Positions 1 through 64,000 of a stretch of 64,000 bases of DNA are shown one piece after another. Source of the DNA: Piscinibacter gummiphilus (GTDB lineage Bacteria > Pseudomonadota > Gammaproteobacteria > Burkholderiales > Burkholderiaceae_C). Where the stretch lies: positions 4,761,001 through 4,825,000 of the forward strand of contig NZ_CP136336.1 of assembly GCF_032681285.1 (NCBI RefSeq), in the 5' to 3' direction. The translations under genes and the position numbers were made by a program. The stretch's first letter is position 1. The number at the start of each line of letters is the position of its first letter. The notes beneath the pieces were generated by a model that saw only the letters and a program-made list of their open reading frames with translations, did no database searches and had not been told where the DNA came from.

Positions 1-673
1 TCGGCGCCTGGGCGATGAGCTGGCGCACCTCGTCGAAACATTCCTCCTGCGCGTTCACGCGTTCGAGGAAGGCGCGGAACTCGTCCTCGTCGAAGGTCTT
101 GCCGGTGATGGCCTCCAGGCGGTGCGCGAGCTGCCAGAGCTGCTCGGTCATCAGGTCGAGGCGGTGCGGCTCCGAGAGCTCGTCCCAGCGCTCGCGCGAG
201 AGCTCCCACCAGCGTGGCGGCAGCACCGCGCTGCCCGGCGCCTCGAGCGTCACGAGCTCGGCATCGAAGGCCCGCGCCCATTCCTCGAACACGCGCGACA
301 TGCAATCGCAGGTAAGGCGTGCGCACAGCAGCGCGGGCTTGGGCAGGCCGCCCCAGGGCGCACGCTCGCCCAGGTCGACGAGCGTCGTGGCCAGGCCTAC
401 GCTGCAGTAGCGGCACAGGCTTTCGTCGTAACCGAGGGCGTTGAGCCCGTCGAGGTATTCGTGCGACAGCCGCTTGGCCGCCACCACCGCCGACCACCAC
501 TGGTTGGTGACCACCGGCACGCCCATCACGTGAAAGAGGTCGTGCGGCGCGTCGGCATTGATGATGGCGTAGGGCAAGCGCCGCTCGAACACGTCGCGCC
601 GCAGTTCGGCGAACCAGGTCTTCTGTCGCTCGGAGGCGGCGGCGGTGCAGCTCAGTTGTTTGTCGTGGGACAT
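1..673 (-). CDS. 2-hydroxyacyl-CoA dehydratase family subunit (partial, 3' end outside window)
   Basis: I read this on the reverse strand from an ATG at 673. The product begins [17 protein letters not shown] and runs off the window without a stop. It resembles the 2-hydroxyacyl-CoA dehydratase / benzoyl-CoA reductase family (HgdA/B, FldB/C, BadD/E types), whose subunits carry an Fe-S cluster and take electrons from an ATP-dependent activase. Two cysteine motifs fit cluster ligation: LCRYCSVGL and LTCDCMSRVFEEW, the latter equivalent to the family TCD motif. Its ATG overlaps the stop of the upstream paralogue by 4 bases, so the two are translationally coupled and probably form one complex. The substrate is unknown, and no activase is visible inside the window. 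Confidence 0.8.
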   Translation of the reverse strand, partial: MSHDKQLSCTAAASERQKTWFAELRRDVFERRLPYAIINADAPHDLFHVMGVPVVTNQWWSAVVAAKRLSHEYLDGLNALGYDESLCRYCSVGLATTLVDLGERAPWGGLPKPALLCARLTCDCMSRVFEEWARAFDAELVTLEAPGSAVLPPRWWELSRERWDELSEPHRLDLMTEQLWQLAHRLEAITGKTFDEDEFRAFLERVNAQEECFDEVRQLIAQAP

Positions 674-1803
674 CAGGGGGTTCGCAAGGCGAGCGACTGC
701 ACGAAGTCGCGCAGTTGCCGGGCATCGGGCTGCGCCGTGCGCAGCACGAGGAAAGGAAGGCCGCGCCGTTCGAGCTCGGCGCGGTGCGAGGGGAAATCCC
801 AGCCGTGCACGTCGTCGGGCGCGGGCAGGTGGAAGAGCACGGCGTCGATCGAGATCTCGTCGAGCGCACGCAGGAACCAGGCTTCGCGTGCCGGGCGCGG
901 GTGGAGGCGCGGGCACGGCACCTCGGTCTGGTAGTGCTGCGCCAGCGCATGCAAGGCGTCGCCGTCCTCGGCCACGAGCGACCCCGCGCTGCGCGTGCCC
1001 CAGGGGTCGTCTTCGGCCACGATCACGGCGCCCGCCGCATCGACCGCGCGGTGCAGCGCCGCGTGGTCGAGCGGCACGCCCTTGACCAGGAGGCGCGGGC
1101 CGGCGGGCGGTCGATGGCCCGGGTAGAGGCGCAGCGCCGCCGGCAGCAGCTCGGCGTAGCGCTGCGGCGCCATGAAGCGAGCCGCGCCGTTGAGCACCTG
1201 CGCCATCTCGCCGCGCCATTCGCAGGGCAAGGCCTGGCGCATGTGCTGCAGGCCCTGCTGCGCGCGGCGCACTGCGTTCACGCTGCGGATGGCCGCCTGC
1301 AGGCGCGCCTCGCCGAGCGGCTGGCCGGTGAGGCGGGCGAGCGCCTCGGCCAGCGCCTGCGTGCGGGCCAGGCCGTAGCGGCGCTGCGCCTCGCCCTGCG
1401 TGTGCGGCAGGTCGTAGAGCAGCAGCGTGGGCATCTGCGGTGCGCGGCCCAGCCGCACCAGCTCGTGCAGCGAGAGGTAGAGCTTGTGATGCGGCTCGGT
1501 GGACCGCGGGATGACGAGCGCGCGCAGGAACGCGAGCTCGCCGCGCAAGGCCTGCTCGCAGATAGCGCGCACGTCGGGGTCGTAGAAGGTCTCGAGCCAT
1601 TCGTCGGCCAGCGGCGTGGGGCCCTCGCGGCCCGTCACCTGCACCGGCATCGCCCCCGCGGCCACGACCAGCTCCACCGGCACGGTGTGGCCCACCACCC
1701 CGATGACCGGGCAGCCGGACGCAGCCGCGGCGCGCGCCGCGCCCAGCCGGTCGGCATAGGCCGCGGCGAGCGCGAGCCAGGCGTCATGAGGTGTGAGGTT
1801 CAT
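673..1803 (-). CDS. 2-hydroxyacyl-CoA dehydratase family subunit with degraded cluster motifs
   Basis: This 376-residue protein is a paralogue of the next gene downstream. The fold-level pattern is recognisable: an N-terminal AGAMPVQV segment, a long helical middle, and a C-terminal segment ending in a [13 protein letters not shown] strand. Family members normally use three cysteines for a [4Fe-4S] cluster. Here one cysteine (in RAICEQAL) is kept. The TCD position reads STEPHH and the usual KFCDP position reads LPAPDD, so two ligands appear lost. It may be a structural or regulatory partner of the cysteine-bearing subunit. The start ATG overlaps the ATPase stop by 4 bases. The family call is fairly sure; catalytic activity is doubtful. 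Confidence 0.8.
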
Positions 1804-2585
1804 GCGGCGAGGGGCTTGGCGAGCGAGTGGTGGAGGAAGGCCTGGAGGCGCTCCGTGCTCGGCGCACCGAACACCTGGCGGGCCGCGCCCTGCTCGACGA
1901 TGCACCCGCGCTCCATGAACACCACGCGGTGCGCGGCTTCGCGGGCAAAGGCCATCTCGTGCGTGACGACGACCATCGTCATGCCCTGCTTCGCCAGGTC
2001 GGTGACCACGGCGAGCACCTCGCCCACGAGCTCGGGGTCGAGCGCGCTGGTGGGCTCGTCGAAGAGCATGAGCCGCGGCCGCATCGCGAGCGCACGCGCG
2101 ATGGCCACACGCTGCTGCTGGCCGCCCGAGAGATGCCGGGGGTAGGCCGCCGCCTTGGCCTTGAGGCCCACGCGATCGAGCAGCTCGACCGCATGCGCGG
2201 TGGCTGCCTCGCGCGCTTCGCCACGCACGCTCAACGGGCCGAGCGTGAGGTTCTCCAGCACCGTCATGTGCGGGAAGAGGTTGAACTGCTGGAACACCAT
2301 GCCGATGCGCCCGCGCTGGCGCGCCACCTCGGCGGCGCCGAGCGGCACGAGGCGCGTGCCGCGGTGCCGGAACCCGAGCAGCTCGCCGTCGAGGTAGATC
2401 GCCCCGGCGTCGATGGCTTCGAGCTGGTGGGCACAGCGCACGAGCGTCGACTTGCCCGAGCCCGAGGGACCGATGAGTGCCAGCACCTCGCCTTCGTGCA
2501 CGTCGAGGTTCACACCGTCGAGCACGCGCGGGCCGCCATAGGCCTTGACCACGCCTCGCAGCTGGAGCACTGCAGGGCCGCTCAT
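1800..2585 (-). CDS. Polar amino acid ABC transporter ATP-binding protein
   Basis: This 261-residue ATPase powers the importer formed with the next two upstream genes. It shows a Walker A motif GPSGSGKST at residues 39-47, the Q-loop FQQFNLFPH near 98-106, the signature LSGGQ at 152-156, Walker B LFDEP at 174-178 and the switch histidine in VVTHEMAF. The FQQFNLFPH segment is typical of the GlnQ/HisP/ArtP polar-amino-acid group. The start ATG overlaps the permease stop by 4 bases, and its own stop overlaps the dehydratase ATG by 4 bases. A longer in-frame extension upstream is only permease sequence read out of frame. Confidence 0.93.
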
Positions 2586-3448
2586 CGCGCCACCCCCACA
2601 CGCTGGCCACGCGAATAGCGCCGCTCCAGCCAGCCCAGCAGCAGGTAGAGCAACGAGAACATCGAGAGGTACCAGATCACGCCCACGATCAGCAGCGGGA
2701 TCACCTCGAAGTTGCGGCTGTAGATGGCCTGCACCGAGAAGAGCAGGTCGGCCATCGCGATCACGCTCACGAGCGAGGTGCCCTTCAACATGCCGATCAC
2801 CTGGCTGCCGGTGGGCGGCACGATGAAACGCATGGCCTGCGGCAGCACCACGCGCCAGAAGATCTGCGTGGGCGTGAGGCCGATGGCGCGGGCCGCATCG
2901 CGCTGGCCGTTGTCGACCGACAAGATGCCGGCGCGCATGATCTCGCTCATGTACGCACCTTCGTTCAGCGCAAGGCCGAGCAAGGCGGCGGTGACCGGCG
3001 TGATGAGCGTGTTGGTGTCGACGCTGGCCCAGGTGGGGCCGAACGGCAGGCCGAGCTCGATGCGCGGCAAGAGGTACGCGAGGTTGTACCAAAAGATGAG
3101 CTGGATCAGCAGCGGCGTGCCGCGGAAGAGCCACACGTACACCGAGGCCAGCCAGCGCCCCGGCAGGAAAGGGCCGAGCTTGAGCAGCGCCGTGGCACCG
3201 CCGAGCACGATGCCCGCGCCCATGCCGGCGAGCGTGAGCAAGAGGCTGGTCAGCAAGCCTTGCAGCACGGTGGGCGCCATGAGGTACTTGAGCACCGTGG
3301 GCCAGCCGAAGCCCGGGGTCTTGATCGCGAACCACACCAGTTCGAACACCACGAAGGCGAGCGCCACCGTGGCCAGCCCATAGCGCAGCCCTGGCCTGCG
3401 GCTCGCACGTGCCGCGTCGTCCGCCGGATTCAGCGTCATCGCCTGCAT
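2582..3448 (-). CDS. Polar amino acid ABC transporter permease
   Basis: This is an inner-membrane permease of the HisM/GlnP group, about 288 residues with several hydrophobic helices. The cytoplasmic EAA-like loop reads [23 protein letters not shown], where it docks on the ATPase. I chose the ATG at 3448 (MQAMTLNP) because it lies one base past the stop of the binding-protein gene; an ATG three codons further in is possible. Its stop overlaps the ATPase start by 4 bases. A single permease gene is present, so a homodimer is likely. Confidence 0.9.
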
Positions 3449-3449
3449 G

Positions 3450-4289
3450 TCACTGCCCGACGTTGAGCTTCGGCGCATCGAGCCGCACGGCCGAGATGCC
3501 CCACTTCTGCATGATGCGGTCGTACTCGCCGTTCTTCCACAGCACCTGCATCGCTTCCAGGATCACCGGCCCGAGCCCGCCCGACTTGCTGACGACGAGG
3601 CCGAGCAGGTCGACGCCTTGCGCCTGCGTGGTGTCGGCGAACACGCCGAAGCGGCCTGGCGTCGCCTGGATGGTGAAGAGCGCGGCGGTCATCGTGAGGC
3701 CCGCCAGGTCGGCGCGACGCGACTGCACCGCGAGCACCGACGGGTTGTGGTCGGTGAAGGTGAGCACGGTGGGCGGCTTGGCGCCGCTCGCCACGCAGCG
3801 CTCGCCGAGTCGCTTCACCGCGTCTTCGATCACGGTGCCCGACACGAGCGCGACCGACATGCCGCACATCTGTTGCGACGACTCGACCTTCTTGCCGCCG
3901 TCGGTGAGGTAGAGGAAGGACGGGCGCGTCTGTGTCCACACCACGAAGTCGAAGCGGGTCTCGCGCTCCTTCGTGTCCTTGATCGGGCCCATCGACAGGT
4001 GGTAGCGGCCGGCTTCCACGCCGGCCAGCATCGCGGGCAGCCCGCTCGCGAGGTGCTGCTCGATCTTCACGCCGAGCACGGGCTCGAGGGCGCGGGCGAA
4101 GTCGGTGTCGATGCCGGTGAAGGTCTTGCCGTCGGTGGTGATGCGGTAGGGCGGGTGCGAGTCGCCCACGAAGCGCAGCACGCCGTCCTTGCGGATGGAC
4201 TCGGGCAGCTTGTCGCGCAGGGTCTGCGCCTGCGTGGCGCCGCACGCGGCCAGCAGCACCGCGACGAGGAGATGTTGGAGGGTCTTCAT
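3450..4289 (-). CDS. Family 3 extracellular solute-binding protein
   Basis: This 279-residue periplasmic receptor belongs to the ABC importer encoded just downstream. The N-terminus MKTLQHLLVAVLLAACGATQA is a signal peptide, with a possible lipobox cysteine at 16. The mature part follows the SBP family 3 pattern: KDGVLRFVGDSHPPY, then FTGIDTDFARALEPVLGVK, then an SMGPIKDTKERE hinge. The ligand is probably a small polar or carboxylated molecule. Because the operon encodes acyl-CoA and P450 enzymes rather than amino-acid enzymes, an aromatic or organic acid is as likely as an amino acid. Confidence 0.9.
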   Translation of the reverse strand: MKTLQHLLVAVLLAACGATQAQTLRDKLPESIRKDGVLRFVGDSHPPYRITTDGKTFTGIDTDFARALEPVLGVKIEQHLASGLPAMLAGVEAGRYHLSMGPIKDTKERETRFDFVVWTQTRPSFLYLTDGGKKVESSQQMCGMSVALVSGTVIEDAVKRLGERCVASGAKPPTVLTFTDHNPSVLAVQSRRADLAGLTMTAALFTIQATPGRFGVFADTTQAQGVDLLGLVVSKSGGLGPVILEAMQVLWKNGEYDRIMQKWGISAVRLDAPKLNVGQ

Positions 4290-4302
4290 GCTCGGCTCCT
4301 CG

Positions 4303-5295
4303 TCAGAAGATGTGGACGATGCCGAGGTCGTAGCTCTTGCGCTCGGGGCCGACCTCGGGCTTCAGGCCGTTGAAGTCGGTGTAGAGGTAAGTGCGGCGCG
4401 AGAGGTCGTGCTTGTAGCCGAGGCCGAGCTGGTGGTCCTTGCCGGTCTGGCCGTCGAACTTCTTGAAGTTGTAGCCAAACTTGAGCTGGCCGCTGGGCAG
4501 TGGCGCCGTGGCGGTGAGGCCCACCGCCTTGATCGCGCGGCCCGCCGGTGCGGGGCCGGTGCGGTCGCCATCGACACCAGCCGGGGAGCGGCTGCGCGCG
4601 AACGACAGCGCCGGCTTCACCACGCCGAAGTCGTAGCCACCGGCCACCTGCGAGAAGCGCGAGCCGACGGTGTTGCGCTCGTAGCCGGTGAAGAGCATCA
4701 GACCGTTCTTGTCGTACTGCAGCGCGAGGCTGTACGGGTGCACCGCGTACTGCCCTTCCGGCGCGGTGATCGAGGCCGCGGCGAGCACGCCGGCAATGCG
4801 CGGCGAGTCGTAGAAGACCGCGTTGCCCCAGCGCACCGAGCCGGCGCCCGCCCCCTGGAGCGGGTCGGAAAAATACGAGGCCATCTGATTCAGGTTGATG
4901 GAGGCCACCGTCTTCAACGCCCAGGGGTCGAAGTAGCCCGCGTACCACTGCATGGCCGTCATGGCGCGGCCCAGGCGCACCGTGCCCCAGGGGCTTCTCA
5001 AGCCGACCGTGGTCTCGCCCTGCCAGATGGGCCGCGAGCTGCGCTCGGGCAGGCCGGTGTCGGGGTCGAAGCGCATCTCCATGCGGAACTGCGCCGCCCA
5101 GCCGCCGCCGAGGTCTTCGAGGCCGAACCACCCGAGGCGGTTGCCGCCTTGCGGGTCGATGGCCCACACATGGTCGGCGCGCCGTGTGACGGCAACGTCG
5201 AGCGAGCCATAGAGGGTGACGCTGGCGGGGGCCTGCGCACAGGCATTCGCGCAGGCTAGCGCCGCGGCGGCTGCCGCGAGGTGAGGGTGATGCAT
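4303..5295 (-). CDS. Gram-negative outer-membrane porin (Omp32-like)
   Basis: This 330-residue trimeric beta-barrel porin is of the type common in Burkholderiales. It has a signal peptide ending ACANACAQA and then the usual first strand SVTLYGSLDVAVTRR. The constriction-loop region is RLGRAMTAMQWYAGYFDPW, and the C-terminus is GIVHIF with the terminal phenylalanine needed for barrel assembly. It lies 13 bases from the binding-protein gene and 24 bases from a second porin gene, so it is part of the same operon. Its likely role is outer-membrane entry of the operon's substrate. Confidence 0.92.
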   Translation of the reverse strand: MHHPHLAAAAAALACANACAQAPASVTLYGSLDVAVTRRADHVWAIDPQGGNRLGWFGLEDLGGGWAAQFRMEMRFDPDTGLPERSSRPIWQGETTVGLRSPWGTVRLGRAMTAMQWYAGYFDPWALKTVASINLNQMASYFSDPLQGAGAGSVRWGNAVFYDSPRIAGVLAAASITAPEGQYAVHPYSLALQYDKNGLMLFTGYERNTVGSRFSQVAGGYDFGVVKPALSFARSRSPAGVDGDRTGPAPAGRAIKAVGLTATAPLPSGQLKFGYNFKKFDGQTGKDHQLGLGYKHDLSRRTYLYTDFNGLKPEVGPERKSYDLGIVHIF

Positions 5296-5319
5296 GGGAG
5301 TCTCCTGGCTGTAGGTTTT

Positions 5320-6387
5320 CTAGAAGCTGTGCCGGATGCCGGTTTTCAGCACGAGCTGGGTGTTGTCGTTCGAGCGGAACGACGCCGCGGGCGCACCGAT
5401 GCCCGGGGTACTGCTGTACGCGGTGCCGGTGCTGCCTTCGCTCTTCACGTGCGAGGCGATGCCGTAGAACTCGGTGCGGCGGCTGAAGTTGTAGGCAAAG
5501 CCGGCGCCGAGTTGCTGCAGCTTGCCGTCCACGTTGGCCACGTTCTTCGTCTTCGAGTGACCGGCCATCACGCCCAGCGACAGCGGTTGCGTGAGCTTGT
5601 AGAGCACGCCGCCTTGCAGCATGTCGTTGCGCGAGCGGGTGTCGGCGCCGACGTAGGCTTTCGACTGCGTCCAGTTCAGCACCAGCTTGGCCTCTGCGGT
5701 CGCGTCCCAGTTGACGCTGGCGCTGGCGATCTTGTTGCCCGAGGCGGCGGGGCTGAAGTTGTCGCGCAGGTAGGCCGCACCCACCCACAGGCTGCGGTCG
5801 CGGTAGACCAGCGCGGCCGAGGCCATCTTGTCGGTCTTGTTCTCGCTGCCCAGGCCCCACATCGCACCGGCCGTCACGGGGCCGAGGCTGTGCTGCCACT
5901 TGATGGTGTTGTCGTAGCGCACGCCGCCGAGGTGGTTGTCGACCGAGGTGCCCGCACCGGCACTCGCACCCGCGAGCCCACCGATCAGGAAGGCACCCAT
6001 GTCGAGCGGCATCGGCGAGCCGGCGTAGAGGAAGTCGTACTGCCGGCCGAGCGTGAGCGTGCCCACCGTCTTGCTCGCGAGGCCCACGAAGCTCTGGCGG
6101 CCCCACATGCGCCCGCCCTGCCCGATCGTGCCGTCGTCGGCGTTGAAGCCGTGCTCGATGGTGAACACGGCGGCGAGGTCGTTGCCCAGGCTTTCGCGGC
6201 CGCGGAAGCCGAGCCGGTTCGACAGCTTGCTGCCCGAGCCGACGAACCAGCGGTCGTTCCCCTGGATGTTGTCGACCCACGTCACGCCGACGTCGATCGA
6301 GCCATAGAGCACGACGCTGGAGGCGTCTTGCGCCTGCGCGGTGGCCAGCGCGGCCAACGATGCCAGCGCGACGATGGTTGTCTTCAT
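5320..6387 (-). CDS. Gram-negative outer-membrane porin
   Basis: This 355-residue porin is the second of a tandem pair. The start is set at 6387 because a GAGGAG ribosome site lies a few bases upstream and the sequence then gives a clean signal peptide (MKTTIVALASLAALATAQA). The mature start SSVVLYGSIDVGVTW is the standard porin opening and the last residue is phenylalanine (IRHSF). The region around FAYNFSRRTEFYGIASH is the conserved late-strand pattern. Having two different porins in one operon is unusual and suggests either two substrates or a heteromeric channel. Confidence 0.92.
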   Translation of the reverse strand: MKTTIVALASLAALATAQAQDASSVVLYGSIDVGVTWVDNIQGNDRWFVGSGSKLSNRLGFRGRESLGNDLAAVFTIEHGFNADDGTIGQGGRMWGRQSFVGLASKTVGTLTLGRQYDFLYAGSPMPLDMGAFLIGGLAGASAGAGTSVDNHLGGVRYDNTIKWQHSLGPVTAGAMWGLGSENKTDKMASAALVYRDRSLWVGAAYLRDNFSPAASGNKIASASVNWDATAEAKLVLNWTQSKAYVGADTRSRNDMLQGGVLYKLTQPLSLGVMAGHSKTKNVANVDGKLQQLGAGFAYNFSRRTEFYGIASHVKSEGSTGTAYSSTPGIGAPAASFRSNDNTQLVLKTGIRHSF

Positions 6388-6416
6388 GGGTCTCCTCGTT
6401 CTTTTCTTGGAATGAA

Positions 6417-7610
6417 TCAGGCCGGCGTGAAGCGCAACGGCACGCGCCACGGGCCGATCTCGGGAAAGGGCGTCATCACGATGTCGCCGGCCAGCTCGAA
6501 GTGGCGTGTGCGCGAGAGCAGCTCTTCGAGGGCCACCTGCAGTTCCACACGCGCGAGCGACGCCCCCGCGCAGTAGTGCGGGCCGCGGCCGAAGGCGAGG
6601 TGCTCGCGGATGTTGGCGCGGTGCAGCTGGAAACTGGCCGGGTCGGGGAAGACGTCTTCGTCACGGTTGGCACTCGCGTAGAGCAGCGCGATGGGTTCGT
6701 CTTTCGCGATCACACGCCCGCGGAACTCGACGTCTTCGGTGGCCGTGCGGGCGAAGCCGCGGTAAGGCGTGTAGAGCCGCAGGAACTCCTCCACCGCCGC
6801 CGGGACGAGCGAGAGATCGCTGCGCAACTGCTGCTGCAACTCAGGGTGCCGCGACAGGTGCACCGCCATCGCCCCCACCATCACCATCGGCGCCACGATG
6901 CCCACCACGAGCACCTGGCGCACCATGCCCACGACCATGTCGTCGGGCAGCGGCTCGCCGTCGTGGCGCGCGGCCAGCAGGGCGCTCGTCGGGTCGAACG
7001 CGGGGTCGAGCCGCGACTGCTTGCGCAAGTCGATGAGCGCTCGGGCCATGTCGTAGAGCGCGAGGCTGGTCTCGCGCATGACCTCCTCCTGCGCCGACTG
7101 GACCGCCCGGATGAACGCCGGCCCGGCCTGCGACAGCGCCTGCTCCAGATGTGGTGGCAGGTTCATCCAATGGCCGAACACGCGCACCGGCAGGTGGCTG
7201 CCGAAGGCTTCGCAGATGTCGGCTTCGCCACTCGTGATCATCGGGTCGAGCAGCTCGACGGCGTAGCGGCGCACCATGGGTTCCAGCTTCGCCACGCGCT
7301 CGGGGGTGAGCAGCGGATTGAGCACGGCGCGATAGGGCGTGTGCTCCGGCGGGTCGAGGTGCAAAGGCGGGCGGCGGCCGGTGAAGGCGACCTTGGGCAC
7401 GACGTTCTGCTTCGAGGTGACGAAGGTGCCGGGCTCGGACAAGGCACGCGCCACGTCGTCGTACTTCGTGAGTGCCCAGAAGCCGCCGTAGGCATCGCTG
7501 TGCGCGACTGGGCAGCGCGCGCGCAGCTCGGCGTACTGCGCGTGGGCGCTGTCGAAGGTCTCTCGCACGAGCGGGTCGAAATCCGAATGGACGGGGCAGC
7601 GCGACGACAT
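6417..7610 (-). CDS. Cytochrome P450
   Basis: This 397-residue soluble bacterial P450 has the heme-binding motif FGRGPHYCAG with the axial cysteine at 347. The ExxR pair sits in EEFLR at 274-278 and the substrate-binding LDPPEHTPYR segment near 85-94. The I-helix, normally A/G-G-x-D/E-T-T, reads VGIVAPM at 236-242, so both the acidic residue and the oxygen-activating threonine are missing. No ferredoxin or reductase is encoded next to it. It starts 3 bases after the Bug receptor gene, so the two are co-transcribed. It probably modifies the compound imported by the operon, perhaps by demethylation or hydroxylation; the substrate is unknown. Confidence 0.92.
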   Translation of the reverse strand: MSSRCPVHSDFDPLVRETFDSAHAQYAELRARCPVAHSDAYGGFWALTKYDDVARALSEPGTFVTSKQNVVPKVAFTGRRPPLHLDPPEHTPYRAVLNPLLTPERVAKLEPMVRRYAVELLDPMITSGEADICEAFGSHLPVRVFGHWMNLPPHLEQALSQAGPAFIRAVQSAQEEVMRETSLALYDMARALIDLRKQSRLDPAFDPTSALLAARHDGEPLPDDMVVGMVRQVLVVGIVAPMVMVGAMAVHLSRHPELQQQLRSDLSLVPAAVEEFLRLYTPYRGFARTATEDVEFRGRVIAKDEPIALLYASANRDEDVFPDPASFQLHRANIREHLAFGRGPHYCAGASLARVELQVALEELLSRTRHFELAGDIVMTPFPEIGPWRVPLRFTPA

Positions 7611-7613
7611 GGA

Positions 7614-8591
7614 TCAGGACTCCGCGGTGAAGCCCACGGTTTTGATGAGAGAGCGCCACTCCTGGCTGTCGGCCTTCAGCATCTCGGCCAGCTGCTGCGG
7701 CGTGGAATGCACGGCCTCCAGGCCGAACTGGCGAATGCCCTCGGCCACTTCGGGGGCCGACAGCGCCATGCGCAGATAGGCGGCCGCGCGGGAGACCATG
7801 GCCGCCCGCGTGCGGGCCGGCACGAAGAAGCCATACCACTCGCGTGCGGTGATCGGATGGCCGAGCTGGCGGTAGGTCGGCACGTCTTTCACGAACGGGC
7901 TGCGCTGGTCACCCGAGACGGCGAGCAGGCGAACCTGCCCCGAGGCGAGGTGCGGCAGGAACGCGCCCACCGGCGACGACATGGCGGCCAGCGTGCCGCC
8001 GCGCAGGTCTTGCAGGCCTTGCGTCGAGCCGCGATACGGGATGTGGCGCAAGGGCGCGTTGGTGAGCTTGGCCAGCACCACCACGATCAGGTGCGGGATC
8101 GAGCCCGACGCGGGCGAGCCGTAGCTGGCCTGGTCGGGGTTGGCCTTGGCCCAGGCCAGGAAGTCCTTCAAGGTCTTCACGCTCAGCGGTACCGCCGGCC
8201 CGATGCCCAGCGCGTGGTTGGAATAGGCCGCGAGCGACACCGGCGCCAGGTCGTCCTGCGGCTTGTAGGGCAGCTTGGCGTAGGTGTACGGGTAGATGGA
8301 GAGCAGCGACGAAGGCGTGAGCAACAGCGTGCTGCCGTCGTCGGGTGCGTCCCTCAGCGCGGTGATGGCCAACTGGCCGCCCGCGCCGGGCCGGTTCTCG
8401 ACGATCACCTTGCTGGCGTAGCCGCCCGTCAGCTTGTCGGCAAGGCGGCGGGCCATCAGGTCGCCCGACCCTCCGGCGGGCGCACCGAGCAGGATCTTTG
8501 CAAGGGACAACTGCTCGGCCGCACCGGCCAGCATGCCCCAGGGCATGAGCCCGGCACCGCCCGCCAGCAGGAAATGACGTCGAGTCACCAC
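7614..8591 (-). CDS. Bug-family (TctC-like) tripartite tricarboxylate receptor
   Basis: This 325-residue periplasmic binding protein is of the Bug family. The N-terminus TRRHFLLAGGAGL is twin-arginine-like. Family patterns include APAGGSGDLMARRLADKL, VIVENRPGAGG and the HIPYRGSTQGLQDLRGG loop that holds the ligand carboxylate. It is the first gene of the minus-strand operon and is divergent from a LysR gene, an arrangement typical of catabolic loci in Burkholderiales. No TctA/TctB membrane partners are present, so it may act as a sensor or share a permease. Confidence 0.9.
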   Translation of the reverse strand: MVTRRHFLLAGGAGLMPWGMLAGAAEQLSLAKILLGAPAGGSGDLMARRLADKLTGGYASKVIVENRPGAGGQLAITALRDAPDDGSTLLLTPSSLLSIYPYTYAKLPYKPQDDLAPVSLAAYSNHALGIGPAVPLSVKTLKDFLAWAKANPDQASYGSPASGSIPHLIVVVLAKLTNAPLRHIPYRGSTQGLQDLRGGTLAAMSSPVGAFLPHLASGQVRLLAVSGDQRSPFVKDVPTYRQLGHPITAREWYGFFVPARTRAAMVSRAAAYLRMALSAPEVAEGIRQFGLEAVHSTPQQLAEMLKADSQEWRSLIKTVGFTAES

Positions 8592-8645
8592 CGCTTGTCT
8601 CCGTGAAATAGTTATTGGTGTGAAAGACTACGCGGCCTTTGGTAT

Positions 8646-8662
8646 AAGTCAAAGACAGACTT
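8646..8662. promoter_or_regulatory. Candidate LysR-type operator in divergent promoter region
   Basis: A perfect inverted repeat AAGTC-N7-GACTT lies in the 96-base space between the divergent Bug operon and the LysR gene. The surrounding DNA is AT-rich compared with the rest of the window. LysR regulators usually bind one dyad between divergent promoters, so this is the best candidate for the recognition site. Confidence 0.5.
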
Positions 8663-8687
8663 TTTTATCAACCGATAGGGTGTGCTT

Positions 8688-9617
8688 ATGGCCAATCCCA
8701 GCTATCCGATGACCGCCCGTGTGGAGCAGTTGCGCCTGCGCGACCTGCTGCTGCTTGAGCACATCGCCCAGCAGGGCAGCCTGCGCAAGGTGGCCGAGGC
8801 GCTGCACGTCACGCAGCCGGCGGTGACGCAGGCCTTGCAGGGCCTGGAGCAGGCCTTCGGGGTGGCGCTGGTCGACCGGGGCCGGCGCGGGGTGTCACTC
8901 ACGCCCGCGGGCGAGGCGGCTCTGGCCCGGCTGAGGGTGGCACGTCGCGAAGTCGGCGCCGCCATCGAAGCGGCCCTGGCGCCGCAGCGGCCGCGCCTGC
9001 GCCTGGGCACGTCCCCCATGGCGGCGCTCGACATCGTCCCGCAGGCCCTGGCGCAGCTGCGGCGGGCCCTGCCAGAGGCGCATGTGGTGTTGACGCAGAC
9101 GAGCGTGCCCCGGCTATGGGCAGCGCTGGGCGACGGCGAGCTCGATGCCATCGCCTCCAGCCGCCCCGTGCTCGGCCCGGGTGAGCGGCCGCCGCCGGGC
9201 GTGGTGGTGGAAGGTGTGGGCACCGAGCGGATGGTGGTGGCTGCCGCCGAGAAGCACCCGCTGTCCTGCACACAGCCCACGGTGCCCCAACTGGCGCAAC
9301 ACCGCTGGGTGCTGCCGCCGGTCGGGTCTCAGGCGGTGGCGATGCTCGACGAATGGTTCTCACGCGCCGGGTTGCCCCGGCCCCAGGTCAGCATCACCTC
9401 GGACTCGTTCGCCACCAACCTGCGCCTGGCGGCCGAAGGCGACCTCCTCACCGTCGCCCCGGAAACCGCGGTGCGGAACCATGCGTCCGCCCTTGGTCTA
9501 AGGGTAATCGCCACTCCGTGGCCTCACCTTCCCGGTGAGTTGGTGTTTGCATACCGGACGTCAAGCTTGGACAATCCAGTCTTCTCGGCGCTGCGCGGAT
9601 GCTTTGTTTCACCCTAG
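8688..9617 (+). CDS. LysR family transcriptional regulator
   Basis: This regulator of 309 residues has an N-terminal winged helix-turn-helix (LRKVAEALHVTQPAVTQALQ) and a C-terminal substrate-binding domain. It probably controls the divergent nine-gene operon and itself. I start it at the ATG at 8688, which has an AGGG site about 9 bases upstream; a GTG two codons earlier is also open. The effector is likely the operon substrate or its CoA ester. Confidence 0.92.
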   Translation: MANPSYPMTARVEQLRLRDLLLLEHIAQQGSLRKVAEALHVTQPAVTQALQGLEQAFGVALVDRGRRGVSLTPAGEAALARLRVARREVGAAIEAALAPQRPRLRLGTSPMAALDIVPQALAQLRRALPEAHVVLTQTSVPRLWAALGDGELDAIASSRPVLGPGERPPPGVVVEGVGTERMVVAAAEKHPLSCTQPTVPQLAQHRWVLPPVGSQAVAMLDEWFSRAGLPRPQVSITSDSFATNLRLAAEGDLLTVAPETAVRNHASALGLRVIATPWPHLPGELVFAYRTSSLDNPVFSALRGCFVSP

Positions 9618-9685
9618 GCGTGCGCATCGTCCGAGATCGCAGGACAATACAGGGTTTGCGTTTTCAACCAATTGAGGAAGTTACT

Positions 9686-9964
9686 TTGGCAAAAGACGTC
9701 GTCAAAACCAAGATCCAGGCCGATGGGCTGCGTTACAAGGTCAAGGAAGGCGGCTCGCCGTTCGCGAGTGCGGGTGACTTCCAGGCCGGGACCATGTCGT
9801 GCTTCCTGTGCGGCAAGCATCGCCCCCGCAACACCCTGAAGACCCGCCGCTTGCTGGGCAAGGCGCAACACGTGTGCGCCCCGTCCTGCAAGGAGGCCGA
9901 AGAAGCGGCACGCGCAAAGCTGTCGCCCTCCTCCTCGTCGTCCACCACGACGGCCGCCGCCTGA
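9686..9964 (+). CDS. Small hypothetical protein with C-x2-C ... C-x3-C putative zinc motif
   Basis: This 92-residue protein has no function I recognise. The start is a TTG at 9686, chosen because GAGGAAG lies 5 bases upstream; the open frame extends further but has no better ribosome site. The core reads SCFLCGKHRPRN, then HVCAPSCKEAEE, giving four cysteines spaced like a small zinc knuckle among basic residues. The tail is a serine/threonine/alanine run. It is probably a nucleic-acid or protein-binding accessory. It converges on the topoisomerase gene, with only 5 bases between the two stops. Confidence 0.72.
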   Translation: MAKDVVKTKIQADGLRYKVKEGGSPFASAGDFQAGTMSCFLCGKHRPRNTLKTRRLLGKAQHVCAPSCKEAEEAARAKLSPSSSSSTTTAAA

Positions 9965-9969
9965 TTGGC

Positions 9970-11019
9970 CTACCGGGGCTCTTCCAAGAGCCCCGGTTGC
10001 GCTGACAGGAAGGCCAGCAGCCGGCACTCGGCCACCGTCAGGCCCCGGCAGCGTTTCAACGCCCCGCCCCCCAAGGCCTCGACGCCACGCTGCGTCGCGA
10101 CCGCCATCACCCCCGGGTGCACATACGACTTGCGGCACACCGCGAGCGTGTTGCCCAGGAGCCCGGCCACTTCGCGCAAGACCTCGTTCGCCCGCTTGCG
10201 GCTCACCGGCCCGGTGACCGGCAAGGCGCACAGCCGCGCCAGCGCATGCACGCTGGCGTGCCAGGTGCGGAAGTCCTTGGCGGTGAAGTCGGCGCCGCTC
10301 AAGGCCTTGATGTACTCGTTGACGTCGGCCGAGCCCACGCAGCGCGTCTCGCCGTTGTCGTCTTCGTACTGAAAGAGCTCCTGCCCCGGCATCGCCTGGC
10401 AGGCGCGCACGATGCGCGCCACCTGCGGGTCTTCGAGCGTGAGCTCGTGCCACACGCCGCTCTTGCCGCGAAAGCGCAGATGCAGCCGCGCGCCCTTCAC
10501 GGCCGCGTGCCGGTTGCGCAGGGTGGTGAGGCCGAAGGAGCCGTTCTCGCGGGCGTATTCGTCGTTGCCGATGCGCACGAGCGTGGTGTCGAGCAGGCGC
10601 ACGAGGGCCGCAAGCACCGACACGCGGCTGCCCACCGGCGCTGCGAGGTCGCGCTTCACCTTGGCGCGGATGCGCGGCAAGGCCTGCCCGAACTCGCGCA
10701 TGCGCTCGAACTTGTGCGCGTCACGCGCCTCGCGCCAGTCGGGGTGGTAGCGGTACTGCTTGCGGCCGCGCGCATCGCGCCCCGTCGCTTGCAGGTGGCC
10801 TTGCGGCAAGGGGCAGATCCACACCTCTTCGTAGGCCGGCGGGATGGCCAGCTGGCGGATGCGCTGCAGTTCCTTCGCGTTGCGCAGCAGCCGGCCCTTC
10901 GGGTCGCGGTAACGAAAGCCATCGCCCTCGCGCAGGCGGCGAATGCCCGGCATGGTGTCGCTGACGTAGAGCAGCCCTGCGGGCGCCTCGGGCTCGAAGG
11001 GGTTGGCCACCGCTCTCAT
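9970..11019 (-). CDS. DNA topoisomerase IB
   Basis: This 349-residue eukaryotic-like (poxvirus-type) type IB topoisomerase relaxes supercoils by nicking one strand through a 3'-phosphotyrosine link. The catalytic tyrosine is in CRKSYVHPG at residue 299. Other active-site elements are visible, including FRGKSGVWHE with the catalytic lysine segment and DFRTWHAS with the catalytic arginine and histidine. It lies 10 bases downstream of LigD on the same strand, so Ku, LigD and TopIB probably form one operon. Confidence 0.93.
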   Translation of the reverse strand: MRAVANPFEPEAPAGLLYVSDTMPGIRRLREGDGFRYRDPKGRLLRNAKELQRIRQLAIPPAYEEVWICPLPQGHLQATGRDARGRKQYRYHPDWREARDAHKFERMREFGQALPRIRAKVKRDLAAPVGSRVSVLAALVRLLDTTLVRIGNDEYARENGSFGLTTLRNRHAAVKGARLHLRFRGKSGVWHELTLEDPQVARIVRACQAMPGQELFQYEDDNGETRCVGSADVNEYIKALSGADFTAKDFRTWHASVHALARLCALPVTGPVSRKRANEVLREVAGLLGNTLAVCRKSYVHPGVMAVATQRGVEALGGGALKRCRGLTVAECRLLAFLSAQPGLLEEPR

Positions 11020-11029
11020 CGTGCGGGCC

Positions 11030-13537
11030 TCATCGTGCCGCCTTCGGATCGAAGCCCATTGCCTTCATCGGCTTCACGAGGCTCTGCTTGGCCTTCGCGT
11101 AGCCGTCCCACGGCGTGTTGCCGGTGGCCAGGCGCTCGGCCACGTTCTGCACCGTCCAGTGCGCGCCGCTCGTGAGGCCCGCCAGTTCGTCCCACGTCAC
11201 CGGCACCGAGACGCCGAGCCCTGGCCGCGCCCGCACCGACCACGCACACACCGTCGTCGCCCCGAGCCCGTTGCGCAGGTAGTCGATGAAGATGCGCCCG
11301 ACGCGGTTCTTCGGCCCGCTCTTGGCGACGAAGCGATCCGGGATCACCGAGGCCATGTGCGCCACGATGGCCTGCGAAAAGTCTTTGACCGTGTCCCAAT
11401 CGTACTTGGGTGCGAGCGGCACCACCACGTGCAGGCCCTTGCCGCCGCTTGTCTTCAGGAAGCCGACGAGGCCGATCTCCTGCAGCAGTGCGTGCATGAG
11501 CTGCGCGGCTTCCTGGACCTGCGGCCAGCCCACGCCCTCGCCGGGGTCGAGGTCGAACACCATGCGGTCGGGCCGGTCCATCGCGCGGGTGGTCGCGTTC
11601 CAGGTGTGGAACTCGATCACGTTCATCTGCGCGGCCGACAGCAGCGCGAGCGGCGTGCCGATGGCCAGCAGCGGGTCGTGCGACGGATACAGCGCCCGGT
11701 CGAGGATCTCGATGTTCGGGAAGCCCTTCTTCTCGGCGTGCTTCTGGAAGAAGAACTGCCCCTCCACACCGTCGGGTGCGCGCAGCAGCGACACCGGCCG
11801 CTGCTTCAGGTGCGGCAGCATCAGCTCGGCCACCGAGGCGTAGAACTCGATGAGCTGGCCCTTGGTGACGCCGCTGCTCTTGTCGACCACCCGCTCGGGG
11901 TGCGTGACGCGAAAGTCCTTCGGCAGCGCCTTGCTCGCGGGTGCTTTCTCCATGTGCTTGGCGACTTCCTGGGTGATGCGCTCGGGCGGCTTGTCGCTGC
12001 GCAGACCATGGAACACCGCTTGGCGCACGTGGCCGCTCTTGGTCCACTCGGCAAACGCGACCTCAGCGATGAGCTTGGGCTTCACCCAATGCGGCTTCAC
12101 GAGCTTGACGGTGCCCACGCGCGTGGGCCCGTCGGTGTAGGGGCTCGTCGTCACCTCGATCGCATCGAGCTGCTTGCGCAGCGCGACCAGCGTCTTGTCG
12201 TCGAAACCGGTGCCCACGTTCCCGGCATAGCGGAGCTTGCCCTCGGCATCGTGCACGCCGAGCAGCAGCGCGCCGATCCCCATGCGTGAGCCCTTCGGAT
12301 CGGTGAAGCCGCCAATGACGAACTCCTGCCGCTGGCCGAGTTTGAGCTTGACCCAGTCGGTCGAGCGGCGCGAGTGGTAGGTGGCCGACGCACGCTTGCC
12401 GATCAGGCCTTCGAGTCCGGCATCGCGGGCCGAGGCGAGCAACTCGCGGGGATCGGCGTCGAACGACGCGCTGAACTGCACCGTGCCGGCGGCGTGCCCC
12501 GCAAGAAGCGATTGCAGGCGCTCGCGCCGCTCGCTCAAGGGCCGCTCGCGCAGGTCCTCGCCATCGTGAAACGGCAGGTCGAACACGTAGTACTGGATGT
12601 CCTGCGTGCGCTGCGAATCGAAGGCGTTCTGCAGCAGCTGAAAGTCGGGCGTGCCCTTGGGGCCCGCGACGACGATCTCGCCGTCGAGCCAGCCCCAGCC
12701 GATGCCGAGCGCACGGATCGCCTTCACGAGCGTGGGCAAGCGGTGCGACCAGTCGTGCCCGTTGCGGGTGAAGCAGCGCACGTCGTCGCCCTCGATGCGC
12801 GTGACGATGCGGTAGCCGTCGAACTTGATCTCGTAGAGCCAGTCGTCGCCGGGCGGGATGTCGTCGACCAGCGTGGCCAGCTGCGGCGTGAGCGACAGCG
12901 GCAACTCGGCCTTGGCCTTGCGCTTCGCACCCCGGGCCTTGGCAGGCGACTTGGCCGGCGCCTTCGCCGCCACCGAGCGCTTCTTCGTGCCGGCCAGCAC
13001 GCTGTCGGGCAGCGCCTCGATCACGTCGAACTCGCTCGCCGCCCGCGCCTCGTCGTCATGCTCCTTGATGAGCAGCCACGGCACCTGGCGTTCGTTCTCC
13101 CGCGACTTCATGCGCACGAGCGTGAAGCCGCCGTGCAGCTTCTCGCCCCTGAGCTCGAACTTGAGCTTGCCCTCGCGGTAGCCCTTGTGCGGGTCGCCGA
13201 GCGGCACCCAGGTGCCGCGGTCCCACACGATCACCGAGCCCGCGCCGTAGTGGCCTTCGGGGATCGTGCCCTCGAAGCCGCCATACGACAGCGGGTGGTC
13301 TTCCACCTGCACCGCCATGCGCTTGTCATGCGGGTCGAGGCTCGGGCCCTTGGGCACGGCCCAGCTCTTGAGCGTGCCTTCGAGCTCGAGGCGGAAGTCG
13401 TAGTGCAGCCGCCGCGCCGCGTGCTTCTGGATCACGAAGCTCAGCTCGTCACCCGACGCCATCACCTCGCCCGCCGGTTCCGGCGTGGCGCCGAAGTTGC
13501 GCTTGCGCTGGTAGGTGGCGAGACTGCCGGTGCCCAT
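11030..13537 (-). CDS. ligD: Multifunctional DNA ligase D (NHEJ)
   Basis: This 835-residue protein joins double-strand breaks together with Ku. It has the Pseudomonas-type domain order. The N-terminal 3'-phosphoesterase (about 35-160) contains RRLHYDFRLE and DHPLSYGGFEG. The ATP-dependent ligase (about 220-510) has nucleophile lysine 238 in EIKFDGYR. The C-terminal primase-polymerase (about 545-835) has the metal-binding FDLDPGEG near 655. A lysine/alanine-rich linker of roughly 30 residues separates the first two domains. All three catalytic centres look intact. It sits between Ku (9 bases upstream) and topoisomerase IB. Confidence 0.96.
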   Translation of the reverse strand: MGTGSLATYQRKRNFGATPEPAGEVMASGDELSFVIQKHAARRLHYDFRLELEGTLKSWAVPKGPSLDPHDKRMAVQVEDHPLSYGGFEGTIPEGHYGAGSVIVWDRGTWVPLGDPHKGYREGKLKFELRGEKLHGGFTLVRMKSRENERQVPWLLIKEHDDEARAASEFDVIEALPDSVLAGTKKRSVAAKAPAKSPAKARGAKRKAKAELPLSLTPQLATLVDDIPPGDDWLYEIKFDGYRIVTRIEGDDVRCFTRNGHDWSHRLPTLVKAIRALGIGWGWLDGEIVVAGPKGTPDFQLLQNAFDSQRTQDIQYYVFDLPFHDGEDLRERPLSERRERLQSLLAGHAAGTVQFSASFDADPRELLASARDAGLEGLIGKRASATYHSRRSTDWVKLKLGQRQEFVIGGFTDPKGSRMGIGALLLGVHDAEGKLRYAGNVGTGFDDKTLVALRKQLDAIEVTTSPYTDGPTRVGTVKLVKPHWVKPKLIAEVAFAEWTKSGHVRQAVFHGLRSDKPPERITQEVAKHMEKAPASKALPKDFRVTHPERVVDKSSGVTKGQLIEFYASVAELMLPHLKQRPVSLLRAPDGVEGQFFFQKHAEKKGFPNIEILDRALYPSHDPLLAIGTPLALLSAAQMNVIEFHTWNATTRAMDRPDRMVFDLDPGEGVGWPQVQEAAQLMHALLQEIGLVGFLKTSGGKGLHVVVPLAPKYDWDTVKDFSQAIVAHMASVIPDRFVAKSGPKNRVGRIFIDYLRNGLGATTVCAWSVRARPGLGVSVPVTWDELAGLTSGAHWTVQNVAERLATGNTPWDGYAKAKQSLVKPMKAMGFDPKAAR

Positions 13538-13546
13538 GGTCTGTCC

Positions 13547-14395
13547 TCAGGCGGCCTTCTTCTTTCTGGAGGCGGCCTTGTGCTTGGGCTCGCCGCGATC
13601 CTTCAGGCTTTGCTGCAGGAGCGCCGTGAGGTCGACCACGTCGGCGCCCTTGGGAAGCGGCTGTTCCTCCGGCTCGAGCACCGTCTCGGTCTCTCCGGAC
13701 TCGACCTTGCGCTCCACCAAGGCCATCACCTGCTCCTTGAAACGGTCGGCAAATTGCGTCGGGTCGAACCCGACCGTCATGTCGTCGATCAGCTGGCCCG
13801 CCATCTCGAGCTCGCGCTCGGTGATGCCGTTGGCCTTCACACCCTCCTTCGGCAGGGCCAGGTCCTCCCAGGTGCGGATCTCGTCGCTCCAGCGCAAGAG
13901 GTTCAGCACCAGCGCCGGCCCGGCCGGCACGAGCGCGGCCAGGTGCTGCTTGGTGTGGATCACCACGCGCGCGAGGCCCACCCGCTCGCTCTTGAGCAGG
14001 GCCTCGCGCAGCAGCGCATAGACCTTCTGGCCCTTGGCCACGGGGGCGAGGTAGTAGGGCCGGTCGAGGTAGACGAACGGGATCTCGTTCATCGAGACGA
14101 AAGCCTCGATCTCGATCGCCTGGGTGGAGCGCGGGTACACCGCCTCGATCTCCTCGTCGCTGAGCAGCACGTACTTCTCGTTCTCGTACTCGATGCCCTT
14201 GACGATGTTTTCCTTGGTGATTTCACGGCCGGTGCGCTTGTTGATGCGCTTGTAGCCGACCGGGTCCATGCTGCGTTTGTCGAGCCAGTCGAAGTCGACC
14301 CCGCTTTCGGTGGACGCCGAATGCAGGCTCACGGGGATGTGCACCAGCCCGAAGCTGATGGCGCCTTTCCACAGTGATCGCGATGCGGTTGCCAT
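13547..14395 (-). CDS. ku: Ku protein (NHEJ end-binding)
   Basis: This 282-residue bacterial Ku homodimer forms a ring on DNA ends and recruits LigD. It starts at the ATG at 14395, giving the conserved opening RSLWKGAISFGLVHIPVSLH. The core contains ENIVKGIEYENEKYVLLSDEE split over typical positions, then the YYLAPVAKGQKVYALLREAL segment. The C-terminus is a lysine-rich tail (ASRKKKAA) of the kind that stimulates ligation in other Ku proteins. It is the first gene of the ku-ligD-topIB unit and is divergent from bphO. Confidence 0.95.
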   Translation of the reverse strand: MATASRSLWKGAISFGLVHIPVSLHSASTESGVDFDWLDKRSMDPVGYKRINKRTGREITKENIVKGIEYENEKYVLLSDEEIEAVYPRSTQAIEIEAFVSMNEIPFVYLDRPYYLAPVAKGQKVYALLREALLKSERVGLARVVIHTKQHLAALVPAGPALVLNLLRWSDEIRTWEDLALPKEGVKANGITERELEMAGQLIDDMTVGFDPTQFADRFKEQVMALVERKVESGETETVLEPEEQPLPKGADVVDLTALLQQSLKDRGEPKHKAASRKKKAA

Positions 14396-14564
14396 GCGCG
14401 CAAGGCTACGAGGCGCGCCCACGCCCGCACCAGTCCGCAACACCCGATTCCGCTGTGGGAAAGCACCTACCGACCGGTAATTTTTGCAAGCTGGACTGCA
14501 GCACAGGGACTTTGCCCACTCCTCCAGAATTGGCACACATTCGTCTCGATTGGGAGCTGCCGCA

Positions 14565-15161
14565 TTGGGCATTGAAGCAGGGCTGTTGAAGGAGTTGCGC
14601 GAGAAGACCCGCACCGAGCACACGCGCATCGAGTCGGTGCTGCGGCTCACGCACCCCATGAGCGCAGCCCGTTATGCAGGCGTCATGGCGGGATTTCATG
14701 AATTCCTCTGGCGCTGGGAGCCACGTGTCGCCGCCGCCCTGCCCGCCCACCTGCGCGACTGGTCGGCCAAGCGCAAGCGCAGTGGCTTCGCCGCCGACGA
14801 CCTGCGCCAGCTCGGCGCGCCGCACACCCCGCATCTGGCCCACGCCGCCGAGCGTGCGGTGCGCAGCATCCCGATGGCCGACGTGGCCGGTGCGCTCGGC
14901 TCCATGTACGTCATCGAAGGCTCCGCCCTTGGCGGCCAGGTCATCACGCCCCTGCTGCGCCAGCACCTGGGCCTCACGCCATCCACCGGGGCCAGCTACT
15001 TCCACGGCCACGGGCCTGCCACCGCCGCGATGTGGCGCGACTTCCGCGAGGTCATCGCCCGCGAGCTGGGCGACGACGCGGCCGCAGCCCGCAGCGCCTG
15101 CCACAGCGCACAACGCACCTTCGCCGCCCTGTGCGAGCTGTTCGAAGAGGTGCCCGCATGA
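14565..15161 (+). CDS. bphO: Heme oxygenase (biliverdin-producing, BphO type)
   Basis: This enzyme of about 198 residues cleaves heme to biliverdin, the chromophore of the phytochrome encoded next. The conserved start is LLKELREKTRTEHTRIE, with the proximal heme histidine in TRTEHTRIE. The distal-helix segment is GALGSMYVIEGSALGG. I chose the TTG at 14565, which has GGGAG 8 bases upstream; the frame stays open back to 14484, so a longer product is possible. Its stop overlaps the phytochrome ATG (ATGA), so the two are translationally coupled. Confidence 0.9.
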   Translation: MGIEAGLLKELREKTRTEHTRIESVLRLTHPMSAARYAGVMAGFHEFLWRWEPRVAAALPAHLRDWSAKRKRSGFAADDLRQLGAPHTPHLAHAAERAVRSIPMADVAGALGSMYVIEGSALGGQVITPLLRQHLGLTPSTGASYFHGHGPATAAMWRDFREVIARELGDDAAAARSACHSAQRTFAALCELFEEVPA

Positions 15162-17380
15162 GCGAGCCACTCAGCTCGCTCGACCTCGCACAGTGCGCGC
15201 GCGAGCCGATCCGCGTGCCCGGGGCGATCCAGCCGCACGGGTGGATGGTCTCGCTCGACGCCCTCACGCGCGCCCTCGTCGCCTTCAGCGAAAACTGGAG
15301 CGGGCTGCTGGGGCCATCGCCCGACCTCAACCGGCGCATCGAAGAGGTCTTCGCCCACCTCGACTTCGAGGTGGCCGACCTCGCGCGCAACGACGGCTCG
15401 TCGTCGCTCGGCCACATGAGCGTGGGCGGACGCACGCTGCATGCGAGCGCCCATCTGCGCGACGGCCTGCTCCACGTCGAACTCGAAGCGCAGGCCGACG
15501 AGCCGGGCGCGCGGGCGCCCATCTACATGCTCACGCGTCAGCTGCTGCCGCGCATGCAGGAGGCGCAGACGGTCGAGGCGCTGTGCCAGCTGGCCGCAGC
15601 GGCGATGAAGCAGCTCACCGGTTTCGGCCGCTGCCTCATCTACTCGTTCGATGCCGACGGCCACGGCGCCGTGCTGTCCGAGGAGATCGACGCCGGCTAC
15701 GACTCCTACATCGGCCACCACTTCCCCGGCTCCGACATCCCGCCGCAGGCACGCGAGCTCTACAAGGTCAACCGCTTCCGCCTGATCGCCGACGCGAACT
15801 ACACGCCGGTGCCGGTGCAGGTGGTCTCGCCCGAGTGGGCCGACAAGCCACTCGACATGTCGCTGCTGCAACTGCGCAGCGTCTCGCCGGTGCACCTGGA
15901 ATACATGCGCAACATGGGCACGCTGGCGTCGAGTTCGGTCTCGATCATCGTGCGCGGTGAGCTGTGGGGCCTGATCTCGGTCCACGACCACGCGCCTCGC
16001 CAGCTCGACTACGCCACCCGCATCGCCTGCGAGCACCTGGGGCAACTGCTCTCGCTGCAGATCGAAGCCAAGGAAGACAACGCGCGCATCTCACAGGAGG
16101 CCGAGCTGCGCCAGCTCACGCTCGCCCTGGTGGCGCACCTGGCCGACAGCGATGCCACCTTGCAGCGCCTGGTCGACCACCCCAGCCTGCTGCTGCGCAT
16201 CGCCCGCGCGAGCGGTGCCGCGGTGGTGCTCAACGACGAGTGCTGGACGGTGGGCGACGTGCCCGACGACGCCAGCCTGCAGCAGCTCGTCGAATGGCTC
16301 GCCCCGCGAACGACCGACGCCTTCCACACCGCGCGGCTGCCTGCCCTGTGCCCGCCGATGGTGGACCACACCCGCATCGCCTCGGGCCTGCTCGCGCTCT
16401 CGATCTCGCAGGTGCACCGGCAGTACATCCTCTGGTTCCGGCCCGAAGTGGTGCAGGAGATCCACTGGGCCGGCGACCCGCGCAAGAACGTCGACTCCAA
16501 GGGCGATGGCCGCCTGCACCCGCGCCGCAGCTTCGCCACCTGGCGCGAAGAGCTGCGGGGTCGCTCGCTCGACTGGACGCCCGGTGAGCTGGGCGCGGCG
16601 CTCGAGTTGCGGCAGGCGCTGATCGGCATCGTGCTGCGCCGCGCGGAAGAGCTGGCCGAAGTGGCCAGCGAGCTCGGGCGCGTCAACAAGGAGCTCGAAG
16701 CCTTTTCGTACACCGTGTCGCACGACCTGCGCGCGCCCATGCGCCACATCGCCGGCTACGTCGACCTGGTGCTCGACGGCGAACAACTCGGCGACCGCTC
16801 CAAGCGCTACCTCTCGCACGTGAAGGACGCGGCGGCCTACGCGGGCGAGCTGGTCGACGCGCTGCTCGAGTTCTCGCGCATGGGCCGCTCGGCGCTGCGC
16901 CGTGTCGACATCAACCTCGCCGCGCTGGTCGGCGACCTCGTGCGCGAGTTCGACACGCCGCAGCCGGGGCGCATCCGCTGGCACGTCGAAGGTCCCTTCG
17001 CCACGCTCTGGGGCGACGCACTGCTGATGCAGGTGGCCGTGCGCAACCTCATCGGCAATGCCGTCAAGTACAGCCGCACGCGCGAGACGCCCGAGATCAC
17101 CCTGCGCGCCGTGAGCACGCCCGACGGCGACGGCCTCGCGGTCATCGACAACGGCGTGGGCTTCGACATGAAGTACATGAACAAGCTCTTCGGCGTCTTC
17201 CAGCGGCTGCACCAGGTCGAGGAATTCGAAGGCACCGGCATCGGCCTGGCCAGCGTGCGCCGCATCGTCGAGCGACACGGTGGCACGGTCGACGCCAAAG
17301 CCGCACCCGACCGCGGCGCCACCTTCACCCTGCTGCTGCCGCGCCGCGAGGCGCTGCTCGCCGTTTCCACTGCCCGTTGA
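15158..17380 (+). CDS. bphP: Bacteriophytochrome histidine kinase
   Basis: This 740-residue red/far-red photoreceptor kinase has the order PAS (about 15-120), GAF (130-310), PHY (320-500), HisKA (505-575) and HATPase (620-735). Cys13 in AQCAREPIRV is at the expected biliverdin attachment site. The GAF motif is PGSDIP (190-195), close to the usual PASDIP. The phospho-acceptor histidine is His522 in YTVSHDLRAP. The N-box (NLIGNAVKYS) and G1 box (DNGVGFD) are intact. It is coupled to bphO upstream, and its stop abuts the response regulator start. Confidence 0.95.
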   Translation: MSEPLSSLDLAQCAREPIRVPGAIQPHGWMVSLDALTRALVAFSENWSGLLGPSPDLNRRIEEVFAHLDFEVADLARNDGSSSLGHMSVGGRTLHASAHLRDGLLHVELEAQADEPGARAPIYMLTRQLLPRMQEAQTVEALCQLAAAAMKQLTGFGRCLIYSFDADGHGAVLSEEIDAGYDSYIGHHFPGSDIPPQARELYKVNRFRLIADANYTPVPVQVVSPEWADKPLDMSLLQLRSVSPVHLEYMRNMGTLASSSVSIIVRGELWGLISVHDHAPRQLDYATRIACEHLGQLLSLQIEAKEDNARISQEAELRQLTLALVAHLADSDATLQRLVDHPSLLLRIARASGAAVVLNDECWTVGDVPDDASLQQLVEWLAPRTTDAFHTARLPALCPPMVDHTRIASGLLALSISQVHRQYILWFRPEVVQEIHWAGDPRKNVDSKGDGRLHPRRSFATWREELRGRSLDWTPGELGAALELRQALIGIVLRRAEELAEVASELGRVNKELEAFSYTVSHDLRAPMRHIAGYVDLVLDGEQLGDRSKRYLSHVKDAAAYAGELVDALLEFSRMGRSALRRVDINLAALVGDLVREFDTPQPGRIRWHVEGPFATLWGDALLMQVAVRNLIGNAVKYSRTRETPEITLRAVSTPDGDGLAVIDNGVGFDMKYMNKLFGVFQRLHQVEEFEGTGIGLASVRRIVERHGGTVDAKAAPDRGATFTLLLPRREALLAVSTAR

Positions 17381-17385
17381 ACCAC

Positions 17386-17844
17386 ATGCTCAAACCCATC
17401 CTCCTCGTCGAAGACGACCCCCGCGACCTCGAACTGACCCTGGTGGCACTCGAACGCAGCCAGCTGGCCAACGAAGTCATCGTGGTGCGCGACGGCGCCG
17501 AGGCCCTCGACTACCTCAACCGCGAAGGCAGCCACCGCGAGCGCTCGGAAGGCAACCCCGCGGTGATCCTGCTCGACCTGAAGCTGCCCAAGGTGAACGG
17601 CCTGGAAGTGCTCAAGAGCGTGCGCGCCACTGAGGGCCTGCGCAGCGTGCCAGTGGTGATGCTGACCTCGTCGCACGAAGAGTCCGACGTGCTGCGCAGC
17701 TACGAGCTGGGCGTGAACGCGTATGTGGTGAAGCCGGTGGAGTTCAAGCAGTTCGTCTCCGCCATCGCCGACCTGGGCGTGTTCTGGGCGGTGCTGAACG
17801 AACCGCCGCCGGGCTCGCTGAAGGTGGGCCGCCGGAATGAGTGA
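17386..17844 (+). CDS. Single-domain response regulator (Rcp1-like)
   Basis: This 152-residue receiver has no output domain and is of the kind paired with phytochrome kinases. The acidic pocket is VEDD at 8-11, the phospho-acceptor is Asp64 in ILLDLKLP, and the conserved lysine lies in VVKPVEF. The ATG at 17386 gives MLKPILLVEDD; a TTG three codons earlier overlaps the kinase stop. Its end overlaps the hybrid kinase start by 8 bases. It likely carries the phosphoryl group from BphP. Confidence 0.93.
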   Translation: MLKPILLVEDDPRDLELTLVALERSQLANEVIVVRDGAEALDYLNREGSHRERSEGNPAVILLDLKLPKVNGLEVLKSVRATEGLRSVPVVMLTSSHEESDVLRSYELGVNAYVVKPVEFKQFVSAIADLGVFWAVLNEPPPGSLKVGRRNE

Positions 17845-19792
17845 CGCGCAGGACCGCCGCCTGAGCGTGCTGCTGCTGGAAGACTCGGCCTTCGATGCCG
17901 AGATCCTGCAGGAGTGGCTCAAGCGCGCCTACCCGCACGTGCGCGTGACCTGGGTCGATGACGAGCCCAACTTCCTGGCCTCGCTCGACCGCTACCGCTA
18001 CGACGTGATCCTCTCCGACTACCAGCTGCCGCGCTATTCGGGCGGCGAGGCGCTCGACCTCGTGCGGCAGCGGGATCCACACATCCCGTTCATCTTCGTC
18101 TCGGGCGTGATCGGCGAAGACAACGCGGTCGACATGCTCAAGCGCGGCGCGACCGACTACGTGATCAAGAACCGCCTGTCGCGCCTGCCGATGGCGATCG
18201 ACCGCGCGCTCGAGGAAGTGCGCCTGCGCGAGGCGCGCGAAGCGGTGGAGGCGCAGCTGCGTGACGCCGACGCGCTCTACGCCCGCGTGGTGGACTCGCT
18301 GCGCAACTACGCGGTGATCCTGCTCGACGGCGCGGGCATCGTGCGCTCGTGGAACCTCGCCGCGCAGGCCATCTTCGGCCACCGCCGCGAAGACACGCTC
18401 GGCCGCTCGATCGACCTCGTCTACACCCCCGAAGACCGCGAGCACGGCGTGTGGCGCCGCGAGCTGGAAACCGCCTTCGCCCTCGGCCATGCGCAGAACG
18501 ACCGCTGGCTGGTGCGTGCCGACGGCAGCCGCATGCGCGGCGAAGGCGTGGTCACCGCGCTCTACAACACCCAGGGCGACCACACCGGCTTCTCGATGCT
18601 CGTGCACGACGCCACCGCCGCGTGGCGCGATGCGCAGGCGCTGCGCGAGGCGAAGGAAGAAGCCGAGCGCGCCAACCGCGCAAAAGACCGTTTCCTCGCG
18701 GTGCTGTCGCACGAGCTGCGCACGCCGCTTGCGCCGATTGCCGCGGCGGCGCAGCTGCTGGAGCGCAACGCGACCGTGCCCGACAAGCTCGCGCACCTCC
18801 TGCCCATGATCCGGCGCAACGTGGCCCTCGAAGCACGCCTGATCGACGACCTGCTCGACCTCACCGCCATCGGCGCCGGCAAGGTCAACCTGCGCCTGCA
18901 GCCGGTTGACGTGCACAAGCTCATCCACGCGGTGGCCGAGATGCTCGAAGGCGACGTGCAGCGCAGCGGCCTCGCGCTCGACCTACACCTCGACGCGCCC
19001 GAGAGCGTGGTGCAAGGCGACGAGGCGCGCATCCAGCAGGTGCTGTGGAACATCGTGCGCAACGCGGTGAAGTTCACCCCGAGCGGCGGGCGGGTGGAAG
19101 TGCGCTCGCGGCTCGTCGGACGCGAGCTGGAGGTGAGCTGCACCGACACCGGCATCGGCATCCACACCGATGCGCTGCCGCGCATCTTCCTCGCGTTCGA
19201 GCAGGCCGATGCCGACGTGTCGCGCCGCTTCGGCGGCCTGGGCCTCGGCCTGGCGATCGCGCACGGGCTGGTGGCGCGCCACCACGGCAGCCTGAGCGCG
19301 CACAGCGACGGGCGCGACAAGGGGGCGGTGTTCACGCTGCGGCTGCCCACCACGCAGGCCAGCAGCGCGCAGGCCGAAACGCCGCTGGCCCACGACGGTG
19401 CGGCGCGGCCGCCAGACTCGGTGCACGTGCTGCTGGTGGAAGACAACCGCGACGCGGCCGATGCGCTCGGCCTCTCGCTGCACGACCTGGGCTACCGCGT
19501 GACGCACGCGTACAGCTGCGACGAAGCAATGACGCTCGCCAACGCCCAGGACGGCTTCGACGTGGTGGTGACCGACCTCGGCCTGCCCGATGGCAGTGGC
19601 ATCGAGATCGGGCGCCAGCTGCACGGCCGGCTGCCGGTGATCGCACTCAGCGGCTACGGCACGCAGGGCGACATGAAGCAGTCGAGCGAGGCGGGCTTCG
19701 TGGCGCACCTGGTGAAGCCGGTGGCCACCGCCGCGGTGCACGCTGCGGTGCAGGCCGCGCTCGAGGCGCGCCAGCCGATCAGGCGGCCCTGA
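17837..19792 (+). CDS. Hybrid sensor kinase REC-PAS-HisKA-HATPase-REC
   Basis: This 651-residue cytoplasmic kinase has a receiver at both ends. The first receiver (about 10-125) has DYQLPRYSGG around its aspartate. A PAS domain (about 140-260) follows, then HisKA with LSHELRTPLAPI near residue 290. HATPase shows NIVRNAVKFTP and the F/G2 boxes. The last receiver (about 535-645) has VVTDLGLPDG. There is no membrane segment. With its start inside the previous response-regulator gene, it probably forms a phosphorelay with the phytochrome. Confidence 0.93.
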   Translation: MSDAQDRRLSVLLLEDSAFDAEILQEWLKRAYPHVRVTWVDDEPNFLASLDRYRYDVILSDYQLPRYSGGEALDLVRQRDPHIPFIFVSGVIGEDNAVDMLKRGATDYVIKNRLSRLPMAIDRALEEVRLREAREAVEAQLRDADALYARVVDSLRNYAVILLDGAGIVRSWNLAAQAIFGHRREDTLGRSIDLVYTPEDREHGVWRRELETAFALGHAQNDRWLVRADGSRMRGEGVVTALYNTQGDHTGFSMLVHDATAAWRDAQALREAKEEAERANRAKDRFLAVLSHELRTPLAPIAAAAQLLERNATVPDKLAHLLPMIRRNVALEARLIDDLLDLTAIGAGKVNLRLQPVDVHKLIHAVAEMLEGDVQRSGLALDLHLDAPESVVQGDEARIQQVLWNIVRNAVKFTPSGGRVEVRSRLVGRELEVSCTDTGIGIHTDALPRIFLAFEQADADVSRRFGGLGLGLAIAHGLVARHHGSLSAHSDGRDKGAVFTLRLPTTQASSAQAETPLAHDGAARPPDSVHVLLVEDNRDAADALGLSLHDLGYRVTHAYSCDEAMTLANAQDGFDVVVTDLGLPDGSGIEIGRQLHGRLPVIALSGYGTQGDMKQSSEAGFVAHLVKPVATAAVHAAVQAALEARQPIRRP

Positions 19793-22522
19793 TCACGCGG
19801 CCATCAGCTTGGGCAGCGCCATCGGCTTGACGAACGACGGCGGCGGCTCGCTGCGCGTGGCGTCATCGAGCGGGCGCGGCTTCTCGACGCCGTAACCCTG
19901 CACGTAGTCGACGCCCAGGCCGCGCAGCATCTCGATGGTGACGTCGTTCTGCACGAACTCGGCCACGGTGCGCAGGCCCATGCGGTGGGCGACGTTGTGA
20001 ATGGCCTCGACCATCGCGAAGTCGACGGCGTCCTTGGCCATGTCCTTCACGAAGGCACCGTCGATCTTCACGTAGTCGACCGGCAGTCGCTTGAGGTAGG
20101 TGAACGAGGACATGCCGGCACCGAAGTCGTCGAGCGCGAAGCGGCAGCCCAGCTCGCGCAGGCGGTTGATCATCTGCACCGCCACGTCGAAGCTGGCGAC
20201 GGCCGCGGTCTCGGTGATCTCGAAGCAGATCAGCTCGGGCGAGACGCGGTGGATGGCCAGCTGCTCGCGCACGAAGTCGACGAGCGTGGGGTCGGCCATC
20301 GAGGCACCCGAAAGGTTGATCGAGAAGCGCGCCGGCAGCGTGGAGTGGCGTGCGAAGCCGGCGTGCATGGCCAGCGCCTTCGAAATGACCCAGCGGTCGA
20401 TCTGTGGCATCAGGCCGTAGCGTTCGGCGGCGGGAATGAAGGCGATGGGGGCGACGATCTTGCCTTCGTCGTCGCGCAGGCGGATCAGCACCTCCACGCT
20501 TTCGTGGCCACCGGCGCCTTCCTGGATGGAGGCGATGCGCTGCGCGTAGAGCACGAAGCGGTCTTCGGTCAACGCCTTCTGCAGGCGCGAGTACCAGTCG
20601 AGTTCGTCGTTGCGGGTGGCGACCGCGGTGTCGGCTTCGTCATACACGTGCACGCGGTTGCGGCCGGCTTCCTTGGCCACGTAGCACGACGAGTCGGCCA
20701 CGCGCAGCAGGTCGGAGCGGGTGTACTGGTGCGCCTTGAAGGGCACCACGCCCACGCTCACCGTGAGCTGGAAGGAGCGGCCCTCCCATGAGAACTGCAG
20801 CTCGCTGATGCGCCGGCGCATGGCCTCGGCCACGCGCAGTGCGGGCTCCATCGGGCAGGCTTCCAGGAGGACTGCGAACTCGTCACCGCCCAGGCGGGCG
20901 AGCGTGTCCTGCTTGCGGATCTCCTGCATCAGGAGCGCGGTGACCTGCTTCAGGAGCTGGTCGCCGGCCACGTGGCCGCAGGTGTCGTTCACCACCTTGA
21001 ACTGGTCGAGGTCGAGGAACATGACCACGCCGGTCTCGTCGAGGTCTTGCGTGGTGATGGCGGCGTCGAGGCGCACCTCGAAGGCGGCGCGGTTGAGCAG
21101 GCCGGTGAGCAGGTCGTGGCTCGCCTGGTACGACATCTCGGCGGCGAGCTTCTTGGCCGGGCTCACGTCATGCAGCACCAGCACCGCGCCCACGGCCATG
21201 CCGTTGCGGTTGAGGATGGGGGCGGCCGAGTCTTCGATGGAGCGGTGTGCGCCATCGCGCTGCACCAGCACCGAGTCGCGCGCGGGGCGCGGCTGGGCGC
21301 CGGGGCGGGCGAATTCGTTGAGGCCGAGACCGAGCCGCTCGCGGGTGTGGGTGTGGGTGAGGCAGATCACCTCCGACACCGGCTTGCCGATGGCTTGGGC
21401 GGCGGGCCAGCCCGTCATCGCTTCGGCGGCGGGGTTGAGGTAGGTGATGCGGCCGAGGTGGTTGGTGGTGGCCACGCCGTCGACGATCGAGCGCAGCGTG
21501 ACCTCGAGCATCTCCTTCTCGTGGTACACGCGCAGCTCGGCCTGCTCCTTCTGCATCACGGTGCGGCGCAGGCGCAGCGACTGGCGCGACAGCACCCAGG
21601 TCATGAAGAGGATCAGCAGCGCCCCGAACGCGGCGGTGGCGAGTGTCTTGGTGCGCAGCGCGTAGTAGCCCGCCATCGAGGTCGACGCCGGCACGGCGAC
21701 GACTGCATAGAGGTCATGGCCGGGGATCGGCGTGACGGACCTGAAGCGCACGATGCCGTCGATGGCGCTGGCGGCGGGCTTCATGCTGCGGTCGGTGCGG
21801 TCGACGGCTCGTACGATCTGGTCGCCGTCGACCTGGTCACCCGCACTCTGGCGGTCGTCGCTGCGGCGCGATCGGAAGATGCCGTCGGCCCCGACCACGC
21901 CCACGGCGTTGCCCGGGCTGTCGTTGACGGTGAAGCCTTCGGTGAGCAACGCGGCATCGAAGGCCAGCAGCACCGCGCCGGCGAACTTGCCGTTGGGGTG
22001 CTGCAGTTGCTTGCCGCCCGGCACCAGCCAGCGCTTGAGCACGTCGGAATACACCGGCTGGGCGATGGCGAGGTCGGTGCGTGTCCACGAGCCCTGGAAG
22101 TGCTGGCGGTCGGCCACATGCTTGGCCCCGGCCGGCACCGCGCCTTGCGCTTCGGTCATGCCGAGCACCTGGCCGGTCTGGTCGGCCAGCGCCATCGACA
22201 GGCGGCCGGCCGGCACCAGCAGACCGTTCTTTTCCATCGCCACCAGGTCGGCGCCGCCGCCGCTCTCCTGGTAGTGCTTGACGAGCGACGCGGTCTGGTT
22301 GAGCTGGTCGAAGAGGCGCTGCACGCGGTCGCTCAGGCGCTGCGACGCGGCGTCGACCTCGCTGTAGGCGAGTTGCACGCTGGTGGCGTAGGCCCGCTCG
22401 AGCATCCACCACGTGCCACCGCCCAATGCGGCCAGCAACGCACCGGCCACGCTGGCGGCGGTGACGTAGAGGCGTGCGGTGGCAGGCAGGGCCCGCCAGT
22501 GGGCATGGACGCGTTGAAACAT
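19793..22522 (-). CDS. Membrane sensor with PAS, GGDEF and EAL domains (c-di-GMP turnover)
   Basis: This protein of about 909 residues is predicted to make or degrade cyclic di-GMP. A first membrane helix near residues 20-40 is followed by a periplasmic dCache-like sensor, a second helix (TLATAAFGALLILFMTWVL), then PAS, GGDEF and EAL domains. The GGDEF motif LARLGGDEFAVLLE is intact, near residue 545. The EAL signature reads EVL (HESVEVLIRLRD, near 677), while the downstream DDFGAG and NLSGASM metal motifs are kept, so phosphodiesterase activity remains plausible. It converges on the hybrid kinase with no gap. I use the ATG at 22522; a GTG 27 codons upstream is also open. Confidence 0.93.
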   Translation of the reverse strand: MFQRVHAHWRALPATARLYVTAASVAGALLAALGGGTWWMLERAYATSVQLAYSEVDAASQRLSDRVQRLFDQLNQTASLVKHYQESGGGADLVAMEKNGLLVPAGRLSMALADQTGQVLGMTEAQGAVPAGAKHVADRQHFQGSWTRTDLAIAQPVYSDVLKRWLVPGGKQLQHPNGKFAGAVLLAFDAALLTEGFTVNDSPGNAVGVVGADGIFRSRRSDDRQSAGDQVDGDQIVRAVDRTDRSMKPAASAIDGIVRFRSVTPIPGHDLYAVVAVPASTSMAGYYALRTKTLATAAFGALLILFMTWVLSRQSLRLRRTVMQKEQAELRVYHEKEMLEVTLRSIVDGVATTNHLGRITYLNPAAEAMTGWPAAQAIGKPVSEVICLTHTHTRERLGLGLNEFARPGAQPRPARDSVLVQRDGAHRSIEDSAAPILNRNGMAVGAVLVLHDVSPAKKLAAEMSYQASHDLLTGLLNRAAFEVRLDAAITTQDLDETGVVMFLDLDQFKVVNDTCGHVAGDQLLKQVTALLMQEIRKQDTLARLGGDEFAVLLEACPMEPALRVAEAMRRRISELQFSWEGRSFQLTVSVGVVPFKAHQYTRSDLLRVADSSCYVAKEAGRNRVHVYDEADTAVATRNDELDWYSRLQKALTEDRFVLYAQRIASIQEGAGGHESVEVLIRLRDDEGKIVAPIAFIPAAERYGLMPQIDRWVISKALAMHAGFARHSTLPARFSINLSGASMADPTLVDFVREQLAIHRVSPELICFEITETAAVASFDVAVQMINRLRELGCRFALDDFGAGMSSFTYLKRLPVDYVKIDGAFVKDMAKDAVDFAMVEAIHNVAHRMGLRTVAEFVQNDVTIEMLRGLGVDYVQGYGVEKPRPLDDATRSEPPPSFVKPMALPKLMAA

Positions 22523-22712
22523 GGCGCGGGGCGCGTAGGAGTTCAACGGGGATATCGGGTCGGCCACCCGCGGCCTTGAGCCGGGCAGTGGCGACTGGGC
22601 CACGGCTCAGGCGCAAAGCTCTGCAAAGCGTGACGAGGTTGGCACAGCTACCTTCCAACGGGGGCCTTGACGCCCCACATCGGTGCTGGCAAACGGAACG
22701 CCGCAGGCCGGC

Positions 22713-24278
22713 TCAGGCCTTGGCGCGGTACGCCTCGCGCAGCTTCTGCTTGTAGAGCTTGCCGTTGTCGAGGCGCGGCAGGTCGTCGACGAAATCGACG
22801 CTCTTCGGGCATTTGAAATGGGCCAACTGGCTGCGGCAGTGCTCGATGAGCGCCTGCGCGAGCGCGGGCGATGGTGCGTGACCTGCCTGCAGCGTCGCCA
22901 CTGCCTTCACCTCTTCGCCCCACTCTTCGTTGGGCACGCCGATCACGCCGGCGTCGGCCACGGCCGGGTGCGTGAGCAGCACGGCTTCGACTTCGGCCGG
23001 GTAGATGTTCACGCCGCCCGAGATGATGAGGTGGGCGCTGCGGTCGGTGAGGAAGAGGAAGCCGTCGTCGTCGAGATAGCCCATGTCGCCCAGCGTGTAG
23101 TGCGAGCCCTCGTAGGCCTTGGCGGTCTTGGCGGGGTCCTTGTAGTAGCTGAAGCGGCCTTCGTCGGGCGCACGCAGGTACACGGTGCCCACCTCGCCCG
23201 CGGGCATCTCGCGGCCGTCTTCCCCCAAGATGCGGATGTGCCCGGGCTCGGGCTGGCCCACCGTGCCGGGTTTGGCGAGCCAGGTGTGCGAGTCCACCAT
23301 GCAGCCCATGCCTTCGGTGGCGGCGTAGTACTCGTGCACGATGGGGCCGATCCATTCGATGAGGCGGCGCTTCACCGTGACCGGGCATGGGGCGGCGCCG
23401 TGCAGCACGTAGCGCATCGAGCCCAGGTCGTGCCGTGTGCGCACGGCCTCGGGCAGCGCCAGCAGGCGGTGGAACATGGTCGGCACCATGTGCGTGTGCG
23501 TGACGCGATGCTGCTCGATGAGCGCAAGCGCACGCTCGGCGTTCCAGCCGTCCATCATCACCACGGCCGCACCGAACATGTTGGGCACGGCGAGCGAGAA
23601 CGTGAGCGGCGCGGCGTGGTACAGCGGCCCGGTGCACAGGTGCACGCTTTCACCGGGCGTGTAGGCCGCGGCCTCGCTGGTGGGGCTGCCGGCCACGGCG
23701 CCGCGGTTCACGCCCTTGGGGCGGCCCGTCGTGCCCGAGGTGTAGAGCATCGAGGTGCCAAGCTGAGGGTCGGCGATGTCGTCGGTGGCCTGGCCGGCCA
23801 ACGCGGCTTCGTAGTCGTCGTAGCCCGGCACGCTGCCGCCCATCGCGAAGCGTGTGCAGTGCGTCTTCTCGCGCAACTCCTGTGCGATGTCGGCGAAACG
23901 CGCGTCGAAGAACAGGGCCTTCGCATCGGAGTCGTTGACGATGTACGCGGCCTCGTCGGCCGTGAGATGCCAGTTGACCGGCGTGATGCGCAGGCCCGCG
24001 CGGCGCGAGGCCCAGAACACCTCGGCGAATTCGACGCGGTTGCTGCACAAAAGCGCAATGCCGTCGCCCGCATGCAGGCCGCGCGCACGCAGCGCACGCA
24101 CGAGCTGGTTGCAGCGGGCGTTGAGTTCGGCAAAGCTGCGCGAGCCGTGCTCGCTCACGATCGCGAGTGCATTCGGCAAGAGCCTGGCCCACAGGGCGAC
24201 CGACATGCCGCGGGTCATGGACACCGCCAACGCTTGCTGCAGCAAGGCGGCGTCGACGGGAGAAACAACTGCGTTCAT
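22713..24278 (-). CDS. Acyl-CoA synthetase (AMP-forming)
   Basis: This 521-residue ANL-superfamily ligase activates a carboxylic acid to its CoA thioester through an acyl-adenylate. The P-loop is LYTSGTTGRPKG near residue 180. The adenylate-binding YYAATEG, the hinge-region TLGDMGYLDDDG and the C-terminal lysine motif RLDNGKLYKQKLRE are all present. The ATG at 24278 has AGGAG 11 bases upstream; a GTG four codons earlier is less likely. It lies downstream of a porin gene but behind that gene's terminator, so it has its own promoter. Confidence 0.92.
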   Translation of the reverse strand: MNAVVSPVDAALLQQALAVSMTRGMSVALWARLLPNALAIVSEHGSRSFAELNARCNQLVRALRARGLHAGDGIALLCSNRVEFAEVFWASRRAGLRITPVNWHLTADEAAYIVNDSDAKALFFDARFADIAQELREKTHCTRFAMGGSVPGYDDYEAALAGQATDDIADPQLGTSMLYTSGTTGRPKGVNRGAVAGSPTSEAAAYTPGESVHLCTGPLYHAAPLTFSLAVPNMFGAAVVMMDGWNAERALALIEQHRVTHTHMVPTMFHRLLALPEAVRTRHDLGSMRYVLHGAAPCPVTVKRRLIEWIGPIVHEYYAATEGMGCMVDSHTWLAKPGTVGQPEPGHIRILGEDGREMPAGEVGTVYLRAPDEGRFSYYKDPAKTAKAYEGSHYTLGDMGYLDDDGFLFLTDRSAHLIISGGVNIYPAEVEAVLLTHPAVADAGVIGVPNEEWGEEVKAVATLQAGHAPSPALAQALIEHCRSQLAHFKCPKSVDFVDDLPRLDNGKLYKQKLREAYRAKA

Positions 24279-24351
24279 GCGATGAGTCACTCCTGGTGAA
24301 GACTCATTCTTTGCCTCGACGACCCTCCACCTTCATCGGGGCATACCCTGG

Positions 24352-24377
24352 AAAAAAAATGGGGCCGAAGCCCCATT
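24352..24377 (-). terminator. Intrinsic terminator of the porin gene
   Basis: On the minus strand, an 8-bp GC-rich hairpin (AATGGGGC / GCCCCATT, tetraloop TTCG) is followed by eight consecutive T residues. It ends transcription about 48 bases past the porin stop. Confidence 0.85.
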
Positions 24378-24424
24378 GCAAGCATGCAGCCGGACTCTCA
24401 CCCCGGCACCGCCTAGAAAACCCT

Positions 24425-25588
24425 TCAGAAGCTGTGGCTCAGGCCCGCCTGGATCGCACGGCTGGTGCCGTTGGCCACCGGCGAATAGCCTGCGAGGAAG
24501 CTGTACGAGCCACCGTTGTTGTTCTTGATCTGCACCGCGTTGGCATACACCGCGGTGCGCTTGGACAGGTGATATGAATAGCCCAGGCCGACCTGCTTGG
24601 GGTCGACGTTGGCAATGCCCTTGTCGTTCTTCTCCTGGTATGACGCCTTGATGGTGTGGGCGCCGATGGCCCACGAGAAGCCGACCAGCCAGTCGTCGAC
24701 CTGGCGGTCGAGTTCGGTCGGGTTGCCGGCGAGGCCGAAACGGTCCATCACCTGCGACTGGTAGAAGAACATCGGCTTGAAGCCGCCGAACGCGTAGGAC
24801 ACACCGACCGACCACACCGTGAGGTTGTTGTCTGCGGCGGTCGATGCCGCGGTCACGGCCCCCGGGACGCCCGCGGTCGTCGAGCTGCCGATCAGCGGCC
24901 CCTTCGTCTGGCCCCACGCACCGCTCACCAGCAGCGGGCCACTGCGATAGCCGGAGCCCACGCCGGTGAAGCGTGCGCCGGTGCCTTCGCCGGCCGCGAC
25001 CTGCGCGTAGGCGTAAAGGCCCGGCACCCAGGTCGCGGGGATGTAGTAGCCAACCATGTTGCTCGCGCGCACGAGCGGGGGCGGTGCCACGAACTGCGTG
25101 TAGAACACCTGGAAGTTCACCGCGCTGGCCACGCCGGCGCTGAAGAACGGGTCCATGTAGGTGGTGGGCACGAAGGTCGTGGTGTAGTCGCGGCCGAAGC
25201 GCACCTCGCCGAACGGCGAATGCAGGCTCACGGTGGACTTGCGGTTCCAGTTCAGGCTGCTGGGCGTGCCAGTGGCGGGGCTGTTGGTGGCCGGCGTGTT
25301 GCCCGTGTTGGTGTTGGAGCCCAGACCCGTGTCACTGCTGGCCTGTGACTCCATCACGAAGCTTGCGAAGTAGCCGCCACCCAGGTCTTCGCGGCCGGTG
25401 AAGCCGAGCTTGGTGACGTACATGCCGCCGTCTCGCACCTGCCAGATGGCTTCCTTGCCGGTGGCGCTGGCGCGTGTCACGTTGCCGTCGACCCCGCCGT
25501 ACACCACCAAACCCGGCGTGGGAGGCACCTGCGCCATCACACTCGAACATGCCGCCCATGCGGCCAGGGCCACCACCGATCGCTTCAT
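24425..25588 (-). CDS. Gram-negative outer-membrane porin
   Basis: This 387-residue porin starts at 25588 with a clean signal peptide (MKRSVVALAAWAACSSVMA) and then GLVVYGGVDGNVTRA. The last strand ends GLSHSF with terminal phenylalanine. The VGLGYSYHLSKRTAVYANA segment is the usual penultimate-strand pattern. The gene is transcribed alone, with its own terminator, and is preceded by a strong palindrome that may be the operator of the neighbouring TetR protein. Confidence 0.92.
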   Translation of the reverse strand: MKRSVVALAAWAACSSVMAQVPPTPGLVVYGGVDGNVTRASATGKEAIWQVRDGGMYVTKLGFTGREDLGGGYFASFVMESQASSDTGLGSNTNTGNTPATNSPATGTPSSLNWNRKSTVSLHSPFGEVRFGRDYTTTFVPTTYMDPFFSAGVASAVNFQVFYTQFVAPPPLVRASNMVGYYIPATWVPGLYAYAQVAAGEGTGARFTGVGSGYRSGPLLVSGAWGQTKGPLIGSSTTAGVPGAVTAASTAADNNLTVWSVGVSYAFGGFKPMFFYQSQVMDRFGLAGNPTELDRQVDDWLVGFSWAIGAHTIKASYQEKNDKGIANVDPKQVGLGYSYHLSKRTAVYANAVQIKNNNGGSYSFLAGYSPVANGTSRAIQAGLSHSF

Positions 25589-25692
25589 CACGTTTGTCTC
25601 CAGTCCTTGTTCGTCCTGTCTTGCGGGGCAAGACAGGTGCTTCACCAACCTGTGATCCCGGACGTTTGGTGCCATCTTGGGCGGGCACCTTA

Positions 25693-25709
25693 GTAGACAA
25701 ATAGTCTAC
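25693..25709. promoter_or_regulatory. Candidate TetR operator upstream of porin
   Basis: A perfect inverted repeat GTAGAC-AAATA-GTCTAC lies 105 bases upstream of the porin start, in an AT-rich pocket. The adjacent gene encodes a TetR-type repressor. The size and symmetry fit a TetR-family operator. Confidence 0.55.
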
Positions 25710-25786
25710 AAATCGACCCTGGTGCTCAAGCGAGGGGAATCCCTCCACTGCAGTGCATCAAGCAGAACAAGCCGGCGGACGCCGCT

Positions 25787-26518
25787 TCAGCCCCTGGGAG
25801 AGAGGCTCTTCTTCGCCGTCTTTGCAGCGGCCTTCTTCGGGTTCTTCCGGGGCATGCGCGAAGACTTGTTGTCGCTTGAGGACAACGGCGCGGGTTTGCC
25901 CTTGCCGAAGCGGCGCGCCACCGCGGCCCAGCCACCGAGCACGAACTCCGACCAGACATCTGCGCTCAAGTCGGGCGCAAAGCCGAAGCGTCGCAAGCCG
26001 CGCGCCGCCGCGGCCGGCGCGTTGATGGTGATGATGGCGATCACCTGCGCCACCTCGGGCGGCACGTCGTAGGTGCGGATCGATTTCTCGACAAAGAACT
26101 TCGTGCTCTCCATGCGCTCGTTGCGGTCGCGCTCCTGCAGCAGCTCGATGGCCGAACGGTCGCTGAAGAGTTCGCGCAGGATGGCGCCGCGCTCGTGCAG
26201 GTACTCGAAGGACTGGCGTGTCGACACGCGCACCACGCGCTCGAACGGCGCATCGGGCGCGAAGGCCGCGAGGCCACGACCGCGCAGCACGCTGAACTCA
26301 CGCTCGAGCAGCGCCTTGAGCAACTCGTCGCGGCTCGAGAAGTGGCGGTAGATGAGCGCCTTGCTGATGCCGGCTGCCACCGCCACTTCGTCGAGCGAAC
26401 AATGCGCAAGCCCGCGGCCGAGGATCAGGCCGGTGGCGCTGTCCAGGATCTGCGTGCGCCGTTCCTGCGCCGTGAGGCGCGGCTTCGGCGCCGCAGGTGC
26501 AGCCGGGGTGCGCGGCAT
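25787..26518 (-). CDS. TetR family transcriptional regulator with lysine-rich tail
   Basis: This regulator of 243 residues has the N-terminal helix-turn-helix LDEVAVAAGISKALIYRHF at about 42-60. It ends in an unusual basic tail rich in lysine and alanine (MPRKNPKKAAAKTAKK), about 30 residues that may add non-specific DNA binding. It lies upstream of the porin on the same strand, with a palindrome between them. It is a candidate regulator of the porin or of the nearby acyl-CoA synthetase. Confidence 0.9.
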   Translation of the reverse strand: MPRTPAAPAAPKPRLTAQERRTQILDSATGLILGRGLAHCSLDEVAVAAGISKALIYRHFSSRDELLKALLEREFSVLRGRGLAAFAPDAPFERVVRVSTRQSFEYLHERGAILRELFSDRSAIELLQERDRNERMESTKFFVEKSIRTYDVPPEVAQVIAIITINAPAAAARGLRRFGFAPDLSADVWSEFVLGGWAAVARRFGKGKPAPLSSSDNKSSRMPRKNPKKAAAKTAKKSLSPRG

Positions 26519-26526
26519 GGGCGAGC

Positions 26527-26946
26527 TCAGGCGGGGCGGCCGGTCGCCTGCAGCAGCTCGATCAGGTGGCCGTCGGGGTCTTTCGCGAACCCGACCACCG
26601 CATTGCCCAGGCCCGGCACGGGCGCAGGCTCACGCACCACCTCCAGGCCGTCGTCGCGAAAGCGCTGCGCGGTGGCCTGTGGGTCGGGTACGTAGAAGAC
26701 GAGCTTGATGCCGTTGCTGCCGTAGTGGCGCTCGGAGCCGTCGGTCCAGTGCATGAGCACGATCGCCGAGCCACGGCCGCCTTCGAGGCCCAGCACGATC
26801 TCGTCCATGTAGGGCAGCTTGAAGGTCTGCAGTTGCTTCATGCCGAGCACGCGCTGGTAGAAATCGGCCGAGCGCTGCAGGTCACGCACGCCGATGCCGA
26901 TGGCCCCCAGCGTGGCACGCGCGGCGGTGGAAGTCTCGGTGCTCAT
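26527..26946 (-). CDS. VOC-family (glyoxalase/bleomycin resistance-like) protein
   Basis: This 139-residue metalloenzyme-fold protein contains two beta-alpha-beta-beta-beta units. The first begins LGAIGIGVRDLQRSADFYQ and the second ends in FAKDPDGHLIELLQ, with a metal-ligand-type glutamate. A GGGAGA ribosome site supports the ATG at 26946. It ends 8 bases before the TetR start, so the two probably share a transcript. Lactoylglutathione lyase is one possible role, but the family is too broad to fix the substrate. Confidence 0.85.
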   Translation of the reverse strand: MSTETSTAARATLGAIGIGVRDLQRSADFYQRVLGMKQLQTFKLPYMDEIVLGLEGGRGSAIVLMHWTDGSERHYGSNGIKLVFYVPDPQATAQRFRDDGLEVVREPAPVPGLGNAVVGFAKDPDGHLIELLQATGRPA

Positions 26947-27168
26947 GGGTGTCTCCCGTGGTGGTTGTGAAGTCGGGCGGCAATCTAGCACCGGCACCAA
27001 AGCCGGGCGTTGCGTCCAGCCGAACGAGATGTTTTGCACGGTCGGCGGACACGCGTTCACGCGGCTGTCACAAGAGCACCCATGTGCACTCCCTCATCTC
27101 GGTGGAAGAGGGCACAACACGGCTTTTTCTGACATCCGTTACACGCCTGAGATGTCTATGCTTTCGCC

Positions 27169-27546
27169 ATGGATGACATCGCCGCCTCGCTGAACAAGCT
27201 GAGCCTCTTGCAGATGGTCTGCGCATGGACGTTCGTCGCCTGCTACGCACTGGCGCTCGGCGGCATGCTCGAGGCCCGCGGCAGCCGGCGCGCAGCGGGC
27301 ATCGCGGTGCTGGCGGCGGTGCTCTTCTGCGCGCTCGGCGAGAACTGGGTGCACGGCGCGCTGCTGGTGACGTTCGCCGTGGCCGGCATGGGCCTCTTCG
27401 TGGCAATGGCCTGGGTGCTCGCGCGCCTTGCGGGCTGGTTCGTCCACCGCGGCACTCCGGTGCAGCCGGCGGCGCCGGCACCCGTGCAGGCCAAGCCGCA
27501 GCCGATCGGCGTCATGCTGCGCGCCCTGTGGCGCTGGGAGGCCTGA
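27169..27546 (+). CDS. Small hypothetical membrane protein
   Basis: This is a 125-residue protein of unknown function. Three hydrophobic stretches are visible: around 15-35 (MVCAWTFVACYALALGGML), 42-58 and 65-88 (LLVTFAVAGMGLFVAMAWVLA). They are followed by a proline/alanine-rich cytoplasmic tail with PVQPAAPAPVQAKPQP. It ends just before a bidirectional terminator and is transcribed alone. Confidence 0.7.
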   Translation: MDDIAASLNKLSLLQMVCAWTFVACYALALGGMLEARGSRRAAGIAVLAAVLFCALGENWVHGALLVTFAVAGMGLFVAMAWVLARLAGWFVHRGTPVQPAAPAPVQAKPQPIGVMLRALWRWEA

Positions 27547-27578
27547 GAAGGCCCCACCGATTCTTCGTTAGACAAGAA

Positions 27579-27609
27579 AAAAGGGCAGGTGCCACGCACC
27601 TGCCCTTTT
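27579..27609. terminator. Bidirectional intrinsic terminator
   Basis: A perfect 14-bp inverted repeat (arms 27579-27592 and 27596-27609, loop CAC) has A-rich and T-rich flanks. It separates two converging genes and can stop transcription from both sides. Confidence 0.9.
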
Positions 27610-27626
27610 GCTTGAAGCCGAAGCGA

Positions 27627-27815
27627 TTACTTCTTGGCTTCTTCCTTCTTCTCGGCCTTCTTTTCAGCCTTCTTCTCGGCCTTCTTGGCGCCGCTGGCAG
27701 CGGGCTTGGCTTCGCTGGCCTTCATCGGGGCAGCACCAGCGTGGGAAGCGGCCTGGGCGCCCACGGCGGTCAGGGCGAAAGCGGCGACGATCAGGGAAGA
27801 GAGAAGCTTGCTCAT
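27627..27815 (-). CDS. Small secreted lysine/alanine-rich protein
   Basis: This 62-residue protein has a signal peptide (MSKLLSSLIVAAFALTAVGAQA) and a short, highly basic mature part made of repeated KKAEKKAEKK units ending KKEEAKK. AAGGAAA lies just upstream of the ATG. It has no domain that I recognise. Similar low-complexity periplasmic peptides occur in many Burkholderiales, but their role is not established. It is followed by the bidirectional terminator. Confidence 0.75.
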   Translation of the reverse strand: MSKLLSSLIVAAFALTAVGAQAASHAGAAPMKASEAKPAASGAKKAEKKAEKKAEKKEEAKK

Positions 27816-28037
27816 AGGTATTTCCTTGGGTGGTTGAAACGAACACTGGCTCGCCATTCCGCAACGGACCTCTGCGAACAGGGCTCGCCGTGTCGGAATC
27901 AGCCCCACGCCAATGAACCGGATGAAGCTGACACCTGCCACAACGGCAGGTGCCCGGTTTCGTTGACAGGGCCGGCGCGCATTCTGCGACCAATCGTGAT
28001 GCGGTTGCTACCATCCGCGCTCCCTTCTGTGGCCCCC

Positions 28038-29234
28038 ATGCGACTGATCGACACCGCCCGCCATGCTCTCTGGCTCCTGGCGCCTCTCGTGGGTGCCTCC
28101 GCAGGGGTTGCATTTGCAGCGCCCTACCGGCCGGCCTCCGACGACACCCTGCTGGAAACCCTGAGCACCCGCGCCACCGACCCCCGCGCGCGCGAGATGC
28201 GGGAGTTGCGCACCAGCCTCTCGCGCAACCCGACCGATGCCGAGCTGGCCGTGCGACTGGCCCGCCGCTACTACGAGGAAGTGGCCGCCGAAGGCGACCC
28301 GCGCTACATCGGCTACGCGCAGGCCGCGCTCGCGCCGTGGTGGAAGGAGCCCGCGCCACCGCCGGCCGTGCGCGTGATGCGTGCGGTGCTGCGGCAGTTC
28401 AACCACGACTTCGACGGCGCCTTGGCCGACCTCTCGGCCGCCGCGGCGCAAGACCCCACGCTCGCCGAGGCCTGGGGCTGGCAGGCCGCCATCCATCTCG
28501 TGCGGGCCGACTACCCCGCGGCACGAACGGCGTGCGAGCGTGTCGCGGCCTTGGTCACCCCGCTGATCGGCGTGGCGTGCAAGGCCAGCGTCGATTCGGT
28601 GAGCGGCCACGCCGACGCCGCCGCGCGCGCCCTGCAGGAGGCCCTCGCCGCGCACCCCGCGGCACCCGCCGACGAGCAGCTGTGGGTGCTGACCCGCCTG
28701 GCCGAAACCGAGGAGCGCCGCGGGCGCTACGCCGAAGCCGAAGCGGCCTATCGCCGTGGGCTGGCGCTCGGGCTCACCGACGGCTACCTGCTGGCCGCGT
28801 ACGCCGATTTCCTGCTTGACCGCCAGCGCCCCACCGAAGTGCTGACCCTGCTCGACGGCAAGGGCCGTTCCGACCTGCTGCTGCTGCGCCTGGTGCTGGC
28901 CGCCAAGGTGCTGAACCATCCCTCGCGCAAGGCGTGGCAAGGCGACCTGGCGGCCCGCTTCGACGCGGCCCGGCTGCGCGGCGACGCCACGCACGAGAAG
29001 GAAGAGTCGCGCTTCGTGCTGGCCGTACTCGGCGACGCGAAACGCGCGCTCGAACTCGCCCGCCGCAACTACACCGTGCAGCGCGAGCCGGCCGATGCGC
29101 GCGCCCTGCTCGAGGCCGCCATTGCCGCCCGCGAGCCCGCTGCCGCCGAGCCGGTGTTGCAGTGGATGGCCCATTCGCACGTCGAAAGCACCGCGCTGCA
29201 ATCGCTCGCCACACGACTGAAGGACATGCGATGA
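28038..29234 (+). CDS. TPR-repeat exported protein
   Basis: This 398-residue protein has a signal peptide and several tetratricopeptide-like helices, for example ADEQLWVLTRLAETEERRG and YAEAEAAYRRGLALGLTDGY. It probably scaffolds protein contacts in the periplasm. The ATG at 28038 gives the best signal peptide (MRLIDTARHALWLLAPLVG), though an ATG further upstream (MRLLPSALPS) is open. Its stop overlaps the HupE-like start (ATGA), so the two are translationally coupled. Confidence 0.82.
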   Translation: MRLIDTARHALWLLAPLVGASAGVAFAAPYRPASDDTLLETLSTRATDPRAREMRELRTSLSRNPTDAELAVRLARRYYEEVAAEGDPRYIGYAQAALAPWWKEPAPPPAVRVMRAVLRQFNHDFDGALADLSAAAAQDPTLAEAWGWQAAIHLVRADYPAARTACERVAALVTPLIGVACKASVDSVSGHADAAARALQEALAAHPAAPADEQLWVLTRLAETEERRGRYAEAEAAYRRGLALGLTDGYLLAAYADFLLDRQRPTEVLTLLDGKGRSDLLLLRLVLAAKVLNHPSRKAWQGDLAARFDAARLRGDATHEKEESRFVLAVLGDAKRALELARRNYTVQREPADARALLEAAIAAREPAAAEPVLQWMAHSHVESTALQSLATRLKDMR

Positions 29235-30367
29235 GGCGCCTCCTGCGCTGGTGCAGCGCGCTGCTCCTGCTGGCCGCTGCCGGCCTCGTGCACGCGCACA
29301 AGCCGTCCGACAGCTACCTCATGATCCGCACGGAGCCCAGCGGCATCAGCGGCCAATGGGACATCGCCCTGCGCGACCTCGATTTCGCGATCGGCCTCGA
29401 CGGCAATGGCGACGGCCGCATCACCTGGGGCGAGACGCGCGCCCGGCACCCCGAGATCGCCGCCTACGCGCTGGCCCGCCTCAAGCTGCAGGCCGATGGG
29501 CAGGCCTGCCAGCTCGAGGTACCGGACCAGCTCGTGGACACCCACACCGACGGCGCCTACAGCGTGCTGCAGCTCGCCATCCGCTGCCCGGTGGCAACAC
29601 CCACCACGCTGACGATCGACTACCGCCTCTTCGCCGACCTCGACCCGCAGCACCGCGGCCTGCTCAACCTGCACACCGCGGCCGGCGCGCGCAGCGCCGT
29701 GTTCGGCCCCGAGGCGCCGCAGCAGAGCTTCGAGCTCGCGAAGATCACCCGCTGGTCGCAGTTCGTCGACTACGCGCGCGAAGGCGTGTGGCACATCTGG
29801 ATCGGCTTCGACCACATCCTCTTTCTCGTCTCGCTGCTGCTGCCCGCGGTGCTGCTGTGGCGCAAGCCACGCTGGGAGCCGGCGAAGAGCTTCCGCAGCG
29901 CCTTCTGGGACGTGGCCAAGATCGTCACCGCCTTCACCGTGGCGCACTCGATCACGCTCTCGCTCGCCACGCTCGGCTGGATTTCGCTGCCCTCGCGCTG
30001 GGTCGAGTCGGCGATTGCGGCCTCGGTGGTGCTGGCGGCGCTCAACAACCTGCGGCCGGTGGTCGAGGGCCGGCGCTGGCTGGTGGCCTTCTGCTTCGGG
30101 CTGATCCACGGCTTCGGCTTTGCGAGCGTGCTGCAGGACCTCGGCCTGCCGGCCGATGCGCTGCTGCTCGCCCTCGTGGGGTTCAACCTCGGTGTCGAAG
30201 CGGGGCAGCTCGCGATCGTCGCGCTCTTCCTGCCGGTGGCGTTTGCGCTGCGCCGGCATTGGGTCTATCGCCGGCTCATTTTCCAGGGCGGCTCGGTGCT
30301 CATCGCGCTGCTCGCCGGGGTGTGGCTGGTGGAGCGGGTGGGCAACCTCAAGCTGCTGCCGTTCTAA
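29231..30367 (+). CDS. HupE/UreJ-like membrane protein with EF-hand
   Basis: This 378-residue protein begins with a signal peptide (LLLLAAAGLVHAHKPSD). An extracytoplasmic domain follows that carries a canonical calcium loop, DGNGDGRITWGE, at about 56-67. The C-terminal half has about seven membrane helices, starting with the HIWIGFDHILFLVSLLLP motif of the HupE/UreJ group. HupE/UreJ proteins are linked to nickel or cobalt uptake, but this long version with an EF-hand is a distinct subgroup whose substrate is unclear. It is coupled to the TPR gene. Confidence 0.85.
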   Translation: MRRLLRWCSALLLLAAAGLVHAHKPSDSYLMIRTEPSGISGQWDIALRDLDFAIGLDGNGDGRITWGETRARHPEIAAYALARLKLQADGQACQLEVPDQLVDTHTDGAYSVLQLAIRCPVATPTTLTIDYRLFADLDPQHRGLLNLHTAAGARSAVFGPEAPQQSFELAKITRWSQFVDYAREGVWHIWIGFDHILFLVSLLLPAVLLWRKPRWEPAKSFRSAFWDVAKIVTAFTVAHSITLSLATLGWISLPSRWVESAIAASVVLAALNNLRPVVEGRRWLVAFCFGLIHGFGFASVLQDLGLPADALLLALVGFNLGVEAGQLAIVALFLPVAFALRRHWVYRRLIFQGGSVLIALLAGVWLVERVGNLKLLPF

Positions 30368-30377
30368 CGCACCGCAT

Positions 30378-30842
30378 TCAACGCTTTCGCTTGAACCAGA
30401 GCGCGCCCGGCCGGGTGAAGACCAGCACCATCGCGCTCACGTCGAGCAGCGACGACACCGCATAGGCGATCTTCTCGGTGAGCGTGAGCACCGCGCCCTC
30501 CTCTCCCGGCACCAGCAGCAGCGCCAGCGACACGAGCGTGAGAACCAGGTAGAAGATGCGCGCCCAGTTGTGGCCGCGGTAGATCATCACGTTGAGCCAG
30601 GCCGACAGGGCCAGCGCGCCGAAAGTGATGCCGGCCACCACTGCGTCGACCGCCGGCGCGTGCTCCGACGTGTCGCCCCGCGTGCCCAGTTCGTAGACCG
30701 AGAGCGCGCAGCCGAGCGTGAAACTCAGCCACAGCAGCACCGACGCCCAGCGCACCTGCGCCGGGCGTTCGGTCACGAGGCGCTCGGCCTCCGGGTCCCG
30801 CAGCGTGGCGGTGGGGGGTGCGTATCGGGTGTCTTCCTGCAT
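30378..30842 (-). CDS. Hypothetical four-helix membrane protein
   Basis: This 154-residue protein has a polar N-terminus (MQEDTRYAPPTATLRDPEAE) and about four hydrophobic helices, with the motif GHNWARIFYLVLTLVSLALLL in the middle. The arrangement resembles uncharacterised inner-membrane proteins with a cytoplasmic N-terminal tail. It converges on the HupE-like gene with 10 bases between the stops. Confidence 0.72.
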   Translation of the reverse strand: MQEDTRYAPPTATLRDPEAERLVTERPAQVRWASVLLWLSFTLGCALSVYELGTRGDTSEHAPAVDAVVAGITFGALALSAWLNVMIYRGHNWARIFYLVLTLVSLALLLVPGEEGAVLTLTEKIAYAVSSLLDVSAMVLVFTRPGALWFKRKR

Positions 30843-30877
30843 GCGGCCGACGATACACAAACCTCAACCCTGACGGC

Positions 30878-31876
30878 TCAGCCGCGCCTGGCGTTGAGCC
30901 ACGCGATGATGTCGCGCTCGACCTCCTCGCGGTTGGTCTCGTTCAGGATCTCGTGCCGCGCCCCAGGGTAGAACTTGTGCTGCACGTCGGTGAGGCCGTA
31001 GCGCTGGTAGTTGGCCAGCAGGATCTTGAGGCCGGCGGTGTTGCCGCCCACCGGGTCCTGGTCGCCCGAGACCACATAGATCGGCATGCCCTTCGGGATG
31101 CGCGCTTCGTTGGCCGGGTTCCAGATGTCGCGCAGGCCGGTGAAGAAGTCGGCCACGAGTTCGTTGCTGAACGCGAAGCCGCAGGTCGGGTCGTCGGTGT
31201 ATTTCTTCACTTCGGCCGCGTCGCGGCTCAGCCATTCGAAGCCGGGCTTGCCGGTGAAGGGCTTGTTGAACGACTCGAACACCGAGGCAAACACCGGCGA
31301 GGGGCCGAGCGGGTCTTTCTTCGCCAGGTCGCGCACCGCGGCCACCGTCTGGTCGGCGTTGGCGAGCACGCCGTTGCTGCCCGAGAGCACCACGCCGGCC
31401 ACGGCGTTGCCGTAGCGCTGCACGTAGTCCTGCGCGATGAACGAGCCCATGCTGTGACCGAGCAGGAAGACCTTGAGGCCCGGATGCTGCTGCTTGATGT
31501 GGTCGGTGAGCGCTTTCTCGTCGCTCACGAACTTGTTCCACGCGTCGGGGCCGGCGTCGCCCAGCGCCTTGGTGCGCACGCGGGTGTTGGCATGGCCGCG
31601 GTGGTCGTCGGCATAGACGAGCCAGCCGTCGCGGTTGAGGTGCTTCGCGACACGGTCATAACGGGCGCTGTGCTCGGCCGCGCCGTGGATGACCTGCACC
31701 ACGCCCTTGGGCGTGCCGCTCACCGCCAGCCAGCGGCGCACGAAGAGCGGCGTGCCATCCGACATCGGCAAGGTGAAGGTCGGCTCGGGGGCCGAGCGCA
31801 GCGTGCCGCAGCCGGGCAGGCCGAGCGCGCCAAGGCTGGCCAGGGCGATGAGGTGGTGGCGGCGGGACTGGATCAT
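30878..31876 (-). CDS. Alpha/beta hydrolase lipoprotein (monoacylglycerol lipase-like)
   Basis: This 332-residue enzyme is predicted to be lipid-anchored through the lipobox LPGC near residue 22. The nucleophile elbow is GHSMGS. A catalytic aspartate is likely in VVSGDQDPVGG and the histidine in GARHEILNE. The HGAAEHSARYDRVAKHL and ADDHRGHANTR motifs match the lysophospholipase/monoglyceride lipase group. A GGAGA site supports the start at 31876. It probably cleaves lipid esters at the membrane or in the periplasm. Confidence 0.9.
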   Translation of the reverse strand: MIQSRRHHLIALASLGALGLPGCGTLRSAPEPTFTLPMSDGTPLFVRRWLAVSGTPKGVVQVIHGAAEHSARYDRVAKHLNRDGWLVYADDHRGHANTRVRTKALGDAGPDAWNKFVSDEKALTDHIKQQHPGLKVFLLGHSMGSFIAQDYVQRYGNAVAGVVLSGSNGVLANADQTVAAVRDLAKKDPLGPSPVFASVFESFNKPFTGKPGFEWLSRDAAEVKKYTDDPTCGFAFSNELVADFFTGLRDIWNPANEARIPKGMPIYVVSGDQDPVGGNTAGLKILLANYQRYGLTDVQHKFYPGARHEILNETNREEVERDIIAWLNARRG

Positions 31877-32041
31877 CGGATGGTCTCCTGTGGTGGACGG
31901 CCTCTGCGGCGCATGAATATGAAAACGCAACCGAAACGAAAGAATTTGCGCTCGATACGCGCCTGGTTGCTTTTCGCTTTTCATCGGAAGCGCTCGTTTC
32001 TATGCGAAGCGCCCGCCGGCCACAAGAGGAATGACATCTGC

Positions 32042-32070
32042 TTGACGTTCTGGCGAAGAGACCGTGTAAG
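32042..32070 (+). promoter_or_regulatory. Predicted sigma70 promoter
   Basis: A -35 TTGACG and a -10 TGTAAG are separated by 17 bases, about 67 bases upstream of the membrane protein start at 32137. The region is more AT-rich than its neighbours. Confidence 0.45.
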
Positions 32071-32136
32071 CCCTCTCCACCCCCAGATCGGTGCGCTGGA
32101 TACTCCGATCTGCACAAGCATGCATTTTTCAGGGAC

Positions 32137-32793
32137 ATGGACAAACTGCTGCTCAGCTACGCCCACCTGATGGCCACCTGCCTCGCGCTCGGGCTCATCC
32201 TCACGACCGACCTGCGGCTCCTGGCCAAGATGGCGCGCTATCGCTGCATCATCCGGCCGCCGCGGCGCTTCGAGCGGCAGGTGATCGCCATCGCGCTCAT
32301 CGTGCTGTGCGTGTCGGGGGCGGGCTCGATCCTGCTGGGCCAGGCGGCCTCACCCAACTATTTCGACAACCCGAAACTGCAGGCCAAGATGCTGCTGGTG
32401 GCGCTGCTCTGCGTGAATGCCTTCGTGCTCCATCGCATCACCTTCCCGCGCCTGGCCAGGCCGCACCGCGTGTCGGGCTGGACCTGGCGCGACCACCTGA
32501 GCGTGGCGCTGCCGGTGGCCTTGTCGAACACGCTCTGGCTGTACTGCGCCTTTCTCGGCGTGGCGCGCAGCTGGAACCACAGCCGCTCGATGGCCGAGGT
32601 GCTGCTGCCGGCGCTGGTGCTGTACCTGCTGGCGGCAGCCGGCATCCTCGCGGCGCTGCGTGTGGCGGCGCGCGACGAGCCGCAGACGCCGCCCGACTGG
32701 ATCGACTCCATGAAGGCGCGCCTGAGCGACCACGCGCCGCTCGGTGGTTATCGCGCGGCGTTCGAAGACTCGCAGCAGCCCGGGGCGGGCTGA
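32137..32793 (+). CDS. Hypothetical multi-pass membrane protein
   Basis: This 218-residue protein has five or six hydrophobic helices, among them MATCLALGLILTTDLRLL and MLLVALLCVNAFVLH, and a soluble C-terminus. The ATTDLRLL-like segment and the helix pattern resemble uncharacterised bacterial membrane proteins of the DUF2214 or CopD-like kind, but I cannot assign it. It is transcribed alone and converges on the AP2-like gene. Confidence 0.72.
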   Translation: MDKLLLSYAHLMATCLALGLILTTDLRLLAKMARYRCIIRPPRRFERQVIAIALIVLCVSGAGSILLGQAASPNYFDNPKLQAKMLLVALLCVNAFVLHRITFPRLARPHRVSGWTWRDHLSVALPVALSNTLWLYCAFLGVARSWNHSRSMAEVLLPALVLYLLAAAGILAALRVAARDEPQTPPDWIDSMKARLSDHAPLGGYRAAFEDSQQPGAG

Positions 32794-32809
32794 CGGGGAG
32801 AGCTTTCGC

Positions 32810-33355
32810 TCAGGCCGAGCGACGCGGGCGCTGCTTCTCCGCCAGCCGCTGCGCATCGGCCCGCTTGGCCCGCGTGGCATCGCGGCGATACGTGGCTTCA
32901 GCGTCTTCACGCAGCTTGATCGCACGCGCCAAGGCATCTTCGAACCGCTGCACGGTGTAGGTGTTCTCGTTGCCGATGTAGATCGTGCTGCGGCGGGGCA
33001 CCATGCCATAGCGCGGCAAGGACACCGACAGGTTGCACTCGCGCACCTTGGCCCCGGGGCGTTGCCGCACGATGGGCCCGGAGATGCCGACGGGCAGGTC
33101 GGTGGTCTTGTTCTCGCTCGGCTTGCGTTGCAGGCGCGAGGGTGCAGGCAGTTTCGCAATGCGCTTGAGCAACTCTTCGGTGGCCGCCTTCAGCGAGGCT
33201 GCGGCGCCGCTGCCATCGGTGGTGCCGTCAGAGAAGAGCTTGGTGCCGCCGTAGCGGAGTTGCCAGCCGTGCGTGGCACGGTGATCGATGCGCTGAATGC
33301 CCTGGGGGACTTTGAAGCGCTTGCCCGAAAAGATAACGACGTCTCTGGTTTTCAT
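32810..33355 (-). CDS. Protein with two AP2-like DNA-binding segments
   Basis: This 181-residue basic protein appears to contain two related modules. The first is GIQRIDHRATHGWQLRYGG followed by a helix LKAATEELLKRIAKL. The second is GISGPIVRQRPG followed by VQRFEDALARAIKLREDAE. The G-[IV]-x-R-x-[DH]-x-x-x-x-x-GW pattern followed by a helix resembles bacterial AP2-like DNA-binding domains found in integrases and homing endonucleases. No nuclease or integrase domain is attached. It is probably a DNA-binding regulator. The family call rests on pattern only. Confidence 0.6.
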   Translation of the reverse strand: MKTRDVVIFSGKRFKVPQGIQRIDHRATHGWQLRYGGTKLFSDGTTDGSGAAASLKAATEELLKRIAKLPAPSRLQRKPSENKTTDLPVGISGPIVRQRPGAKVRECNLSVSLPRYGMVPRRSTIYIGNENTYTVQRFEDALARAIKLREDAEATYRRDATRAKRADAQRLAEKQRPRRSA

Positions 33356-33651
33356 GAGGTTCCAAATGCTTCTTAGGTGAACCTCCCTGCGCTGGCTAGT
33401 GTAGGGAGGGCCGCAGCCCTTGGCAGCACCAATCCGATCAAATGCCCTGCCATGCTCGGGTCATTGCCTGCGCACACCGTTTGCCGCAGACACGACGCAG
33501 TCGACCAACGCTAGTGACCACACTCATTCCACGAGGCAGCAACAGGCGTCGAGCGGGAGCCCCGACCCCCTATGGAGTGCACAACGCGGCACAGGTTCAC
33601 TGCAATCGCGAACCGAGAACGGTTTTGTGACCGATTGCAAACCCGCGCCGG
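33356..33651. other. Intergenic region with nested inverted repeat
   Basis: I see no convincing gene in these 296 bases. A nested dyad lies at 33602-33638: outer arms GCAATCG/CGATTGC and inner arms AACCG/CGGTT. It sits just past the stop of the glycerate kinase gene on the minus strand and may terminate that operon. Confidence 0.5.
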
Positions 33652-34941
33652 CTACAGGATCAGCAGCGCGCGGAAATCGTTGACGTTGGTGTAGGTCGGG
33701 CCCGTCACCACCAGATCGTTCAACCCCGAGAAGAAACTCCACGCATCGTGCGACGCGAGGTACTCGTCGGGCTTGCGGCCCAGGGCCATCGCCCGCGCCA
33801 GTGTGTCGGGCGTGACGATCGCGCCGGCATTGCTTTCGATGCCGTCGATGCCATCGGTGTCGCCTGCCAGCACCCACACCCCGGGCTCGCCCTGCAGCGC
33901 GACCGCACAGCCGAGCAGGAACTCGGTGGCCCGGCCACCGCGGCCGCGCGCATTCTTGTCGACGGTGACGGTGGTCTCGCCGCCGCTCAGGATGACGCAG
34001 GGCTTGGCAAAGGGCTCATGGCGACGCGCCACCGCACGCGCGAGCGCCGCATGCACCTTGCCGACCTCGCGCGACTCGCCCTCGATCTCGTCGCTCAGCA
34101 CATGCGCGGCAATGCCGGCCGCGCGTGCCGCCTGCGCGGCCGCCTGCAGGCTGGCCTGCGGCGTGGCGATCATGGCCAGCGTGTTGCGCGCGAGCCGCTC
34201 GTCACCGGGCTTGGGCGTTTCGAACGCGCCGGTGCGCAGTCCGGCCGCGGCCGCGGGTGGCACCTCGATGCGATAACGCTGCAGGATGCCGAGCGCCTCG
34301 CGGCAGGTGCTGGGGTCGGCCACCGTGGGGCCGCTCGCGATCACGCTCGGGTCGTCGCCCGGCACGTCGGAGATGAGCAGCGATACCACCTGCGCCGGGG
34401 CACACATCGCCGCCAGCCGGCCGCCCTTGATCGCCGACAGGTGCTTGCGCACGCAGTTCATCTCGGTGATGTTGGCGCCGCTCTTGAGCAGGGCCTGGTT
34501 GATGCGCTGCTTGTCTTCGAGCGTCAGCCCTTCGGCCGGCATGCTGAGCAGCGCCGAGCCGCCACCCGAGATGAGGCACAGCACCAGGTCGTCGGCGGTG
34601 AGGCCCTGCGTGAGGGCCGCGATGCGGCGCGCCGCCTGCGCACCCGCTTCATCGGGCACTGGGTGCGCCGCCTCGACGACCTCGATGCGGCCGGGCTGCG
34701 CCTTGTAGGCCGGCGGCACATGGTCGTAGCGCGTGACCACCAGCCCCGACAAAGGTTCGTCGGCCGGCCACAGCGCGTCGACGGCCGCAGCCATCGCCCC
34801 ACCCGCCTTGCCCGCACCGATCACGACCGTGCGGCCTTTCGGCGGCGGCGGCAGGTGCGGCGCGATCACACGCTCGGGCTGCGCCGCGGCGATGGCGGCG
34901 TCGAACAGCGAGCGGAGGAACGCGCGAGGGTCGAGGCTCAT
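33652..34941 (-). CDS. Glycerate 2-kinase (GckA/TtuD type)
   Basis: This 429-residue type II glycerate kinase phosphorylates D-glycerate to 2-phosphoglycerate; older annotations call the family hydroxypyruvate reductase. The MOFRL-type C-terminus and the motifs VVIGAGKAGGAMA, CLISGGGSALLSMP and ILSGGETTVTV are typical. It is the last gene of a minus-strand unit with tartronate semialdehyde reductase and an aldolase, completing the route from aldarates to glycolysis. Confidence 0.92.
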   Translation of the reverse strand: MSLDPRAFLRSLFDAAIAAAQPERVIAPHLPPPPKGRTVVIGAGKAGGAMAAAVDALWPADEPLSGLVVTRYDHVPPAYKAQPGRIEVVEAAHPVPDEAGAQAARRIAALTQGLTADDLVLCLISGGGSALLSMPAEGLTLEDKQRINQALLKSGANITEMNCVRKHLSAIKGGRLAAMCAPAQVVSLLISDVPGDDPSVIASGPTVADPSTCREALGILQRYRIEVPPAAAAGLRTGAFETPKPGDERLARNTLAMIATPQASLQAAAQAARAAGIAAHVLSDEIEGESREVGKVHAALARAVARRHEPFAKPCVILSGGETTVTVDKNARGRGGRATEFLLGCAVALQGEPGVWVLAGDTDGIDGIESNAGAIVTPDTLARAMALGRKPDEYLASHDAWSFFSGLNDLVVTGPTYTNVNDFRALLIL

Positions 34942-34960
34942 GCGGAGATTCTGAACCTCA

Positions 34961-35845
34961 TCAGGCGTCGGGCATCACCGGGTGATCGGCCATCAGCTCC
35001 AGGGCTTTCACGAGCGCCGAATGGTCGAGTTCGCCGCCACCGTGCGCGGCCACGGCCTGCATCAGTTGCGCCGCACCCGCCGTCTGCGGCAGCGCAACGC
35101 CCAGCGTGCGTGCGCCCTGCAGCGCAAGGTTCAGATCCTTCTGGTGCAGCCCGATGCGAAAGCCCGGGTTGAACGTGCGCTTGATCATGCGCTCGCCATG
35201 CACCTCGAGGATCCGGCTGGCCGCGAAGCCTCCCATCAGCGCCTGGCGGACCTTGGCCGGATCGGCGCCCGCCTTGCTGGCGAAGACGAGCGCCTCGCTC
35301 ACGGCGGCGATGTTGAGCGCCACGATGATCTGGTTGGCCACCTTCGTCGTCTGGCCGTCGCCCACGCCGCCGACGAGCGTGATGTTCTTGCCCATCTTCT
35401 CGAAGAGCGGCTTCACGCGTTCGAAGGCACTCTCCTTGCCACCGCACATGATGGTGAGCGAGGCGGCCTTGGCGCCGACTTCGCCGCCCGACACCGGCGC
35501 GTCCACATAGTCGCAGCCCAGCGCTTCGATCTTCTTGGCGAACGCCTTCGTCTCCATCGGCGAGATCGAGCTCATGTCGACGACGACCTTGCCCTTGGAA
35601 AGACCCGCGGCCACGCCCTTCTCGCCGAACAGGACCTTCTCCACGTCAGGCGTGTCGGGCAGCATCAGGATCACGACCTCGGCCGATTGCGCGACCGTCG
35701 CCGCATCGGGGCAGCTGATCGCCTTCTCGGCGATCTCGGCCGGCGCCTTGCTGCGCGTGTGCACGAAGAGCTCGTGGCCCGCGGCGATGAGATGGCCGCA
35801 CATGGGCGCGCCCATGATGCCCAGGCCGATGAATCCAACTTTCAT
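34961..35845 (-). CDS. garR: 2-hydroxy-3-oxopropionate (tartronate semialdehyde) reductase
   Basis: This 294-residue beta-hydroxyacid dehydrogenase reduces tartronate semialdehyde to D-glycerate with NAD(P)H. The dinucleotide motif is GFIGLGIMGAPM at 4-15. The substrate motif is DAPVSGGEVGA near 116, and the catalytic lysine lies in GQTTKVANQ. It lies between the aldolase and glycerate kinase on the same strand, exactly the pathway order. Other family members use 3-hydroxyisobutyrate, but the neighbours favour tartronate semialdehyde. Confidence 0.92.
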   Translation of the reverse strand: MKVGFIGLGIMGAPMCGHLIAAGHELFVHTRSKAPAEIAEKAISCPDAATVAQSAEVVILMLPDTPDVEKVLFGEKGVAAGLSKGKVVVDMSSISPMETKAFAKKIEALGCDYVDAPVSGGEVGAKAASLTIMCGGKESAFERVKPLFEKMGKNITLVGGVGDGQTTKVANQIIVALNIAAVSEALVFASKAGADPAKVRQALMGGFAASRILEVHGERMIKRTFNPGFRIGLHQKDLNLALQGARTLGVALPQTAGAAQLMQAVAAHGGGELDHSALVKALELMADHPVMPDA

Positions 35846-35866
35846 TTCACAGTCCTCGAAATCAGA

Positions 35867-36661
35867 TCAGTAGGAGCCCGAGCCGGCATCGCCCGGCGTC
35901 CGGCCCGCCTTCATCTTGCCGACCACGGCCTGCGCCCCGGCGGCCATGAGCCGCGCATCGGAGCCGACGGTCACGAACTGGAAGCCCTTGGCGATGCGCG
36001 CCAGCGCTGCCTCGGGTGCGCCGTTGTGGATGCCGGCGACCACCCCGTGGTGCTTGGCCCGCGCGAGGATGTGGTCGATGGCCTGCGCGGCCTTCGGGTC
36101 GACCTCGTCGAAGGTGGGCTTGCAGCCGAGCGCGAGCGACAGGTCCGACGGGCCGATGTAGATGGCATCGAGACCTTCCACGCTCAGGATGTCGTCGAGG
36201 TTGTCTAGCGCCTGTGCCGTCTCGATCATCGCGAAGCGCACGATGGTGTCGTTGGCGTATTGCGGGTAGTCGGCGCCGCCGTACAGCAGCGCACGGATCG
36301 GCCCGAAGCTGCGCGTGCCCCGGGGCGCGTAGCTGGTGTAGGCCACGAGCTTCTGCGCGTCTTCACGCGTGCTCACCATCGGGCAGATCACGCCGTAGGC
36401 GCCGGCGTCGAGCGTCTTCATCAGGATGCCGGGCTCGAGCCAGGGCACCCGCACCACGGGCACGGTGGGCGTGGTGGAGATGGCCTGCAGCATGCCGACC
36501 ATCGCCTGGTAGTCGACCACGCCGTGCTGGAGGTCGATGGTGAGCGTGTCCCAGCCCTGGTGGGCCATGGTCTCGGCCGAGAAGCTGTTGGGGATGGCGA
36601 GCCAGCCATTGACGGCCGCTTCGCCGTTCTTCCACATCGTGCGCAGGCGGTTCTCTCTCAT
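35867..36661 (-). CDS. HpcH/HpaI-family aldolase (probable 5-keto-4-deoxyglucarate aldolase)
   Basis: This 264-residue class II aldolase uses a divalent metal and a TIM barrel. Metal-binding residues are expected in AMIETAQAL (glutamate) and IGPSDLSLALG (aspartate). The TIDLQHGVVDY segment carries the active-site histidine. In this cluster it most likely splits 5-dehydro-4-deoxyglucarate into pyruvate and tartronate semialdehyde, as GarL does. The related HpaI/RhmA activities cannot be excluded from sequence alone. It has AAGGA just before the ATG. Confidence 0.88.
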   Translation of the reverse strand: MRENRLRTMWKNGEAAVNGWLAIPNSFSAETMAHQGWDTLTIDLQHGVVDYQAMVGMLQAISTTPTVPVVRVPWLEPGILMKTLDAGAYGVICPMVSTREDAQKLVAYTSYAPRGTRSFGPIRALLYGGADYPQYANDTIVRFAMIETAQALDNLDDILSVEGLDAIYIGPSDLSLALGCKPTFDEVDPKAAQAIDHILARAKHHGVVAGIHNGAPEAALARIAKGFQFVTVGSDARLMAAGAQAVVGKMKAGRTPGDAGSGSY

Positions 36662-36704
36662 GGGTGTCCTTGTGGGTTGTCTCGTGTGTTCGTGATGAAG
36701 CGGC

Positions 36705-37658
36705 TCAGTCGATCGTGACCTTGCCTTCGGCCACCACCTTGGCCCATTTGGCGCGCTCGCGCTCGAAGAAGGGGCCGAAGTCGGCCGGGGCGATCACCGC
36801 CACTTCGGCGCCTTGCGAGGCCAGGCGCTGCTGGATCTCGGGCGACTGGATGATGCGCGCCAACTCGGCAGCCACGCGCGATACCACCGCGGGTGGCGTG
36901 GACGCCGGCATCAGCACGCCCTGCCAGGTGCCCGACTCGAAACCCGCGACGCCCTGCTCGGCGATCGTCGGCACATCGGGCAGGAGCGGCACGCGCGTCT
37001 TCTTCGACACGCCCAGCACCTTCAGCTTGCCCGACTGCACGAAGGGCAGCGTGGCCAGCATGCCGTTCATCACCACATGCGTCTGGCCGGCGACCGTGTC
37101 GGCCACCGCCTGCGAGCCGCCCTTGTACGGGATGTACTCCCACTTGGCCTTGGTCGCTTTCTCGACCGCCACACCCGCGAGGTGCGGGGCGCTGCCCATC
37201 GCGGTGACGGCGAAGTCGATCTTCTCCTTCTGCGAGAGCGCGACAAGCTCCTTCAGGTTGCCGGCCTTCACCGACGGGTTCACCACCAGCAGGTGCGGCG
37301 AGTACGCCAGCATGCTCACGCCCTTTAGGTCCTTCGACGGATCGAACGGGAGCTTCAGATAGACCGAGGGCGAGATGGCCAGAGCGCCCACGTCGCACAG
37401 CAGCAGCGTGTGGCCGTCGGTGCTCTTGGCGACGAAGTCGGTGCCGGTGTTGCCGTTGGCGCCAGGCTTGTTCTCGACGATGACGGTCTGCTTGAGCGCC
37501 TCCGACAGCGGCTGGCTGACGGCGCGGGCAATGATGTCGGACGAGCCGCCGGGCGGGTACGGCACCACGATGCGCAGCGGCTTGTCGGGCCAGGCCTGGG
37601 CCAGTGCGCCGGTGGACGAGGCCGCGAACAACGCAGCGACCCAGAGTTGCTTGAGCAT
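36705..37658 (-). CDS. Bug-family (TctC-like) periplasmic receptor
   Basis: This 317-residue receptor has a signal peptide (MLKQLWVAALFAASSTGALA) and then WPDKPLRIVVPYPPGG, the standard Bug start. VIVENKPGANGNTG and YIPYKGGSQAVADTVAG are the ligand loops. An AAGGAGA site supports the ATG at 37658. As the first gene of the aldolase, reductase and kinase unit, it probably binds an aldarate or uronate. No tctAB genes are nearby. Confidence 0.92.
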   Translation of the reverse strand: MLKQLWVAALFAASSTGALAQAWPDKPLRIVVPYPPGGSSDIIARAVSQPLSEALKQTVIVENKPGANGNTGTDFVAKSTDGHTLLLCDVGALAISPSVYLKLPFDPSKDLKGVSMLAYSPHLLVVNPSVKAGNLKELVALSQKEKIDFAVTAMGSAPHLAGVAVEKATKAKWEYIPYKGGSQAVADTVAGQTHVVMNGMLATLPFVQSGKLKVLGVSKKTRVPLLPDVPTIAEQGVAGFESGTWQGVLMPASTPPAVVSRVAAELARIIQSPEIQQRLASQGAEVAVIAPADFGPFFERERAKWAKVVAEGKVTID

Positions 37659-37694
37659 GGACGTCTCCTTCGGATGAGCGGCAATGTCGCCTTT

Positions 37695-37714
37695 GTTGTA
37701 TGTCATCGTACAAC
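37695..37714. promoter_or_regulatory. Candidate GntR operator upstream of Bug/aldolase operon
   Basis: The site contains GTCAT-CGT-ACAAC within the larger dyad GTTGTA-N8-TACAAC, 37 bases upstream of the Bug start. The GTYRT-N3-AYRAC pattern recurs at three other promoters in this island and resembles the FadR-subfamily TNGTNNNACNA pattern. Confidence 0.6.
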
Positions 37715-37804
37715 TAGGGTCGATTTGCCGCAATCCGTAGTGCCCACAAGGCCCCTTCCGGAGCCCGCACATGTGCGAGCGCGGGCCCGCGGCGTGCGTG
37801 CGAT

Positions 37805-38545
37805 TCAGCCGCTGGCGGCCATCGCGGCCGCGCGGCGACGGCGCTCGCGGCTGTTGGTGAGATGGGTGCGCATCGCCGCGCGCGCCGCTTCGGCGTCTTG
37901 CGTGGCGATGGCTTCGAAGATGCTCTCGTGCTCGCGGTGCACGCGCCGCAGGTACTCGAGGCGCTCGGCGTCTTCGGAGCGCTCGGGCTGCAGGCGTACC
38001 CGCGGAATGGCGGTGATGCCGAGCGCGCCGATCAGGTCGGCATAGCGCGGGTTCTGCGTGGCCTTCGCCAGCTCGGAGTGGAAGGTGAAGTCGGCCGCCA
38101 CCGCATCGCGGCCCGCCTCGACCGCGGCGCCGAACTCGTCGAGCGCCTGGCGCATCACCGTGAGGTTGGCCTCGGTGCGGCGTTGCGCAGCGAGGGCCGC
38201 CGCCTCGGTCTCGACACCGATGCGCAGCTCCAGCACCGCGATCACGTCGCGCAGCGTGGCCAGCTGCTCGGGGCCGATGCGGAAGGCGCTCGCATCGCCG
38301 AGGCCGACCACGAAGGTGCCGATGCCGTGGCGCGTCTGCACCACGCCCGAGGCCTGCAGCTTCGACAAGGCCTCGCGCACCACGGTGCGGCTCACGCCGA
38401 AGGTTTCCATGATGGCCGCCTCGGTCGGCAGCTTGGCGCCGATCTCGAGCGCACCGCCGCGCACCTGCTCGGTCAGGGCGTCGACGAGATCCATCGCCAG
38501 GTTGCGAGGTTTGGAGCGCTTGCTGGCCGCGGCGGGCAGGTTCAT
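37805..38545 (-). CDS. GntR family regulator (FadR subfamily, FCD domain)
   Basis: This regulator of 246 residues has an N-terminal winged helix (LPTEAAIMETFGVSRTVVREALSKL) and an all-helical FCD ligand domain with the metal-binding pattern FHSELAKATQNP. FadR-type GntR proteins often respond to uronates or organic acids. Matching half-site palindromes are found at its own promoter, the Bug operon, the pectate lyase gene and the uronate dehydrogenase operon, so it is the likely island regulator. Confidence 0.92.
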   Translation of the reverse strand: MNLPAAASKRSKPRNLAMDLVDALTEQVRGGALEIGAKLPTEAAIMETFGVSRTVVREALSKLQASGVVQTRHGIGTFVVGLGDASAFRIGPEQLATLRDVIAVLELRIGVETEAAALAAQRRTEANLTVMRQALDEFGAAVEAGRDAVAADFTFHSELAKATQNPRYADLIGALGITAIPRVRLQPERSEDAERLEYLRRVHREHESIFEAIATQDAEAARAAMRTHLTNSRERRRRAAAMAASG

Positions 38546-38561
38546 TCGGAAGGCGGAGCTG

Positions 38562-38576
38562 GTTGTATGACGACAG
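38562..38576. promoter_or_regulatory. Candidate GntR autoregulatory operator
   Basis: GTTGT-ATG-ACGAC lies 17 bases upstream of the GntR start codon. It matches TNGTNNNACNA exactly and fits GTYRT-N3-AYRAC except at one position in the right half-site. Confidence 0.55.
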
Positions 38577-38586
38577 AAATGTAGCG

Positions 38587-38614
38587 CGGCCCGGCACGCG
38601 GTGGTGCCGGGCCG
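38587..38614 (-). terminator. Hairpin downstream of pectate lyase gene
   Basis: An 11-bp perfect hairpin (CGGCCCGGCAC / GTGCCGGGCCG, 6-base loop) lies 16 bases past the lyase stop. It has no T-tract, so it may be a weak terminator or an mRNA 3' stabiliser. Confidence 0.55.
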
Positions 38615-38629
38615 ACCCTCAGAACGCCC

Positions 38630-40471
38630 TCACACCGATGCCGTCACCGGCGACACGTAGGCGATCAGCCGCCCCATGTTCGACACCCAGTTGGCGGTGG
38701 AGATGCCCAGCGGCTGCTCCTTCACCACATAGGGGTCGATGCGCGGCGGGTCGGCCGCGTCGTAGGGCGAGGTGTCGTACACATCGCCCACGTGCTTGCT
38801 CATGTACTCGTTGCCCAGGTGCGGTGTCGACGGGCCGTTGCCCTTGTATGCGTTGGTGACCTGCGGCAGGCGGGTGAGCCAGTGGTTCTTGGTACCGAGA
38901 TCGTCGACCACCGCCTGCGCCTGTGCTTCGGTCACCGCTGGCGTCGTCATCACCGCGCCTTCGTAGAGGTCAGCGAAGTCGACCTCGCGGATGGAGTAGT
39001 ACTTCGGCAGCGCACGCGGCTTCTTGTTGTGCAGCGGCGAGCGGGCCACGAGGTCGGTGATCTGCGCATCGGTCATCGCGTTGAGCTGCTCGTAGGTCGC
39101 GCGCATGCCGGCGATGTTGATGTTGCGACCTTGCGAGTAGTGGCTCAGCGTGTTGCGGTGGTCGTGGTTGAAGTAGTAGGCGCCGTTCCAGATGTTGGAG
39201 CCATAGCGGTGCACGAAGCGGCCGACGTTGGTGCCGAGCTCGATGTAGGTCGGGTGCGTGCGGCCGGCGAGCAGCGGGTTGTCGGCGATCTGCTGGGGCG
39301 TGAGCTTGCAGGTCTCCAGCCAGTCGAGCGCCTCGGGCACACGCGCGAGGTACTTGCGGTCGCCGGTGAGGCGGAAGTAGTTGAAGAGCTGCTGCACGTT
39401 GGTCTGCGTGGTGTGCGTCGCGAGGCCGCGAGGCTCGTAGCTGCGCGCTGCGGCGGGTGCACCGGCGGGACGGCCGTTGCGATCGGTCGCCAGGTGCTGC
39501 AGGCCCCAGCCGGCCTGCGGGCCGGGCTGCTGCAGGCGGCGCAGGCACTCCATGGCGCGGTGGATGAAAGGCACGAGGTGCGTCGCGCCCAGGCCCACCA
39601 CGCACATCAGCAGGAACTTGATGTTCTCGCCGGCCACGTCGTCGTTGAAGGTGACCATGGTGGTGTAGTCGCCGTCTTCCATGCCGGCCCACGAGCCCGG
39701 CGGCAGCTGCTGCGGGTTGGGCTGCGGCGTCGAGGAGATCGCGTTCGGGTTCACCGGCCAGCGCTGCGGCCAGCCGCCATCGGCCACGCCGCCCTTGAAC
39801 TGCGCCGCCAGCACGAAGCCGATCGCCTTCAGCACCGGCACCAGGAAGCGCGGGTCGCGCTTCTCGAGGTACATGCGCAGCAGGAACTGCGACGACACCG
39901 CGGTGCCTGCATCGTCGAAGGTCGCGTTGCCGTAGTAGTGCTGGAACTCTTCCAGGCGCCAGCCATTGGCGCCGATGGTCGTGTACCACTGGCGCAGCGA
40001 GCGTTCGCCCGCGAAGTCGTAGATGTAGTTCCAGCCGCCGGCCGGATGCTGCGCTTCGACCAGCGCACGCGCGGTGCGGTGGGCGGCCTCGTAGAAGTAT
40101 TCCGACCCGGTCGCGTGGTACGCGTCGAGGAACGCATGGCCCGCGGTCGGCGTGCCGGGCGGCTGGATCCAGCACATCGTGCGCTTGGCCTCCATCTCGC
40201 CCCACACGGTGGAGAAATCGGGCAGGTACTGCCACACATAGCCGCCGCGGTACGACACGGTCTCGTTCATGAACTTCGCGGCGCGTTTCATCGCGTCGAG
40301 CGCCGCGGCGTGGGTGCCGGTGGCGGGTGGCGTGGGGGTGGCTGGCGCCTGCAGGGCTTCAGCGCGCTCGCCATCGGTGGCGGCCACCGTCTGGGCTGCG
40401 TCCTCGCCACCGCCGCAGGCGGTCAGCGCCACCGGCGCCAGGCTGGACATCACGAACATCCTTCGTTGCAT
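38630..40471 (-). CDS. Pectate-lyase-like lipoprotein (PL10-type toroid)
   Basis: This 613-residue exported protein has a lipobox LTAC in its first 20 residues, so it is probably anchored to the outer or inner membrane. The body shows repeated aromatic-rich helices typical of alpha/alpha toroid enzymes, with DGGWPQRWP and VTFNDDVAGENIKFLL motifs close to those of family 10 pectic acid lyases. It is nearly twice the catalytic domain length of PL10 enzymes. The surrounding uronate genes support a role in cutting polygalacturonate or a related uronic acid polymer. The exact family is inferred from motifs only. Confidence 0.75.
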   Translation of the reverse strand: MQRRMFVMSSLAPVALTACGGGEDAAQTVAATDGERAEALQAPATPTPPATGTHAAALDAMKRAAKFMNETVSYRGGYVWQYLPDFSTVWGEMEAKRTMCWIQPPGTPTAGHAFLDAYHATGSEYFYEAAHRTARALVEAQHPAGGWNYIYDFAGERSLRQWYTTIGANGWRLEEFQHYYGNATFDDAGTAVSSQFLLRMYLEKRDPRFLVPVLKAIGFVLAAQFKGGVADGGWPQRWPVNPNAISSTPQPNPQQLPPGSWAGMEDGDYTTMVTFNDDVAGENIKFLLMCVVGLGATHLVPFIHRAMECLRRLQQPGPQAGWGLQHLATDRNGRPAGAPAAARSYEPRGLATHTTQTNVQQLFNYFRLTGDRKYLARVPEALDWLETCKLTPQQIADNPLLAGRTHPTYIELGTNVGRFVHRYGSNIWNGAYYFNHDHRNTLSHYSQGRNINIAGMRATYEQLNAMTDAQITDLVARSPLHNKKPRALPKYYSIREVDFADLYEGAVMTTPAVTEAQAQAVVDDLGTKNHWLTRLPQVTNAYKGNGPSTPHLGNEYMSKHVGDVYDTSPYDAADPPRIDPYVVKEQPLGISTANWVSNMGRLIAYVSPVTASV

Positions 40472-40505
40472 GGGTTGTCTCCTCTGTGGGTTGAACTTCT
40501 GTTGT

Positions 40506-40522
40506 CAGTCATCGTATGACTG
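40506..40522. promoter_or_regulatory. Candidate GntR operator upstream of pectate lyase gene
   Basis: A perfect 7-bp-arm palindrome CAGTCAT-CGT-ATGACTG lies 35 bases upstream of the lyase ATG. It fits the GTYRT-N3-AYRAC pattern seen at the other promoters of the island. Confidence 0.6.
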
Positions 40523-40647
40523 AGCGGCGGAGTGTGCGATTCATCACGACTCCCCGCCAAGAGGTGACCCCTCCAAGCACCGGGGCATCCCGAGGAATCA
40601 GGGTTAGCCCGCTGTCACGGGACTCGTCCATCTAGGAGGATCGCGCT

Positions 40648-40660
40648 GTTGTACGACAAC
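40648..40660. promoter_or_regulatory. Candidate GntR operator upstream of udh/TRAP operon
   Basis: The palindrome GTTGT-ACG-ACAAC lies 95 bases upstream of the uronate dehydrogenase start. It is the cleanest example of the shared pattern in this island. Confidence 0.65.
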
Positions 40661-40754
40661 CTACAACACCAGCCGGTGGCGTGTCTGGCGTTGCCGCTGG
40701 CCTGGCCTCGATGGCCTCCGATGAGTTTTTGACGCCCGACTTCAACCGACCGCC

Positions 40755-41573
40755 ATGCCCGCTGCCGCTACGCCCCTGCGCTTTTCCCGTTTGCTGATGA
40801 CCGGCGCGGCCGGAGGCCTGGGCCGCGAGTTGCGGGGGCGACTGAAGGCCTATTGCGACACGCTGCGCCTGTCCGACATCACCGACCTCGGCACGGCCGC
40901 CGCCGGCGAGGAGCTGCGCCCCGCCCGGCTGGAAGACCGCGAGGCGATGCTCGCGCTGCTGGAAGGCGTCGACGCGGTGGTGCACCTGGGCGGCGTCTCG
41001 ACCGAGCAGCCCTTCGACCTCATCCTGCAGGCCAACATCGTTGGCACCTACAACCTCTACGAAGCCGCGCGCAAGCAGGGCGTGAAGCGCATCGTCTTCG
41101 CCAGCTCCAACCACGTGACCGGCTTCTACCGCCAGGACGAGGTGATCGACGCCAACGCCCCGCTGCGCCCCGACGGCCACTACGGCATCTCCAAGGCCTA
41201 CGGCGAGAACCTCTCGCGCTACTACTGGGACCGCTTCGGCATCGAGACCGTGTGCCTGCGCATCGGCTCCTCCTTCCCGGAGCCGAAAGACCGCCGCATG
41301 CTGGCCACCTGGATGAGCTATGACGACCTCGAGCGCCTGGTGATGGCGAGCCTCACCGCCCCGGTGGTGGGCCATTCGATCGTCTACGGCATGAGCGACA
41401 ACGCCACCTCCTGGTGGGACAACACGCTGGCCCGCCACATCGGCTACCGCCCGCAGGACAGCAGCGACACCTTCCGTGCCGCCGTCGAAGCGCGTCACCC
41501 CACGCTCGACCCGAGCGACCCCGCGGTCATCTACCAAGGCGGAGCGTTCACGCGCACCGGCCCGTTCGAATGA
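40755..41573 (+). CDS. udh: Uronate dehydrogenase
   Basis: This 272-residue NAD-dependent short-chain-type enzyme oxidises D-galacturonate or D-glucuronate to the aldarolactone. The nucleotide motif is GAAGGLG at 17-23. [20 protein letters not shown], the catalytic Tyr143/Lys147 in GHYGISK, and the [15 protein letters not shown] segment are characteristic of uronate dehydrogenases. It heads a plus-strand operon with TRAP transporter, lactonase, porin, Bug and galactarate dehydratase genes. Confidence 0.94.
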
Positions 41574-41616
41574 GCACCACAAACCCCTGAGCCCACTTTC
41601 CACCAGGAGACATGAG

Positions 41617-42573
41617 ATGAAGAAACTGATCGCACTGGCCGCGCTGGTCGCCCTCGGTGCCGCGAACGCTACCGAATTCCGCTCGTCCGACATCCACCCC
41701 GAGGACTACCCGACCGTGCTGGCCGTGCGCCACATGGGCGAGACCATCGCCAAGGCGACCAACGGCAAACACACGGTGAAGGTGTTCGCCAAGTCGGCCC
41801 TCGGCGCCGAGAAGGACACCATCGAGCAGACCAAGCTCGGCGCACTCGCGATGACGCGCGTGAACGTGGCGCCGATGAACAACATCTGCCCGGCCACCAT
41901 GGTGCCGACCATGCCCTTTCTCTTCCGCTCCACGGAGCACATGCGCAAGGTGCTCGACGGCGCCATCGGCGACGAGATCCTGAAGGACTGCGAAGCACAA
42001 GGTTTCATCGGCCTCGCCTTCTACGACTCGGGCTCGCGCTCGATCTACTCGGTGAAGAAGCCGGTCAAGAGCATCGCCGACACCAAGGGCATGAAGATCC
42101 GCGTGCAGCAGAGCGACCTGTGGGTGGCGCTGATGGGCGCGATGGGTGCGAATGCGACCCCGATGCCCTTCGGCGAGGTCTACACCGCGCTCAAGACCGG
42201 CCTGGTGGATGCCGCCGAGAACAACTACCCCAGCTACGAGAGCAGCCGCCACTTCGAAGTCGCCAAGTACTTCAACAAGACCGAGCACTCGATGGCGCCC
42301 GAGATCCTGCTTTTCTCCAAGCGCGTGTGGGACACCCTGCCGCCCAACGAGCAGAAGATCATCCGCGACGCCGCCAAGGAGTCGGTGGTCTACATGCGCA
42401 AGCTGTGGGACGAGCGCGAGGCCAAGTCACTCGCCACGGTGAAGGCCGGTGGTGCCGAGATCATCGAGGTGGACAAGGCCTCGTTCCAGTCGGCCATGAA
42501 GCCGGTGTACGACAAGTTCCTCACCGACCCGAAGCTTCAGGCCATGGTCAAGCGCATCGGCGAAGTGAAGTGA
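41617..42573 (+). CDS. TRAP transporter substrate-binding protein (DctP)
   Basis: This 318-residue periplasmic receptor has a signal peptide ([18 protein letters not shown]). The conserved arginine that clamps the carboxylate is expected in MKIRVQQSD, and [19 protein letters not shown] is a hallmark DctP motif. The ATG at 41617 follows a GGAGA site. With the two membrane subunits encoded next, it imports an acidic sugar, most likely galacturonate or glucuronate. Confidence 0.94.
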
Positions 42574-42611
42574 CCGGCTGATCGCGACGACGAAGAGAAA
42601 AGCTCCCCTCC

Positions 42612-43100
42612 ATGTACACCCGCCTCTGCGCCGCCATCGCGCGGCTGTGCCTGCGCCTGGGCGTGGCCGGCCTCGTGCTGCTGATCATCGCCGTGCTCTA
42701 CCAGGTGATCGGCCGCTACATCTTCAACGACACCCCCACCTGGGCCGAGAGCTCGGCCGTGCTGCTGGTGCTCTACGTGACCATGCTCGGCATGGCGGTG
42801 GGCGTGCGCGATGCGGGGCACATCGGGCTGGAGAGCTTTCTCGCGCTCGCGCCCGAGTGGCTGCGGCTCAAGATGGAACTCCTGATCCACGTGCTGGTGC
42901 TCATCTTCGGCTTGCTGATGGCGTGGAACTGCGGGCTGCTCGCCGAGAGCGTCTCGGGCTACAAGATCCCGACGCTCGGGGTCTCGGAGGCCTTCAAGTA
43001 CGCCCCGCCCGCGCTGGCCGGCGTGCTCGTCGCGATGTTCTCGGTGGAGCACATCATTGCGCTCGTCCGTGGTGAAGAGGTGGTCCCGTCATGGCATTGA
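42612..43100 (+). CDS. TRAP transporter small permease (DctQ)
   Basis: This 162-residue protein with four membrane helices is of the DctQ family. The RYIFNDTPTWAESSAVLLVLYVT stretch is the recognisable core, split across helix 1 and 2. It overlaps the DctM start by 10 bases, so the two membrane subunits are coupled. Confidence 0.92.
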   Translation: MYTRLCAAIARLCLRLGVAGLVLLIIAVLYQVIGRYIFNDTPTWAESSAVLLVLYVTMLGMAVGVRDAGHIGLESFLALAPEWLRLKMELLIHVLVLIFGLLMAWNCGLLAESVSGYKIPTLGVSEAFKYAPPALAGVLVAMFSVEHIIALVRGEEVVPSWH

Positions 43101-44374
43101 CCATCCTCTGCGTCAGCTTCCTGGTACTGCTGCTGCTCGGAGTACCGGTGGCGTTTTCCATCGGGCTCTCGTCGCTCGCGACCATCCTGTACGAAGGCCT
43201 GCCGCTCGCGGTCGGCTTCCAGCAAATGATCTCGGGGATGAACCCGTTCTCGTTCCTCGCGATCCCGTTCTTCATCTTCGCCGGCGAAATCATGATGTAC
43301 GGCGGCATCGCCGACAAGATCATCGACTTCGCGAAAGCCGTGGCCGGCCATGTGCGCGGCGGCCTGGGCATGAGCAATGTGCTGGCCTGCACGCTCTTCG
43401 GTGGCGTGAGCGGCTCGCCGGTGGCCGACGTGTCGGCGATGGGCGCGGTGCTGATCCCTCAGATGAAGAAGGAAGGCTACGACGCCGACTACGCGGTCAA
43501 CGTGACCACGCACGCGTCGCTGGTGGGCGCGCTGATGCCCACCTCGCACAACCTCATCATCTTCACGCTCGCAGCCAGTGGCAAGGTGAGCATCGCAGCA
43601 CTCATCCTCGCGGGCATCGTGCCGGCGATCATCCTCACGGTGTGCAACCTGGCGGCGGCGTATTTCGTGGCCGTGAAGCGCGGTTACCCCGCGGGCAAGT
43701 TCCCCGGCTGGGCGATCGTGGGGCAGTCGTTTGCGCTGTCGCTGCCGGGGCTGCTCGTGGTGGTGATCATCATCGCGGGCATCTTGTCCGGCGCGTTCAC
43801 CGCCACCGAGTCGGCGTCTGTCGCGGTGGTGTGGGCGCTCTTCCTCGCCGCCCTGGTCTACAAGCGCCTCACGCGCGAGCAGTTCCTGAAGGCTGCCGCG
43901 AAGGCGGTGAAGACCACCGGCACCGTGCTGCTGCTGATCGGCATCAGCTCGATGTTCGGCTACCTGATCGGCCTCTACGGCGTGGCCGAGCTGACGGGCA
44001 AGGCACTCGCTTCGATGACGAGCTCGCCGTGGGTGATCTTCCTCTGGGTGAACATCATCCTCTTCGTGCTGGGCACATTCCTCGACATGGCGGCGACGAT
44101 CCTCATCTGCACGCCGATCTTCCTGCCCATCTGCCAGCAGTACGGCATGACGACCGAGCAGTTCGGCATCGTGATGCTGATCAACTGCGCGCTCGGCCTC
44201 AACACACCGCCGGTGGGCACCACGCAGTTCGTGGGCTGCACCATCGGCGAGGTCTCGGTGGGCACGGTGATGAAGACGATCTGGCCCTTCTACGGCGCGC
44301 TGATCTTCGCGCTGATGCTCGTGACCTACGTGCCGGGCTTCGCGATGTGGCTGCCCAACCTGATCCTCAAGTGA
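43091..44374 (+). CDS. TRAP transporter large permease (DctM)
   Basis: This 427-residue protein with about twelve membrane helices drives sodium- or proton-coupled import. Typical motifs are MISGMNPFSFLAIPFFIFAG, FGGVSGSPVADVSAMG and LNTPPVGTTQFVG. It completes the DctPQM set with the two genes upstream. The lactonase gene begins 7 bases after its stop. Confidence 0.94.
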   Translation: MALTILCVSFLVLLLLGVPVAFSIGLSSLATILYEGLPLAVGFQQMISGMNPFSFLAIPFFIFAGEIMMYGGIADKIIDFAKAVAGHVRGGLGMSNVLACTLFGGVSGSPVADVSAMGAVLIPQMKKEGYDADYAVNVTTHASLVGALMPTSHNLIIFTLAASGKVSIAALILAGIVPAIILTVCNLAAAYFVAVKRGYPAGKFPGWAIVGQSFALSLPGLLVVVIIIAGILSGAFTATESASVAVVWALFLAALVYKRLTREQFLKAAAKAVKTTGTVLLLIGISSMFGYLIGLYGVAELTGKALASMTSSPWVIFLWVNIILFVLGTFLDMAATILICTPIFLPICQQYGMTTEQFGIVMLINCALGLNTPPVGTTQFVGCTIGEVSVGTVMKTIWPFYGALIFALMLVTYVPGFAMWLPNLILK

Positions 44375-44381
44375 GCACGTC

Positions 44382-45392
44382 ATGGGCACGGTGATCTACG
44401 TCAGCAACGCCGACAGCGGCGACATCTCGGTGTTGTCGCTGGACGAATCGACCGGCGCCCTCACCACGCTGCAGACCGCCGAGGTCGGCGGCACGGTGAT
44501 GCCGCTGGCCATCAGCCCCGACCAGCGCTTCCTCTACGCGGCACGCCGCAGCGAGCCAATCGCGGTCGTGGCCTTCGGCATCGACCGCGAGAGTGGCCGC
44601 TTGGCCAAGATCGGCGAGGCGCCGCTGCCCGACAGCATGGCCTACCTGTCCACCGACGAGACGGGCCGCTGGCTCTTCAGCGCCTCGTACGGCGGCAACA
44701 TCGTGGCGGTCAACCCGATCGGCGCCGATGGCAGGCCGAGACCCTCGACGCAGCAAATCCCGACCGCTCCGAAGGCGCACTGCATCCGCGCTCTGCCCGG
44801 CAACCGGCATGTGCTCGCCACGTCGCTCGGCGGTGGTCATGTGCTGCAGTTCCGCTTCGACGCCGACACCGGCGTGCTCTCGCCCAACGAGCCTTACCCG
44901 CTTGCGATGCGCCCGGAAGCCGGCCCACGCCACCTTGCCCTCCATCCGAGCGCAGCGTTCGCCGTGCTGCTCAACGAACTCGATGCGAGCCTCGACGTGC
45001 TGGCCCTCGACCGCACGCGCGGCACGCTCACCCCCCAGCAGACGCTGAACACGCTGCCACCCGGCTTCAGCGGCGAGCCCTGGGCCTCGGAGCTGCGCTT
45101 CACGCCCGACGGCCGATTCCTCTACACCAGCGAGCGCCGCTCGAGCACGCTCGCCACCTTCGCGGTCGACGCCACGAGCGGCGATCTCACGCCGCTCGGC
45201 CACACCCCAACCCAGGCCCAACCGCGCGGCTTCGCCATCACACCATCGGGCCGCTTCCTCATCGCCGCGGGGCAGGTGTCGCACCGGCTCAGCGTCTACC
45301 GCATCGACACCGCCACCGGCGCGCTCACACCCACCGCCGAGCACGCCGCGGGGCGCAACCCGAACTGGGTCGAAGCCCTGTCGCTCACCTGA
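44382..45392 (+). CDS. Seven-bladed lactonase (probable aldarolactonase)
   Basis: This 336-residue beta-propeller is of the 6-phosphogluconolactonase-like family (COG2706 type). Blade repeats are visible as ISPDQRFLYAARR, FTPDGRFLYTSERR and ITPSGRFLIAAG. The lactone-site histidine is likely in EAGPRHLALHPS. Because it follows uronate dehydrogenase, it probably opens galactaro- or glucaro-lactone to the free aldarate. Its role in the pentose phosphate route is less likely in this context. Confidence 0.88.
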   Translation: MGTVIYVSNADSGDISVLSLDESTGALTTLQTAEVGGTVMPLAISPDQRFLYAARRSEPIAVVAFGIDRESGRLAKIGEAPLPDSMAYLSTDETGRWLFSASYGGNIVAVNPIGADGRPRPSTQQIPTAPKAHCIRALPGNRHVLATSLGGGHVLQFRFDADTGVLSPNEPYPLAMRPEAGPRHLALHPSAAFAVLLNELDASLDVLALDRTRGTLTPQQTLNTLPPGFSGEPWASELRFTPDGRFLYTSERRSSTLATFAVDATSGDLTPLGHTPTQAQPRGFAITPSGRFLIAAGQVSHRLSVYRIDTATGALTPTAEHAAGRNPNWVEALSLT

Positions 45393-45503
45393 GGCCACGG
45401 CCGTGAAGCACCACCCCCGCACCCGACTCGCGCCGCAGGCGGCGCGCGCCTTGAACCGGCACGGCTGAGCGCCGCGCCGCCCTCCCCTCCTTGTCTTCAG
45501 CAC

Positions 45504-45531
45504 CCCGGGCGCGATGGCTCCAGCGCCCGGG
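45504..45531 (+). terminator. Hairpin between lactonase and porin genes
   Basis: A 9-bp perfect hairpin (CCCGGGCGC / GCGCCCGGG, 10-base loop) lies 111 bases after the lactonase stop and 66 bases before the porin start. There is no T-tract, so it may attenuate rather than fully stop transcription. Confidence 0.45.
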
Positions 45532-45597
45532 CGGGGCAGACCTTTGCCCAAAACGTCCAACGGGCCACTCACAACACCCATGTCGAGGAAATTTCAG

Positions 45598-46689
45598 ATG
45601 AACGCACCCACCTTCAGGATCGGCCTGCTGGCCGCCGCCGTGCTGCTGGCCGCCGGCGGCGCGCAGGCGCAATCGAGCGTCGTGCTCTATGGCCTGGTCG
45701 ACCTCGCCGTCGACCACTACAAGGCCGGCAGCGCCTCGGGCGCCGGCAACGTGTGGAAGATGAACGACGGCGTCGTCAACGGCCTCAACGGCTCGCGCTG
45801 GGGCGTGCGCGTGAGCGAAGACCTGGGCGGCGGCCTGAAGGCCAATGCGGTGCTGGAAAGCGGCCTCAGCGCCGACACCGGCGCCCTCGGCCAGGGAGGC
45901 CTGGCCTTCGGCCGGCAGGTGTTCGTCGGCCTGTCGCAGGCCTCGCTCGGCGAGCTGCGCGTGGGCCGCCAGTACATCCTGTCCGACTCGGTGATGGGCC
46001 TCACCAACCCCTACGGCAACGGCTCGGTGGCCAACCAGGGCACCGCCAGCACCAACGCCGGCCGCAACCTGCCCTTCTGGCTGAATGCCCCGCGCGCCAA
46101 CAATGTGGTCCAGCTCGCCACGCCCAACCTCGGCGGCTTCACCGGCACGCTGCAAGTGGCGCCGGGCGAAGGCAGCGCCGACCGCTTTCACGGCGTGAAG
46201 CTCGGCTTCGGCAGCGGCCCCTTCAACATCGCCGCCTCCTACGAGTGGAACAAGTCGCGCACCACCGGAGAGGACACCAACAAGTCCTTCACCTTCGGCG
46301 CCAACTACAACTTCGGCCCGGTGAAGCTGCTCGGCGGCATCCAGATGAACCAGGACCTGGCCCTCGGCGCCGGCAACGGCGCCTTCACCGGCAACAACCT
46401 GCTCGTGACCTACAGCGGCCCGGCCTTCACTGCGTACGAGATCAATGGCTACAGCATCGGCGTGCAGGTGCCGGTCGACCGCTTCACCTTCGGCGCCAAC
46501 TACTCGGGCGTGAAGTACGAGAACGCCGCCGGAGCAAACGCCACGCTCGGCAAGGCCGCGCTGATGGGCTGGTACACCCTGTCGAAGAGCACGTTCCTCT
46601 ACTCGGGCGTATCGTTCTCGACGGGCGACCTGAAGGACTACATCGCCGAGAACCGCGTCTTCCAGGCGGGCATCCGCATGGCCTGGTAA
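45598..46689 (+). CDS. Gram-negative outer-membrane porin
   Basis: This 363-residue porin has a signal peptide (TFRIGLLAAAVLLAAGGAQA) and the usual start SSVVLYGLVDLAVDHY. It ends GIRMAW with a terminal tryptophan instead of phenylalanine, which is still aromatic and compatible with barrel assembly. GAGGAA lies 7 bases before the ATG at 45598; another ATG 18 bases upstream lacks such a site. It is likely the outer-membrane route for uronates or oligouronides. Confidence 0.92.
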   Translation: MNAPTFRIGLLAAAVLLAAGGAQAQSSVVLYGLVDLAVDHYKAGSASGAGNVWKMNDGVVNGLNGSRWGVRVSEDLGGGLKANAVLESGLSADTGALGQGGLAFGRQVFVGLSQASLGELRVGRQYILSDSVMGLTNPYGNGSVANQGTASTNAGRNLPFWLNAPRANNVVQLATPNLGGFTGTLQVAPGEGSADRFHGVKLGFGSGPFNIAASYEWNKSRTTGEDTNKSFTFGANYNFGPVKLLGGIQMNQDLALGAGNGAFTGNNLLVTYSGPAFTAYEINGYSIGVQVPVDRFTFGANYSGVKYENAAGANATLGKAALMGWYTLSKSTFLYSGVSFSTGDLKDYIAENRVFQAGIRMAW

Positions 46690-46698
46690 GACGACCCC

Positions 46699-46725
46699 GC
46701 GCCGGCCTCCGCCCCGGGCCGGCGC
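46699..46725 (+). terminator. Hairpin between porin and Bug genes
   Basis: A perfect 9-bp hairpin (GCGCCGGCC / GGCCGGCGC, 9-base loop) starts 10 bases after the porin stop. It has no T-tract. It may raise porin mRNA stability relative to the downstream genes. Confidence 0.45.
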
Positions 46726-46744
46726 TCATCAGAAGGAGACTTTC

Positions 46745-47713
46745 ATGCACCGCCGCCACCTGCTGCTCGCCTCTCTCGCGCTGCTTCATGCCCCGCTCGC
46801 CCTCGCGCAAGACGCGTGGCCCGCCAAGCCCATCCGCATCGTCGTGCCCTTCGCGGCCGGCGGCACGAGTGACGTGCTCGCGCGCCTCATCGGCGACAAG
46901 CTGCAGGCCGCGCTCAAGCAGACGGTGCTGGTGGAAAACAAGGCCGGCGCCGGCGGCGTGATCGGTGCCGACGCGGTGGCCAAGTCGCCGGCCGATGGCT
47001 ACACGCTGCTGCTGGGCACCATTGCCAGCCACGCCATCAACCCGGCGCTGCAGCCCAAGATGCCCTACAACGCGCTCACCGATTTCTCGCAGGTCATCCT
47101 GCTCGGCAGCATTTCCAACGTGCTGCTGGTCGGCGCGACGCAGCCCTACAAGAACGTGGCCGACGTGATCGCCGCCGCGAAGAAGTCGCCGGGCAGCCTC
47201 AGCTTCGCCTCGGCCGGGCAAGGCAGCTCGCAGCACATGTCGGGCGAACTCTTCAAGCTGCTGGCCGGCGCCGACGTGACACACGTGCCCTACAAGGGCA
47301 GCGCCCCGGCCATTCAAGACGTGATCGGCGGCCAGGTGCCGATGAGCTTCGAGACGGTGACGGTCGCCGCACCGCACATCCAGTCGGGCAAGGTGCGTGC
47401 GCTGGCCGTGACCTCGTCCAAGCGAAGCGCAGCGCTGCCTGACACGCCCACGCTGCAGGAAGCCGGCGTCGCGGGCTTCGACGTGGCGAGCTGGCAGGCC
47501 TTCTATGCGCCGGCCGGCACGCCACCCGCCATCGTCAACAAGCTCAACACCGAAATCGAGAAGATCCTCGTGATGCCCGACGTGAAGGCGCGGCTCGACG
47601 GCCTGGGCCTCGTGCACACCGCCAACACGCCCGAGCAGTTCGCCGCCTTCAGCAAGGCCGAGATTGCGAAATGGACGCGCGTGGCCAAGGAAGGCAAGGT
47701 CAAACTCGATTGA
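46745..47713 (+). CDS. Bug-family (TctC-like) periplasmic receptor
   Basis: This 322-residue receptor has a signal peptide ([17 protein letters not shown]) and then [16 protein letters not shown]. The ligand loops are [14 protein letters not shown] and [26 protein letters not shown] lies just before the ATG. It sits directly before galactarate dehydratase, so galactarate or a related diacid is a likely ligand. Confidence 0.92.
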
Positions 47714-47720
47714 GGTTGCC

Positions 47721-49274
47721 ATGAGATCCCCGCTCCTCATCACCATGCACGGCCACGACAACGTGGCCATCGTCGCCAACGACGGCGGCCTGCCGGCGGG
47801 CACGGTGCTGCCCTCGGGCCTGGTGCTCGTCGACAAGGTGCCGCAGGGCCACAAGGTCGCGCTCGTCGACCTCAAGGCCGGCGACGAGGTGCGCCGATAC
47901 GACGTGCCCATCGGCCGCGCGGCCAAAGACATACCCGCCGGCAGCTGGGTGCACGAGCGCTTGCTGCAGATGCCCGAAGCACGCTCGCTCGAAGGTCTGC
48001 CCAAGGCGACGGTGAAGCCGGCCCCGGCCGAGCCGCTCGCGGGCTACACCTTCGAGGGCTACCGCAACGCCGACGGTTCGGTGGGCACGCGCAACATCCT
48101 CGGCATCACGACCACCGTGCAGTGCGTGGCCGGCGTGCTCGATTTCGCGGTCCAGCGCATCAAGGCCGAGCTGTTGCCGAAGTACCCGAACGTCGACGAC
48201 GTGGTCGGCCTGGAGCACACCTACGGGTGCGGCGTGGCGATCGACGCGCCCGATGCGGTGATCCCCATCCGCACGCTGCGCAACATCAGCCGCAACCCCA
48301 ACTTCGGCGGCGAGGTGATGGTGGTGAGCCTGGGCTGCGAGAAGCTGCAGCCCGAACGACTGCTGCCACCCGGCACGTTTGCCATCGTCGACGAGCGTGC
48401 GGAAGCCGAGCCGCTTGACGTGGTGTGCCTGCAAGACGAAGCACACATCGGCTTCATGTCCATGATCGACGACATCATGGCCACCGCCGAGCGCCACCTG
48501 CAGAAGCTCAACGCACGACAGCGCGAGACGGTGCCGGCCAGCGAACTCGTGGTCGGCGTGCAATGCGGCGGCAGCGATGCCTTCAGCGGCGTGACCGCCA
48601 ACCCGGCGGTTGGCTTTTGCACCGACCTACTGGTGCGTGCCGGTGCGACGGTGATGTTCAGCGAGAACACCGAGGTGCGCGACGGCATCGCCCAGCTCAC
48701 CTCGCGCGCCGCCACGCCCGAAGTGGCCGACGCGATGATCCGCGAGATGGCCTGGTACGACGCCTACCTGAAGCGCGGTAGCGTCGACCGCAGCGCCAAC
48801 ACCACGCCGGGCAACAAGGCCGGTGGCCTGTCCAACATCGTCGAGAAGGCGATGGGCTCCATCGTCAAGAGTGGCAGCTCGCCGATCAGCGGCGTGTTGT
48901 CTCCCGGCGAGAAGCTCACCCAGAAGGGCCTCGTCTACGCCGCCACACCCGCGAGCGATTTCATCTGCGGCACGCTGCAGCTCGCCGCCGGCATGAACCT
49001 GCACGTCTTCACCACCGGCCGCGGCACGCCTTACGGCCTGGCCGAATGCCCGGTGATCAAAGTCGCCACGCGCAGCGAGCTCGCGCGCCGCTGGCACGAC
49101 CTGATGGACGTGAACGCCGGCCGCATCGCCGATGGCGAGGCGAGCATCGAAGACCTGGGCTGGGAGCTTTTCCACCTCATGCTCGACGTGGCGAGCGGCC
49201 GCAAGAAGACCTGGGCCGAGCGGTGGAAGCTTCACAACGCGCTGGTGCTCTTCAACCCGGCGCCGGTGACCTAG
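47721..49274 (+). CDS. garD: Galactarate dehydratase
   Basis: This 517-residue member of the UxaA/GarD family removes water from galactarate to give 5-dehydro-4-deoxyglucarate. The N-terminal SAF-like domain (about 1-90) contains [17 protein letters not shown]. The catalytic region has [39 protein letters not shown] and [13 protein letters not shown], with cysteines suited to a metal centre. The length matches the E. coli enzyme. The ATG at 47721 lies 7 bases after the Bug stop. Confidence 0.93.
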
Positions 49275-49318
49275 GGGTGCGAACGCCCGTCAGGGCTTCC
49301 AATGGCCTGGCCGGGATG

Positions 49319-49882
49319 CTAACGCGACGGATACGTCTCAGGGCCGTGCTTGGCCACGAGCCGCTGCAGCGTGCCGATGGCACGGCTCGTCCATGGCTGG
49401 CCGGTCGTCTTTTCCAGAAAGAGATTGGGGCTGCCCGGGCTGGCACCGAGTTTCCAGCTGATGGCGAGCGCGTTGCCATCCTTGAGCGCGAGGATGCGCA
49501 CGTTGCCCTGCGCGTTGTCGAGCGGGAGCTCGCCGTCCAGCGCCGTGTTGCGCTGGCAGGCGAACGAGAGCACAAACTCGTAGACCTCGTCTCGGTCGTA
49601 GTCGTCGAACTCCTGCGCACTGGCAAGCGGCACCAGCTCGTCAAGCGAGCGCACGCAGGCGGGCTCCGCGAGATCGCACGAGGCCGCAAGCAGCTTGAGC
49701 GCCTTGCGCAAGACACGCTCGGCCGCGACGAGCGACGCCGCTTCGAACACCAGGGTGCCGTTGGTCTGGAACGATTGCGCGTGACGCCCACCCGCGCCGG
49801 TGAAGGCCTCTTCGAGCTGCGCCTTCGTCGGTGCGCCGGGCCGGCCGAGGTTCACGTTGCGCAGGAAGGCAGCGAACTTCAC
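49319..49882 (-). CDS. DUF1697 family protein
   Basis: This 187-residue protein of unknown function starts with KFAAFLRNVNLG, the recognisable opening of the DUF1697 family. It has the FQTNGTLVFEA segment and a C-terminal WTSRAIGTLQRLVAKH. The start is a GTG at 49882, whose last bases form the stop of the upstream gene (GTGA overlap). It is translationally coupled to the GFA-family gene. Confidence 0.82.
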   Translation of the reverse strand: MKFAAFLRNVNLGRPGAPTKAQLEEAFTGAGGRHAQSFQTNGTLVFEAASLVAAERVLRKALKLLAASCDLAEPACVRSLDELVPLASAQEFDDYDRDEVYEFVLSFACQRNTALDGELPLDNAQGNVRILALKDGNALAISWKLGASPGSPNLFLEKTTGQPWTSRAIGTLQRLVAKHGPETYPSR

Positions 49883-50283
49883 GGCAGGTCGCGGTGGTGC
49901 TGAGGCAAACGTGGGTCGGCCATCGCCCACGAGAGTTTGTCCATGAGCCAGATCTCGTGCGTGGGCGGGAAGCGCTCGGGCTCGTCGAGCGTGGCGGTCG
50001 TGAGCTCGATCTCGTGCAGCGCGTCGTCGTGCTGGTAGGCGATGGGGGTGCCGCAGCGGGAGCAGAAGCTGCGCTGCACGGGCGGTGTGGAGCGGCGTGT
50101 CGTCAGCGCGCCGCTCAGCAAGGCGTAGCGATCGACGGGGAAGACGACCCACGCCACCGGCGAGGCGCCGCTCGCCAGCCGGCAGCTGCGGCAGTGGCAG
50201 GTGCTGCTGCTCGTCGGCGCACCGATGACGCGGTAACGCACCGCGCCGCACAGGCAGCCGCCGAAGCTTTCGATCTCGGCCAT
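49879..50283 (-). CDS. GFA/CENP-V family zinc protein
   Basis: This 134-residue protein of the glutathione-dependent formaldehyde-activating-like fold has zinc motifs GGCLCGAVRY, CHCRSCRLASG and FCSRCGTPIAY in order. The actual reaction is uncertain for most family members. Its stop overlaps the DUF1697 GTG. It lies 10 bases from the OsmC-like gene. Confidence 0.88.
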   Translation of the reverse strand: MAEIESFGGCLCGAVRYRVIGAPTSSSTCHCRSCRLASGASPVAWVVFPVDRYALLSGALTTRRSTPPVQRSFCSRCGTPIAYQHDDALHEIELTTATLDEPERFPPTHEIWLMDKLSWAMADPRLPQHHRDLP

Positions 50284-50293
50284 GTGGCAGGCC

Positions 50294-50809
50294 TCAGCCG
50301 ATCTCGACCGCCGTGCTCAATGGCACCACGCGCCGCAGCGCATCGGCCACCGGCGAATGCCGCTCGGCCCAGTCGACCAGCTCGCGCAGCTGTGCCGCGG
50401 AGGCACCCTCGGCCGCCAGGCGCACCTTGACGCGCACCGCCAGCGGCCCGGGTGGCATGTCATCGGCCAAGCCCAGCATGCCGCGATCGTTGGAATCGCT
50501 GTCGACGGTGACCTCGAGCCGCGTGAGCGCGATGCCGCTCTGCGCAGCCCGCAGCGCGATCATCGACGCATTGCAATTGGCCAGCGCCGCGCGCAGCAGC
50601 CAGCCGGGTGTCGGCGCGCCGCCGCCACCGCCCACGGCTTTGGGCATCTCGCTCACGAGCGTGGCCCCGTTCGGGCCGGCAGTCTCGAAGCGCAGGCCAC
50701 CTTGCCATGTGGCCACCGCGGTGGAATCGGTCGTGGGGCCGAGCTCGGGGTGCTGCTCGAAATGCCGGATGACGCCACCCAGGGCTTCGCGGATCGGTTC
50801 GGGGGTCAT
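50294..50809 (-). CDS. OsmC family peroxiredoxin-like protein
   Basis: This 171-residue protein is of the OsmC/Ohr fold. The first half has VGGGGGAPTPGWLLRAALANCNASM with one conserved cysteine. The second has the VDSDSNDRGMLG segment. The second catalytic cysteine expected in Ohr/OsmC seems replaced, because the C-terminal half shows no cysteine, so thiol peroxidase activity is uncertain. GGAGC lies before the ATG, which overlaps the stop of the DUF695 gene by 4 bases. Confidence 0.85.
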   Translation of the reverse strand: MTPEPIREALGGVIRHFEQHPELGPTTDSTAVATWQGGLRFETAGPNGATLVSEMPKAVGGGGGAPTPGWLLRAALANCNASMIALRAAQSGIALTRLEVTVDSDSNDRGMLGLADDMPPGPLAVRVKVRLAAEGASAAQLRELVDWAERHSPVADALRRVVPLSTAVEIG

Positions 50810-51576
50810 GCTTCGCTCCTGTCTTGTGCCTCTGCTTCGACCGGGCACTCCCAGCCGTCGTAGTCGCCATCGTGCCGCCGCGCCGCATCGAAGAGCGCCA
50901 GGGTCACCTTGTCGATCTCGTCGTAGGCGGGCACGTCGATGCGCCACACCTGGGCGCAGTGGCTGCGTTCGCCTTCCACATCGTCCCGGGCCACACGGAG
51001 TTGAAAGCCCTGGGTGGCCACCTCGGCCACATACGCGCGCATGCGCTCGTCGCTCGAGAAGTAGGCCCAGTGGTCGATCTCGCGCGCGATCGTGAGCGTG
51101 TCGCCATGCCGTTCGAGCGCGGCACAAACCTGGCGGTTCTCCATGCACTGGCGATCCTCCTCGCCCGGTGACAGGAAGTTGAAGTACACCGACCAGTCGG
51201 CATCGGGCCGTGTACCGCACGAGAACTCGTACTCGTCGTCGATGCCGTCCATCGCCTGCTGCACCCTCGCGTCCCAGCCTTGCGCGTTGGCGATGTAGAA
51301 GTAGAAGTCGCGACAGGCGTTCGTGGTGCAGCGGCCGACGTAGCCCACGCCTTCGTTGCACAGCGCCTGCTGCAAGGCGTCTTCGACTCGCACCAGCGCA
51401 TCGAACTCCTCCCGGCTCGACAGGCCATCGGGCCGCGGGTCGTTCATGTGGAGCCGCACATAGGCCATGTGCGGCAAATGGGCCAGCGGCGCCGACTCGG
51501 CAATGCCGAGGTCCACGAAGGTGGAGGCTGGCTTGTTGTCCACACGCAGTGGATAGAAGTCCCAGTGCTCGGTCAC
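50806..51576 (-). CDS. DUF695 plus RraB-like domain protein
   Basis: This 256-residue protein appears to join two small domains. The N-terminal part (about 1-135) has HWDFYPLRVDNKPAST and resembles DUF695. The C-terminal part (about 140-245) has WSVYFNFLSPGEEDRQCMENRQ, then DRDTLTIAREIDHWAYF-like spacing similar to RraB, an inhibitor of RNase E. The start is a GTG with AGGAGG 4 bases upstream. It heads a four-gene minus-strand unit inserted between the two aldarate dehydratase genes. Confidence 0.75.
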   Translation of the reverse strand: MTEHWDFYPLRVDNKPASTFVDLGIAESAPLAHLPHMAYVRLHMNDPRPDGLSSREEFDALVRVEDALQQALCNEGVGYVGRCTTNACRDFYFYIANAQGWDARVQQAMDGIDDEYEFSCGTRPDADWSVYFNFLSPGEEDRQCMENRQVCAALERHGDTLTIAREIDHWAYFSSDERMRAYVAEVATQGFQLRVARDDVEGERSHCAQVWRIDVPAYDEIDKVTLALFDAARRHDGDYDGWECPVEAEAQDRSEA

Positions 51577-51634
51577 GACACCTCCTCGTCGATTTGCGGC
51601 GCAGTTTAGAACGCCGCTCCACCGAGGAGGCCGA

Positions 51635-52999
51635 TCACCTCACCAGGCAGGGCCGCTTGGGGTCGAACTTCCAGTTGGGGATCAGGTACTGCATCGCGAT
51701 CGCGTCGTCGCGCGCACCCAGGCCGTGCCGCTGGTAGAGCGCATGCGCCTTCTCCACCTCGGCCATGTCGAGCTCGATGCCGAGGCCCGGTTTCTTCGGC
51801 ACCTGCACATGGCCACCCACGATCCTGAGCGGGTCTTTGGTGAGGCGCTGGCCGTCCTGCCAGATCCAGTGCGTGTCGATCGCGGTCACGCGGCCCGGAG
51901 CGGCGGCGCCCACGTGGGTGAACATCGCCAGCGACACATCGAAATGGTTGTTCGAATGCGAGCCCCAGGTGAGGCCCCAGTCGCGGCAGGTCTGCGCCAC
52001 GCGCACCGAGCCGGCCATGGTCCAGAAGTGCGGGTCGGCGAGCGGGATGTCGACCGACTGCAGGCTCAAGGCGTGCGTCAGTTGCCGCCAGTCGGTCGCG
52101 ACCATGTTGGTGGCGGTCGGCAGACCCGTGGCGCGGCGAAACTCGGCCATCACCTCGCGGCCCGAGAAGCCGTCTTCCGCGCCGCAGGGGTCTTCGGCGT
52201 AAGCCAGCACGCCGCGCATGTCGCGCATCAGGCGGATCGCGTCCTTCAAGAGCCAGCCGCCGTTGGGGTCGAGCGTGACGCGGGCTTCAGGGAAGCGCTC
52301 GTGCAGCGCGGTCACGGCTTCGACTTCGGCCTCGCCGGCGAGCACGCCGCCCTTGAGCTTGAAGTCGTTGAAGCCGTAGCGCGCACGGGCCGCTTCGGCC
52401 AGGCGCACGATGGCCGCGGGTGACATCGCGGCCTCGTGGCGCAGGCGCTGCCAGTCGTCGGCATCGGCCGGCTCGTCGCCTGGCGCGGTGTAGGGCAGGT
52501 CGGTCTTGGTGCGGTCGCCGACGAAGAAGAGGTAGCCCAGCATCTCGACCGATTCGCGCTGCTGGCCTTCACCGAGAAGCGCGGCCACCGGCAGGTCGAG
52601 GTGCTGGCCGAGCAGGTCGAGCAGTGCCGACTCGATGGCCGTGACGACGTGGATGGTGGTGCGCAGGTCGAAGGTCTGCAGGCCGCGGCCTCCGGCATCG
52701 CGGTCGGCGAAGCGCTCGCGCACGAGGCGCAGCAGGCGCTGCACGTCGCCGACCGGCTGGCCGACGATGAGCGGCGACGACTCTTCGAGCGTCTGGCGGA
52801 TCTTCTCGCCGCCTGGCACTTCGCCCACGCCGGTGCGGCCGGCGTTGTCGGTGAGCATGACGAGGTTGCGGGTGAAGAACGGCGCATGCGCGCCGCTCAG
52901 GTTGAGCAGCATGCCGTCGCGGCCGGCGACGGGGATGACGCGCATCTGCGTGACACGCGGGGTGTCGCTTCGCTCCGTGCGGGGGGTGTCTTGCTTCAT
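51635..52999 (-). CDS. gudD: Glucarate dehydratase
   Basis: This 454-residue member of the enolase superfamily converts D-glucarate (and usually L-idarate) to 5-dehydro-4-deoxyglucarate. The lysine pair is in NDFKLKGGV. Metal ligands are expected in [21 protein letters not shown] and [12 protein letters not shown]. The catalytic histidine is in [13 protein letters not shown]. The length matches the E. coli enzyme. Together with GarD, the island can process both aldarates. Confidence 0.94.
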
Positions 53000-53002
53000 G
53001 GT

Positions 53003-53965
53003 TCAGTCGGCGGTGATCTTGCGGGTCTCGATCAGCTTCTTCCAGCGTGCGGATTCGCCAGTCTGGAAGACGGCGAACTGCTCGGGCGTGTTGGCCACGA
53101 CCTCGATGCCGATCTTGGCGAAGTCGGCCTTGACCGCCGCGTCGTTGAGCGAGGAGACGAGGGCCGCGTGCAGCTTGGCCTTCACGTCGCCCGGCAGGCC
53201 CTTGGGCGCGGCGATGCCCTGCCATGAGTACACGTCGGCGCCCTTCACGCCGCTCTCGGCGAGCGTGGGCACATTGGGCAGCACCGACGAACGTTTGTCG
53301 CCGGTGATGGCGAGTGCGCGCAGCTTGCCGCTCTGGATGTGCTGCAGCACCGCGTTGACGTTCTGGAACGAGGCCTGCACCTGGCCGCCCAGCAGGTCCT
53401 GGATGGCCGGTGCGCCGCCCTTGTAGGGCACGTGCGAGCCGCTGGTCCCGGTCTGCAACCAGAAGAGTTCGGCGGTGAGGTGGTCGGACGAGCCATTGCC
53501 TGAGGAGGCGAAGCTCATCCTGCCGGGCTCATTCTTCAACTCGGCGATCACGTCGGCGACGCTCTTGAGCGGCGAAGCGGCGGGCACGACCAGCACGTTG
53601 GGCGCCTGCACGGCCACCGTCAGCAGGTCGAAGTCGAGGCCAGCGTCGTAGGGCACGCCCTTGATCAGGTGAGGTGCGATGACGAAGGGGCCGAGCGAGG
53701 ACACGAGCACGGTGTAGCCGTCGGCCGGCGAGCGTTTCACCTGACCTGTGCCGATGGTGCCGGTCGCCCCAGGCTTGTTGTCGACGATGACGTTGGTGCC
53801 GAGCTTTTCCTGCAGCTTGGGGGCAAGCACACGGGCGAGCGAGTCGGTCGAGCCGCCCGGCGGGAAGGGCACGAGCAGGGTGATGGGCTTGTCGGGCCAG
53901 GCATGGGCGGGCGCGGCGGCCAGGGCGGCCAGCGAAAGGCAGAGGGTGGCGAGCAATGACTTCAT
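53003..53965 (-). CDS. Bug-family (TctC-like) periplasmic receptor
   Basis: This 320-residue receptor has a signal peptide (MKSLLATLCLSLAALAAAPAHA) and WPDKPITLLVPFPPGG. The loops VIVDNKPGATGTIG and HVPYKGGAPAIQDLLGG hold the ligand. CAGGAGA lies before the ATG. It starts a two-gene operon with glucarate dehydratase, so glucarate is a strong candidate ligand. Two LacI-type operators lie upstream. Confidence 0.92.
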   Translation of the reverse strand: MKSLLATLCLSLAALAAAPAHAWPDKPITLLVPFPPGGSTDSLARVLAPKLQEKLGTNVIVDNKPGATGTIGTGQVKRSPADGYTVLVSSLGPFVIAPHLIKGVPYDAGLDFDLLTVAVQAPNVLVVPAASPLKSVADVIAELKNEPGRMSFASSGNGSSDHLTAELFWLQTGTSGSHVPYKGGAPAIQDLLGGQVQASFQNVNAVLQHIQSGKLRALAITGDKRSSVLPNVPTLAESGVKGADVYSWQGIAAPKGLPGDVKAKLHAALVSSLNDAAVKADFAKIGIEVVANTPEQFAVFQTGESARWKKLIETRKITAD

Positions 53966-54009
53966 CGGCGGGTCTCCTGTCGAACGTCACCTTGAGCGCA
54001 CCGACGGCT

Positions 54010-54043
54010 GGTAGCGCTTTCACAGGACTATGGTAGCGCTACC
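54010..54043. promoter_or_regulatory. Tandem LacI-type operators before Bug/gudD operon
   Basis: A perfect 12-bp palindrome GGTAGCGCTACC lies at 54032-54043. An imperfect copy, GGTAGCGCTTTC, lies at 54010-54021. Their centres are 22 bases apart, about two helical turns. The CG-centred symmetric form is typical of LacI/GalR-family operators. Confidence 0.75.
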
Positions 54044-54089
54044 GTTTGGATGAACGAGCATCCGATTTCGAGGGTTAACCCGAGCCAAC

Positions 54090-55130
54090 TCAGCTGCTGC
54101 CGCGCTCGATGACCTGGAAGCCCAGGTCGATCACCTTGTCGGCCACCGCCCGGCCTGCCGCGCGCTCCACGATGAAACGCGCCGCCTGGCAGCCGATGCC
54201 GGTGCCGTCGATGCGCACGGTGCTGAGCGCGGGGTGGGTGTCGCCGGCAAAGGCGAGGTCGCCGAAACCGACGACGGAGAGACGCTCGGGCACGGCGAGG
54301 CCCCGTGCCGCCGCTTCGGTCAGCACGCCGAGCGCGAGCAAGTCGGAGCTGCAGAAGACGCCGTCGACCTCGGGTGATCGGGCGAGCAGTTGCGCGAGGC
54401 CCTGGCGGCCGCTGCGCAAGGTGGTGGGGGCGGGCACGCGCATCACCGGGATCTCGGCCGTCAGCCCCAGAGCCCTGGCCTCGGCGATGAAGCCGCGGTT
54501 GCGGCGCTCGGCGCGCTCGTCGTCGCCGCTCAGGAGCGCGAGGTGCGTGCGCCCTTTCGCATGCAGGTGGCGCACCACGGCGGCGGCGGCATCGGTGTGC
54601 GAGAAGCCGACGAGCATGTCGATGGGGGTGGGCGTCAAGTCCCAGGTCTCGACGACGGGGATGCCGCTCGCGAGCAGCCGCTTGCGCCCTTCGGCCGAAT
54701 GCATGATGCCGGTGAGCACGATGCCGTCGGGGCGGCGGCCGATGATGGCATCGAGCAGCGCGTCTTCGCGAGAGGCGGTGTAGCCGCTCTGGCCAAGCAT
54801 CAGTTGGTAGCCCGCCGCGTCGAGTTCATGGGTGAGGGACTGCACCATCTCCATGAACACCGGGCCGGCGATGGTGGGCACCACGGCGGCGACCAGGCGG
54901 CTGCGCGACGAGGCCAAGCCACCGGCCATGCGGTTGGGCACGTAGCCGGTGCGCGAGACGGCATCGCGCACACGCTCGAGCGTTTCCTTCGCGACCTGCT
55001 CGGGGGTGTTGAGGGCGCGTGAAGCGGTGATGGGCGAGACGCCCGCCAAGCGCGCCACGTCGCCCAGGGTGATGGCGCCGGCCCCTCGGCGGCGCCTGGG
55101 CGTGTGCGGTGGGATCGGGGCCTCGCTCAT
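54090..55130 (-). CDS. LacI family transcriptional regulator (GntR-like of LacI type)
   Basis: This regulator of 346 residues has an N-terminal helix-turn-helix and hinge (TLGDVARLAGVSPITASRALN at about 20-40). A periplasmic-binding-protein-like effector domain follows, with VVPTIAGPVFMEMVQSL and VVGFGDLAFAGDTHPALSTVR. It belongs to the gluconate-repressor-like subgroup. It lies just upstream of the Bug/gudD operon on the same strand, and operator-like sites are seen before both. Confidence 0.92.
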   Translation of the reverse strand: MSEAPIPPHTPRRRRGAGAITLGDVARLAGVSPITASRALNTPEQVAKETLERVRDAVSRTGYVPNRMAGGLASSRSRLVAAVVPTIAGPVFMEMVQSLTHELDAAGYQLMLGQSGYTASREDALLDAIIGRRPDGIVLTGIMHSAEGRKRLLASGIPVVETWDLTPTPIDMLVGFSHTDAAAAVVRHLHAKGRTHLALLSGDDERAERRNRGFIAEARALGLTAEIPVMRVPAPTTLRSGRQGLAQLLARSPEVDGVFCSSDLLALGVLTEAAARGLAVPERLSVVGFGDLAFAGDTHPALSTVRIDGTGIGCQAARFIVERAAGRAVADKVIDLGFQVIERGSS

Positions 55131-55148
55131 GACGGTCAGTGTAGCGAT

Positions 55149-55160
55149 GGCAACGCTACC
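55149..55160. promoter_or_regulatory. Candidate LacI autoregulatory operator
   Basis: GGCAACGCTACC lies 18 bases upstream of the LacI ATG. It matches the perfect operator GGTAGCGCTACC at 10 of 12 positions. Confidence 0.55.
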
Positions 55161-55218
55161 AACCGTGGCGTGCTGAGCGGGCGCGGAGCCGGGGTGACGT
55201 GCTCCGCTCATGTCCCCC

Positions 55219-55246
55219 GACAAAGGCCGCTCCCGCGGTCTTTGTC
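55219..55246. terminator. 12-bp hairpin between egtB and lacI genes
   Basis: Arms GACAAAG-G-CCGC and GCGG-T-CTTTGTC enclose a TCCC loop. It lies 61 bases past the egtB stop on the minus strand. No T-tract follows on that strand, so it may be a weak terminator or a small repeat. Confidence 0.4.
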
Positions 55247-55307
55247 TCCTCCTTTACTTCGCTGCGCACGTCACCCCGACTCCGCGCGGGCGAGGCCCTG
55301 GCATCGG

Positions 55308-56486
55308 TCAGCGTGCGAGGCGGATGCCGGTGAACTGCCAGGTGGCACTGGTGGGGAAGAAGTTGCGGTAGCTCGTGCGCAGGTGCGTGGGTGGCGTGGC
55401 GAGCGAGCCGCCGCGCAACACCATCTGGTTCACCATGAACTTGCCGTTGTACTCACCGACGGCGCCGGCACTGGCGCGAAAATCGGGGTACGGGAGGTAG
55501 GCGCTCGAGGTCCATTGCCAGGCGTGGCTGGTGAGCTGGTGCAGCTCGGGGCAGGTGGCGGCGGCGTGCTCCCACTCCGCTTCGGTGGGCAGGCGTGCAC
55601 CGGCCCATCGGGCGTAGGCGTCGGCTTCGTAGTAACTCAGGTGCAGCACGGGCTCGTGGGCCTGCAGCTCGCGCAGACCCGAGAGGCCGAAGGCTTGCCA
55701 GCCATTCGCGGCACGCTGCCAGTAGAGCGGGTGCTCGCGCGACTGCGCCTTCACCCAGTCCCACCCTTCCGAGAGCCACAGGGCTGGCTCGCGATAACCA
55801 CCCGCTTCGATGAAACCGGCGTATTCGGCATTGCTGACGAGGCGCGACGCCACCTCATAGCGCTGCAAGTAGGCCGAGTGGCGCGGGCCTTCGTTGTCAA
55901 AGGCGAAACCCGCGCCGTCGTGGCCGATCTGCACCACGCCTTCTTCGAACGCGTGCCATTGCAGTGGCGATGCGGGCGCGCTCGCACTCATCTCGGCTTC
56001 TCGGTACGCGGGCTTCAGCGGGTTGCACGAGAAGAGGTGCAGCACGTCGGTGAGCAGCAGCTCCTGGTGCTGCTGCTCGTGGTGCAGCCCCAGCTCCACC
56101 AGACGCAGCGCCTCCTGCGGCAAGCGCGGCATGAGCGTGAGCACCCGTCGGTCGACGGCCGCGCGGTAGGCGCGCACCTCGTCGAGCGAAGGCCGGGTGA
56201 GCAGGCCGCGCTGCGGCCGCGGGTGCTTGACGCCCACGGCGTTGTAGTAGGAGTTGAAGAGCACGCGGTATGCGGCGGCGTGCGGCGCGAAGCCGGGCTC
56301 GAAGCGTTCGAGCACGAAGGTCTCGAAGAACCAGGTCGTGTGCGCGAGGTGCCACTTGGCGGGGCTCGCGTCGGGCATCGACTGCGCGCACGCGTCTTCG
56401 GCCGACAGCGGCGCGGCCAGCGCTTCGGTGTGCGAGCGCACCGCCCGGTAGGCGGTGGCCAGGGTGTCCGCGTCGAGTTCGTTCAT
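55308..56486 (-). CDS. egtB: Ergothioneine biosynthesis sulfoxide synthase
   Basis: This 392-residue iron enzyme joins hercynine to a cysteine-containing thiol with oxygen. The N-terminal DinB-like domain holds iron histidines in LAHTTWFFE and GLHHEQQHQE. The C-terminal FGE-sulfatase-type domain has YYEADAYARWAGARLPTEAEWE and the final RNFFPTSATWQFTGIRLAR. The start overlaps the egtD stop by 4 bases. With EgtD it gives the two-gene ergothioneine pathway; an EgtE lyase is not adjacent. Confidence 0.93.
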   Translation of the reverse strand: MNELDADTLATAYRAVRSHTEALAAPLSAEDACAQSMPDASPAKWHLAHTTWFFETFVLERFEPGFAPHAAAYRVLFNSYYNAVGVKHPRPQRGLLTRPSLDEVRAYRAAVDRRVLTLMPRLPQEALRLVELGLHHEQQHQELLLTDVLHLFSCNPLKPAYREAEMSASAPASPLQWHAFEEGVVQIGHDGAGFAFDNEGPRHSAYLQRYEVASRLVSNAEYAGFIEAGGYREPALWLSEGWDWVKAQSREHPLYWQRAANGWQAFGLSGLRELQAHEPVLHLSYYEADAYARWAGARLPTEAEWEHAAATCPELHQLTSHAWQWTSSAYLPYPDFRASAGAVGEYNGKFMVNQMVLRGGSLATPPTHLRTSYRNFFPTSATWQFTGIRLAR

Positions 56487-57400
56487 GGCGTGGCGAGCAC
56501 CACCGCGAACCAGCGCCGCTCGTCGGTCCACGCCACGCTGTGGTGGAAGCCGGCCGCGTGCAGCAGGTGGGCGAAGCCTTCGATGTCGTACTTGTAGCTG
56601 CTCTCGGTGTGGATGCGTTCGCCCGGGGCGAAGTGCCGGCCGCCGCCGGGCCAGTGCACGTCGACGTCGGTCTTGGCTTCGAGGTGCATCTCGATGCGCG
56701 AGGCCTCGTGGTTGAAGAAGGCGCGATGCCGCCACTGGTGCAGGTGGAAGTCGCTGCCCACGAGCCGGTTCACATGGTCGAGCGCGTTGAGGTTGAAGGC
56801 GGCGGTGACGCCCGCTGCGTCGTCGTAGGCGGGTTCCAGCACCGACACCTCCTTGCGCAGGTCCACGCCGATCAGCAGCGCGCCGTCGTGATCGATCAGG
56901 CGGCGCATGCGCACCAGCACGTCGAGCGCCTGCGGTCTGTCGAAATTACCGATCGACGAGCCGGGGTAGTAGACGAGCCGGTGCGCGCGCGGCAAGTCTT
57001 CCGGCAAGACGATCTCCTGCGTGAGGTCGCCGCCCACGGCGTGCACCTGCAACTGCGGCATCTCGTCGCGCAGCCGCTGTGCGGCCTCGGTGAGGAACTC
57101 GGCCGAGATGTCGACCGCCACGTAGCGCGACGCCCCGATGGCACGGCAGAGCACCCGCGCCTTCTCGCAATTGCCAGCGCCCGGCTCGATGACGATGCGC
57201 CCCGGGCCCACGCGCCGCGCAATCTCCGCCGCATGGCGCGCCAGGATCGCCTGCTCGGTGCGCGTCGGGTAGTACTCGGGCAAGCGCGTGATCTGCTCGA
57301 AGAGCCGCGAGCCCTTCGAGTCGTAGAAGTACTTGGGCGAAATGCTGGGCTGCGGCCGGCTCAGGCCTTCGATGATCTCGTGCGTGGGTTGGGCGGGCAT
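56483..57400 (-). CDS. egtD: L-histidine N-alpha-methyltransferase
   Basis: This 305-residue SAM-dependent enzyme trimethylates histidine to hercynine. The opening SPKYFYDSKGSRLFEQI and the TRTEQAIL segment are family hallmarks. The SAM site is IEPGAGNCEK, and YYPGSSIGNF is the highly conserved histidine-binding region. The C-terminus has the expected IHTESSYKY motif. The ATG at 57400 has a GGAGAGAG-like ribosome site. It is the first gene of the egtD-egtB operon. Confidence 0.95.
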   Translation of the reverse strand: MPAQPTHEIIEGLSRPQPSISPKYFYDSKGSRLFEQITRLPEYYPTRTEQAILARHAAEIARRVGPGRIVIEPGAGNCEKARVLCRAIGASRYVAVDISAEFLTEAAQRLRDEMPQLQVHAVGGDLTQEIVLPEDLPRAHRLVYYPGSSIGNFDRPQALDVLVRMRRLIDHDGALLIGVDLRKEVSVLEPAYDDAAGVTAAFNLNALDHVNRLVGSDFHLHQWRHRAFFNHEASRIEMHLEAKTDVDVHWPGGGRHFAPGERIHTESSYKYDIEGFAHLLHAAGFHHSVAWTDERRWFAVVLATP

Positions 57401-57679
57401 GCTCTCTCCTCGTGTGCGGCCTGCGGGACTTCCAGCAGGCCATGGTCGTCGGAGGCATCGCACCCGCACAAGCACCCTGCCACGCCCTGACAGCGCATCT
57501 GAGCCTGGTGGTCGACACATCCCCGACACGGCAACCCTGCGACCTGACCGCCGCAGTGTGGGCCGCGGCCTTCATGTCGTGTTGTGAGCAGGGTTTCTTA
57601 CGCCGGGGTTCGGCAAGTGACATGCCACTGCGGGGTTTCCCGCACCCGCCGGCGCGCGCTGCAGCGGCGCGCCTGCAGC

Positions 57680-58306
57680 TCAGGCCCAGCTCGGTTTACG
57701 ACGCTCGGTGCCGCGTGGCGCGTAGGGCCAGTAGAGCGACTGCACCTGCTCGTAGCCCATCTCCAGGTGCTTCTTGGTAATGCGCGTCACGCCCTTGGCG
57801 ACCTGCAGGTATTCGATCCAGAAGGTGCAGATGATCCACGCGTTGACGACAAGCCGCTCCACGGCCTCGTCGGGCACCTTGAGCCGGCCGTGCTGGATGG
57901 CGTGTTGCAGCAACCGGCGGCCCGCCTCGTGAGACGCTTCCGACAGCAGCTTGTTGCGCTCGCGCAGCTCGGGCGCCAGGCCATAGAGCGACTGGGCGTC
58001 GCGGTAGAAGAAGCGCCACTCCCAGGCGAACTTGAAGAAGTCCATGATGCTGTCTTCGTTGGCCTTGTCCTGCTCGATGTGCTCCATCTGCCGGCGGGCC
58101 ATCTCGCCCAGGGCCAGCTCGAACTGGTCGAAGAGCGCCAGCACGATCTGGTCCTTCTTCTTGAAGTAGTAGTAGAGGTTGCCTTCGTTGATGCCCACGG
58201 TGGCCGCGATCTCGGCGGTGGTGACGGCGCCCGGCCCCTTCTCGTTGAAGAGGCGGCGGCAGGTTTCAAGCACGCGCTCGCGGGTCGTGATCGGGGCTTT
58301 GCTCAT
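57680..58306 (-). CDS. TetR family transcriptional regulator
   Basis: This regulator of 208 residues has the N-terminal helix-turn-helix VTTAEIAATVGINEGNLYYYF at about 25-45. Its long helical C-terminus begins QIVLALFDQFELALGEM and resembles TetR_C regulators of the AcrR-like type. It is divergent from the short-chain dehydrogenase gene with 84 bases between the starts, so it probably represses that gene and itself. Confidence 0.9.
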   Translation of the reverse strand: MSKAPITTRERVLETCRRLFNEKGPGAVTTAEIAATVGINEGNLYYYFKKKDQIVLALFDQFELALGEMARRQMEHIEQDKANEDSIMDFFKFAWEWRFFYRDAQSLYGLAPELRERNKLLSEASHEAGRRLLQHAIQHGRLKVPDEAVERLVVNAWIICTFWIEYLQVAKGVTRITKKHLEMGYEQVQSLYWPYAPRGTERRKPSWA

Positions 58307-58390
58307 GCCACGATTGTCGCCACAAACCCGACGCACTCACCCGGGCAAGCACGGATGGGAGGCGTAAGGTATGCACCTTAGAGTGACCCG

Positions 58391-59239
58391 ATGAACACGT
58401 CCTCCTTCCGCCCCGTGGCGGTCATCACCGGCGCGGGCAGCGGCATCGGCCGCAGCCTGGCGCTGCGCCTGGCCCGGCGCGGCCACGACCTCGCGCTGTG
58501 CGAGATCAACGCCCTTCGGCTGGGCGAGGTCGCGCGCGAAGCGCGTGCGCTCGGCGCACGCGTCAGCGAGCACGTGGTCGACGTGGCCGATGCCCGCGCC
58601 GTGGCCGCGCTGCCCGCTGCGGTGGAAGCCGAGCACACCCGCGTGAGCGCCGTGTTCAACAACGCCGGGGTGTCGGCCTACGGCGACTTCCGCCAGCAGC
58701 CGGTGGCCGACTTCGAGTGGGTGATCGGCATCAACTTCTGGGGCGTGGTCAACATGTCGCGCGCCTTCCTGCCGCTCCTGCTGCGCGAGAAGGCCGCGCA
58801 GCTCGTCAACGTGTCGAGCGTGTTCGGCTTCGTCGGCGTGCCGGGGCAGACGGCCTATTGCGCGAGCAAGTTCGCGGTGCGCGGCTTCACCGAAGCGCTG
58901 CGCCACGAGCTCGAAGCGACCGGCGTGCGTGTGGTGCAGGTGCACCCGGGCGGCATCAAGACCCACATCGCACACGACATGCGCCACCTCGAGAGCGTCG
59001 ACGCCACCGCGCGCAAGGCCCTGGCCGACGGCTTCGTGCAGAACGCACGCACCACCGCCGACGAAGCCGCCGAGTGCATCCTCGCGGGTCTGGACAAGGG
59101 CCTCGTGCGCATCCGCATCGGGGCCGATGCCCGCTTCCTCGACCGGCTGGCGCGGCTGATGCCGGTGCGCTATTGGGGGTTGCTCAAGAAGCGCGCCCAG
59201 CGCGCCGCCGCCGAGCGGCAGGCGGCCGCAGCCTCGTAG
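58391..59239 (+). CDS. Short-chain dehydrogenase/reductase
   Basis: This 282-residue classical SDR has the coenzyme motif TGAGSGIG at 14-21, NNAGVSAYG near 90 and the catalytic YxxxK in QTAYCASKFAVRG. A serine lies in VNVSSVFGFVG. The basic C-terminus (LLKKRAQRAAAERQ) may contact membranes. The adjacent TetR regulator suggests a lipid or fatty alcohol substrate, but this is not shown by the sequence. Confidence 0.92.
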   Translation: MNTSSFRPVAVITGAGSGIGRSLALRLARRGHDLALCEINALRLGEVAREARALGARVSEHVVDVADARAVAALPAAVEAEHTRVSAVFNNAGVSAYGDFRQQPVADFEWVIGINFWGVVNMSRAFLPLLLREKAAQLVNVSSVFGFVGVPGQTAYCASKFAVRGFTEALRHELEATGVRVVQVHPGGIKTHIAHDMRHLESVDATARKALADGFVQNARTTADEAAECILAGLDKGLVRIRIGADARFLDRLARLMPVRYWGLLKKRAQRAAAERQAAAAS

Positions 59240-60013
59240 TCAGAGCCTGCGCGCGACGATGAAGAGACGGCGAAACGGGAACACCGTGGTGCCGTCGGCC
59301 CGCATCGGATAGGCCAAGGCCACCCGCGCCGCGTAGTCGCGCTCGAAGGCCTCGCGCTCGGCCGGGTCGTCGAGGGCATTGAGGAAGGTCGAGAGCCAGG
59401 TGCCCTTGGTCCATTCTTTCACCGGGTCGGGGCCAGTGAGCACCTGGTGGTATTCGGTTTCCCACAGGTCGATGTCCCGCGCCAGCGGGGCCAACAGGTC
59501 GTAGTACCACGCTGGATCCTCCACCGGCTTCTTCTCGCGCAGCAAGGGCTCGAGGCGTGCGCCCCACGGGCCAGAGCGCACCGCATCGGCAATCGAAGTG
59601 TGCGACGGTGCTGCGAAGTTGCGCGGCATCTGCACCGCGAGCACGCCGCCGGAAACGAGCTGCTGCATCAGGTGGGTGAAGAGCGCCGTGTGGTCGTGCA
59701 GCCAGTGCAGCGCGGCGTTGGAATAGATCAGGTCGGCCGGTGCGTCGGCCTTCCAGCCCGCCAGGTCTTGGTGCTGCCAGCGCAGGTTGGGCAAGGGGTC
59801 GCCCGCCTGCTCGAGCATCGCCGCCGACGCGTCGACGCCGATCACCTGGGCCATCGGCCAGCGCTCGGCCATCAGCCGGCTCAACTGGCCAGCGCCGCAA
59901 CCGAGGTCGTACACGGTGCGTGGTGCCTCAAGCGACACACGGGCCAGCAGCTCCAGCGCGGGACGCAGGCGCGGCTGCTCGAACTTCAGGTACTGCGACG
60001 GGTTCCAGCTCAT
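59240..60013 (-). CDS. tam: Trans-aconitate 2-methyltransferase
   Basis: This 257-residue SAM-dependent enzyme methylates trans-aconitate, a by-product of aconitase that inhibits it. The start MSWNPSQYLKFEQPRLRPA is the family signature. The SAM motif is VYDLGCGAGQLS, and YSNAALHWLHDH is also conserved. The C-terminus carries VLTGPDPVKEWTKGTWL. It converges on the SDR gene, with the two stops adjacent. Confidence 0.93.
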   Translation of the reverse strand: MSWNPSQYLKFEQPRLRPALELLARVSLEAPRTVYDLGCGAGQLSRLMAERWPMAQVIGVDASAAMLEQAGDPLPNLRWQHQDLAGWKADAPADLIYSNAALHWLHDHTALFTHLMQQLVSGGVLAVQMPRNFAAPSHTSIADAVRSGPWGARLEPLLREKKPVEDPAWYYDLLAPLARDIDLWETEYHQVLTGPDPVKEWTKGTWLSTFLNALDDPAEREAFERDYAARVALAYPMRADGTTVFPFRRLFIVARRL

Positions 60014-60058
60014 GCGGCGGATGGTGCGCCTGCCGCGCCGGCCTGTAAACCGCGGACG

Positions 60059-60454
60059 CTAGTTCCCGCGCTCGACGATCGCCTTCATCTGCACCGTGAG
60101 CGACTTGCGGCCTGCCACGTTGGTGCTGCGCCAGGCCGTGAGCGCGAGTTCGAGAAATGCAGTTTCCGCAGCGGTGGGTGCGGCACTCTTGCGCGGCTCG
60201 TCGAGCCAGTTCACGTGCCGGCCGCACATCACCTCGATCTGCCGCGCGAGCTTGTCGCCGATGGGGCGAGACGACTTGATCTGGCTCCACATGCTGGGCG
60301 AGATCTGCAGCTTGGCAGCGAAGGCCTGCTCGAGCCCTTTGGGCGATGCGCCCGCCGCGACGGCCTGCTCGGCATGTTCTTGAAAGAGCGCGAGCACGTT
60401 GTGCCGGCGCGTAAGGGTGATGTTCGCCACGAGGTCGTGTGTGTGCGGATGCAA
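60059..60454 (-). CDS. Cro/CI-like DNA-binding protein
   Basis: This protein of about 131 residues has a predicted lambda-repressor-type helix-turn-helix: LEQAFAAKLQISPSMWSQIK followed by SSRPIGDKLARQIEVMCG and the typical WLDEP end. A C-terminal helical part of about 45 residues is unassigned. No ATG lies in frame; TTG at 60454 and GTG at 60430 are candidate starts, neither with a clear ribosome site. It faces a small transcription unit across overlapping TGTCG palindromes that are its likely operators. Confidence 0.78.
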   Translation of the reverse strand: MHPHTHDLVANITLTRRHNVLALFQEHAEQAVAAGASPKGLEQAFAAKLQISPSMWSQIKSSRPIGDKLARQIEVMCGRHVNWLDEPRKSAAPTAAETAFLELALTAWRSTNVAGRKSLTVQMKAIVERGN

Positions 60455-60457
60455 CGA

Positions 60458-60475
60458 TGTCGAACGACATTGTCG
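60458..60475. promoter_or_regulatory. Overlapping palindromic operators of the Cro/CI-like protein
   Basis: Two dyads share a half-site: TGTCG-AA-CGACA at 60458-60469 and CGACA-T-TGTCG at 60465-60475. Three TGTCG half-sites in 18 bases lie between the repressor start and the divergent promoter. Confidence 0.6.
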
Positions 60476-60482
60476 CAGGGGG

Positions 60483-60511
60483 TTGACGAGTCGGGTAAAG
60501 AGTCTTTACAG
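60483..60511 (+). promoter_or_regulatory. Predicted sigma70 promoter of the small unit
   Basis: A -35 TTGACG and a -10 TTACAG are separated by exactly 17 bases. It lies just right of the TGTCG operators, so a repressor bound there could block it. Confidence 0.6.
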
Positions 60512-60559
60512 TCCGCTTCCTCGCTCGCAAGAGCATCCGTTTTCAATCAAGGCTGCATC

Positions 60560-60721
60560 GTGACAACCCGCAAGCACATCGACCGCAACACGCAAGGAAG
60601 CGCCCAGCGCGACCTGCATGCGTTCGCCTGTGCATTCGGGGGCATCGCGATGACGTCGCTGGGTGATGCGCGGCTTGATCGCAGCGAGCCCATCACGACA
60701 CCGGGAAAGGGAGGCGCCTAG
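60560..60721 (+). CDS. Possible small protein of 53 residues
   Basis: A GTG at 60560 opens a short frame (MTTRKHIDRNTQGSAQRD and onward) with no domain I recognise. Support is contextual: a good promoter lies about 50 bases upstream and a strong terminator starts 31 bases after the stop. No Shine-Dalgarno site is clear, so the transcript could instead be a small non-coding RNA. Confidence 0.4.
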   Translation: MTTRKHIDRNTQGSAQRDLHAFACAFGGIAMTSLGDARLDRSEPITTPGKGGA

Positions 60722-60751
60722 GCGCACACCCTTCACGCTCTGCACCGCAGA

Positions 60752-60782
60752 GGCCCGGTTTCCGAAAGGAACCGGGCCTTTT
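60752..60782 (+). terminator. Intrinsic terminator of the small unit
   Basis: A 9-bp stem (GGCCCGGTT / AACCGGGCC) is extended by CC-GAAA-GG in the loop. It is followed by a run of four T residues. Confidence 0.85.
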
Positions 60783-61210
60783 GCTTTGCTGGACCCACCT
60801 TGGCGCATCGGCGCCCAGGTCGCGGCTCTCCGGAGCCGCAGCTCTTTAACAATTTGCCGCAGGACATGCGCCGGTACTGGCCGGAAAGCGTCCTGCACGA
60901 AGCGCGGAAGGCGAGCCCTCGTTCCACGGGGGCCGCCGACCGCCTCACTTCGGCTGTGCCCATGCACTCCGCAGTCCGCAAACCTGGTGTGGGCGGCTCG
61001 GGATGTGCATGGCGGCGTCGACCCCTGGACCCAGGTCGCACGCCAGCCCCTGTGCAGCGAGACACCGACGCCTGACGAGGCGCTCGCGTGTGGACACAGC
61101 CGAAGTGGGATTCGTATTGAACAGGAGCCTGCGTGGAGCTCACGCTTCGCAGGCGGAAATCGGCCGCAACGATTGGGCGGCGCCGGAACCCGTGACCGGA
61201 TGGACTTTTT
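60783..61210 (+). other. Leader region of the tRNA array
   Basis: I see no convincing coding region here. The stretch holds a boxA-like element at its start and two hairpins: GCAGGAC/GTCCTGC around 60858-60895, and GCCTGCG/CGCAGGC around 61129-61156. It probably forms the untranslated 5' leader of the array transcript. Confidence 0.5.
60841..60854 (+). promoter_or_regulatory. BoxA antitermination element
   Basis: GCTCTTTAACAATT matches the boxA of E. coli rRNA operons (GCTCTTTAACAA), the NusB/S10 binding site that protects untranslated RNA from Rho. It lies about 370 bases upstream of the first tRNA. Confidence 0.7.
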
Positions 61211-61286
61211 GCCGAGATAGCTCAGTCGGTAGAGCGGCGCGTTGAAAGCGCGTGCGTCGGGGGATCGAAGCCCTCTCTCGGCACCA
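61211..61286 (+). tRNA. tRNA-Phe (GAA), atypical T-loop
   Basis: This is a 76-nt cloverleaf with a 7-bp acceptor stem (GCCGAGA/TCTCGGC), an ACCA end, D-stem GCTC/GAGC, and anticodon loop TTGAAAG giving GAA. The T-loop reads ATCGAAG instead of TTCGANN, so the near-universal T54 is A and the T54-A58 pair cannot form. It is first in the array. Confidence 0.82.
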
Positions 61287-61293
61287 GTTGCAT

Positions 61294-61370
61294 ACCTCGT
61301 TAGCTCAGTGGATGAGAGCGCCTGCCGACGAAGCAGGAGGTCGCACGTTCGAATCGTGCACGAGGTGCCA
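61294..61370 (+). tRNA. tRNA-Arg (ACG), G33 instead of U33
   Basis: This is a 77-nt cloverleaf with a perfect acceptor stem ACCTCGT/ACGAGGT, discriminator G and encoded CCA. D, anticodon and T stems are complete (T-loop TTCGAAT). The anticodon loop is CGACGAA, giving ACG, but position 33 is G. U33 is almost invariant in elongator tRNAs and shapes the U-turn, so decoding would be impaired. Confidence 0.82.
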
Positions 61371-61378
61371 TCTTTCAT

Positions 61379-61533
61379 CTCGACGTAGCCAAGTGGTCGA
61401 AGGCATCTGCCTGCAAAGCAGACGGCGACAGCCCGCACCCGTTCGCTCTGGGCGGCGATAGCCGACCAGGACGTCGCTACGCGACGGGCCGAAGGCCGAG
61501 GGCAAAGCCCGAGCAATCGGGTCGTCGAGTCCA
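61379..61533 (+). tRNA. tRNA-Cys (GCA) with 69-nt insertion in the T-loop
   Basis: The two halves pair precisely: acceptor CTCGACG/CGTCGAG, discriminator T and CCA at 61530-61533, T-stem ACCCG (61437-61441) / CGGGT (61518-61522). Anticodon loop CTGCAAA gives GCA, and U73 is the Cys identity base. The T-loop is split as TTCG (61442-61445) and AAT (61515-61517) by 69 bases; joined they give the perfect TTCGAAT. The variable arm is 14 nt with a GGC/GCC stem, long for tRNA-Cys. Without the insert the RNA would be 86 nt. Confidence 0.75.
61446..61514 (+). other. Structured insertion in the tRNA-Cys T-loop
   Basis: The 69-nt insert can close on itself with GCTC/GAGC (using G57) and GGGC/GCCC around a bulged T. 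Inside are three hairpins: GGC-GATA-GCC, CGTCGC-TAC-GCGACG and GGCC-GAA-GGCC. An alternative GGGC-AAA-GCCC hairpin competes with the closing stem. It is too short for a group I intron. Confidence 0.65.
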
Positions 61534-61542
61534 TTCTTCTTT

Positions 61543-61618
61543 CTCGGTGTGGCGCAGTTGGCAGCGCGCGTGCTTTGGGAGCATGAGGCCGTCCGTTCGA
61601 TCCGGACCACCGAGACCA
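61543..61618 (+). tRNA. tRNA-Pro (TGG)
   Basis: This is a 76-nt cloverleaf with acceptor CTCGGTG/CACCGAG, whose C1-G72 pair is typical of Pro, and an ACCA end. D-stem GCGC/GCGC, anticodon loop TTTGGGA (TGG) and T-arm GTCCG-TTCGATC-CGGAC are all complete. This copy looks functional. Confidence 0.9.
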
Positions 61619-61643
61619 GCTTTTTCAGAACGTGCGTTGAGGA

Positions 61644-61717
61644 GTGACCGTAGCTCAAGGGTAGAGCCCCGGCTTGTGGCGTCGGTGGTGTCGGTTCGAG
61701 TCCGACCGGTCACCCCT
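61644..61717 (+). tRNA. tRNA-His (GTG), no encoded CCA
   Basis: The cloverleaf has acceptor GTGACCG/CGGTCAC, C73, anticodon loop TTGTGGC (GTG) and a complete T-arm. The base before position 1 is A rather than the encoded G-1 of bacterial tRNA-His. The 3' end reads CCT rather than CCA, unlike its neighbours. The variable loop is only 4 nt. Confidence 0.8.
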
Positions 61718-61743
61718 CAGCGCATGTGATTCATTCCTCAACC

Positions 61744-61828
61744 CCCCTCGTGGCGAAATAGGCAGACGCACCGGTCTCAGAAACCGGGGCCGCAAGGCAT
61801 GTCCGTTCGACTCGGACCGAGGGGACCA
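61744..61828 (+). tRNA. tRNA-Leu (CAG)
   Basis: This is an 85-nt class II tRNA with acceptor CCCCTCG/CGAGGGG, ACCA end, anticodon loop CTCAGAA (CAG), a long variable arm with a GCC/GGC stem and T-arm GTCCG-TTCGACT-CGGAC. It looks functional. Confidence 0.92.
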
Positions 61829-61833
61829 ACAAA

Positions 61834-61910
61834 CGGGGCGTAGTCGAGAGGCCTCAGACAGCCGGCTTTGACCCGGTGTTACGCAGGTTCGAATCCTGCC
61901 GCCCCTGCCA
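61834..61910 (+). tRNA. tRNA-Gln (TTG)
   Basis: This is a 77-nt tRNA with acceptor CGGGGCG/CGCCCCT (C1 opposite T72, fitting the weak first pair preferred by GlnRS), G73 and encoded CCA. Anticodon loop CTTTGAC gives TTG. The T-arm GCAGG-TTCGAAT-CCTGC is perfect. It lies 40 bases before the HNH gene. Confidence 0.85.
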
Positions 61911-61950
61911 CTCAACCATCGAAACACTGGCTGCAAAAAGGAGGCCACCC

Positions 61951-62529
61951 ATGCACCAAGACAACCACAGCCATGTGCTGCAACTCGACCTCCAGGGCAC
62001 GCCCCAAGCGTGGATCTCGCTCGAACAGGCCGCCTTGCACGTGGCCACGGGCTCGGTCGCATGGGTGGATGGCGATGGGCCGCTCGCCACCTTGCGCGGC
62101 GGCTTCAACGTCATCCGCCAGCGCCAATCGCTGATCGAGGTGCACCCGATCGTCGCCCTGCGCGGTGCGTCGCGCATCAACCTGCACGACATCGTGCCGG
62201 CGATCACGAAGCACAAGCTCTTTCGCCGCGACCGCCACACCTGCGCCTACTGCGGCGAGGTGTTTGGCGACCGCGACCTGCAGTGCGAACACATCCAGCC
62301 CGAGTCGCGTGGTGGCGCCTGGAGCTGGATGAACCTCGTCACCGCCTGCGCTTACTGCAATGGCCGCAAGGCCGACCGCACGCCGGAGGAAGCCGGCATG
62401 CCCTTGCTGTACCTGCCTTACGTGCCGAGCCGCTTCGAGAACTTCCTGCTCGAAGGCCGCCGCATCCGTGCCGACGTGCACGAGTGGCTGGCCGCACGCC
62501 TGCCCAAGGGATCGCGTCTGCACGCTTGA
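61951..62529 (+). CDS. HNH endonuclease
   Basis: This 192-residue protein has an N-terminal domain of about 85 residues (VLQLDLQGTPQAWISLEQA) and a C-terminal HNH domain. The nuclease core has a zinc CxxC pair in TCAYCGEVF, the EHIQPESRGG catalytic histidine segment, NLVTACAYCNGRKADRTP with the second CxxC, and a basic end. AAGGAGG lies 5 bases before the ATG at 61951. The gene follows directly after the tRNA array, so DNA or tRNA may be its target. McrA/phage-type HNH proteins cut DNA; RNA cleavage here is only a hypothesis. Confidence 0.92.
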   Translation: MHQDNHSHVLQLDLQGTPQAWISLEQAALHVATGSVAWVDGDGPLATLRGGFNVIRQRQSLIEVHPIVALRGASRINLHDIVPAITKHKLFRRDRHTCAYCGEVFGDRDLQCEHIQPESRGGAWSWMNLVTACAYCNGRKADRTPEEAGMPLLYLPYVPSRFENFLLEGRRIRADVHEWLAARLPKGSRLHA

Positions 62530-62577
62530 GTGTGCGGGGGCGGTCCCGCCTCCACTCACTCAACCGAAAGACGCATC

Positions 62578-63597
62578 ATGAAGAACGAACAACTCCCAGC
62601 GCTCGACCTCAAGGTCAAGCAGCCGCCCGTGCTCTTCGGCAAGACGCAGGCGTTGATCGCGAAGCTGGCCGATCGCCTGGGCGGCCCGCTGGTCACCTAC
62701 TGGAACGGCCCACGCGGCTCGGTGTGCAGCAACGACGTGATCGCGCTGCACCACGTGCTCGCGAAGCTCGGCCGCCACTCCGTGCTGTACCTCTTCCTCA
62801 AGTCGGACGGTGGCAGCGGCCAGACCTCGCTGCGCATCGTGAACCTGCTGCGCCAGCACTGCGATCGCCTCGTGGCGCTCATGCCGCTGGAATGCGCGTC
62901 CGCCGCGACGATGGTGGCGCTCGGCGCCGACGGCATCCAGATGGGCCCGACCGCCTACCTGACCGCTGTCGACACCTCGCTCAACCACCCGCTGTCGCCG
63001 GTCGACCGTGACAACGACCGCGTGAGCGTGAGCCTGAACGAGCTGCAGCGCGTGATCCGCCTGTGGCGCGAGCAGGAGGGCGAGCATCCGGAGAACGCGT
63101 ACAAGTCGCTGTTCCAGTACGTACACCCGCTCGTGATCGGCGCGGTGGACCGTGCGGAGTCACTGTCGATCATGCTGTGCCGCGAACTGCTGGCCTATCA
63201 CGTCACCGACGCCGAGAAGGCCGAGGCGATCGCGACGGCGCTGAACGGCAAGTACCCGTCGCACAGCTACCCCATCCTGCTCGACGAAGCGGTGAAGATG
63301 GGCCTCAAGGCCGAGCGCATGCCGCTGGAAGTCAACGCGATGCTGCTGCAGCTCAACAGCTTCTACAGCGAGATGGGCCAGAAGGCGACGACCGACTTCG
63401 ACGAGACGCATGCCCACAGCAATGAGATCCTGAACATCTGGGAGTCGACCGGTGCACAGGTCTACTACCAGCAGGACAAGGACTGGTTCTACCGCGCCGA
63501 AGAGCGCCGCTGGATCACGCTGAACGACAACAGCGGCTGGCGTCGCATCGAGCGCGTGGTCAAGCGCATCGTGCGTTCGGAACTCCACGTCGCGTAA
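62578..63597 (+). CDS. Serine dehydrogenase proteinase (SDH/ClpP-fold) protein
   Basis: This 339-residue protein of the ClpP/SppA superfamily resembles the SDH_sah serine dehydrogenase proteinases. The oxyanion strand is LFLKSDGGSGQTSLRIV near 80-96. The nucleophile serine is expected in ECASAATMVALGADGIQMGP, followed by the family's TAVDTSLNHP segment. No signal peptide is present, so it acts in the cytoplasm. A C-terminal part of about 120 residues is aromatic-rich and unassigned. The 48 bases to the HNH gene suggest one transcript. Confidence 0.85.
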   Translation: MKNEQLPALDLKVKQPPVLFGKTQALIAKLADRLGGPLVTYWNGPRGSVCSNDVIALHHVLAKLGRHSVLYLFLKSDGGSGQTSLRIVNLLRQHCDRLVALMPLECASAATMVALGADGIQMGPTAYLTAVDTSLNHPLSPVDRDNDRVSVSLNELQRVIRLWREQEGEHPENAYKSLFQYVHPLVIGAVDRAESLSIMLCRELLAYHVTDAEKAEAIATALNGKYPSHSYPILLDEAVKMGLKAERMPLEVNAMLLQLNSFYSEMGQKATTDFDETHAHSNEILNIWESTGAQVYYQQDKDWFYRAEERRWITLNDNSGWRRIERVVKRIVRSELHVA

Positions 63598-63604
63598 CGC
63601 AACC

Positions 63605-63629
63605 CGCCCCGGGCCACCGACCCGGGGCG
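63605..63629 (+). terminator. Hairpin after the protease gene
   Basis: Perfect 9-bp arms enclose a 7-base loop, starting 8 bases after the protease stop. Only a short TT follows, so termination may be partial. Confidence 0.5.
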
Positions 63630-63759
63630 TTCACGAATCTTCTGCGAACGGCGAACTGCTCACAGGCAGAGGTTCGGGCAAAGCCCTGCCTCGCCGGTGT
63701 GTCGCTGCCGGAGTGATCTGTCGTGGCGGCACATGCCGCACGCCGGTCGCAGGGGAAAT

Positions 63760-63812
63760 AGGCCATCGAATCGGTCGCACTGCGCCGGGTTCGACCCCCG
63801 GGTGGCCTGCCA
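63760..63812 (+). ncRNA. 53-nt tRNA-like element without normal D and anticodon arms
   Basis: The acceptor pairs over 7 bp (AGGCCAT/GTGGCCT, last pair T-G), with discriminator G and encoded CCA. The T-arm CCGGG-TTCGACC-CCCGG is intact. Only 18 bases connect the acceptor 5' strand to the T-stem, against about 41 in a normal tRNA; they can form just CGC-ACT-GCG. No anticodon can be assigned. It could be a truncated relic or a tRNA mimic. Confidence 0.5.
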
Positions 63813-63889
63813 ACTGGATAGCTCAGTCGGGTAGAGCAGCACATTTCCAATGTGTGGGTCGCGGGTTCGACTCCCGTTCCAAAACTCCA
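63812..63889 (+). tRNA. tRNA-Gly-like (TCC), degenerate acceptor stem
   Basis: D-stem GCTC/GAGC, anticodon arm GCACA-TTTCCAA-TGTGT (TCC) and T-arm GCGGG-TTCGACT-CCCGT are all well formed. The acceptor strands AACTGGA and TCCAAAA pair in only four positions. The 3' end reads CTCCA. It begins at the last base of the preceding tRNA-like element. Confidence 0.6.
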
Positions 63890-64000
63890 GAAACCGGTCG
63901 CAAGACCACCGCCGAACGTGGGGCCGCAAGGCCTCATCAGCGGCGGCAGCCCGCACGTGGGGCACGCGGGGTTCGCGTGCACGGCAAGCCGAGGCGCTCG

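Follow-up and report, generated by a model that had tools for sequence, protein, structure and literature searches.

The window, a 64,000-nucleotide stretch of the Piscinibacter gummiphilus contig NZ_CP136336.1, was analysed together with the sequence that follows it. Using ARAGORN we located seven tRNA genes, for Phe, Arg, Cys, Pro, His, Leu and Gln, at 61211-61910 on the plus strand. These are followed on the same strand by an HNH endonuclease gene, an SDH/ClpP-fold gene, and two tRNA-like elements. The sequence beyond the window end at 64000 was checked for repair genes and contains an SPFH (Band-7) gene and then rtcB, which starts about 1.3 kb beyond 64000. Upstream of the array are an HTH gene in divergent orientation, a promoter with a palindromic operator inside it, and a leader peptide with a terminator. 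The preliminary description of this DNA had proposed seven tRNAs of seven isotypes in about 700 bases, an HNH and then an SDH-type gene downstream, and two further tRNA-like elements. All of these are present, as judged respectively by ARAGORN with Rfam tRNA scores, by matches to PF14279/PF01844 and PF01972, and by a minihelix and a Trp-like element in tandem. The same locus type recurs in Burkholderiales, with the joint locus present in several genera, and the composition of the array differs from locus to locus. Coordinates of all features are given in Table 1.

Table 1. Features of the P. gummiphilus locus, numbered by position in the window.
Feature	Position	Strand	Remarks
HTH-type regulator, 131 aa	60062..60454	-	Divergent from array; conserved beside related arrays
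Presumed sigma70-like promoter, TTGAC-N7/8-TAAAGANTMTTTACAGT	60483..60515	+	TTGAC 12 or 13 bases upstream of operator core
Palindromic operator, GTAAAGAGTCTTTAC	60495..60509	.	Inside promoter
Leader peptide ORF, 53 aa	60560..60721	+	C-terminal PGKGGA-stop
Intrinsic terminator, AGAGGCCCGG..CCGGGCCTTTT	60749..60790	+	Attenuator candidate; -27.8 kcal/mol
boxA-like element, GCTCTTTAACAA	60841..60852	+	0 expected in shuffles
tRNA-Phe(GAA)	61211..61286	+	T loop ATCGAAG; ARAGORN, Rfam
tRNA-Arg(ACG)	61294..61370	+	G33; ARAGORN, Rfam
tRNA-Cys(GCA), damaged	61378..61463	+	30.4 bits; candidate true 3' end near 61533
tRNA-Pro(TGG)	61543..61618	+	ARAGORN, Rfam
tRNA-His(GTG)	61644..61716	+	No G-1, no encoded CCA; ARAGORN, Rfam
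tRNA-Leu(CAG)	61744..61828	+	ARAGORN, Rfam
tRNA-Gln(TTG)	61834..61910	+	ARAGORN, Rfam
HNH endonuclease, 192 aa	61951..62529	+	PF14279 53.5 bits, PF01844 48.4 bits
SDH/ClpP-fold protease-like protein, 339 aa	62578..63597	+	PF01972 32.9 bits, cut-off 31.3
Structured RNA before SPFH	63658..64000, continuing beyond window	+	7-locus alignment, RNAalifold
TLR1, tRNA minihelix	63760..63812	+	Acceptor, T arm and GCCA; no anticodon arm
TLR2, tRNA-like	63813..63885	+	4-bp acceptor stem, anticodon CCA here; Trp-like by ARAGORN

The control region lies between the HTH gene and the array. The HTH gene product has no match in Pfam, and the best Foldseek matches to its AF2 model (pLDDT 77.7) are phage/XRE repressors, all weak, with a best E of only 0.1. 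Its homologues, at 43-75% identity, occur at 16 other loci, including five on plasmids. We take the promoter to be sigma70-like from the consensus, and the spacing of TTGAC to the operator core is kept at 18/18 sites listed. The operator is the only such site in the genome at up to one mismatch. At the same threshold its core is present in 14 of 20 system loci, and 816 kb of background sequence contains no exact copy and one with a single mismatch. L149 has the operator at two mismatches only, and L151-L153 and L212 are without it; L149 and L151-L153 nonetheless carry the leader module. Further downstream, the element that we presumptively call boxA is found with up to one mismatch in 7/14 leaders. 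Its exact pattern has no other copy in the genome outside this array, so equivalence to the boxA of the host's rRNA genes is not supported.

The leader peptide ends shortly 5' of the intrinsic terminator, as in translation-coupled attenuators. A PG-x3-A-stop terminus is present in 16 of 19 leader peptides, and a terminator hairpin was found in all 17 leaders picked for alignment. The distance from leader stop codon to hairpin is 26-29 nt in 13 of the 16 leaders with a called hairpin, and 14-43 nt overall. A CCGGG motif that can pair with the 5' arm of the terminator is invariant in the 17 aligned leaders. The hairpin may instead be the ordinary terminator of a short gene, with no attenuator and the repressor as sole control. 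Many gene ends have a strong hairpin at such a distance past the stop, and the antiterminator pairing shows no clean covariation in the leader alignment, where the terminator core never varies. However, it is the array or rtcB that comes after the hairpin, and the conserved peptide end and spacing, with the invariant CCGGG, argue for a regulatory leader. We regard an ordinary terminator as possible but doubtful.

The Rfam tRNA scores (30.4 to 61.5 bits) all exceed the gathering score of 29, that of tRNA-Cys only just, and the ARAGORN call for Cys has two broken acceptor pairs. The earlier claim that near-invariant tRNA features are violated is borne out by G33 in Arg, A54 in Phe, and a His without G-1 or encoded CCA. 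Two members of this array, His and Cys, do not look usable. Across 13 arrays, including that of P. gummiphilus, 147 of 159 ARAGORN tRNAs retain U33, 128 retain T54-T55-C56 and 151 encode CCA, a few of the 159 probably being poor ARAGORN fits. Among 44 distinct host calls (without those of the array itself, but with three of the odd L034 group), U33 is present in 42 and T54-T55-C56 in 44; the two that fail U33 are calls without a clear anticodon. The array tRNAs are 65-82% identical to those of the host and 82-97% identical to their best match in other arrays, with His tied at 82%. Each array isotype also has a housekeeping copy elsewhere in the genome, so the array is not the sole source of any of them. 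Related arrays contain up to 27 tRNAs, compared with seven in 700 bases here.

Stem pairing was compared between array and host. In the P. gummiphilus array, 54 of 144 stem pairs differ at both bases yet still pair, 12 differ at one base and 4 are broken. When 145 array tRNAs are set against their P. gummiphilus isoacceptors, 1107 stem pairs are double-changed yet paired, 219 are one-sided and 65 are broken, in counts that carry the bias of ARAGORN toward well-paired genes. The discriminator base is that of the P. gummiphilus isoacceptor in 124 of the 145 (13 arrays).

The P. gummiphilus locus has an SPFH gene with a tRNA-like RNA 5' of it and a linked rtcB, whose product matches PF01139 at 427.8 bits. 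In the seven-locus alignment of the structured RNA, RNAalifold predicts 123 pairs, 30 of them with double-sided change. By predicted structure, TLR1 and TLR2 are tRNA mimics within this conserved RNA, which also precedes RtcR-controlled SPFH-rtcB operons. An alignment of TLR2 from 29 loci has 95.1% of cells paired and 87 double changes, compared with 25.7 in shuffles. By reading, at least 10 of the 29 TLR2 arms leave no room for a 7-nt loop closed by a 5-bp stem (0/7 in the loci of the structured-RNA alignment); the maximal-stem measure, which overcounts anticodon loops other than 7 nt, gives 16/29. In the stretches scanned, the tRNA-mimic RNA before SPFH-RtcB operons matches no Rfam family except tRNA. 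A covariance model of the tandem, R1, is unspecific, since all 369 class genomes match it at E up to 1e-6; among 29 foreign loci examined, five precede SPFH, including the three above 90 bits. Burroughs and Aravind reportedly described, in 2016, SPFH/Band-7 modules of RtcB systems that carry a novel tRNA-like RNA. The tRNA-like RNA beside SPFH here is probably the same one.

The array tRNAs had been described as suited to decoys rather than to supply. On this reading they are decoys or sacrificial substrates of anticodon nucleases, recycled by RtcB. It would account for G33 in Arg, A54 in Phe and the unusable-looking His and Cys, and for an SPFH-linked pair that lacks an anticodon arm (TLR1) or, here, a full acceptor stem (TLR2). 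Because compensatory change keeps the stems and the host discriminator base is retained, most array tRNAs would not be decoys. The retention of U33 and of an encoded CCA points the same way, as chargeable ends are not required of decoys. A decoy role still matches the two elements upstream of SPFH, and perhaps His and Cys in the P. gummiphilus array; as an account of the array it is unlikely. With structure kept and a host set to which they are redundant, the array tRNAs appear to be mostly a reserve.

HNH and SDH had been tied to the array by position, and the two fared differently. Close homologues of HNH sit in tRNA arrays, and among more distant ones (about 50% identical) 23/25 lie outside them. 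HNH matches comprise 84 plasmid and 120 phage records, of which 13/84 and 1/120 were examined. Nine distant plasmid and phage HNHs divide between those in arrays (L159, L160, L163, L164 and phage L167) and those that are not (L161, L162, L165 and L166). Three HNH relatives on IMG/VR contigs start at the stretch edge, with the array side falling outside. At L156 (G240) a 74% identical HNH is present and the other system members are absent across 12.9 kb; at L042 array, HNH, SPFH and SDH are present and RtcB is absent across 12.9 kb. PADLOC reports matches to the HNH core, mostly PtuB and some Cas9, and none for the other four proteins. HNH commonly accompanies tRNA arrays, and we guess that it probably acts in mobility or homing. 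The link to SDH is weak: among the best 80 of 214 homologues, 73 have no HNH, SPFH, RtcB or array in the stretch examined, and SDH was discarded as a system marker. The SDH motifs ECASAATM and LTAVD are invariant in 12/12 aligned proteins, and no sequence relatives were found in the PDB. Our guess is that it is probably a protease partner of SPFH. Arrays with HNH are already described in the literature (PMC5966550, PMC12803027).

Searches of the genome found no RtcR (CARF; PF06956), for which the E. coli control was found, no RtcA cyclase (PF01137) and no TROVE/Ro60 (PF05731), and the suggested Ro60-like relation is not supported. A sigma54 -24/-12 promoter occurs in 0/14 array leaders by either pattern; the same pattern is present at 10/14 RtcR-positive and 0/16 RtcR-negative SPFH loci. 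RtcR is present in 15 of 32 SPFH genomes. SPFH has at least two tRNAs within 8 kb in 10/17 RtcR-negative genomes compared with 1/15 RtcR-positive ones (p = 0.0028, uncorrected for descent). The RtcR-negative stretches, some of them on short contigs, contain RtcB in only 11/17 cases and fewer than two nearby tRNAs in 7/17, and one such genome has RtcB beside HNH elsewhere.

Relatives of the locus place array and repair gene behind the same control elements. In L220 and L234 the HTH gene lies between SPFH and rtcB, and there are two operators, one 5' of a tRNA array-SPFH unit without an adjoining HTH gene and the other 5' of rtcB. L216 is arranged likewise, the tRNA-like element standing alone before SPFH. 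A leader hairpin is present at both operators in all three, with the peptide end matched on the rtcB side in two. In a fourth genome of the same genus, operator and leader hairpin precede HNH-rtcB. An unbiased operator search of 399 genomes returned 13 sites in 8, and its reversed control none. Twelve of these have HTH, array, SPFH, RtcB, HNH or, once, an odd tRNA alone no more than 1.5 kb away; the thirteenth is near a contig end and has the same leader module. Independent cases are few, as the three two-operator genomes and 6/8 operator-pattern genomes represent one genus. The proposed RNA-repair link is thus upheld by the neighbouring rtcB and by the operator and leader hairpin common to tRNA-SPFH and rtcB in relatives, and array and repair gene are apparently under one common switch.

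A mobile plasmid or phage anti-defence array might instead have landed beside an unrelated SPFH-rtcB operon, making the repair link accidental. Five plasmids carry HTH-array-HNH without RtcB, SPFH or SDH in 16.5 kb around each, and the sources cited above describe HNH-containing array units from plasmids and phages. Operator and leader hairpin before rtcB alone (three genomes) or HNH-rtcB (the fourth), albeit in one genus, argue against this, as does the joint locus in several genera, and we consider an accidental neighbourhood improbable. Extra tRNA supply to match the codons used by the locus or by imported genes, with rtcB unrelated, would suit the functional look of most array tRNAs, but is very unlikely given housekeeping genes for all isotypes, a composition that differs between loci, and a palindrome in the promoter with a terminator downstream.

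On sequence grounds, we consider it reasonably probable that the locus is a regulon kept under repression that senses translation, substitutes for damaged tRNAs and rejoins those that are cut. The divergently encoded HTH repressor would hold the locus off from the palindrome within the promoter. Once it is lifted, transcription would enter the leader with its short peptide and terminator. During full leader translation, the ribosome at the stop codon would mask CCGGG, a copy of the terminator 3' arm, and the terminator would form. If translation falters, for example when tRNAs are cut, CCGGG would pair with the terminator 5' arm and allow read-through into the array. The array would supply real, divergent tRNAs in place of damaged ones, as their structure suggests, RtcB would reseal broken RNAs, and SPFH may form a membrane scaffold that has a tRNA-mimic RNA of its own.

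For the tRNA arrays of plasmids, phages and chromosomes, anti-defence and stress roles are so far proposals (PMC12803027, PMC10264068). An array and an RNA ligase gene in one locus, with operator and leader hairpin common in relatives, tie arrays to RNA repair, and the short leader may read translation failure. A combined "replace and mend" response to tRNA damage is suggested, and is directly testable. More tentatively, and with some doubt, the locus could be a self-contained immunity and recovery module against tRNA-cutting toxins, joining attenuator-released tRNAs altered to resist anticodon nucleases, nuclease capture or sensing by an SPFH complex with its tandem tRNA-mimic RNA, and RtcB resealing under one dedicated repressor.

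Parts of this arrangement resemble known systems. In mycobacterial plasmid and phage tRNA arrays, HNH is the most widespread gene, XRE and HNH accompany about 87% of one group, and the units spread horizontally, according to the portions available of PMC5966550 and PMC12803027. Those arrays are likewise dense multi-isotype clusters with HNH, redundant with the chromosome and divergent from host tRNAs. By contrast, the P. gummiphilus array lies on the chromosome and is linked with SPFH and rtcB; neither paper uses the term RtcB in its main text. The Anabaena repressor TrcR, as far as the available text of PMC10272220 goes, holds down a 26-tRNA operon together with rtcB, a slipin gene and HNH genes, and translational stress lifts the repression. 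Its regulon thus also brings together tRNA array, RtcB, slipin and HNH under one repressor and is induced when translation is blocked. It is instead dispersed over chromosome and plasmid, its repressor is of the RHH family, and that text makes no mention of a leader attenuator or tRNA-mimic RNA. RtcR-controlled operons (PMC7790460, PMC9650030, in part) share RtcB, and many relatives also SPFH and the tandem tRNA-like RNA; the SPFH protein PaFlo8 sits in the P. aeruginosa rtc locus (PMC13086221, in part). Unlike these, the P. gummiphilus genome is without RtcR, RtcA and Ro60, and the array leaders are without a sigma54 site. The bacterial Y RNA YrlA is a tRNA mimic in an RNA-repair operon (PMC7790460, same portion). 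The RNA here differs, scoring 17 bits against the YrlA family RF02553 (cut-off 69) in a genome with no Ro60. The paper listings that we searched showed no physical fusion of a tRNA array and RtcB-SPFH with an attenuator-like leader. The kinds of component are known already, in HNH tRNA array units, RtcB-SPFH operons and the dispersed Anabaena TrcR regulon.

The end of the window holds what is most likely a repressed, translation-sensing locus for tRNA replacement and RNA mending. Its features are collected in the table below. ARAGORN and Rfam bear out the cluster of seven tRNA isotypes claimed in the preliminary description, and Pfam does the same for the HNH and SDH/ClpP-type genes that follow it. 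The two further tRNA-like elements of that description correspond to a minihelix (TLR1) and a Trp-like element (TLR2). Beyond the window end lie genes for an SPFH (Band-7) protein and the RtcB ligase. Of the RNA-repair genes suggested as ones to look for past position 64,000, RtcB is present and TROVE is not; searches of the source genome for RtcR, RtcA and TROVE found none of the three. The nearest named relatives of this genome in our searches are Burkholderiales.

Features of the tRNA array locus within the window
Feature	Position	Strand	Identified by or composed of
Seven tRNAs, seven isotypes	61211-61910	+	ARAGORN, Rfam
HNH	61951-62529		Pfam
SDH/ClpP-fold protein (SDH)	62578-63597		Pfam
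TLR1 minihelix	63760-63812		acceptor stem, T arm and GCCA, without anticodon arm
TLR2, Trp-like element, eighth call	63813-63885	+	ARAGORN, Rfam

The array tRNAs appear mostly to be real tRNAs. Being the sole genomic source of their isotypes was named beforehand as the outcome that would refute the proposed RNA-based accessory system; a housekeeping copy of every array isotype lies elsewhere in the genome. Identity between an array tRNA and its host copy is 65-82%, and between an array tRNA and its best match in another array 82-97%, with a tie at 82% for tRNA-His. Of the 144 stem pairs compared between the seven array tRNAs and their host copies, 74 are unchanged, 54 differ on both sides but still pair, 12 differ on a single side and 4 no longer pair. 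For 145 tRNAs from 13 arrays the counts are 1564 unchanged, 1107 double-sided, 219 single-sided and 65 broken, with broken pairs undercounted because ARAGORN reports only well-paired genes. These 145, among 159, are the tRNAs with a same-anticodon tRNA in the source genome, which served as reference for all 13 arrays; the discriminator equals that of the reference in 124. Breaches of near-invariant features, as described earlier, are nevertheless real and comprise G33 in Arg, A54 in Phe, a His without G-1 and CCA, and the Cys element. The His form recurs in four fetched loci (L036, L040, L047 and L154), and both G-1 and CCA are present in other arrays. The Phe T loop, ATCGAAG, is found again in four arrays and is therefore conserved rather than simply decayed. 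About 70 bases may have been inserted into the Cys element (61378-61540); read by eye, a matching acceptor half, CGTCGAG and then TCCA, lies at 61523-61533.

The palindrome TAAAGANTCTTTA, the candidate operator, lies between the divergent HTH regulator gene and the array. It occurs with at most one mismatch in 14 of 20 system loci and with two in L149, and was not found in L151, L152, L153, L212 or L037, the last being a stretch that starts at HNH. Across 816 kb of other loci there is no exact site and one with a single mismatch, and the source genome has a single site with at most one mismatch, before the whole locus. TTGAC stands 12 or 13 bases before the palindrome core at 18 of the 18 sites listed; the palindrome and the spacer of a sigma70-like promoter therefore overlap. 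A search of 399 genomes of the order with TTGACN{7,8}TAAAGANTMTTTAC returned 13 sites in 8 genomes, and the reversed-pattern control returned none. All 8 genomes are SPFH-positive and RtcR-negative, and 6 come from one genus. Twelve sites lie within 1.5 kb of HTH, an array, SPFH, RtcB, HNH or, once (L280), only an odd tRNA; the thirteenth (L271) is near a contig end. In three loci of one genus (L216, L220 and L234, from genomes G118, G157 and G342), HTH separates SPFH from RtcB and the operator occurs twice; at both sites the promoter is directed away from that of HTH itself. One site precedes the tRNA-SPFH unit, with no HTH adjoining, and the other precedes rtcB; the L216 unit has nothing but the tRNA-like element ahead of SPFH. 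The lone tRNA of L280 (1100-1176, G157:C143), on another contig of G157, has no clear anticodon and follows an operator-leader module by about 330 bases. The HTH model (pLDDT 77.7) weakly resembles phage and XRE repressors (best E 0.1).

Downstream of the promoter is a short ORF whose end reads PG-x3-A-stop in 16 of the 19 leaders. Of the other three, L220 has PGEASV at this place, L150 is shifted, and the L216 slice is too short to judge. In 13 of the 16 leaders with a called hairpin, 26-29 nt separate the stop from the intrinsic terminator after it, the outliers being L149 (22 nt), L042 (43 nt) and L150 (14 nt). The hairpin pattern is present in 18 of the 20 system loci, and 1.65 Mb of control strands contain 4 strand-wise matches. 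All three rtcB-side operators (L216, L220, L234) have the hairpin and two match the peptide end, and the leader module is also found before HNH-rtcB in G254 and at L271. The motif CCGGG, copying the 3' arm of the terminator, precedes the stop in the 17 leader sites chosen for alignment and is also present in the seven left out (L041, L042, L150, L153, L157, L277 and the array side of L216). RNAalifold predicts a hairpin around the stop codon together with the terminator, with double-sided changes in 6 of 24 pairs and an invariant terminator core. A boxA-like element, GCTCTTTAACAA, follows the terminator at 60841 (0 expected) and occurs with at most one mismatch in 7 of 14 leaders; elements of this kind are known from rRNA leaders.

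We infer that the leader operates by classical attenuation. A ribosome at the leader stop would cover CCGGG and the terminator would form; with the ribosome stalled or absent, CCGGG would be free to pair with CCCGG. Once the locus is opened, the array would replace tRNAs and RtcB would mend RNAs, with a putative transcript running from the one operator of the source genome through to rtcB.

The conserved structured RNA upstream of SPFH is about 430 nt long and contains TLR1 and TLR2. RNAalifold on 7 aligned loci yields 123 pairs, of which 30 change on both sides at least once; the TLR2 body is conserved and its anticodon varies (Trp, Cys, Phe, Met, Pro, Ile and Ile). We aligned TLR2 from 29 of 35 SPFH loci, leaving out L175, L176, L189, L193, L195 and L196 because the T-arm pair was not found in the expected layout. 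In this alignment 95.1% of cells pair, where shuffles reach 77.7% and slid controls no more than 47.0%, and there are 87 double changes compared with 25.7 in shuffles. All 5 pairs of both helix 1 and helix 3 are double-changed somewhere. Read by eye, at least 10 of the 29 have an anticodon arm in which a 5-bp stem with a 7-nt loop cannot form. The TLR2 acceptor stem is 4 bp in the P. gummiphilus locus. Rfam at gathering score found no family besides tRNA in the stretches scanned. TLR1 and TLR2 together form a tRNA mimic.

SPFH matches at E up to 1e-50 are present in 32 of the 399 genomes, of which 15 are RtcR-positive and 17 RtcR-negative. All 15 RtcR-positive genomes have the RtcR and SPFH matches on a single contig, 0.6 to 2.1 kb apart. 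Among the loci fetched, 10 of 14 RtcR-positive and 0 of 16 RtcR-negative ones have a sigma54-type site upstream of SPFH; the pattern matches 5 times in 105 kb elsewhere within these 30 loci and in 0 of 14 array leaders. The sites (L170, L176-L180, L183, L186, L187 and L190) stand upstream of both SPFH and the tRNA-like RNA, which may thus be part of the RtcR regulon there. RtcR-negative and RtcR-positive genomes differ, within 8 kb of SPFH, in having at least two tRNAs outside the tandem (10/17 versus 1/15; Fisher p = 0.0028) and HNH (6/17 versus 0/15; p = 0.019), where the p-values ignore shared descent and several stretches stop at contig ends. The same comparison gives 8/17 versus 0/15 for HTH, 11/17 versus 15/15 for RtcB, and one genome (the source) versus none for SDH.

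Scanning genome contigs for SDH gave 214 relatives, and we examined the best 80. HNH is nearby in 7 of these (L036, L037, L039-L042 and L047, from Piscinibacter, Ideonella, Variovorax and MAGs), accompanied by tRNAs in 7, RtcB in 6, a divergent HTH gene in 6 and SPFH in 5; RtcB was not found within 12.9 kb in L042. The remaining 73 of the best 80 have none of the query proteins alongside. SDH is placed between SPFH and RtcB in L036, L037, L040 and L047 and adjoins SPFH in L042. The SDH protein probably serves SPFH: SPFH genes often accompany those for NfeD, and PH1511, an SPFH protein, is cleaved by PH1510 of the ClpP class (PMC13086221).

HNH matches at E up to 1e-20 occur in 147 of the 399 genomes, including the source. 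Among 25 loci at 49-55% identity (L121-L145), two (L143 and L144) have tRNAs and RtcB within 3.5 kb, and the other 23 have no query protein and no tRNA within that distance. At closer loci (68-82%), RtcB is present in L154, L155 and L157, with tRNAs missing in L155; L156 (G240, HNH 74%) has no other system member within 12.9 kb. Five plasmid records (HNH 67-73%) carry HTH, 10 to 27 tRNAs and HNH, with no SPFH, SDH or RtcB in the 16.5 kb fetched. The array of L149 (Methylibium petroleiphilum PM1 plasmid RPME01) has 27 tRNAs with HTH, the leader module, HNH and its two-mismatch operator-like site, and is broken up by AlkB-like and HD-domain genes. In L152 (Variovorax sp. RA8 plasmid 3) the plasmid array encloses a protein of the RNA ligase family (5659-6720), which again points to RNA repair alongside tRNA arrays. 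HNH-array pairing spans phyla, because a 20-tRNA array directly follows a distant HNH relative in L159 (Nostoc sp. PCC 7524 plasmid). The source genome also encodes an HNH paralogue (52% identity; G000:C1:933357-933917, L158) with no tRNA in the surrounding 7 kb, and such lone paralogues are common in the order. It has a second RtcB, 65% identical to the first (G000:C1:3577417-3578553; L031, L035), and about 13 kb from it a second odd-tRNA group (C1:3563585-3564488; L034) of His, one without a clear anticodon, and Arg(CCT).

Burroughs and Aravind reportedly described tRNA-like RNA with SPFH in RtcB systems in 2016. SPFH within an RtcB-RtcA-RtcR locus is already known (PMC13086221), as are tRNA array units that include HNH; in mycobacterial tRNA arrays the genes of widest occurrence encode endonucleases, often HNH (PMC5966550). 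Among the matches listed from the open-licence literature we found no paper on an array joined to rtcB on DNA, the closest being a study of Anabaena. The new evidence here is the operator and leader shared by array and rtcB. In the Anabaena TrcR regulon, as described in that source, a 26-tRNA operon, rtcB, a slipin gene and HNH genes are repressed together, and translation inhibitors lift the repression (PMC10272220). On that description it is the nearest functional precedent for the P. gummiphilus locus, but its repressor belongs to a family other than that of HTH, and a similar set of parts is therefore under different control in a distant phylum.
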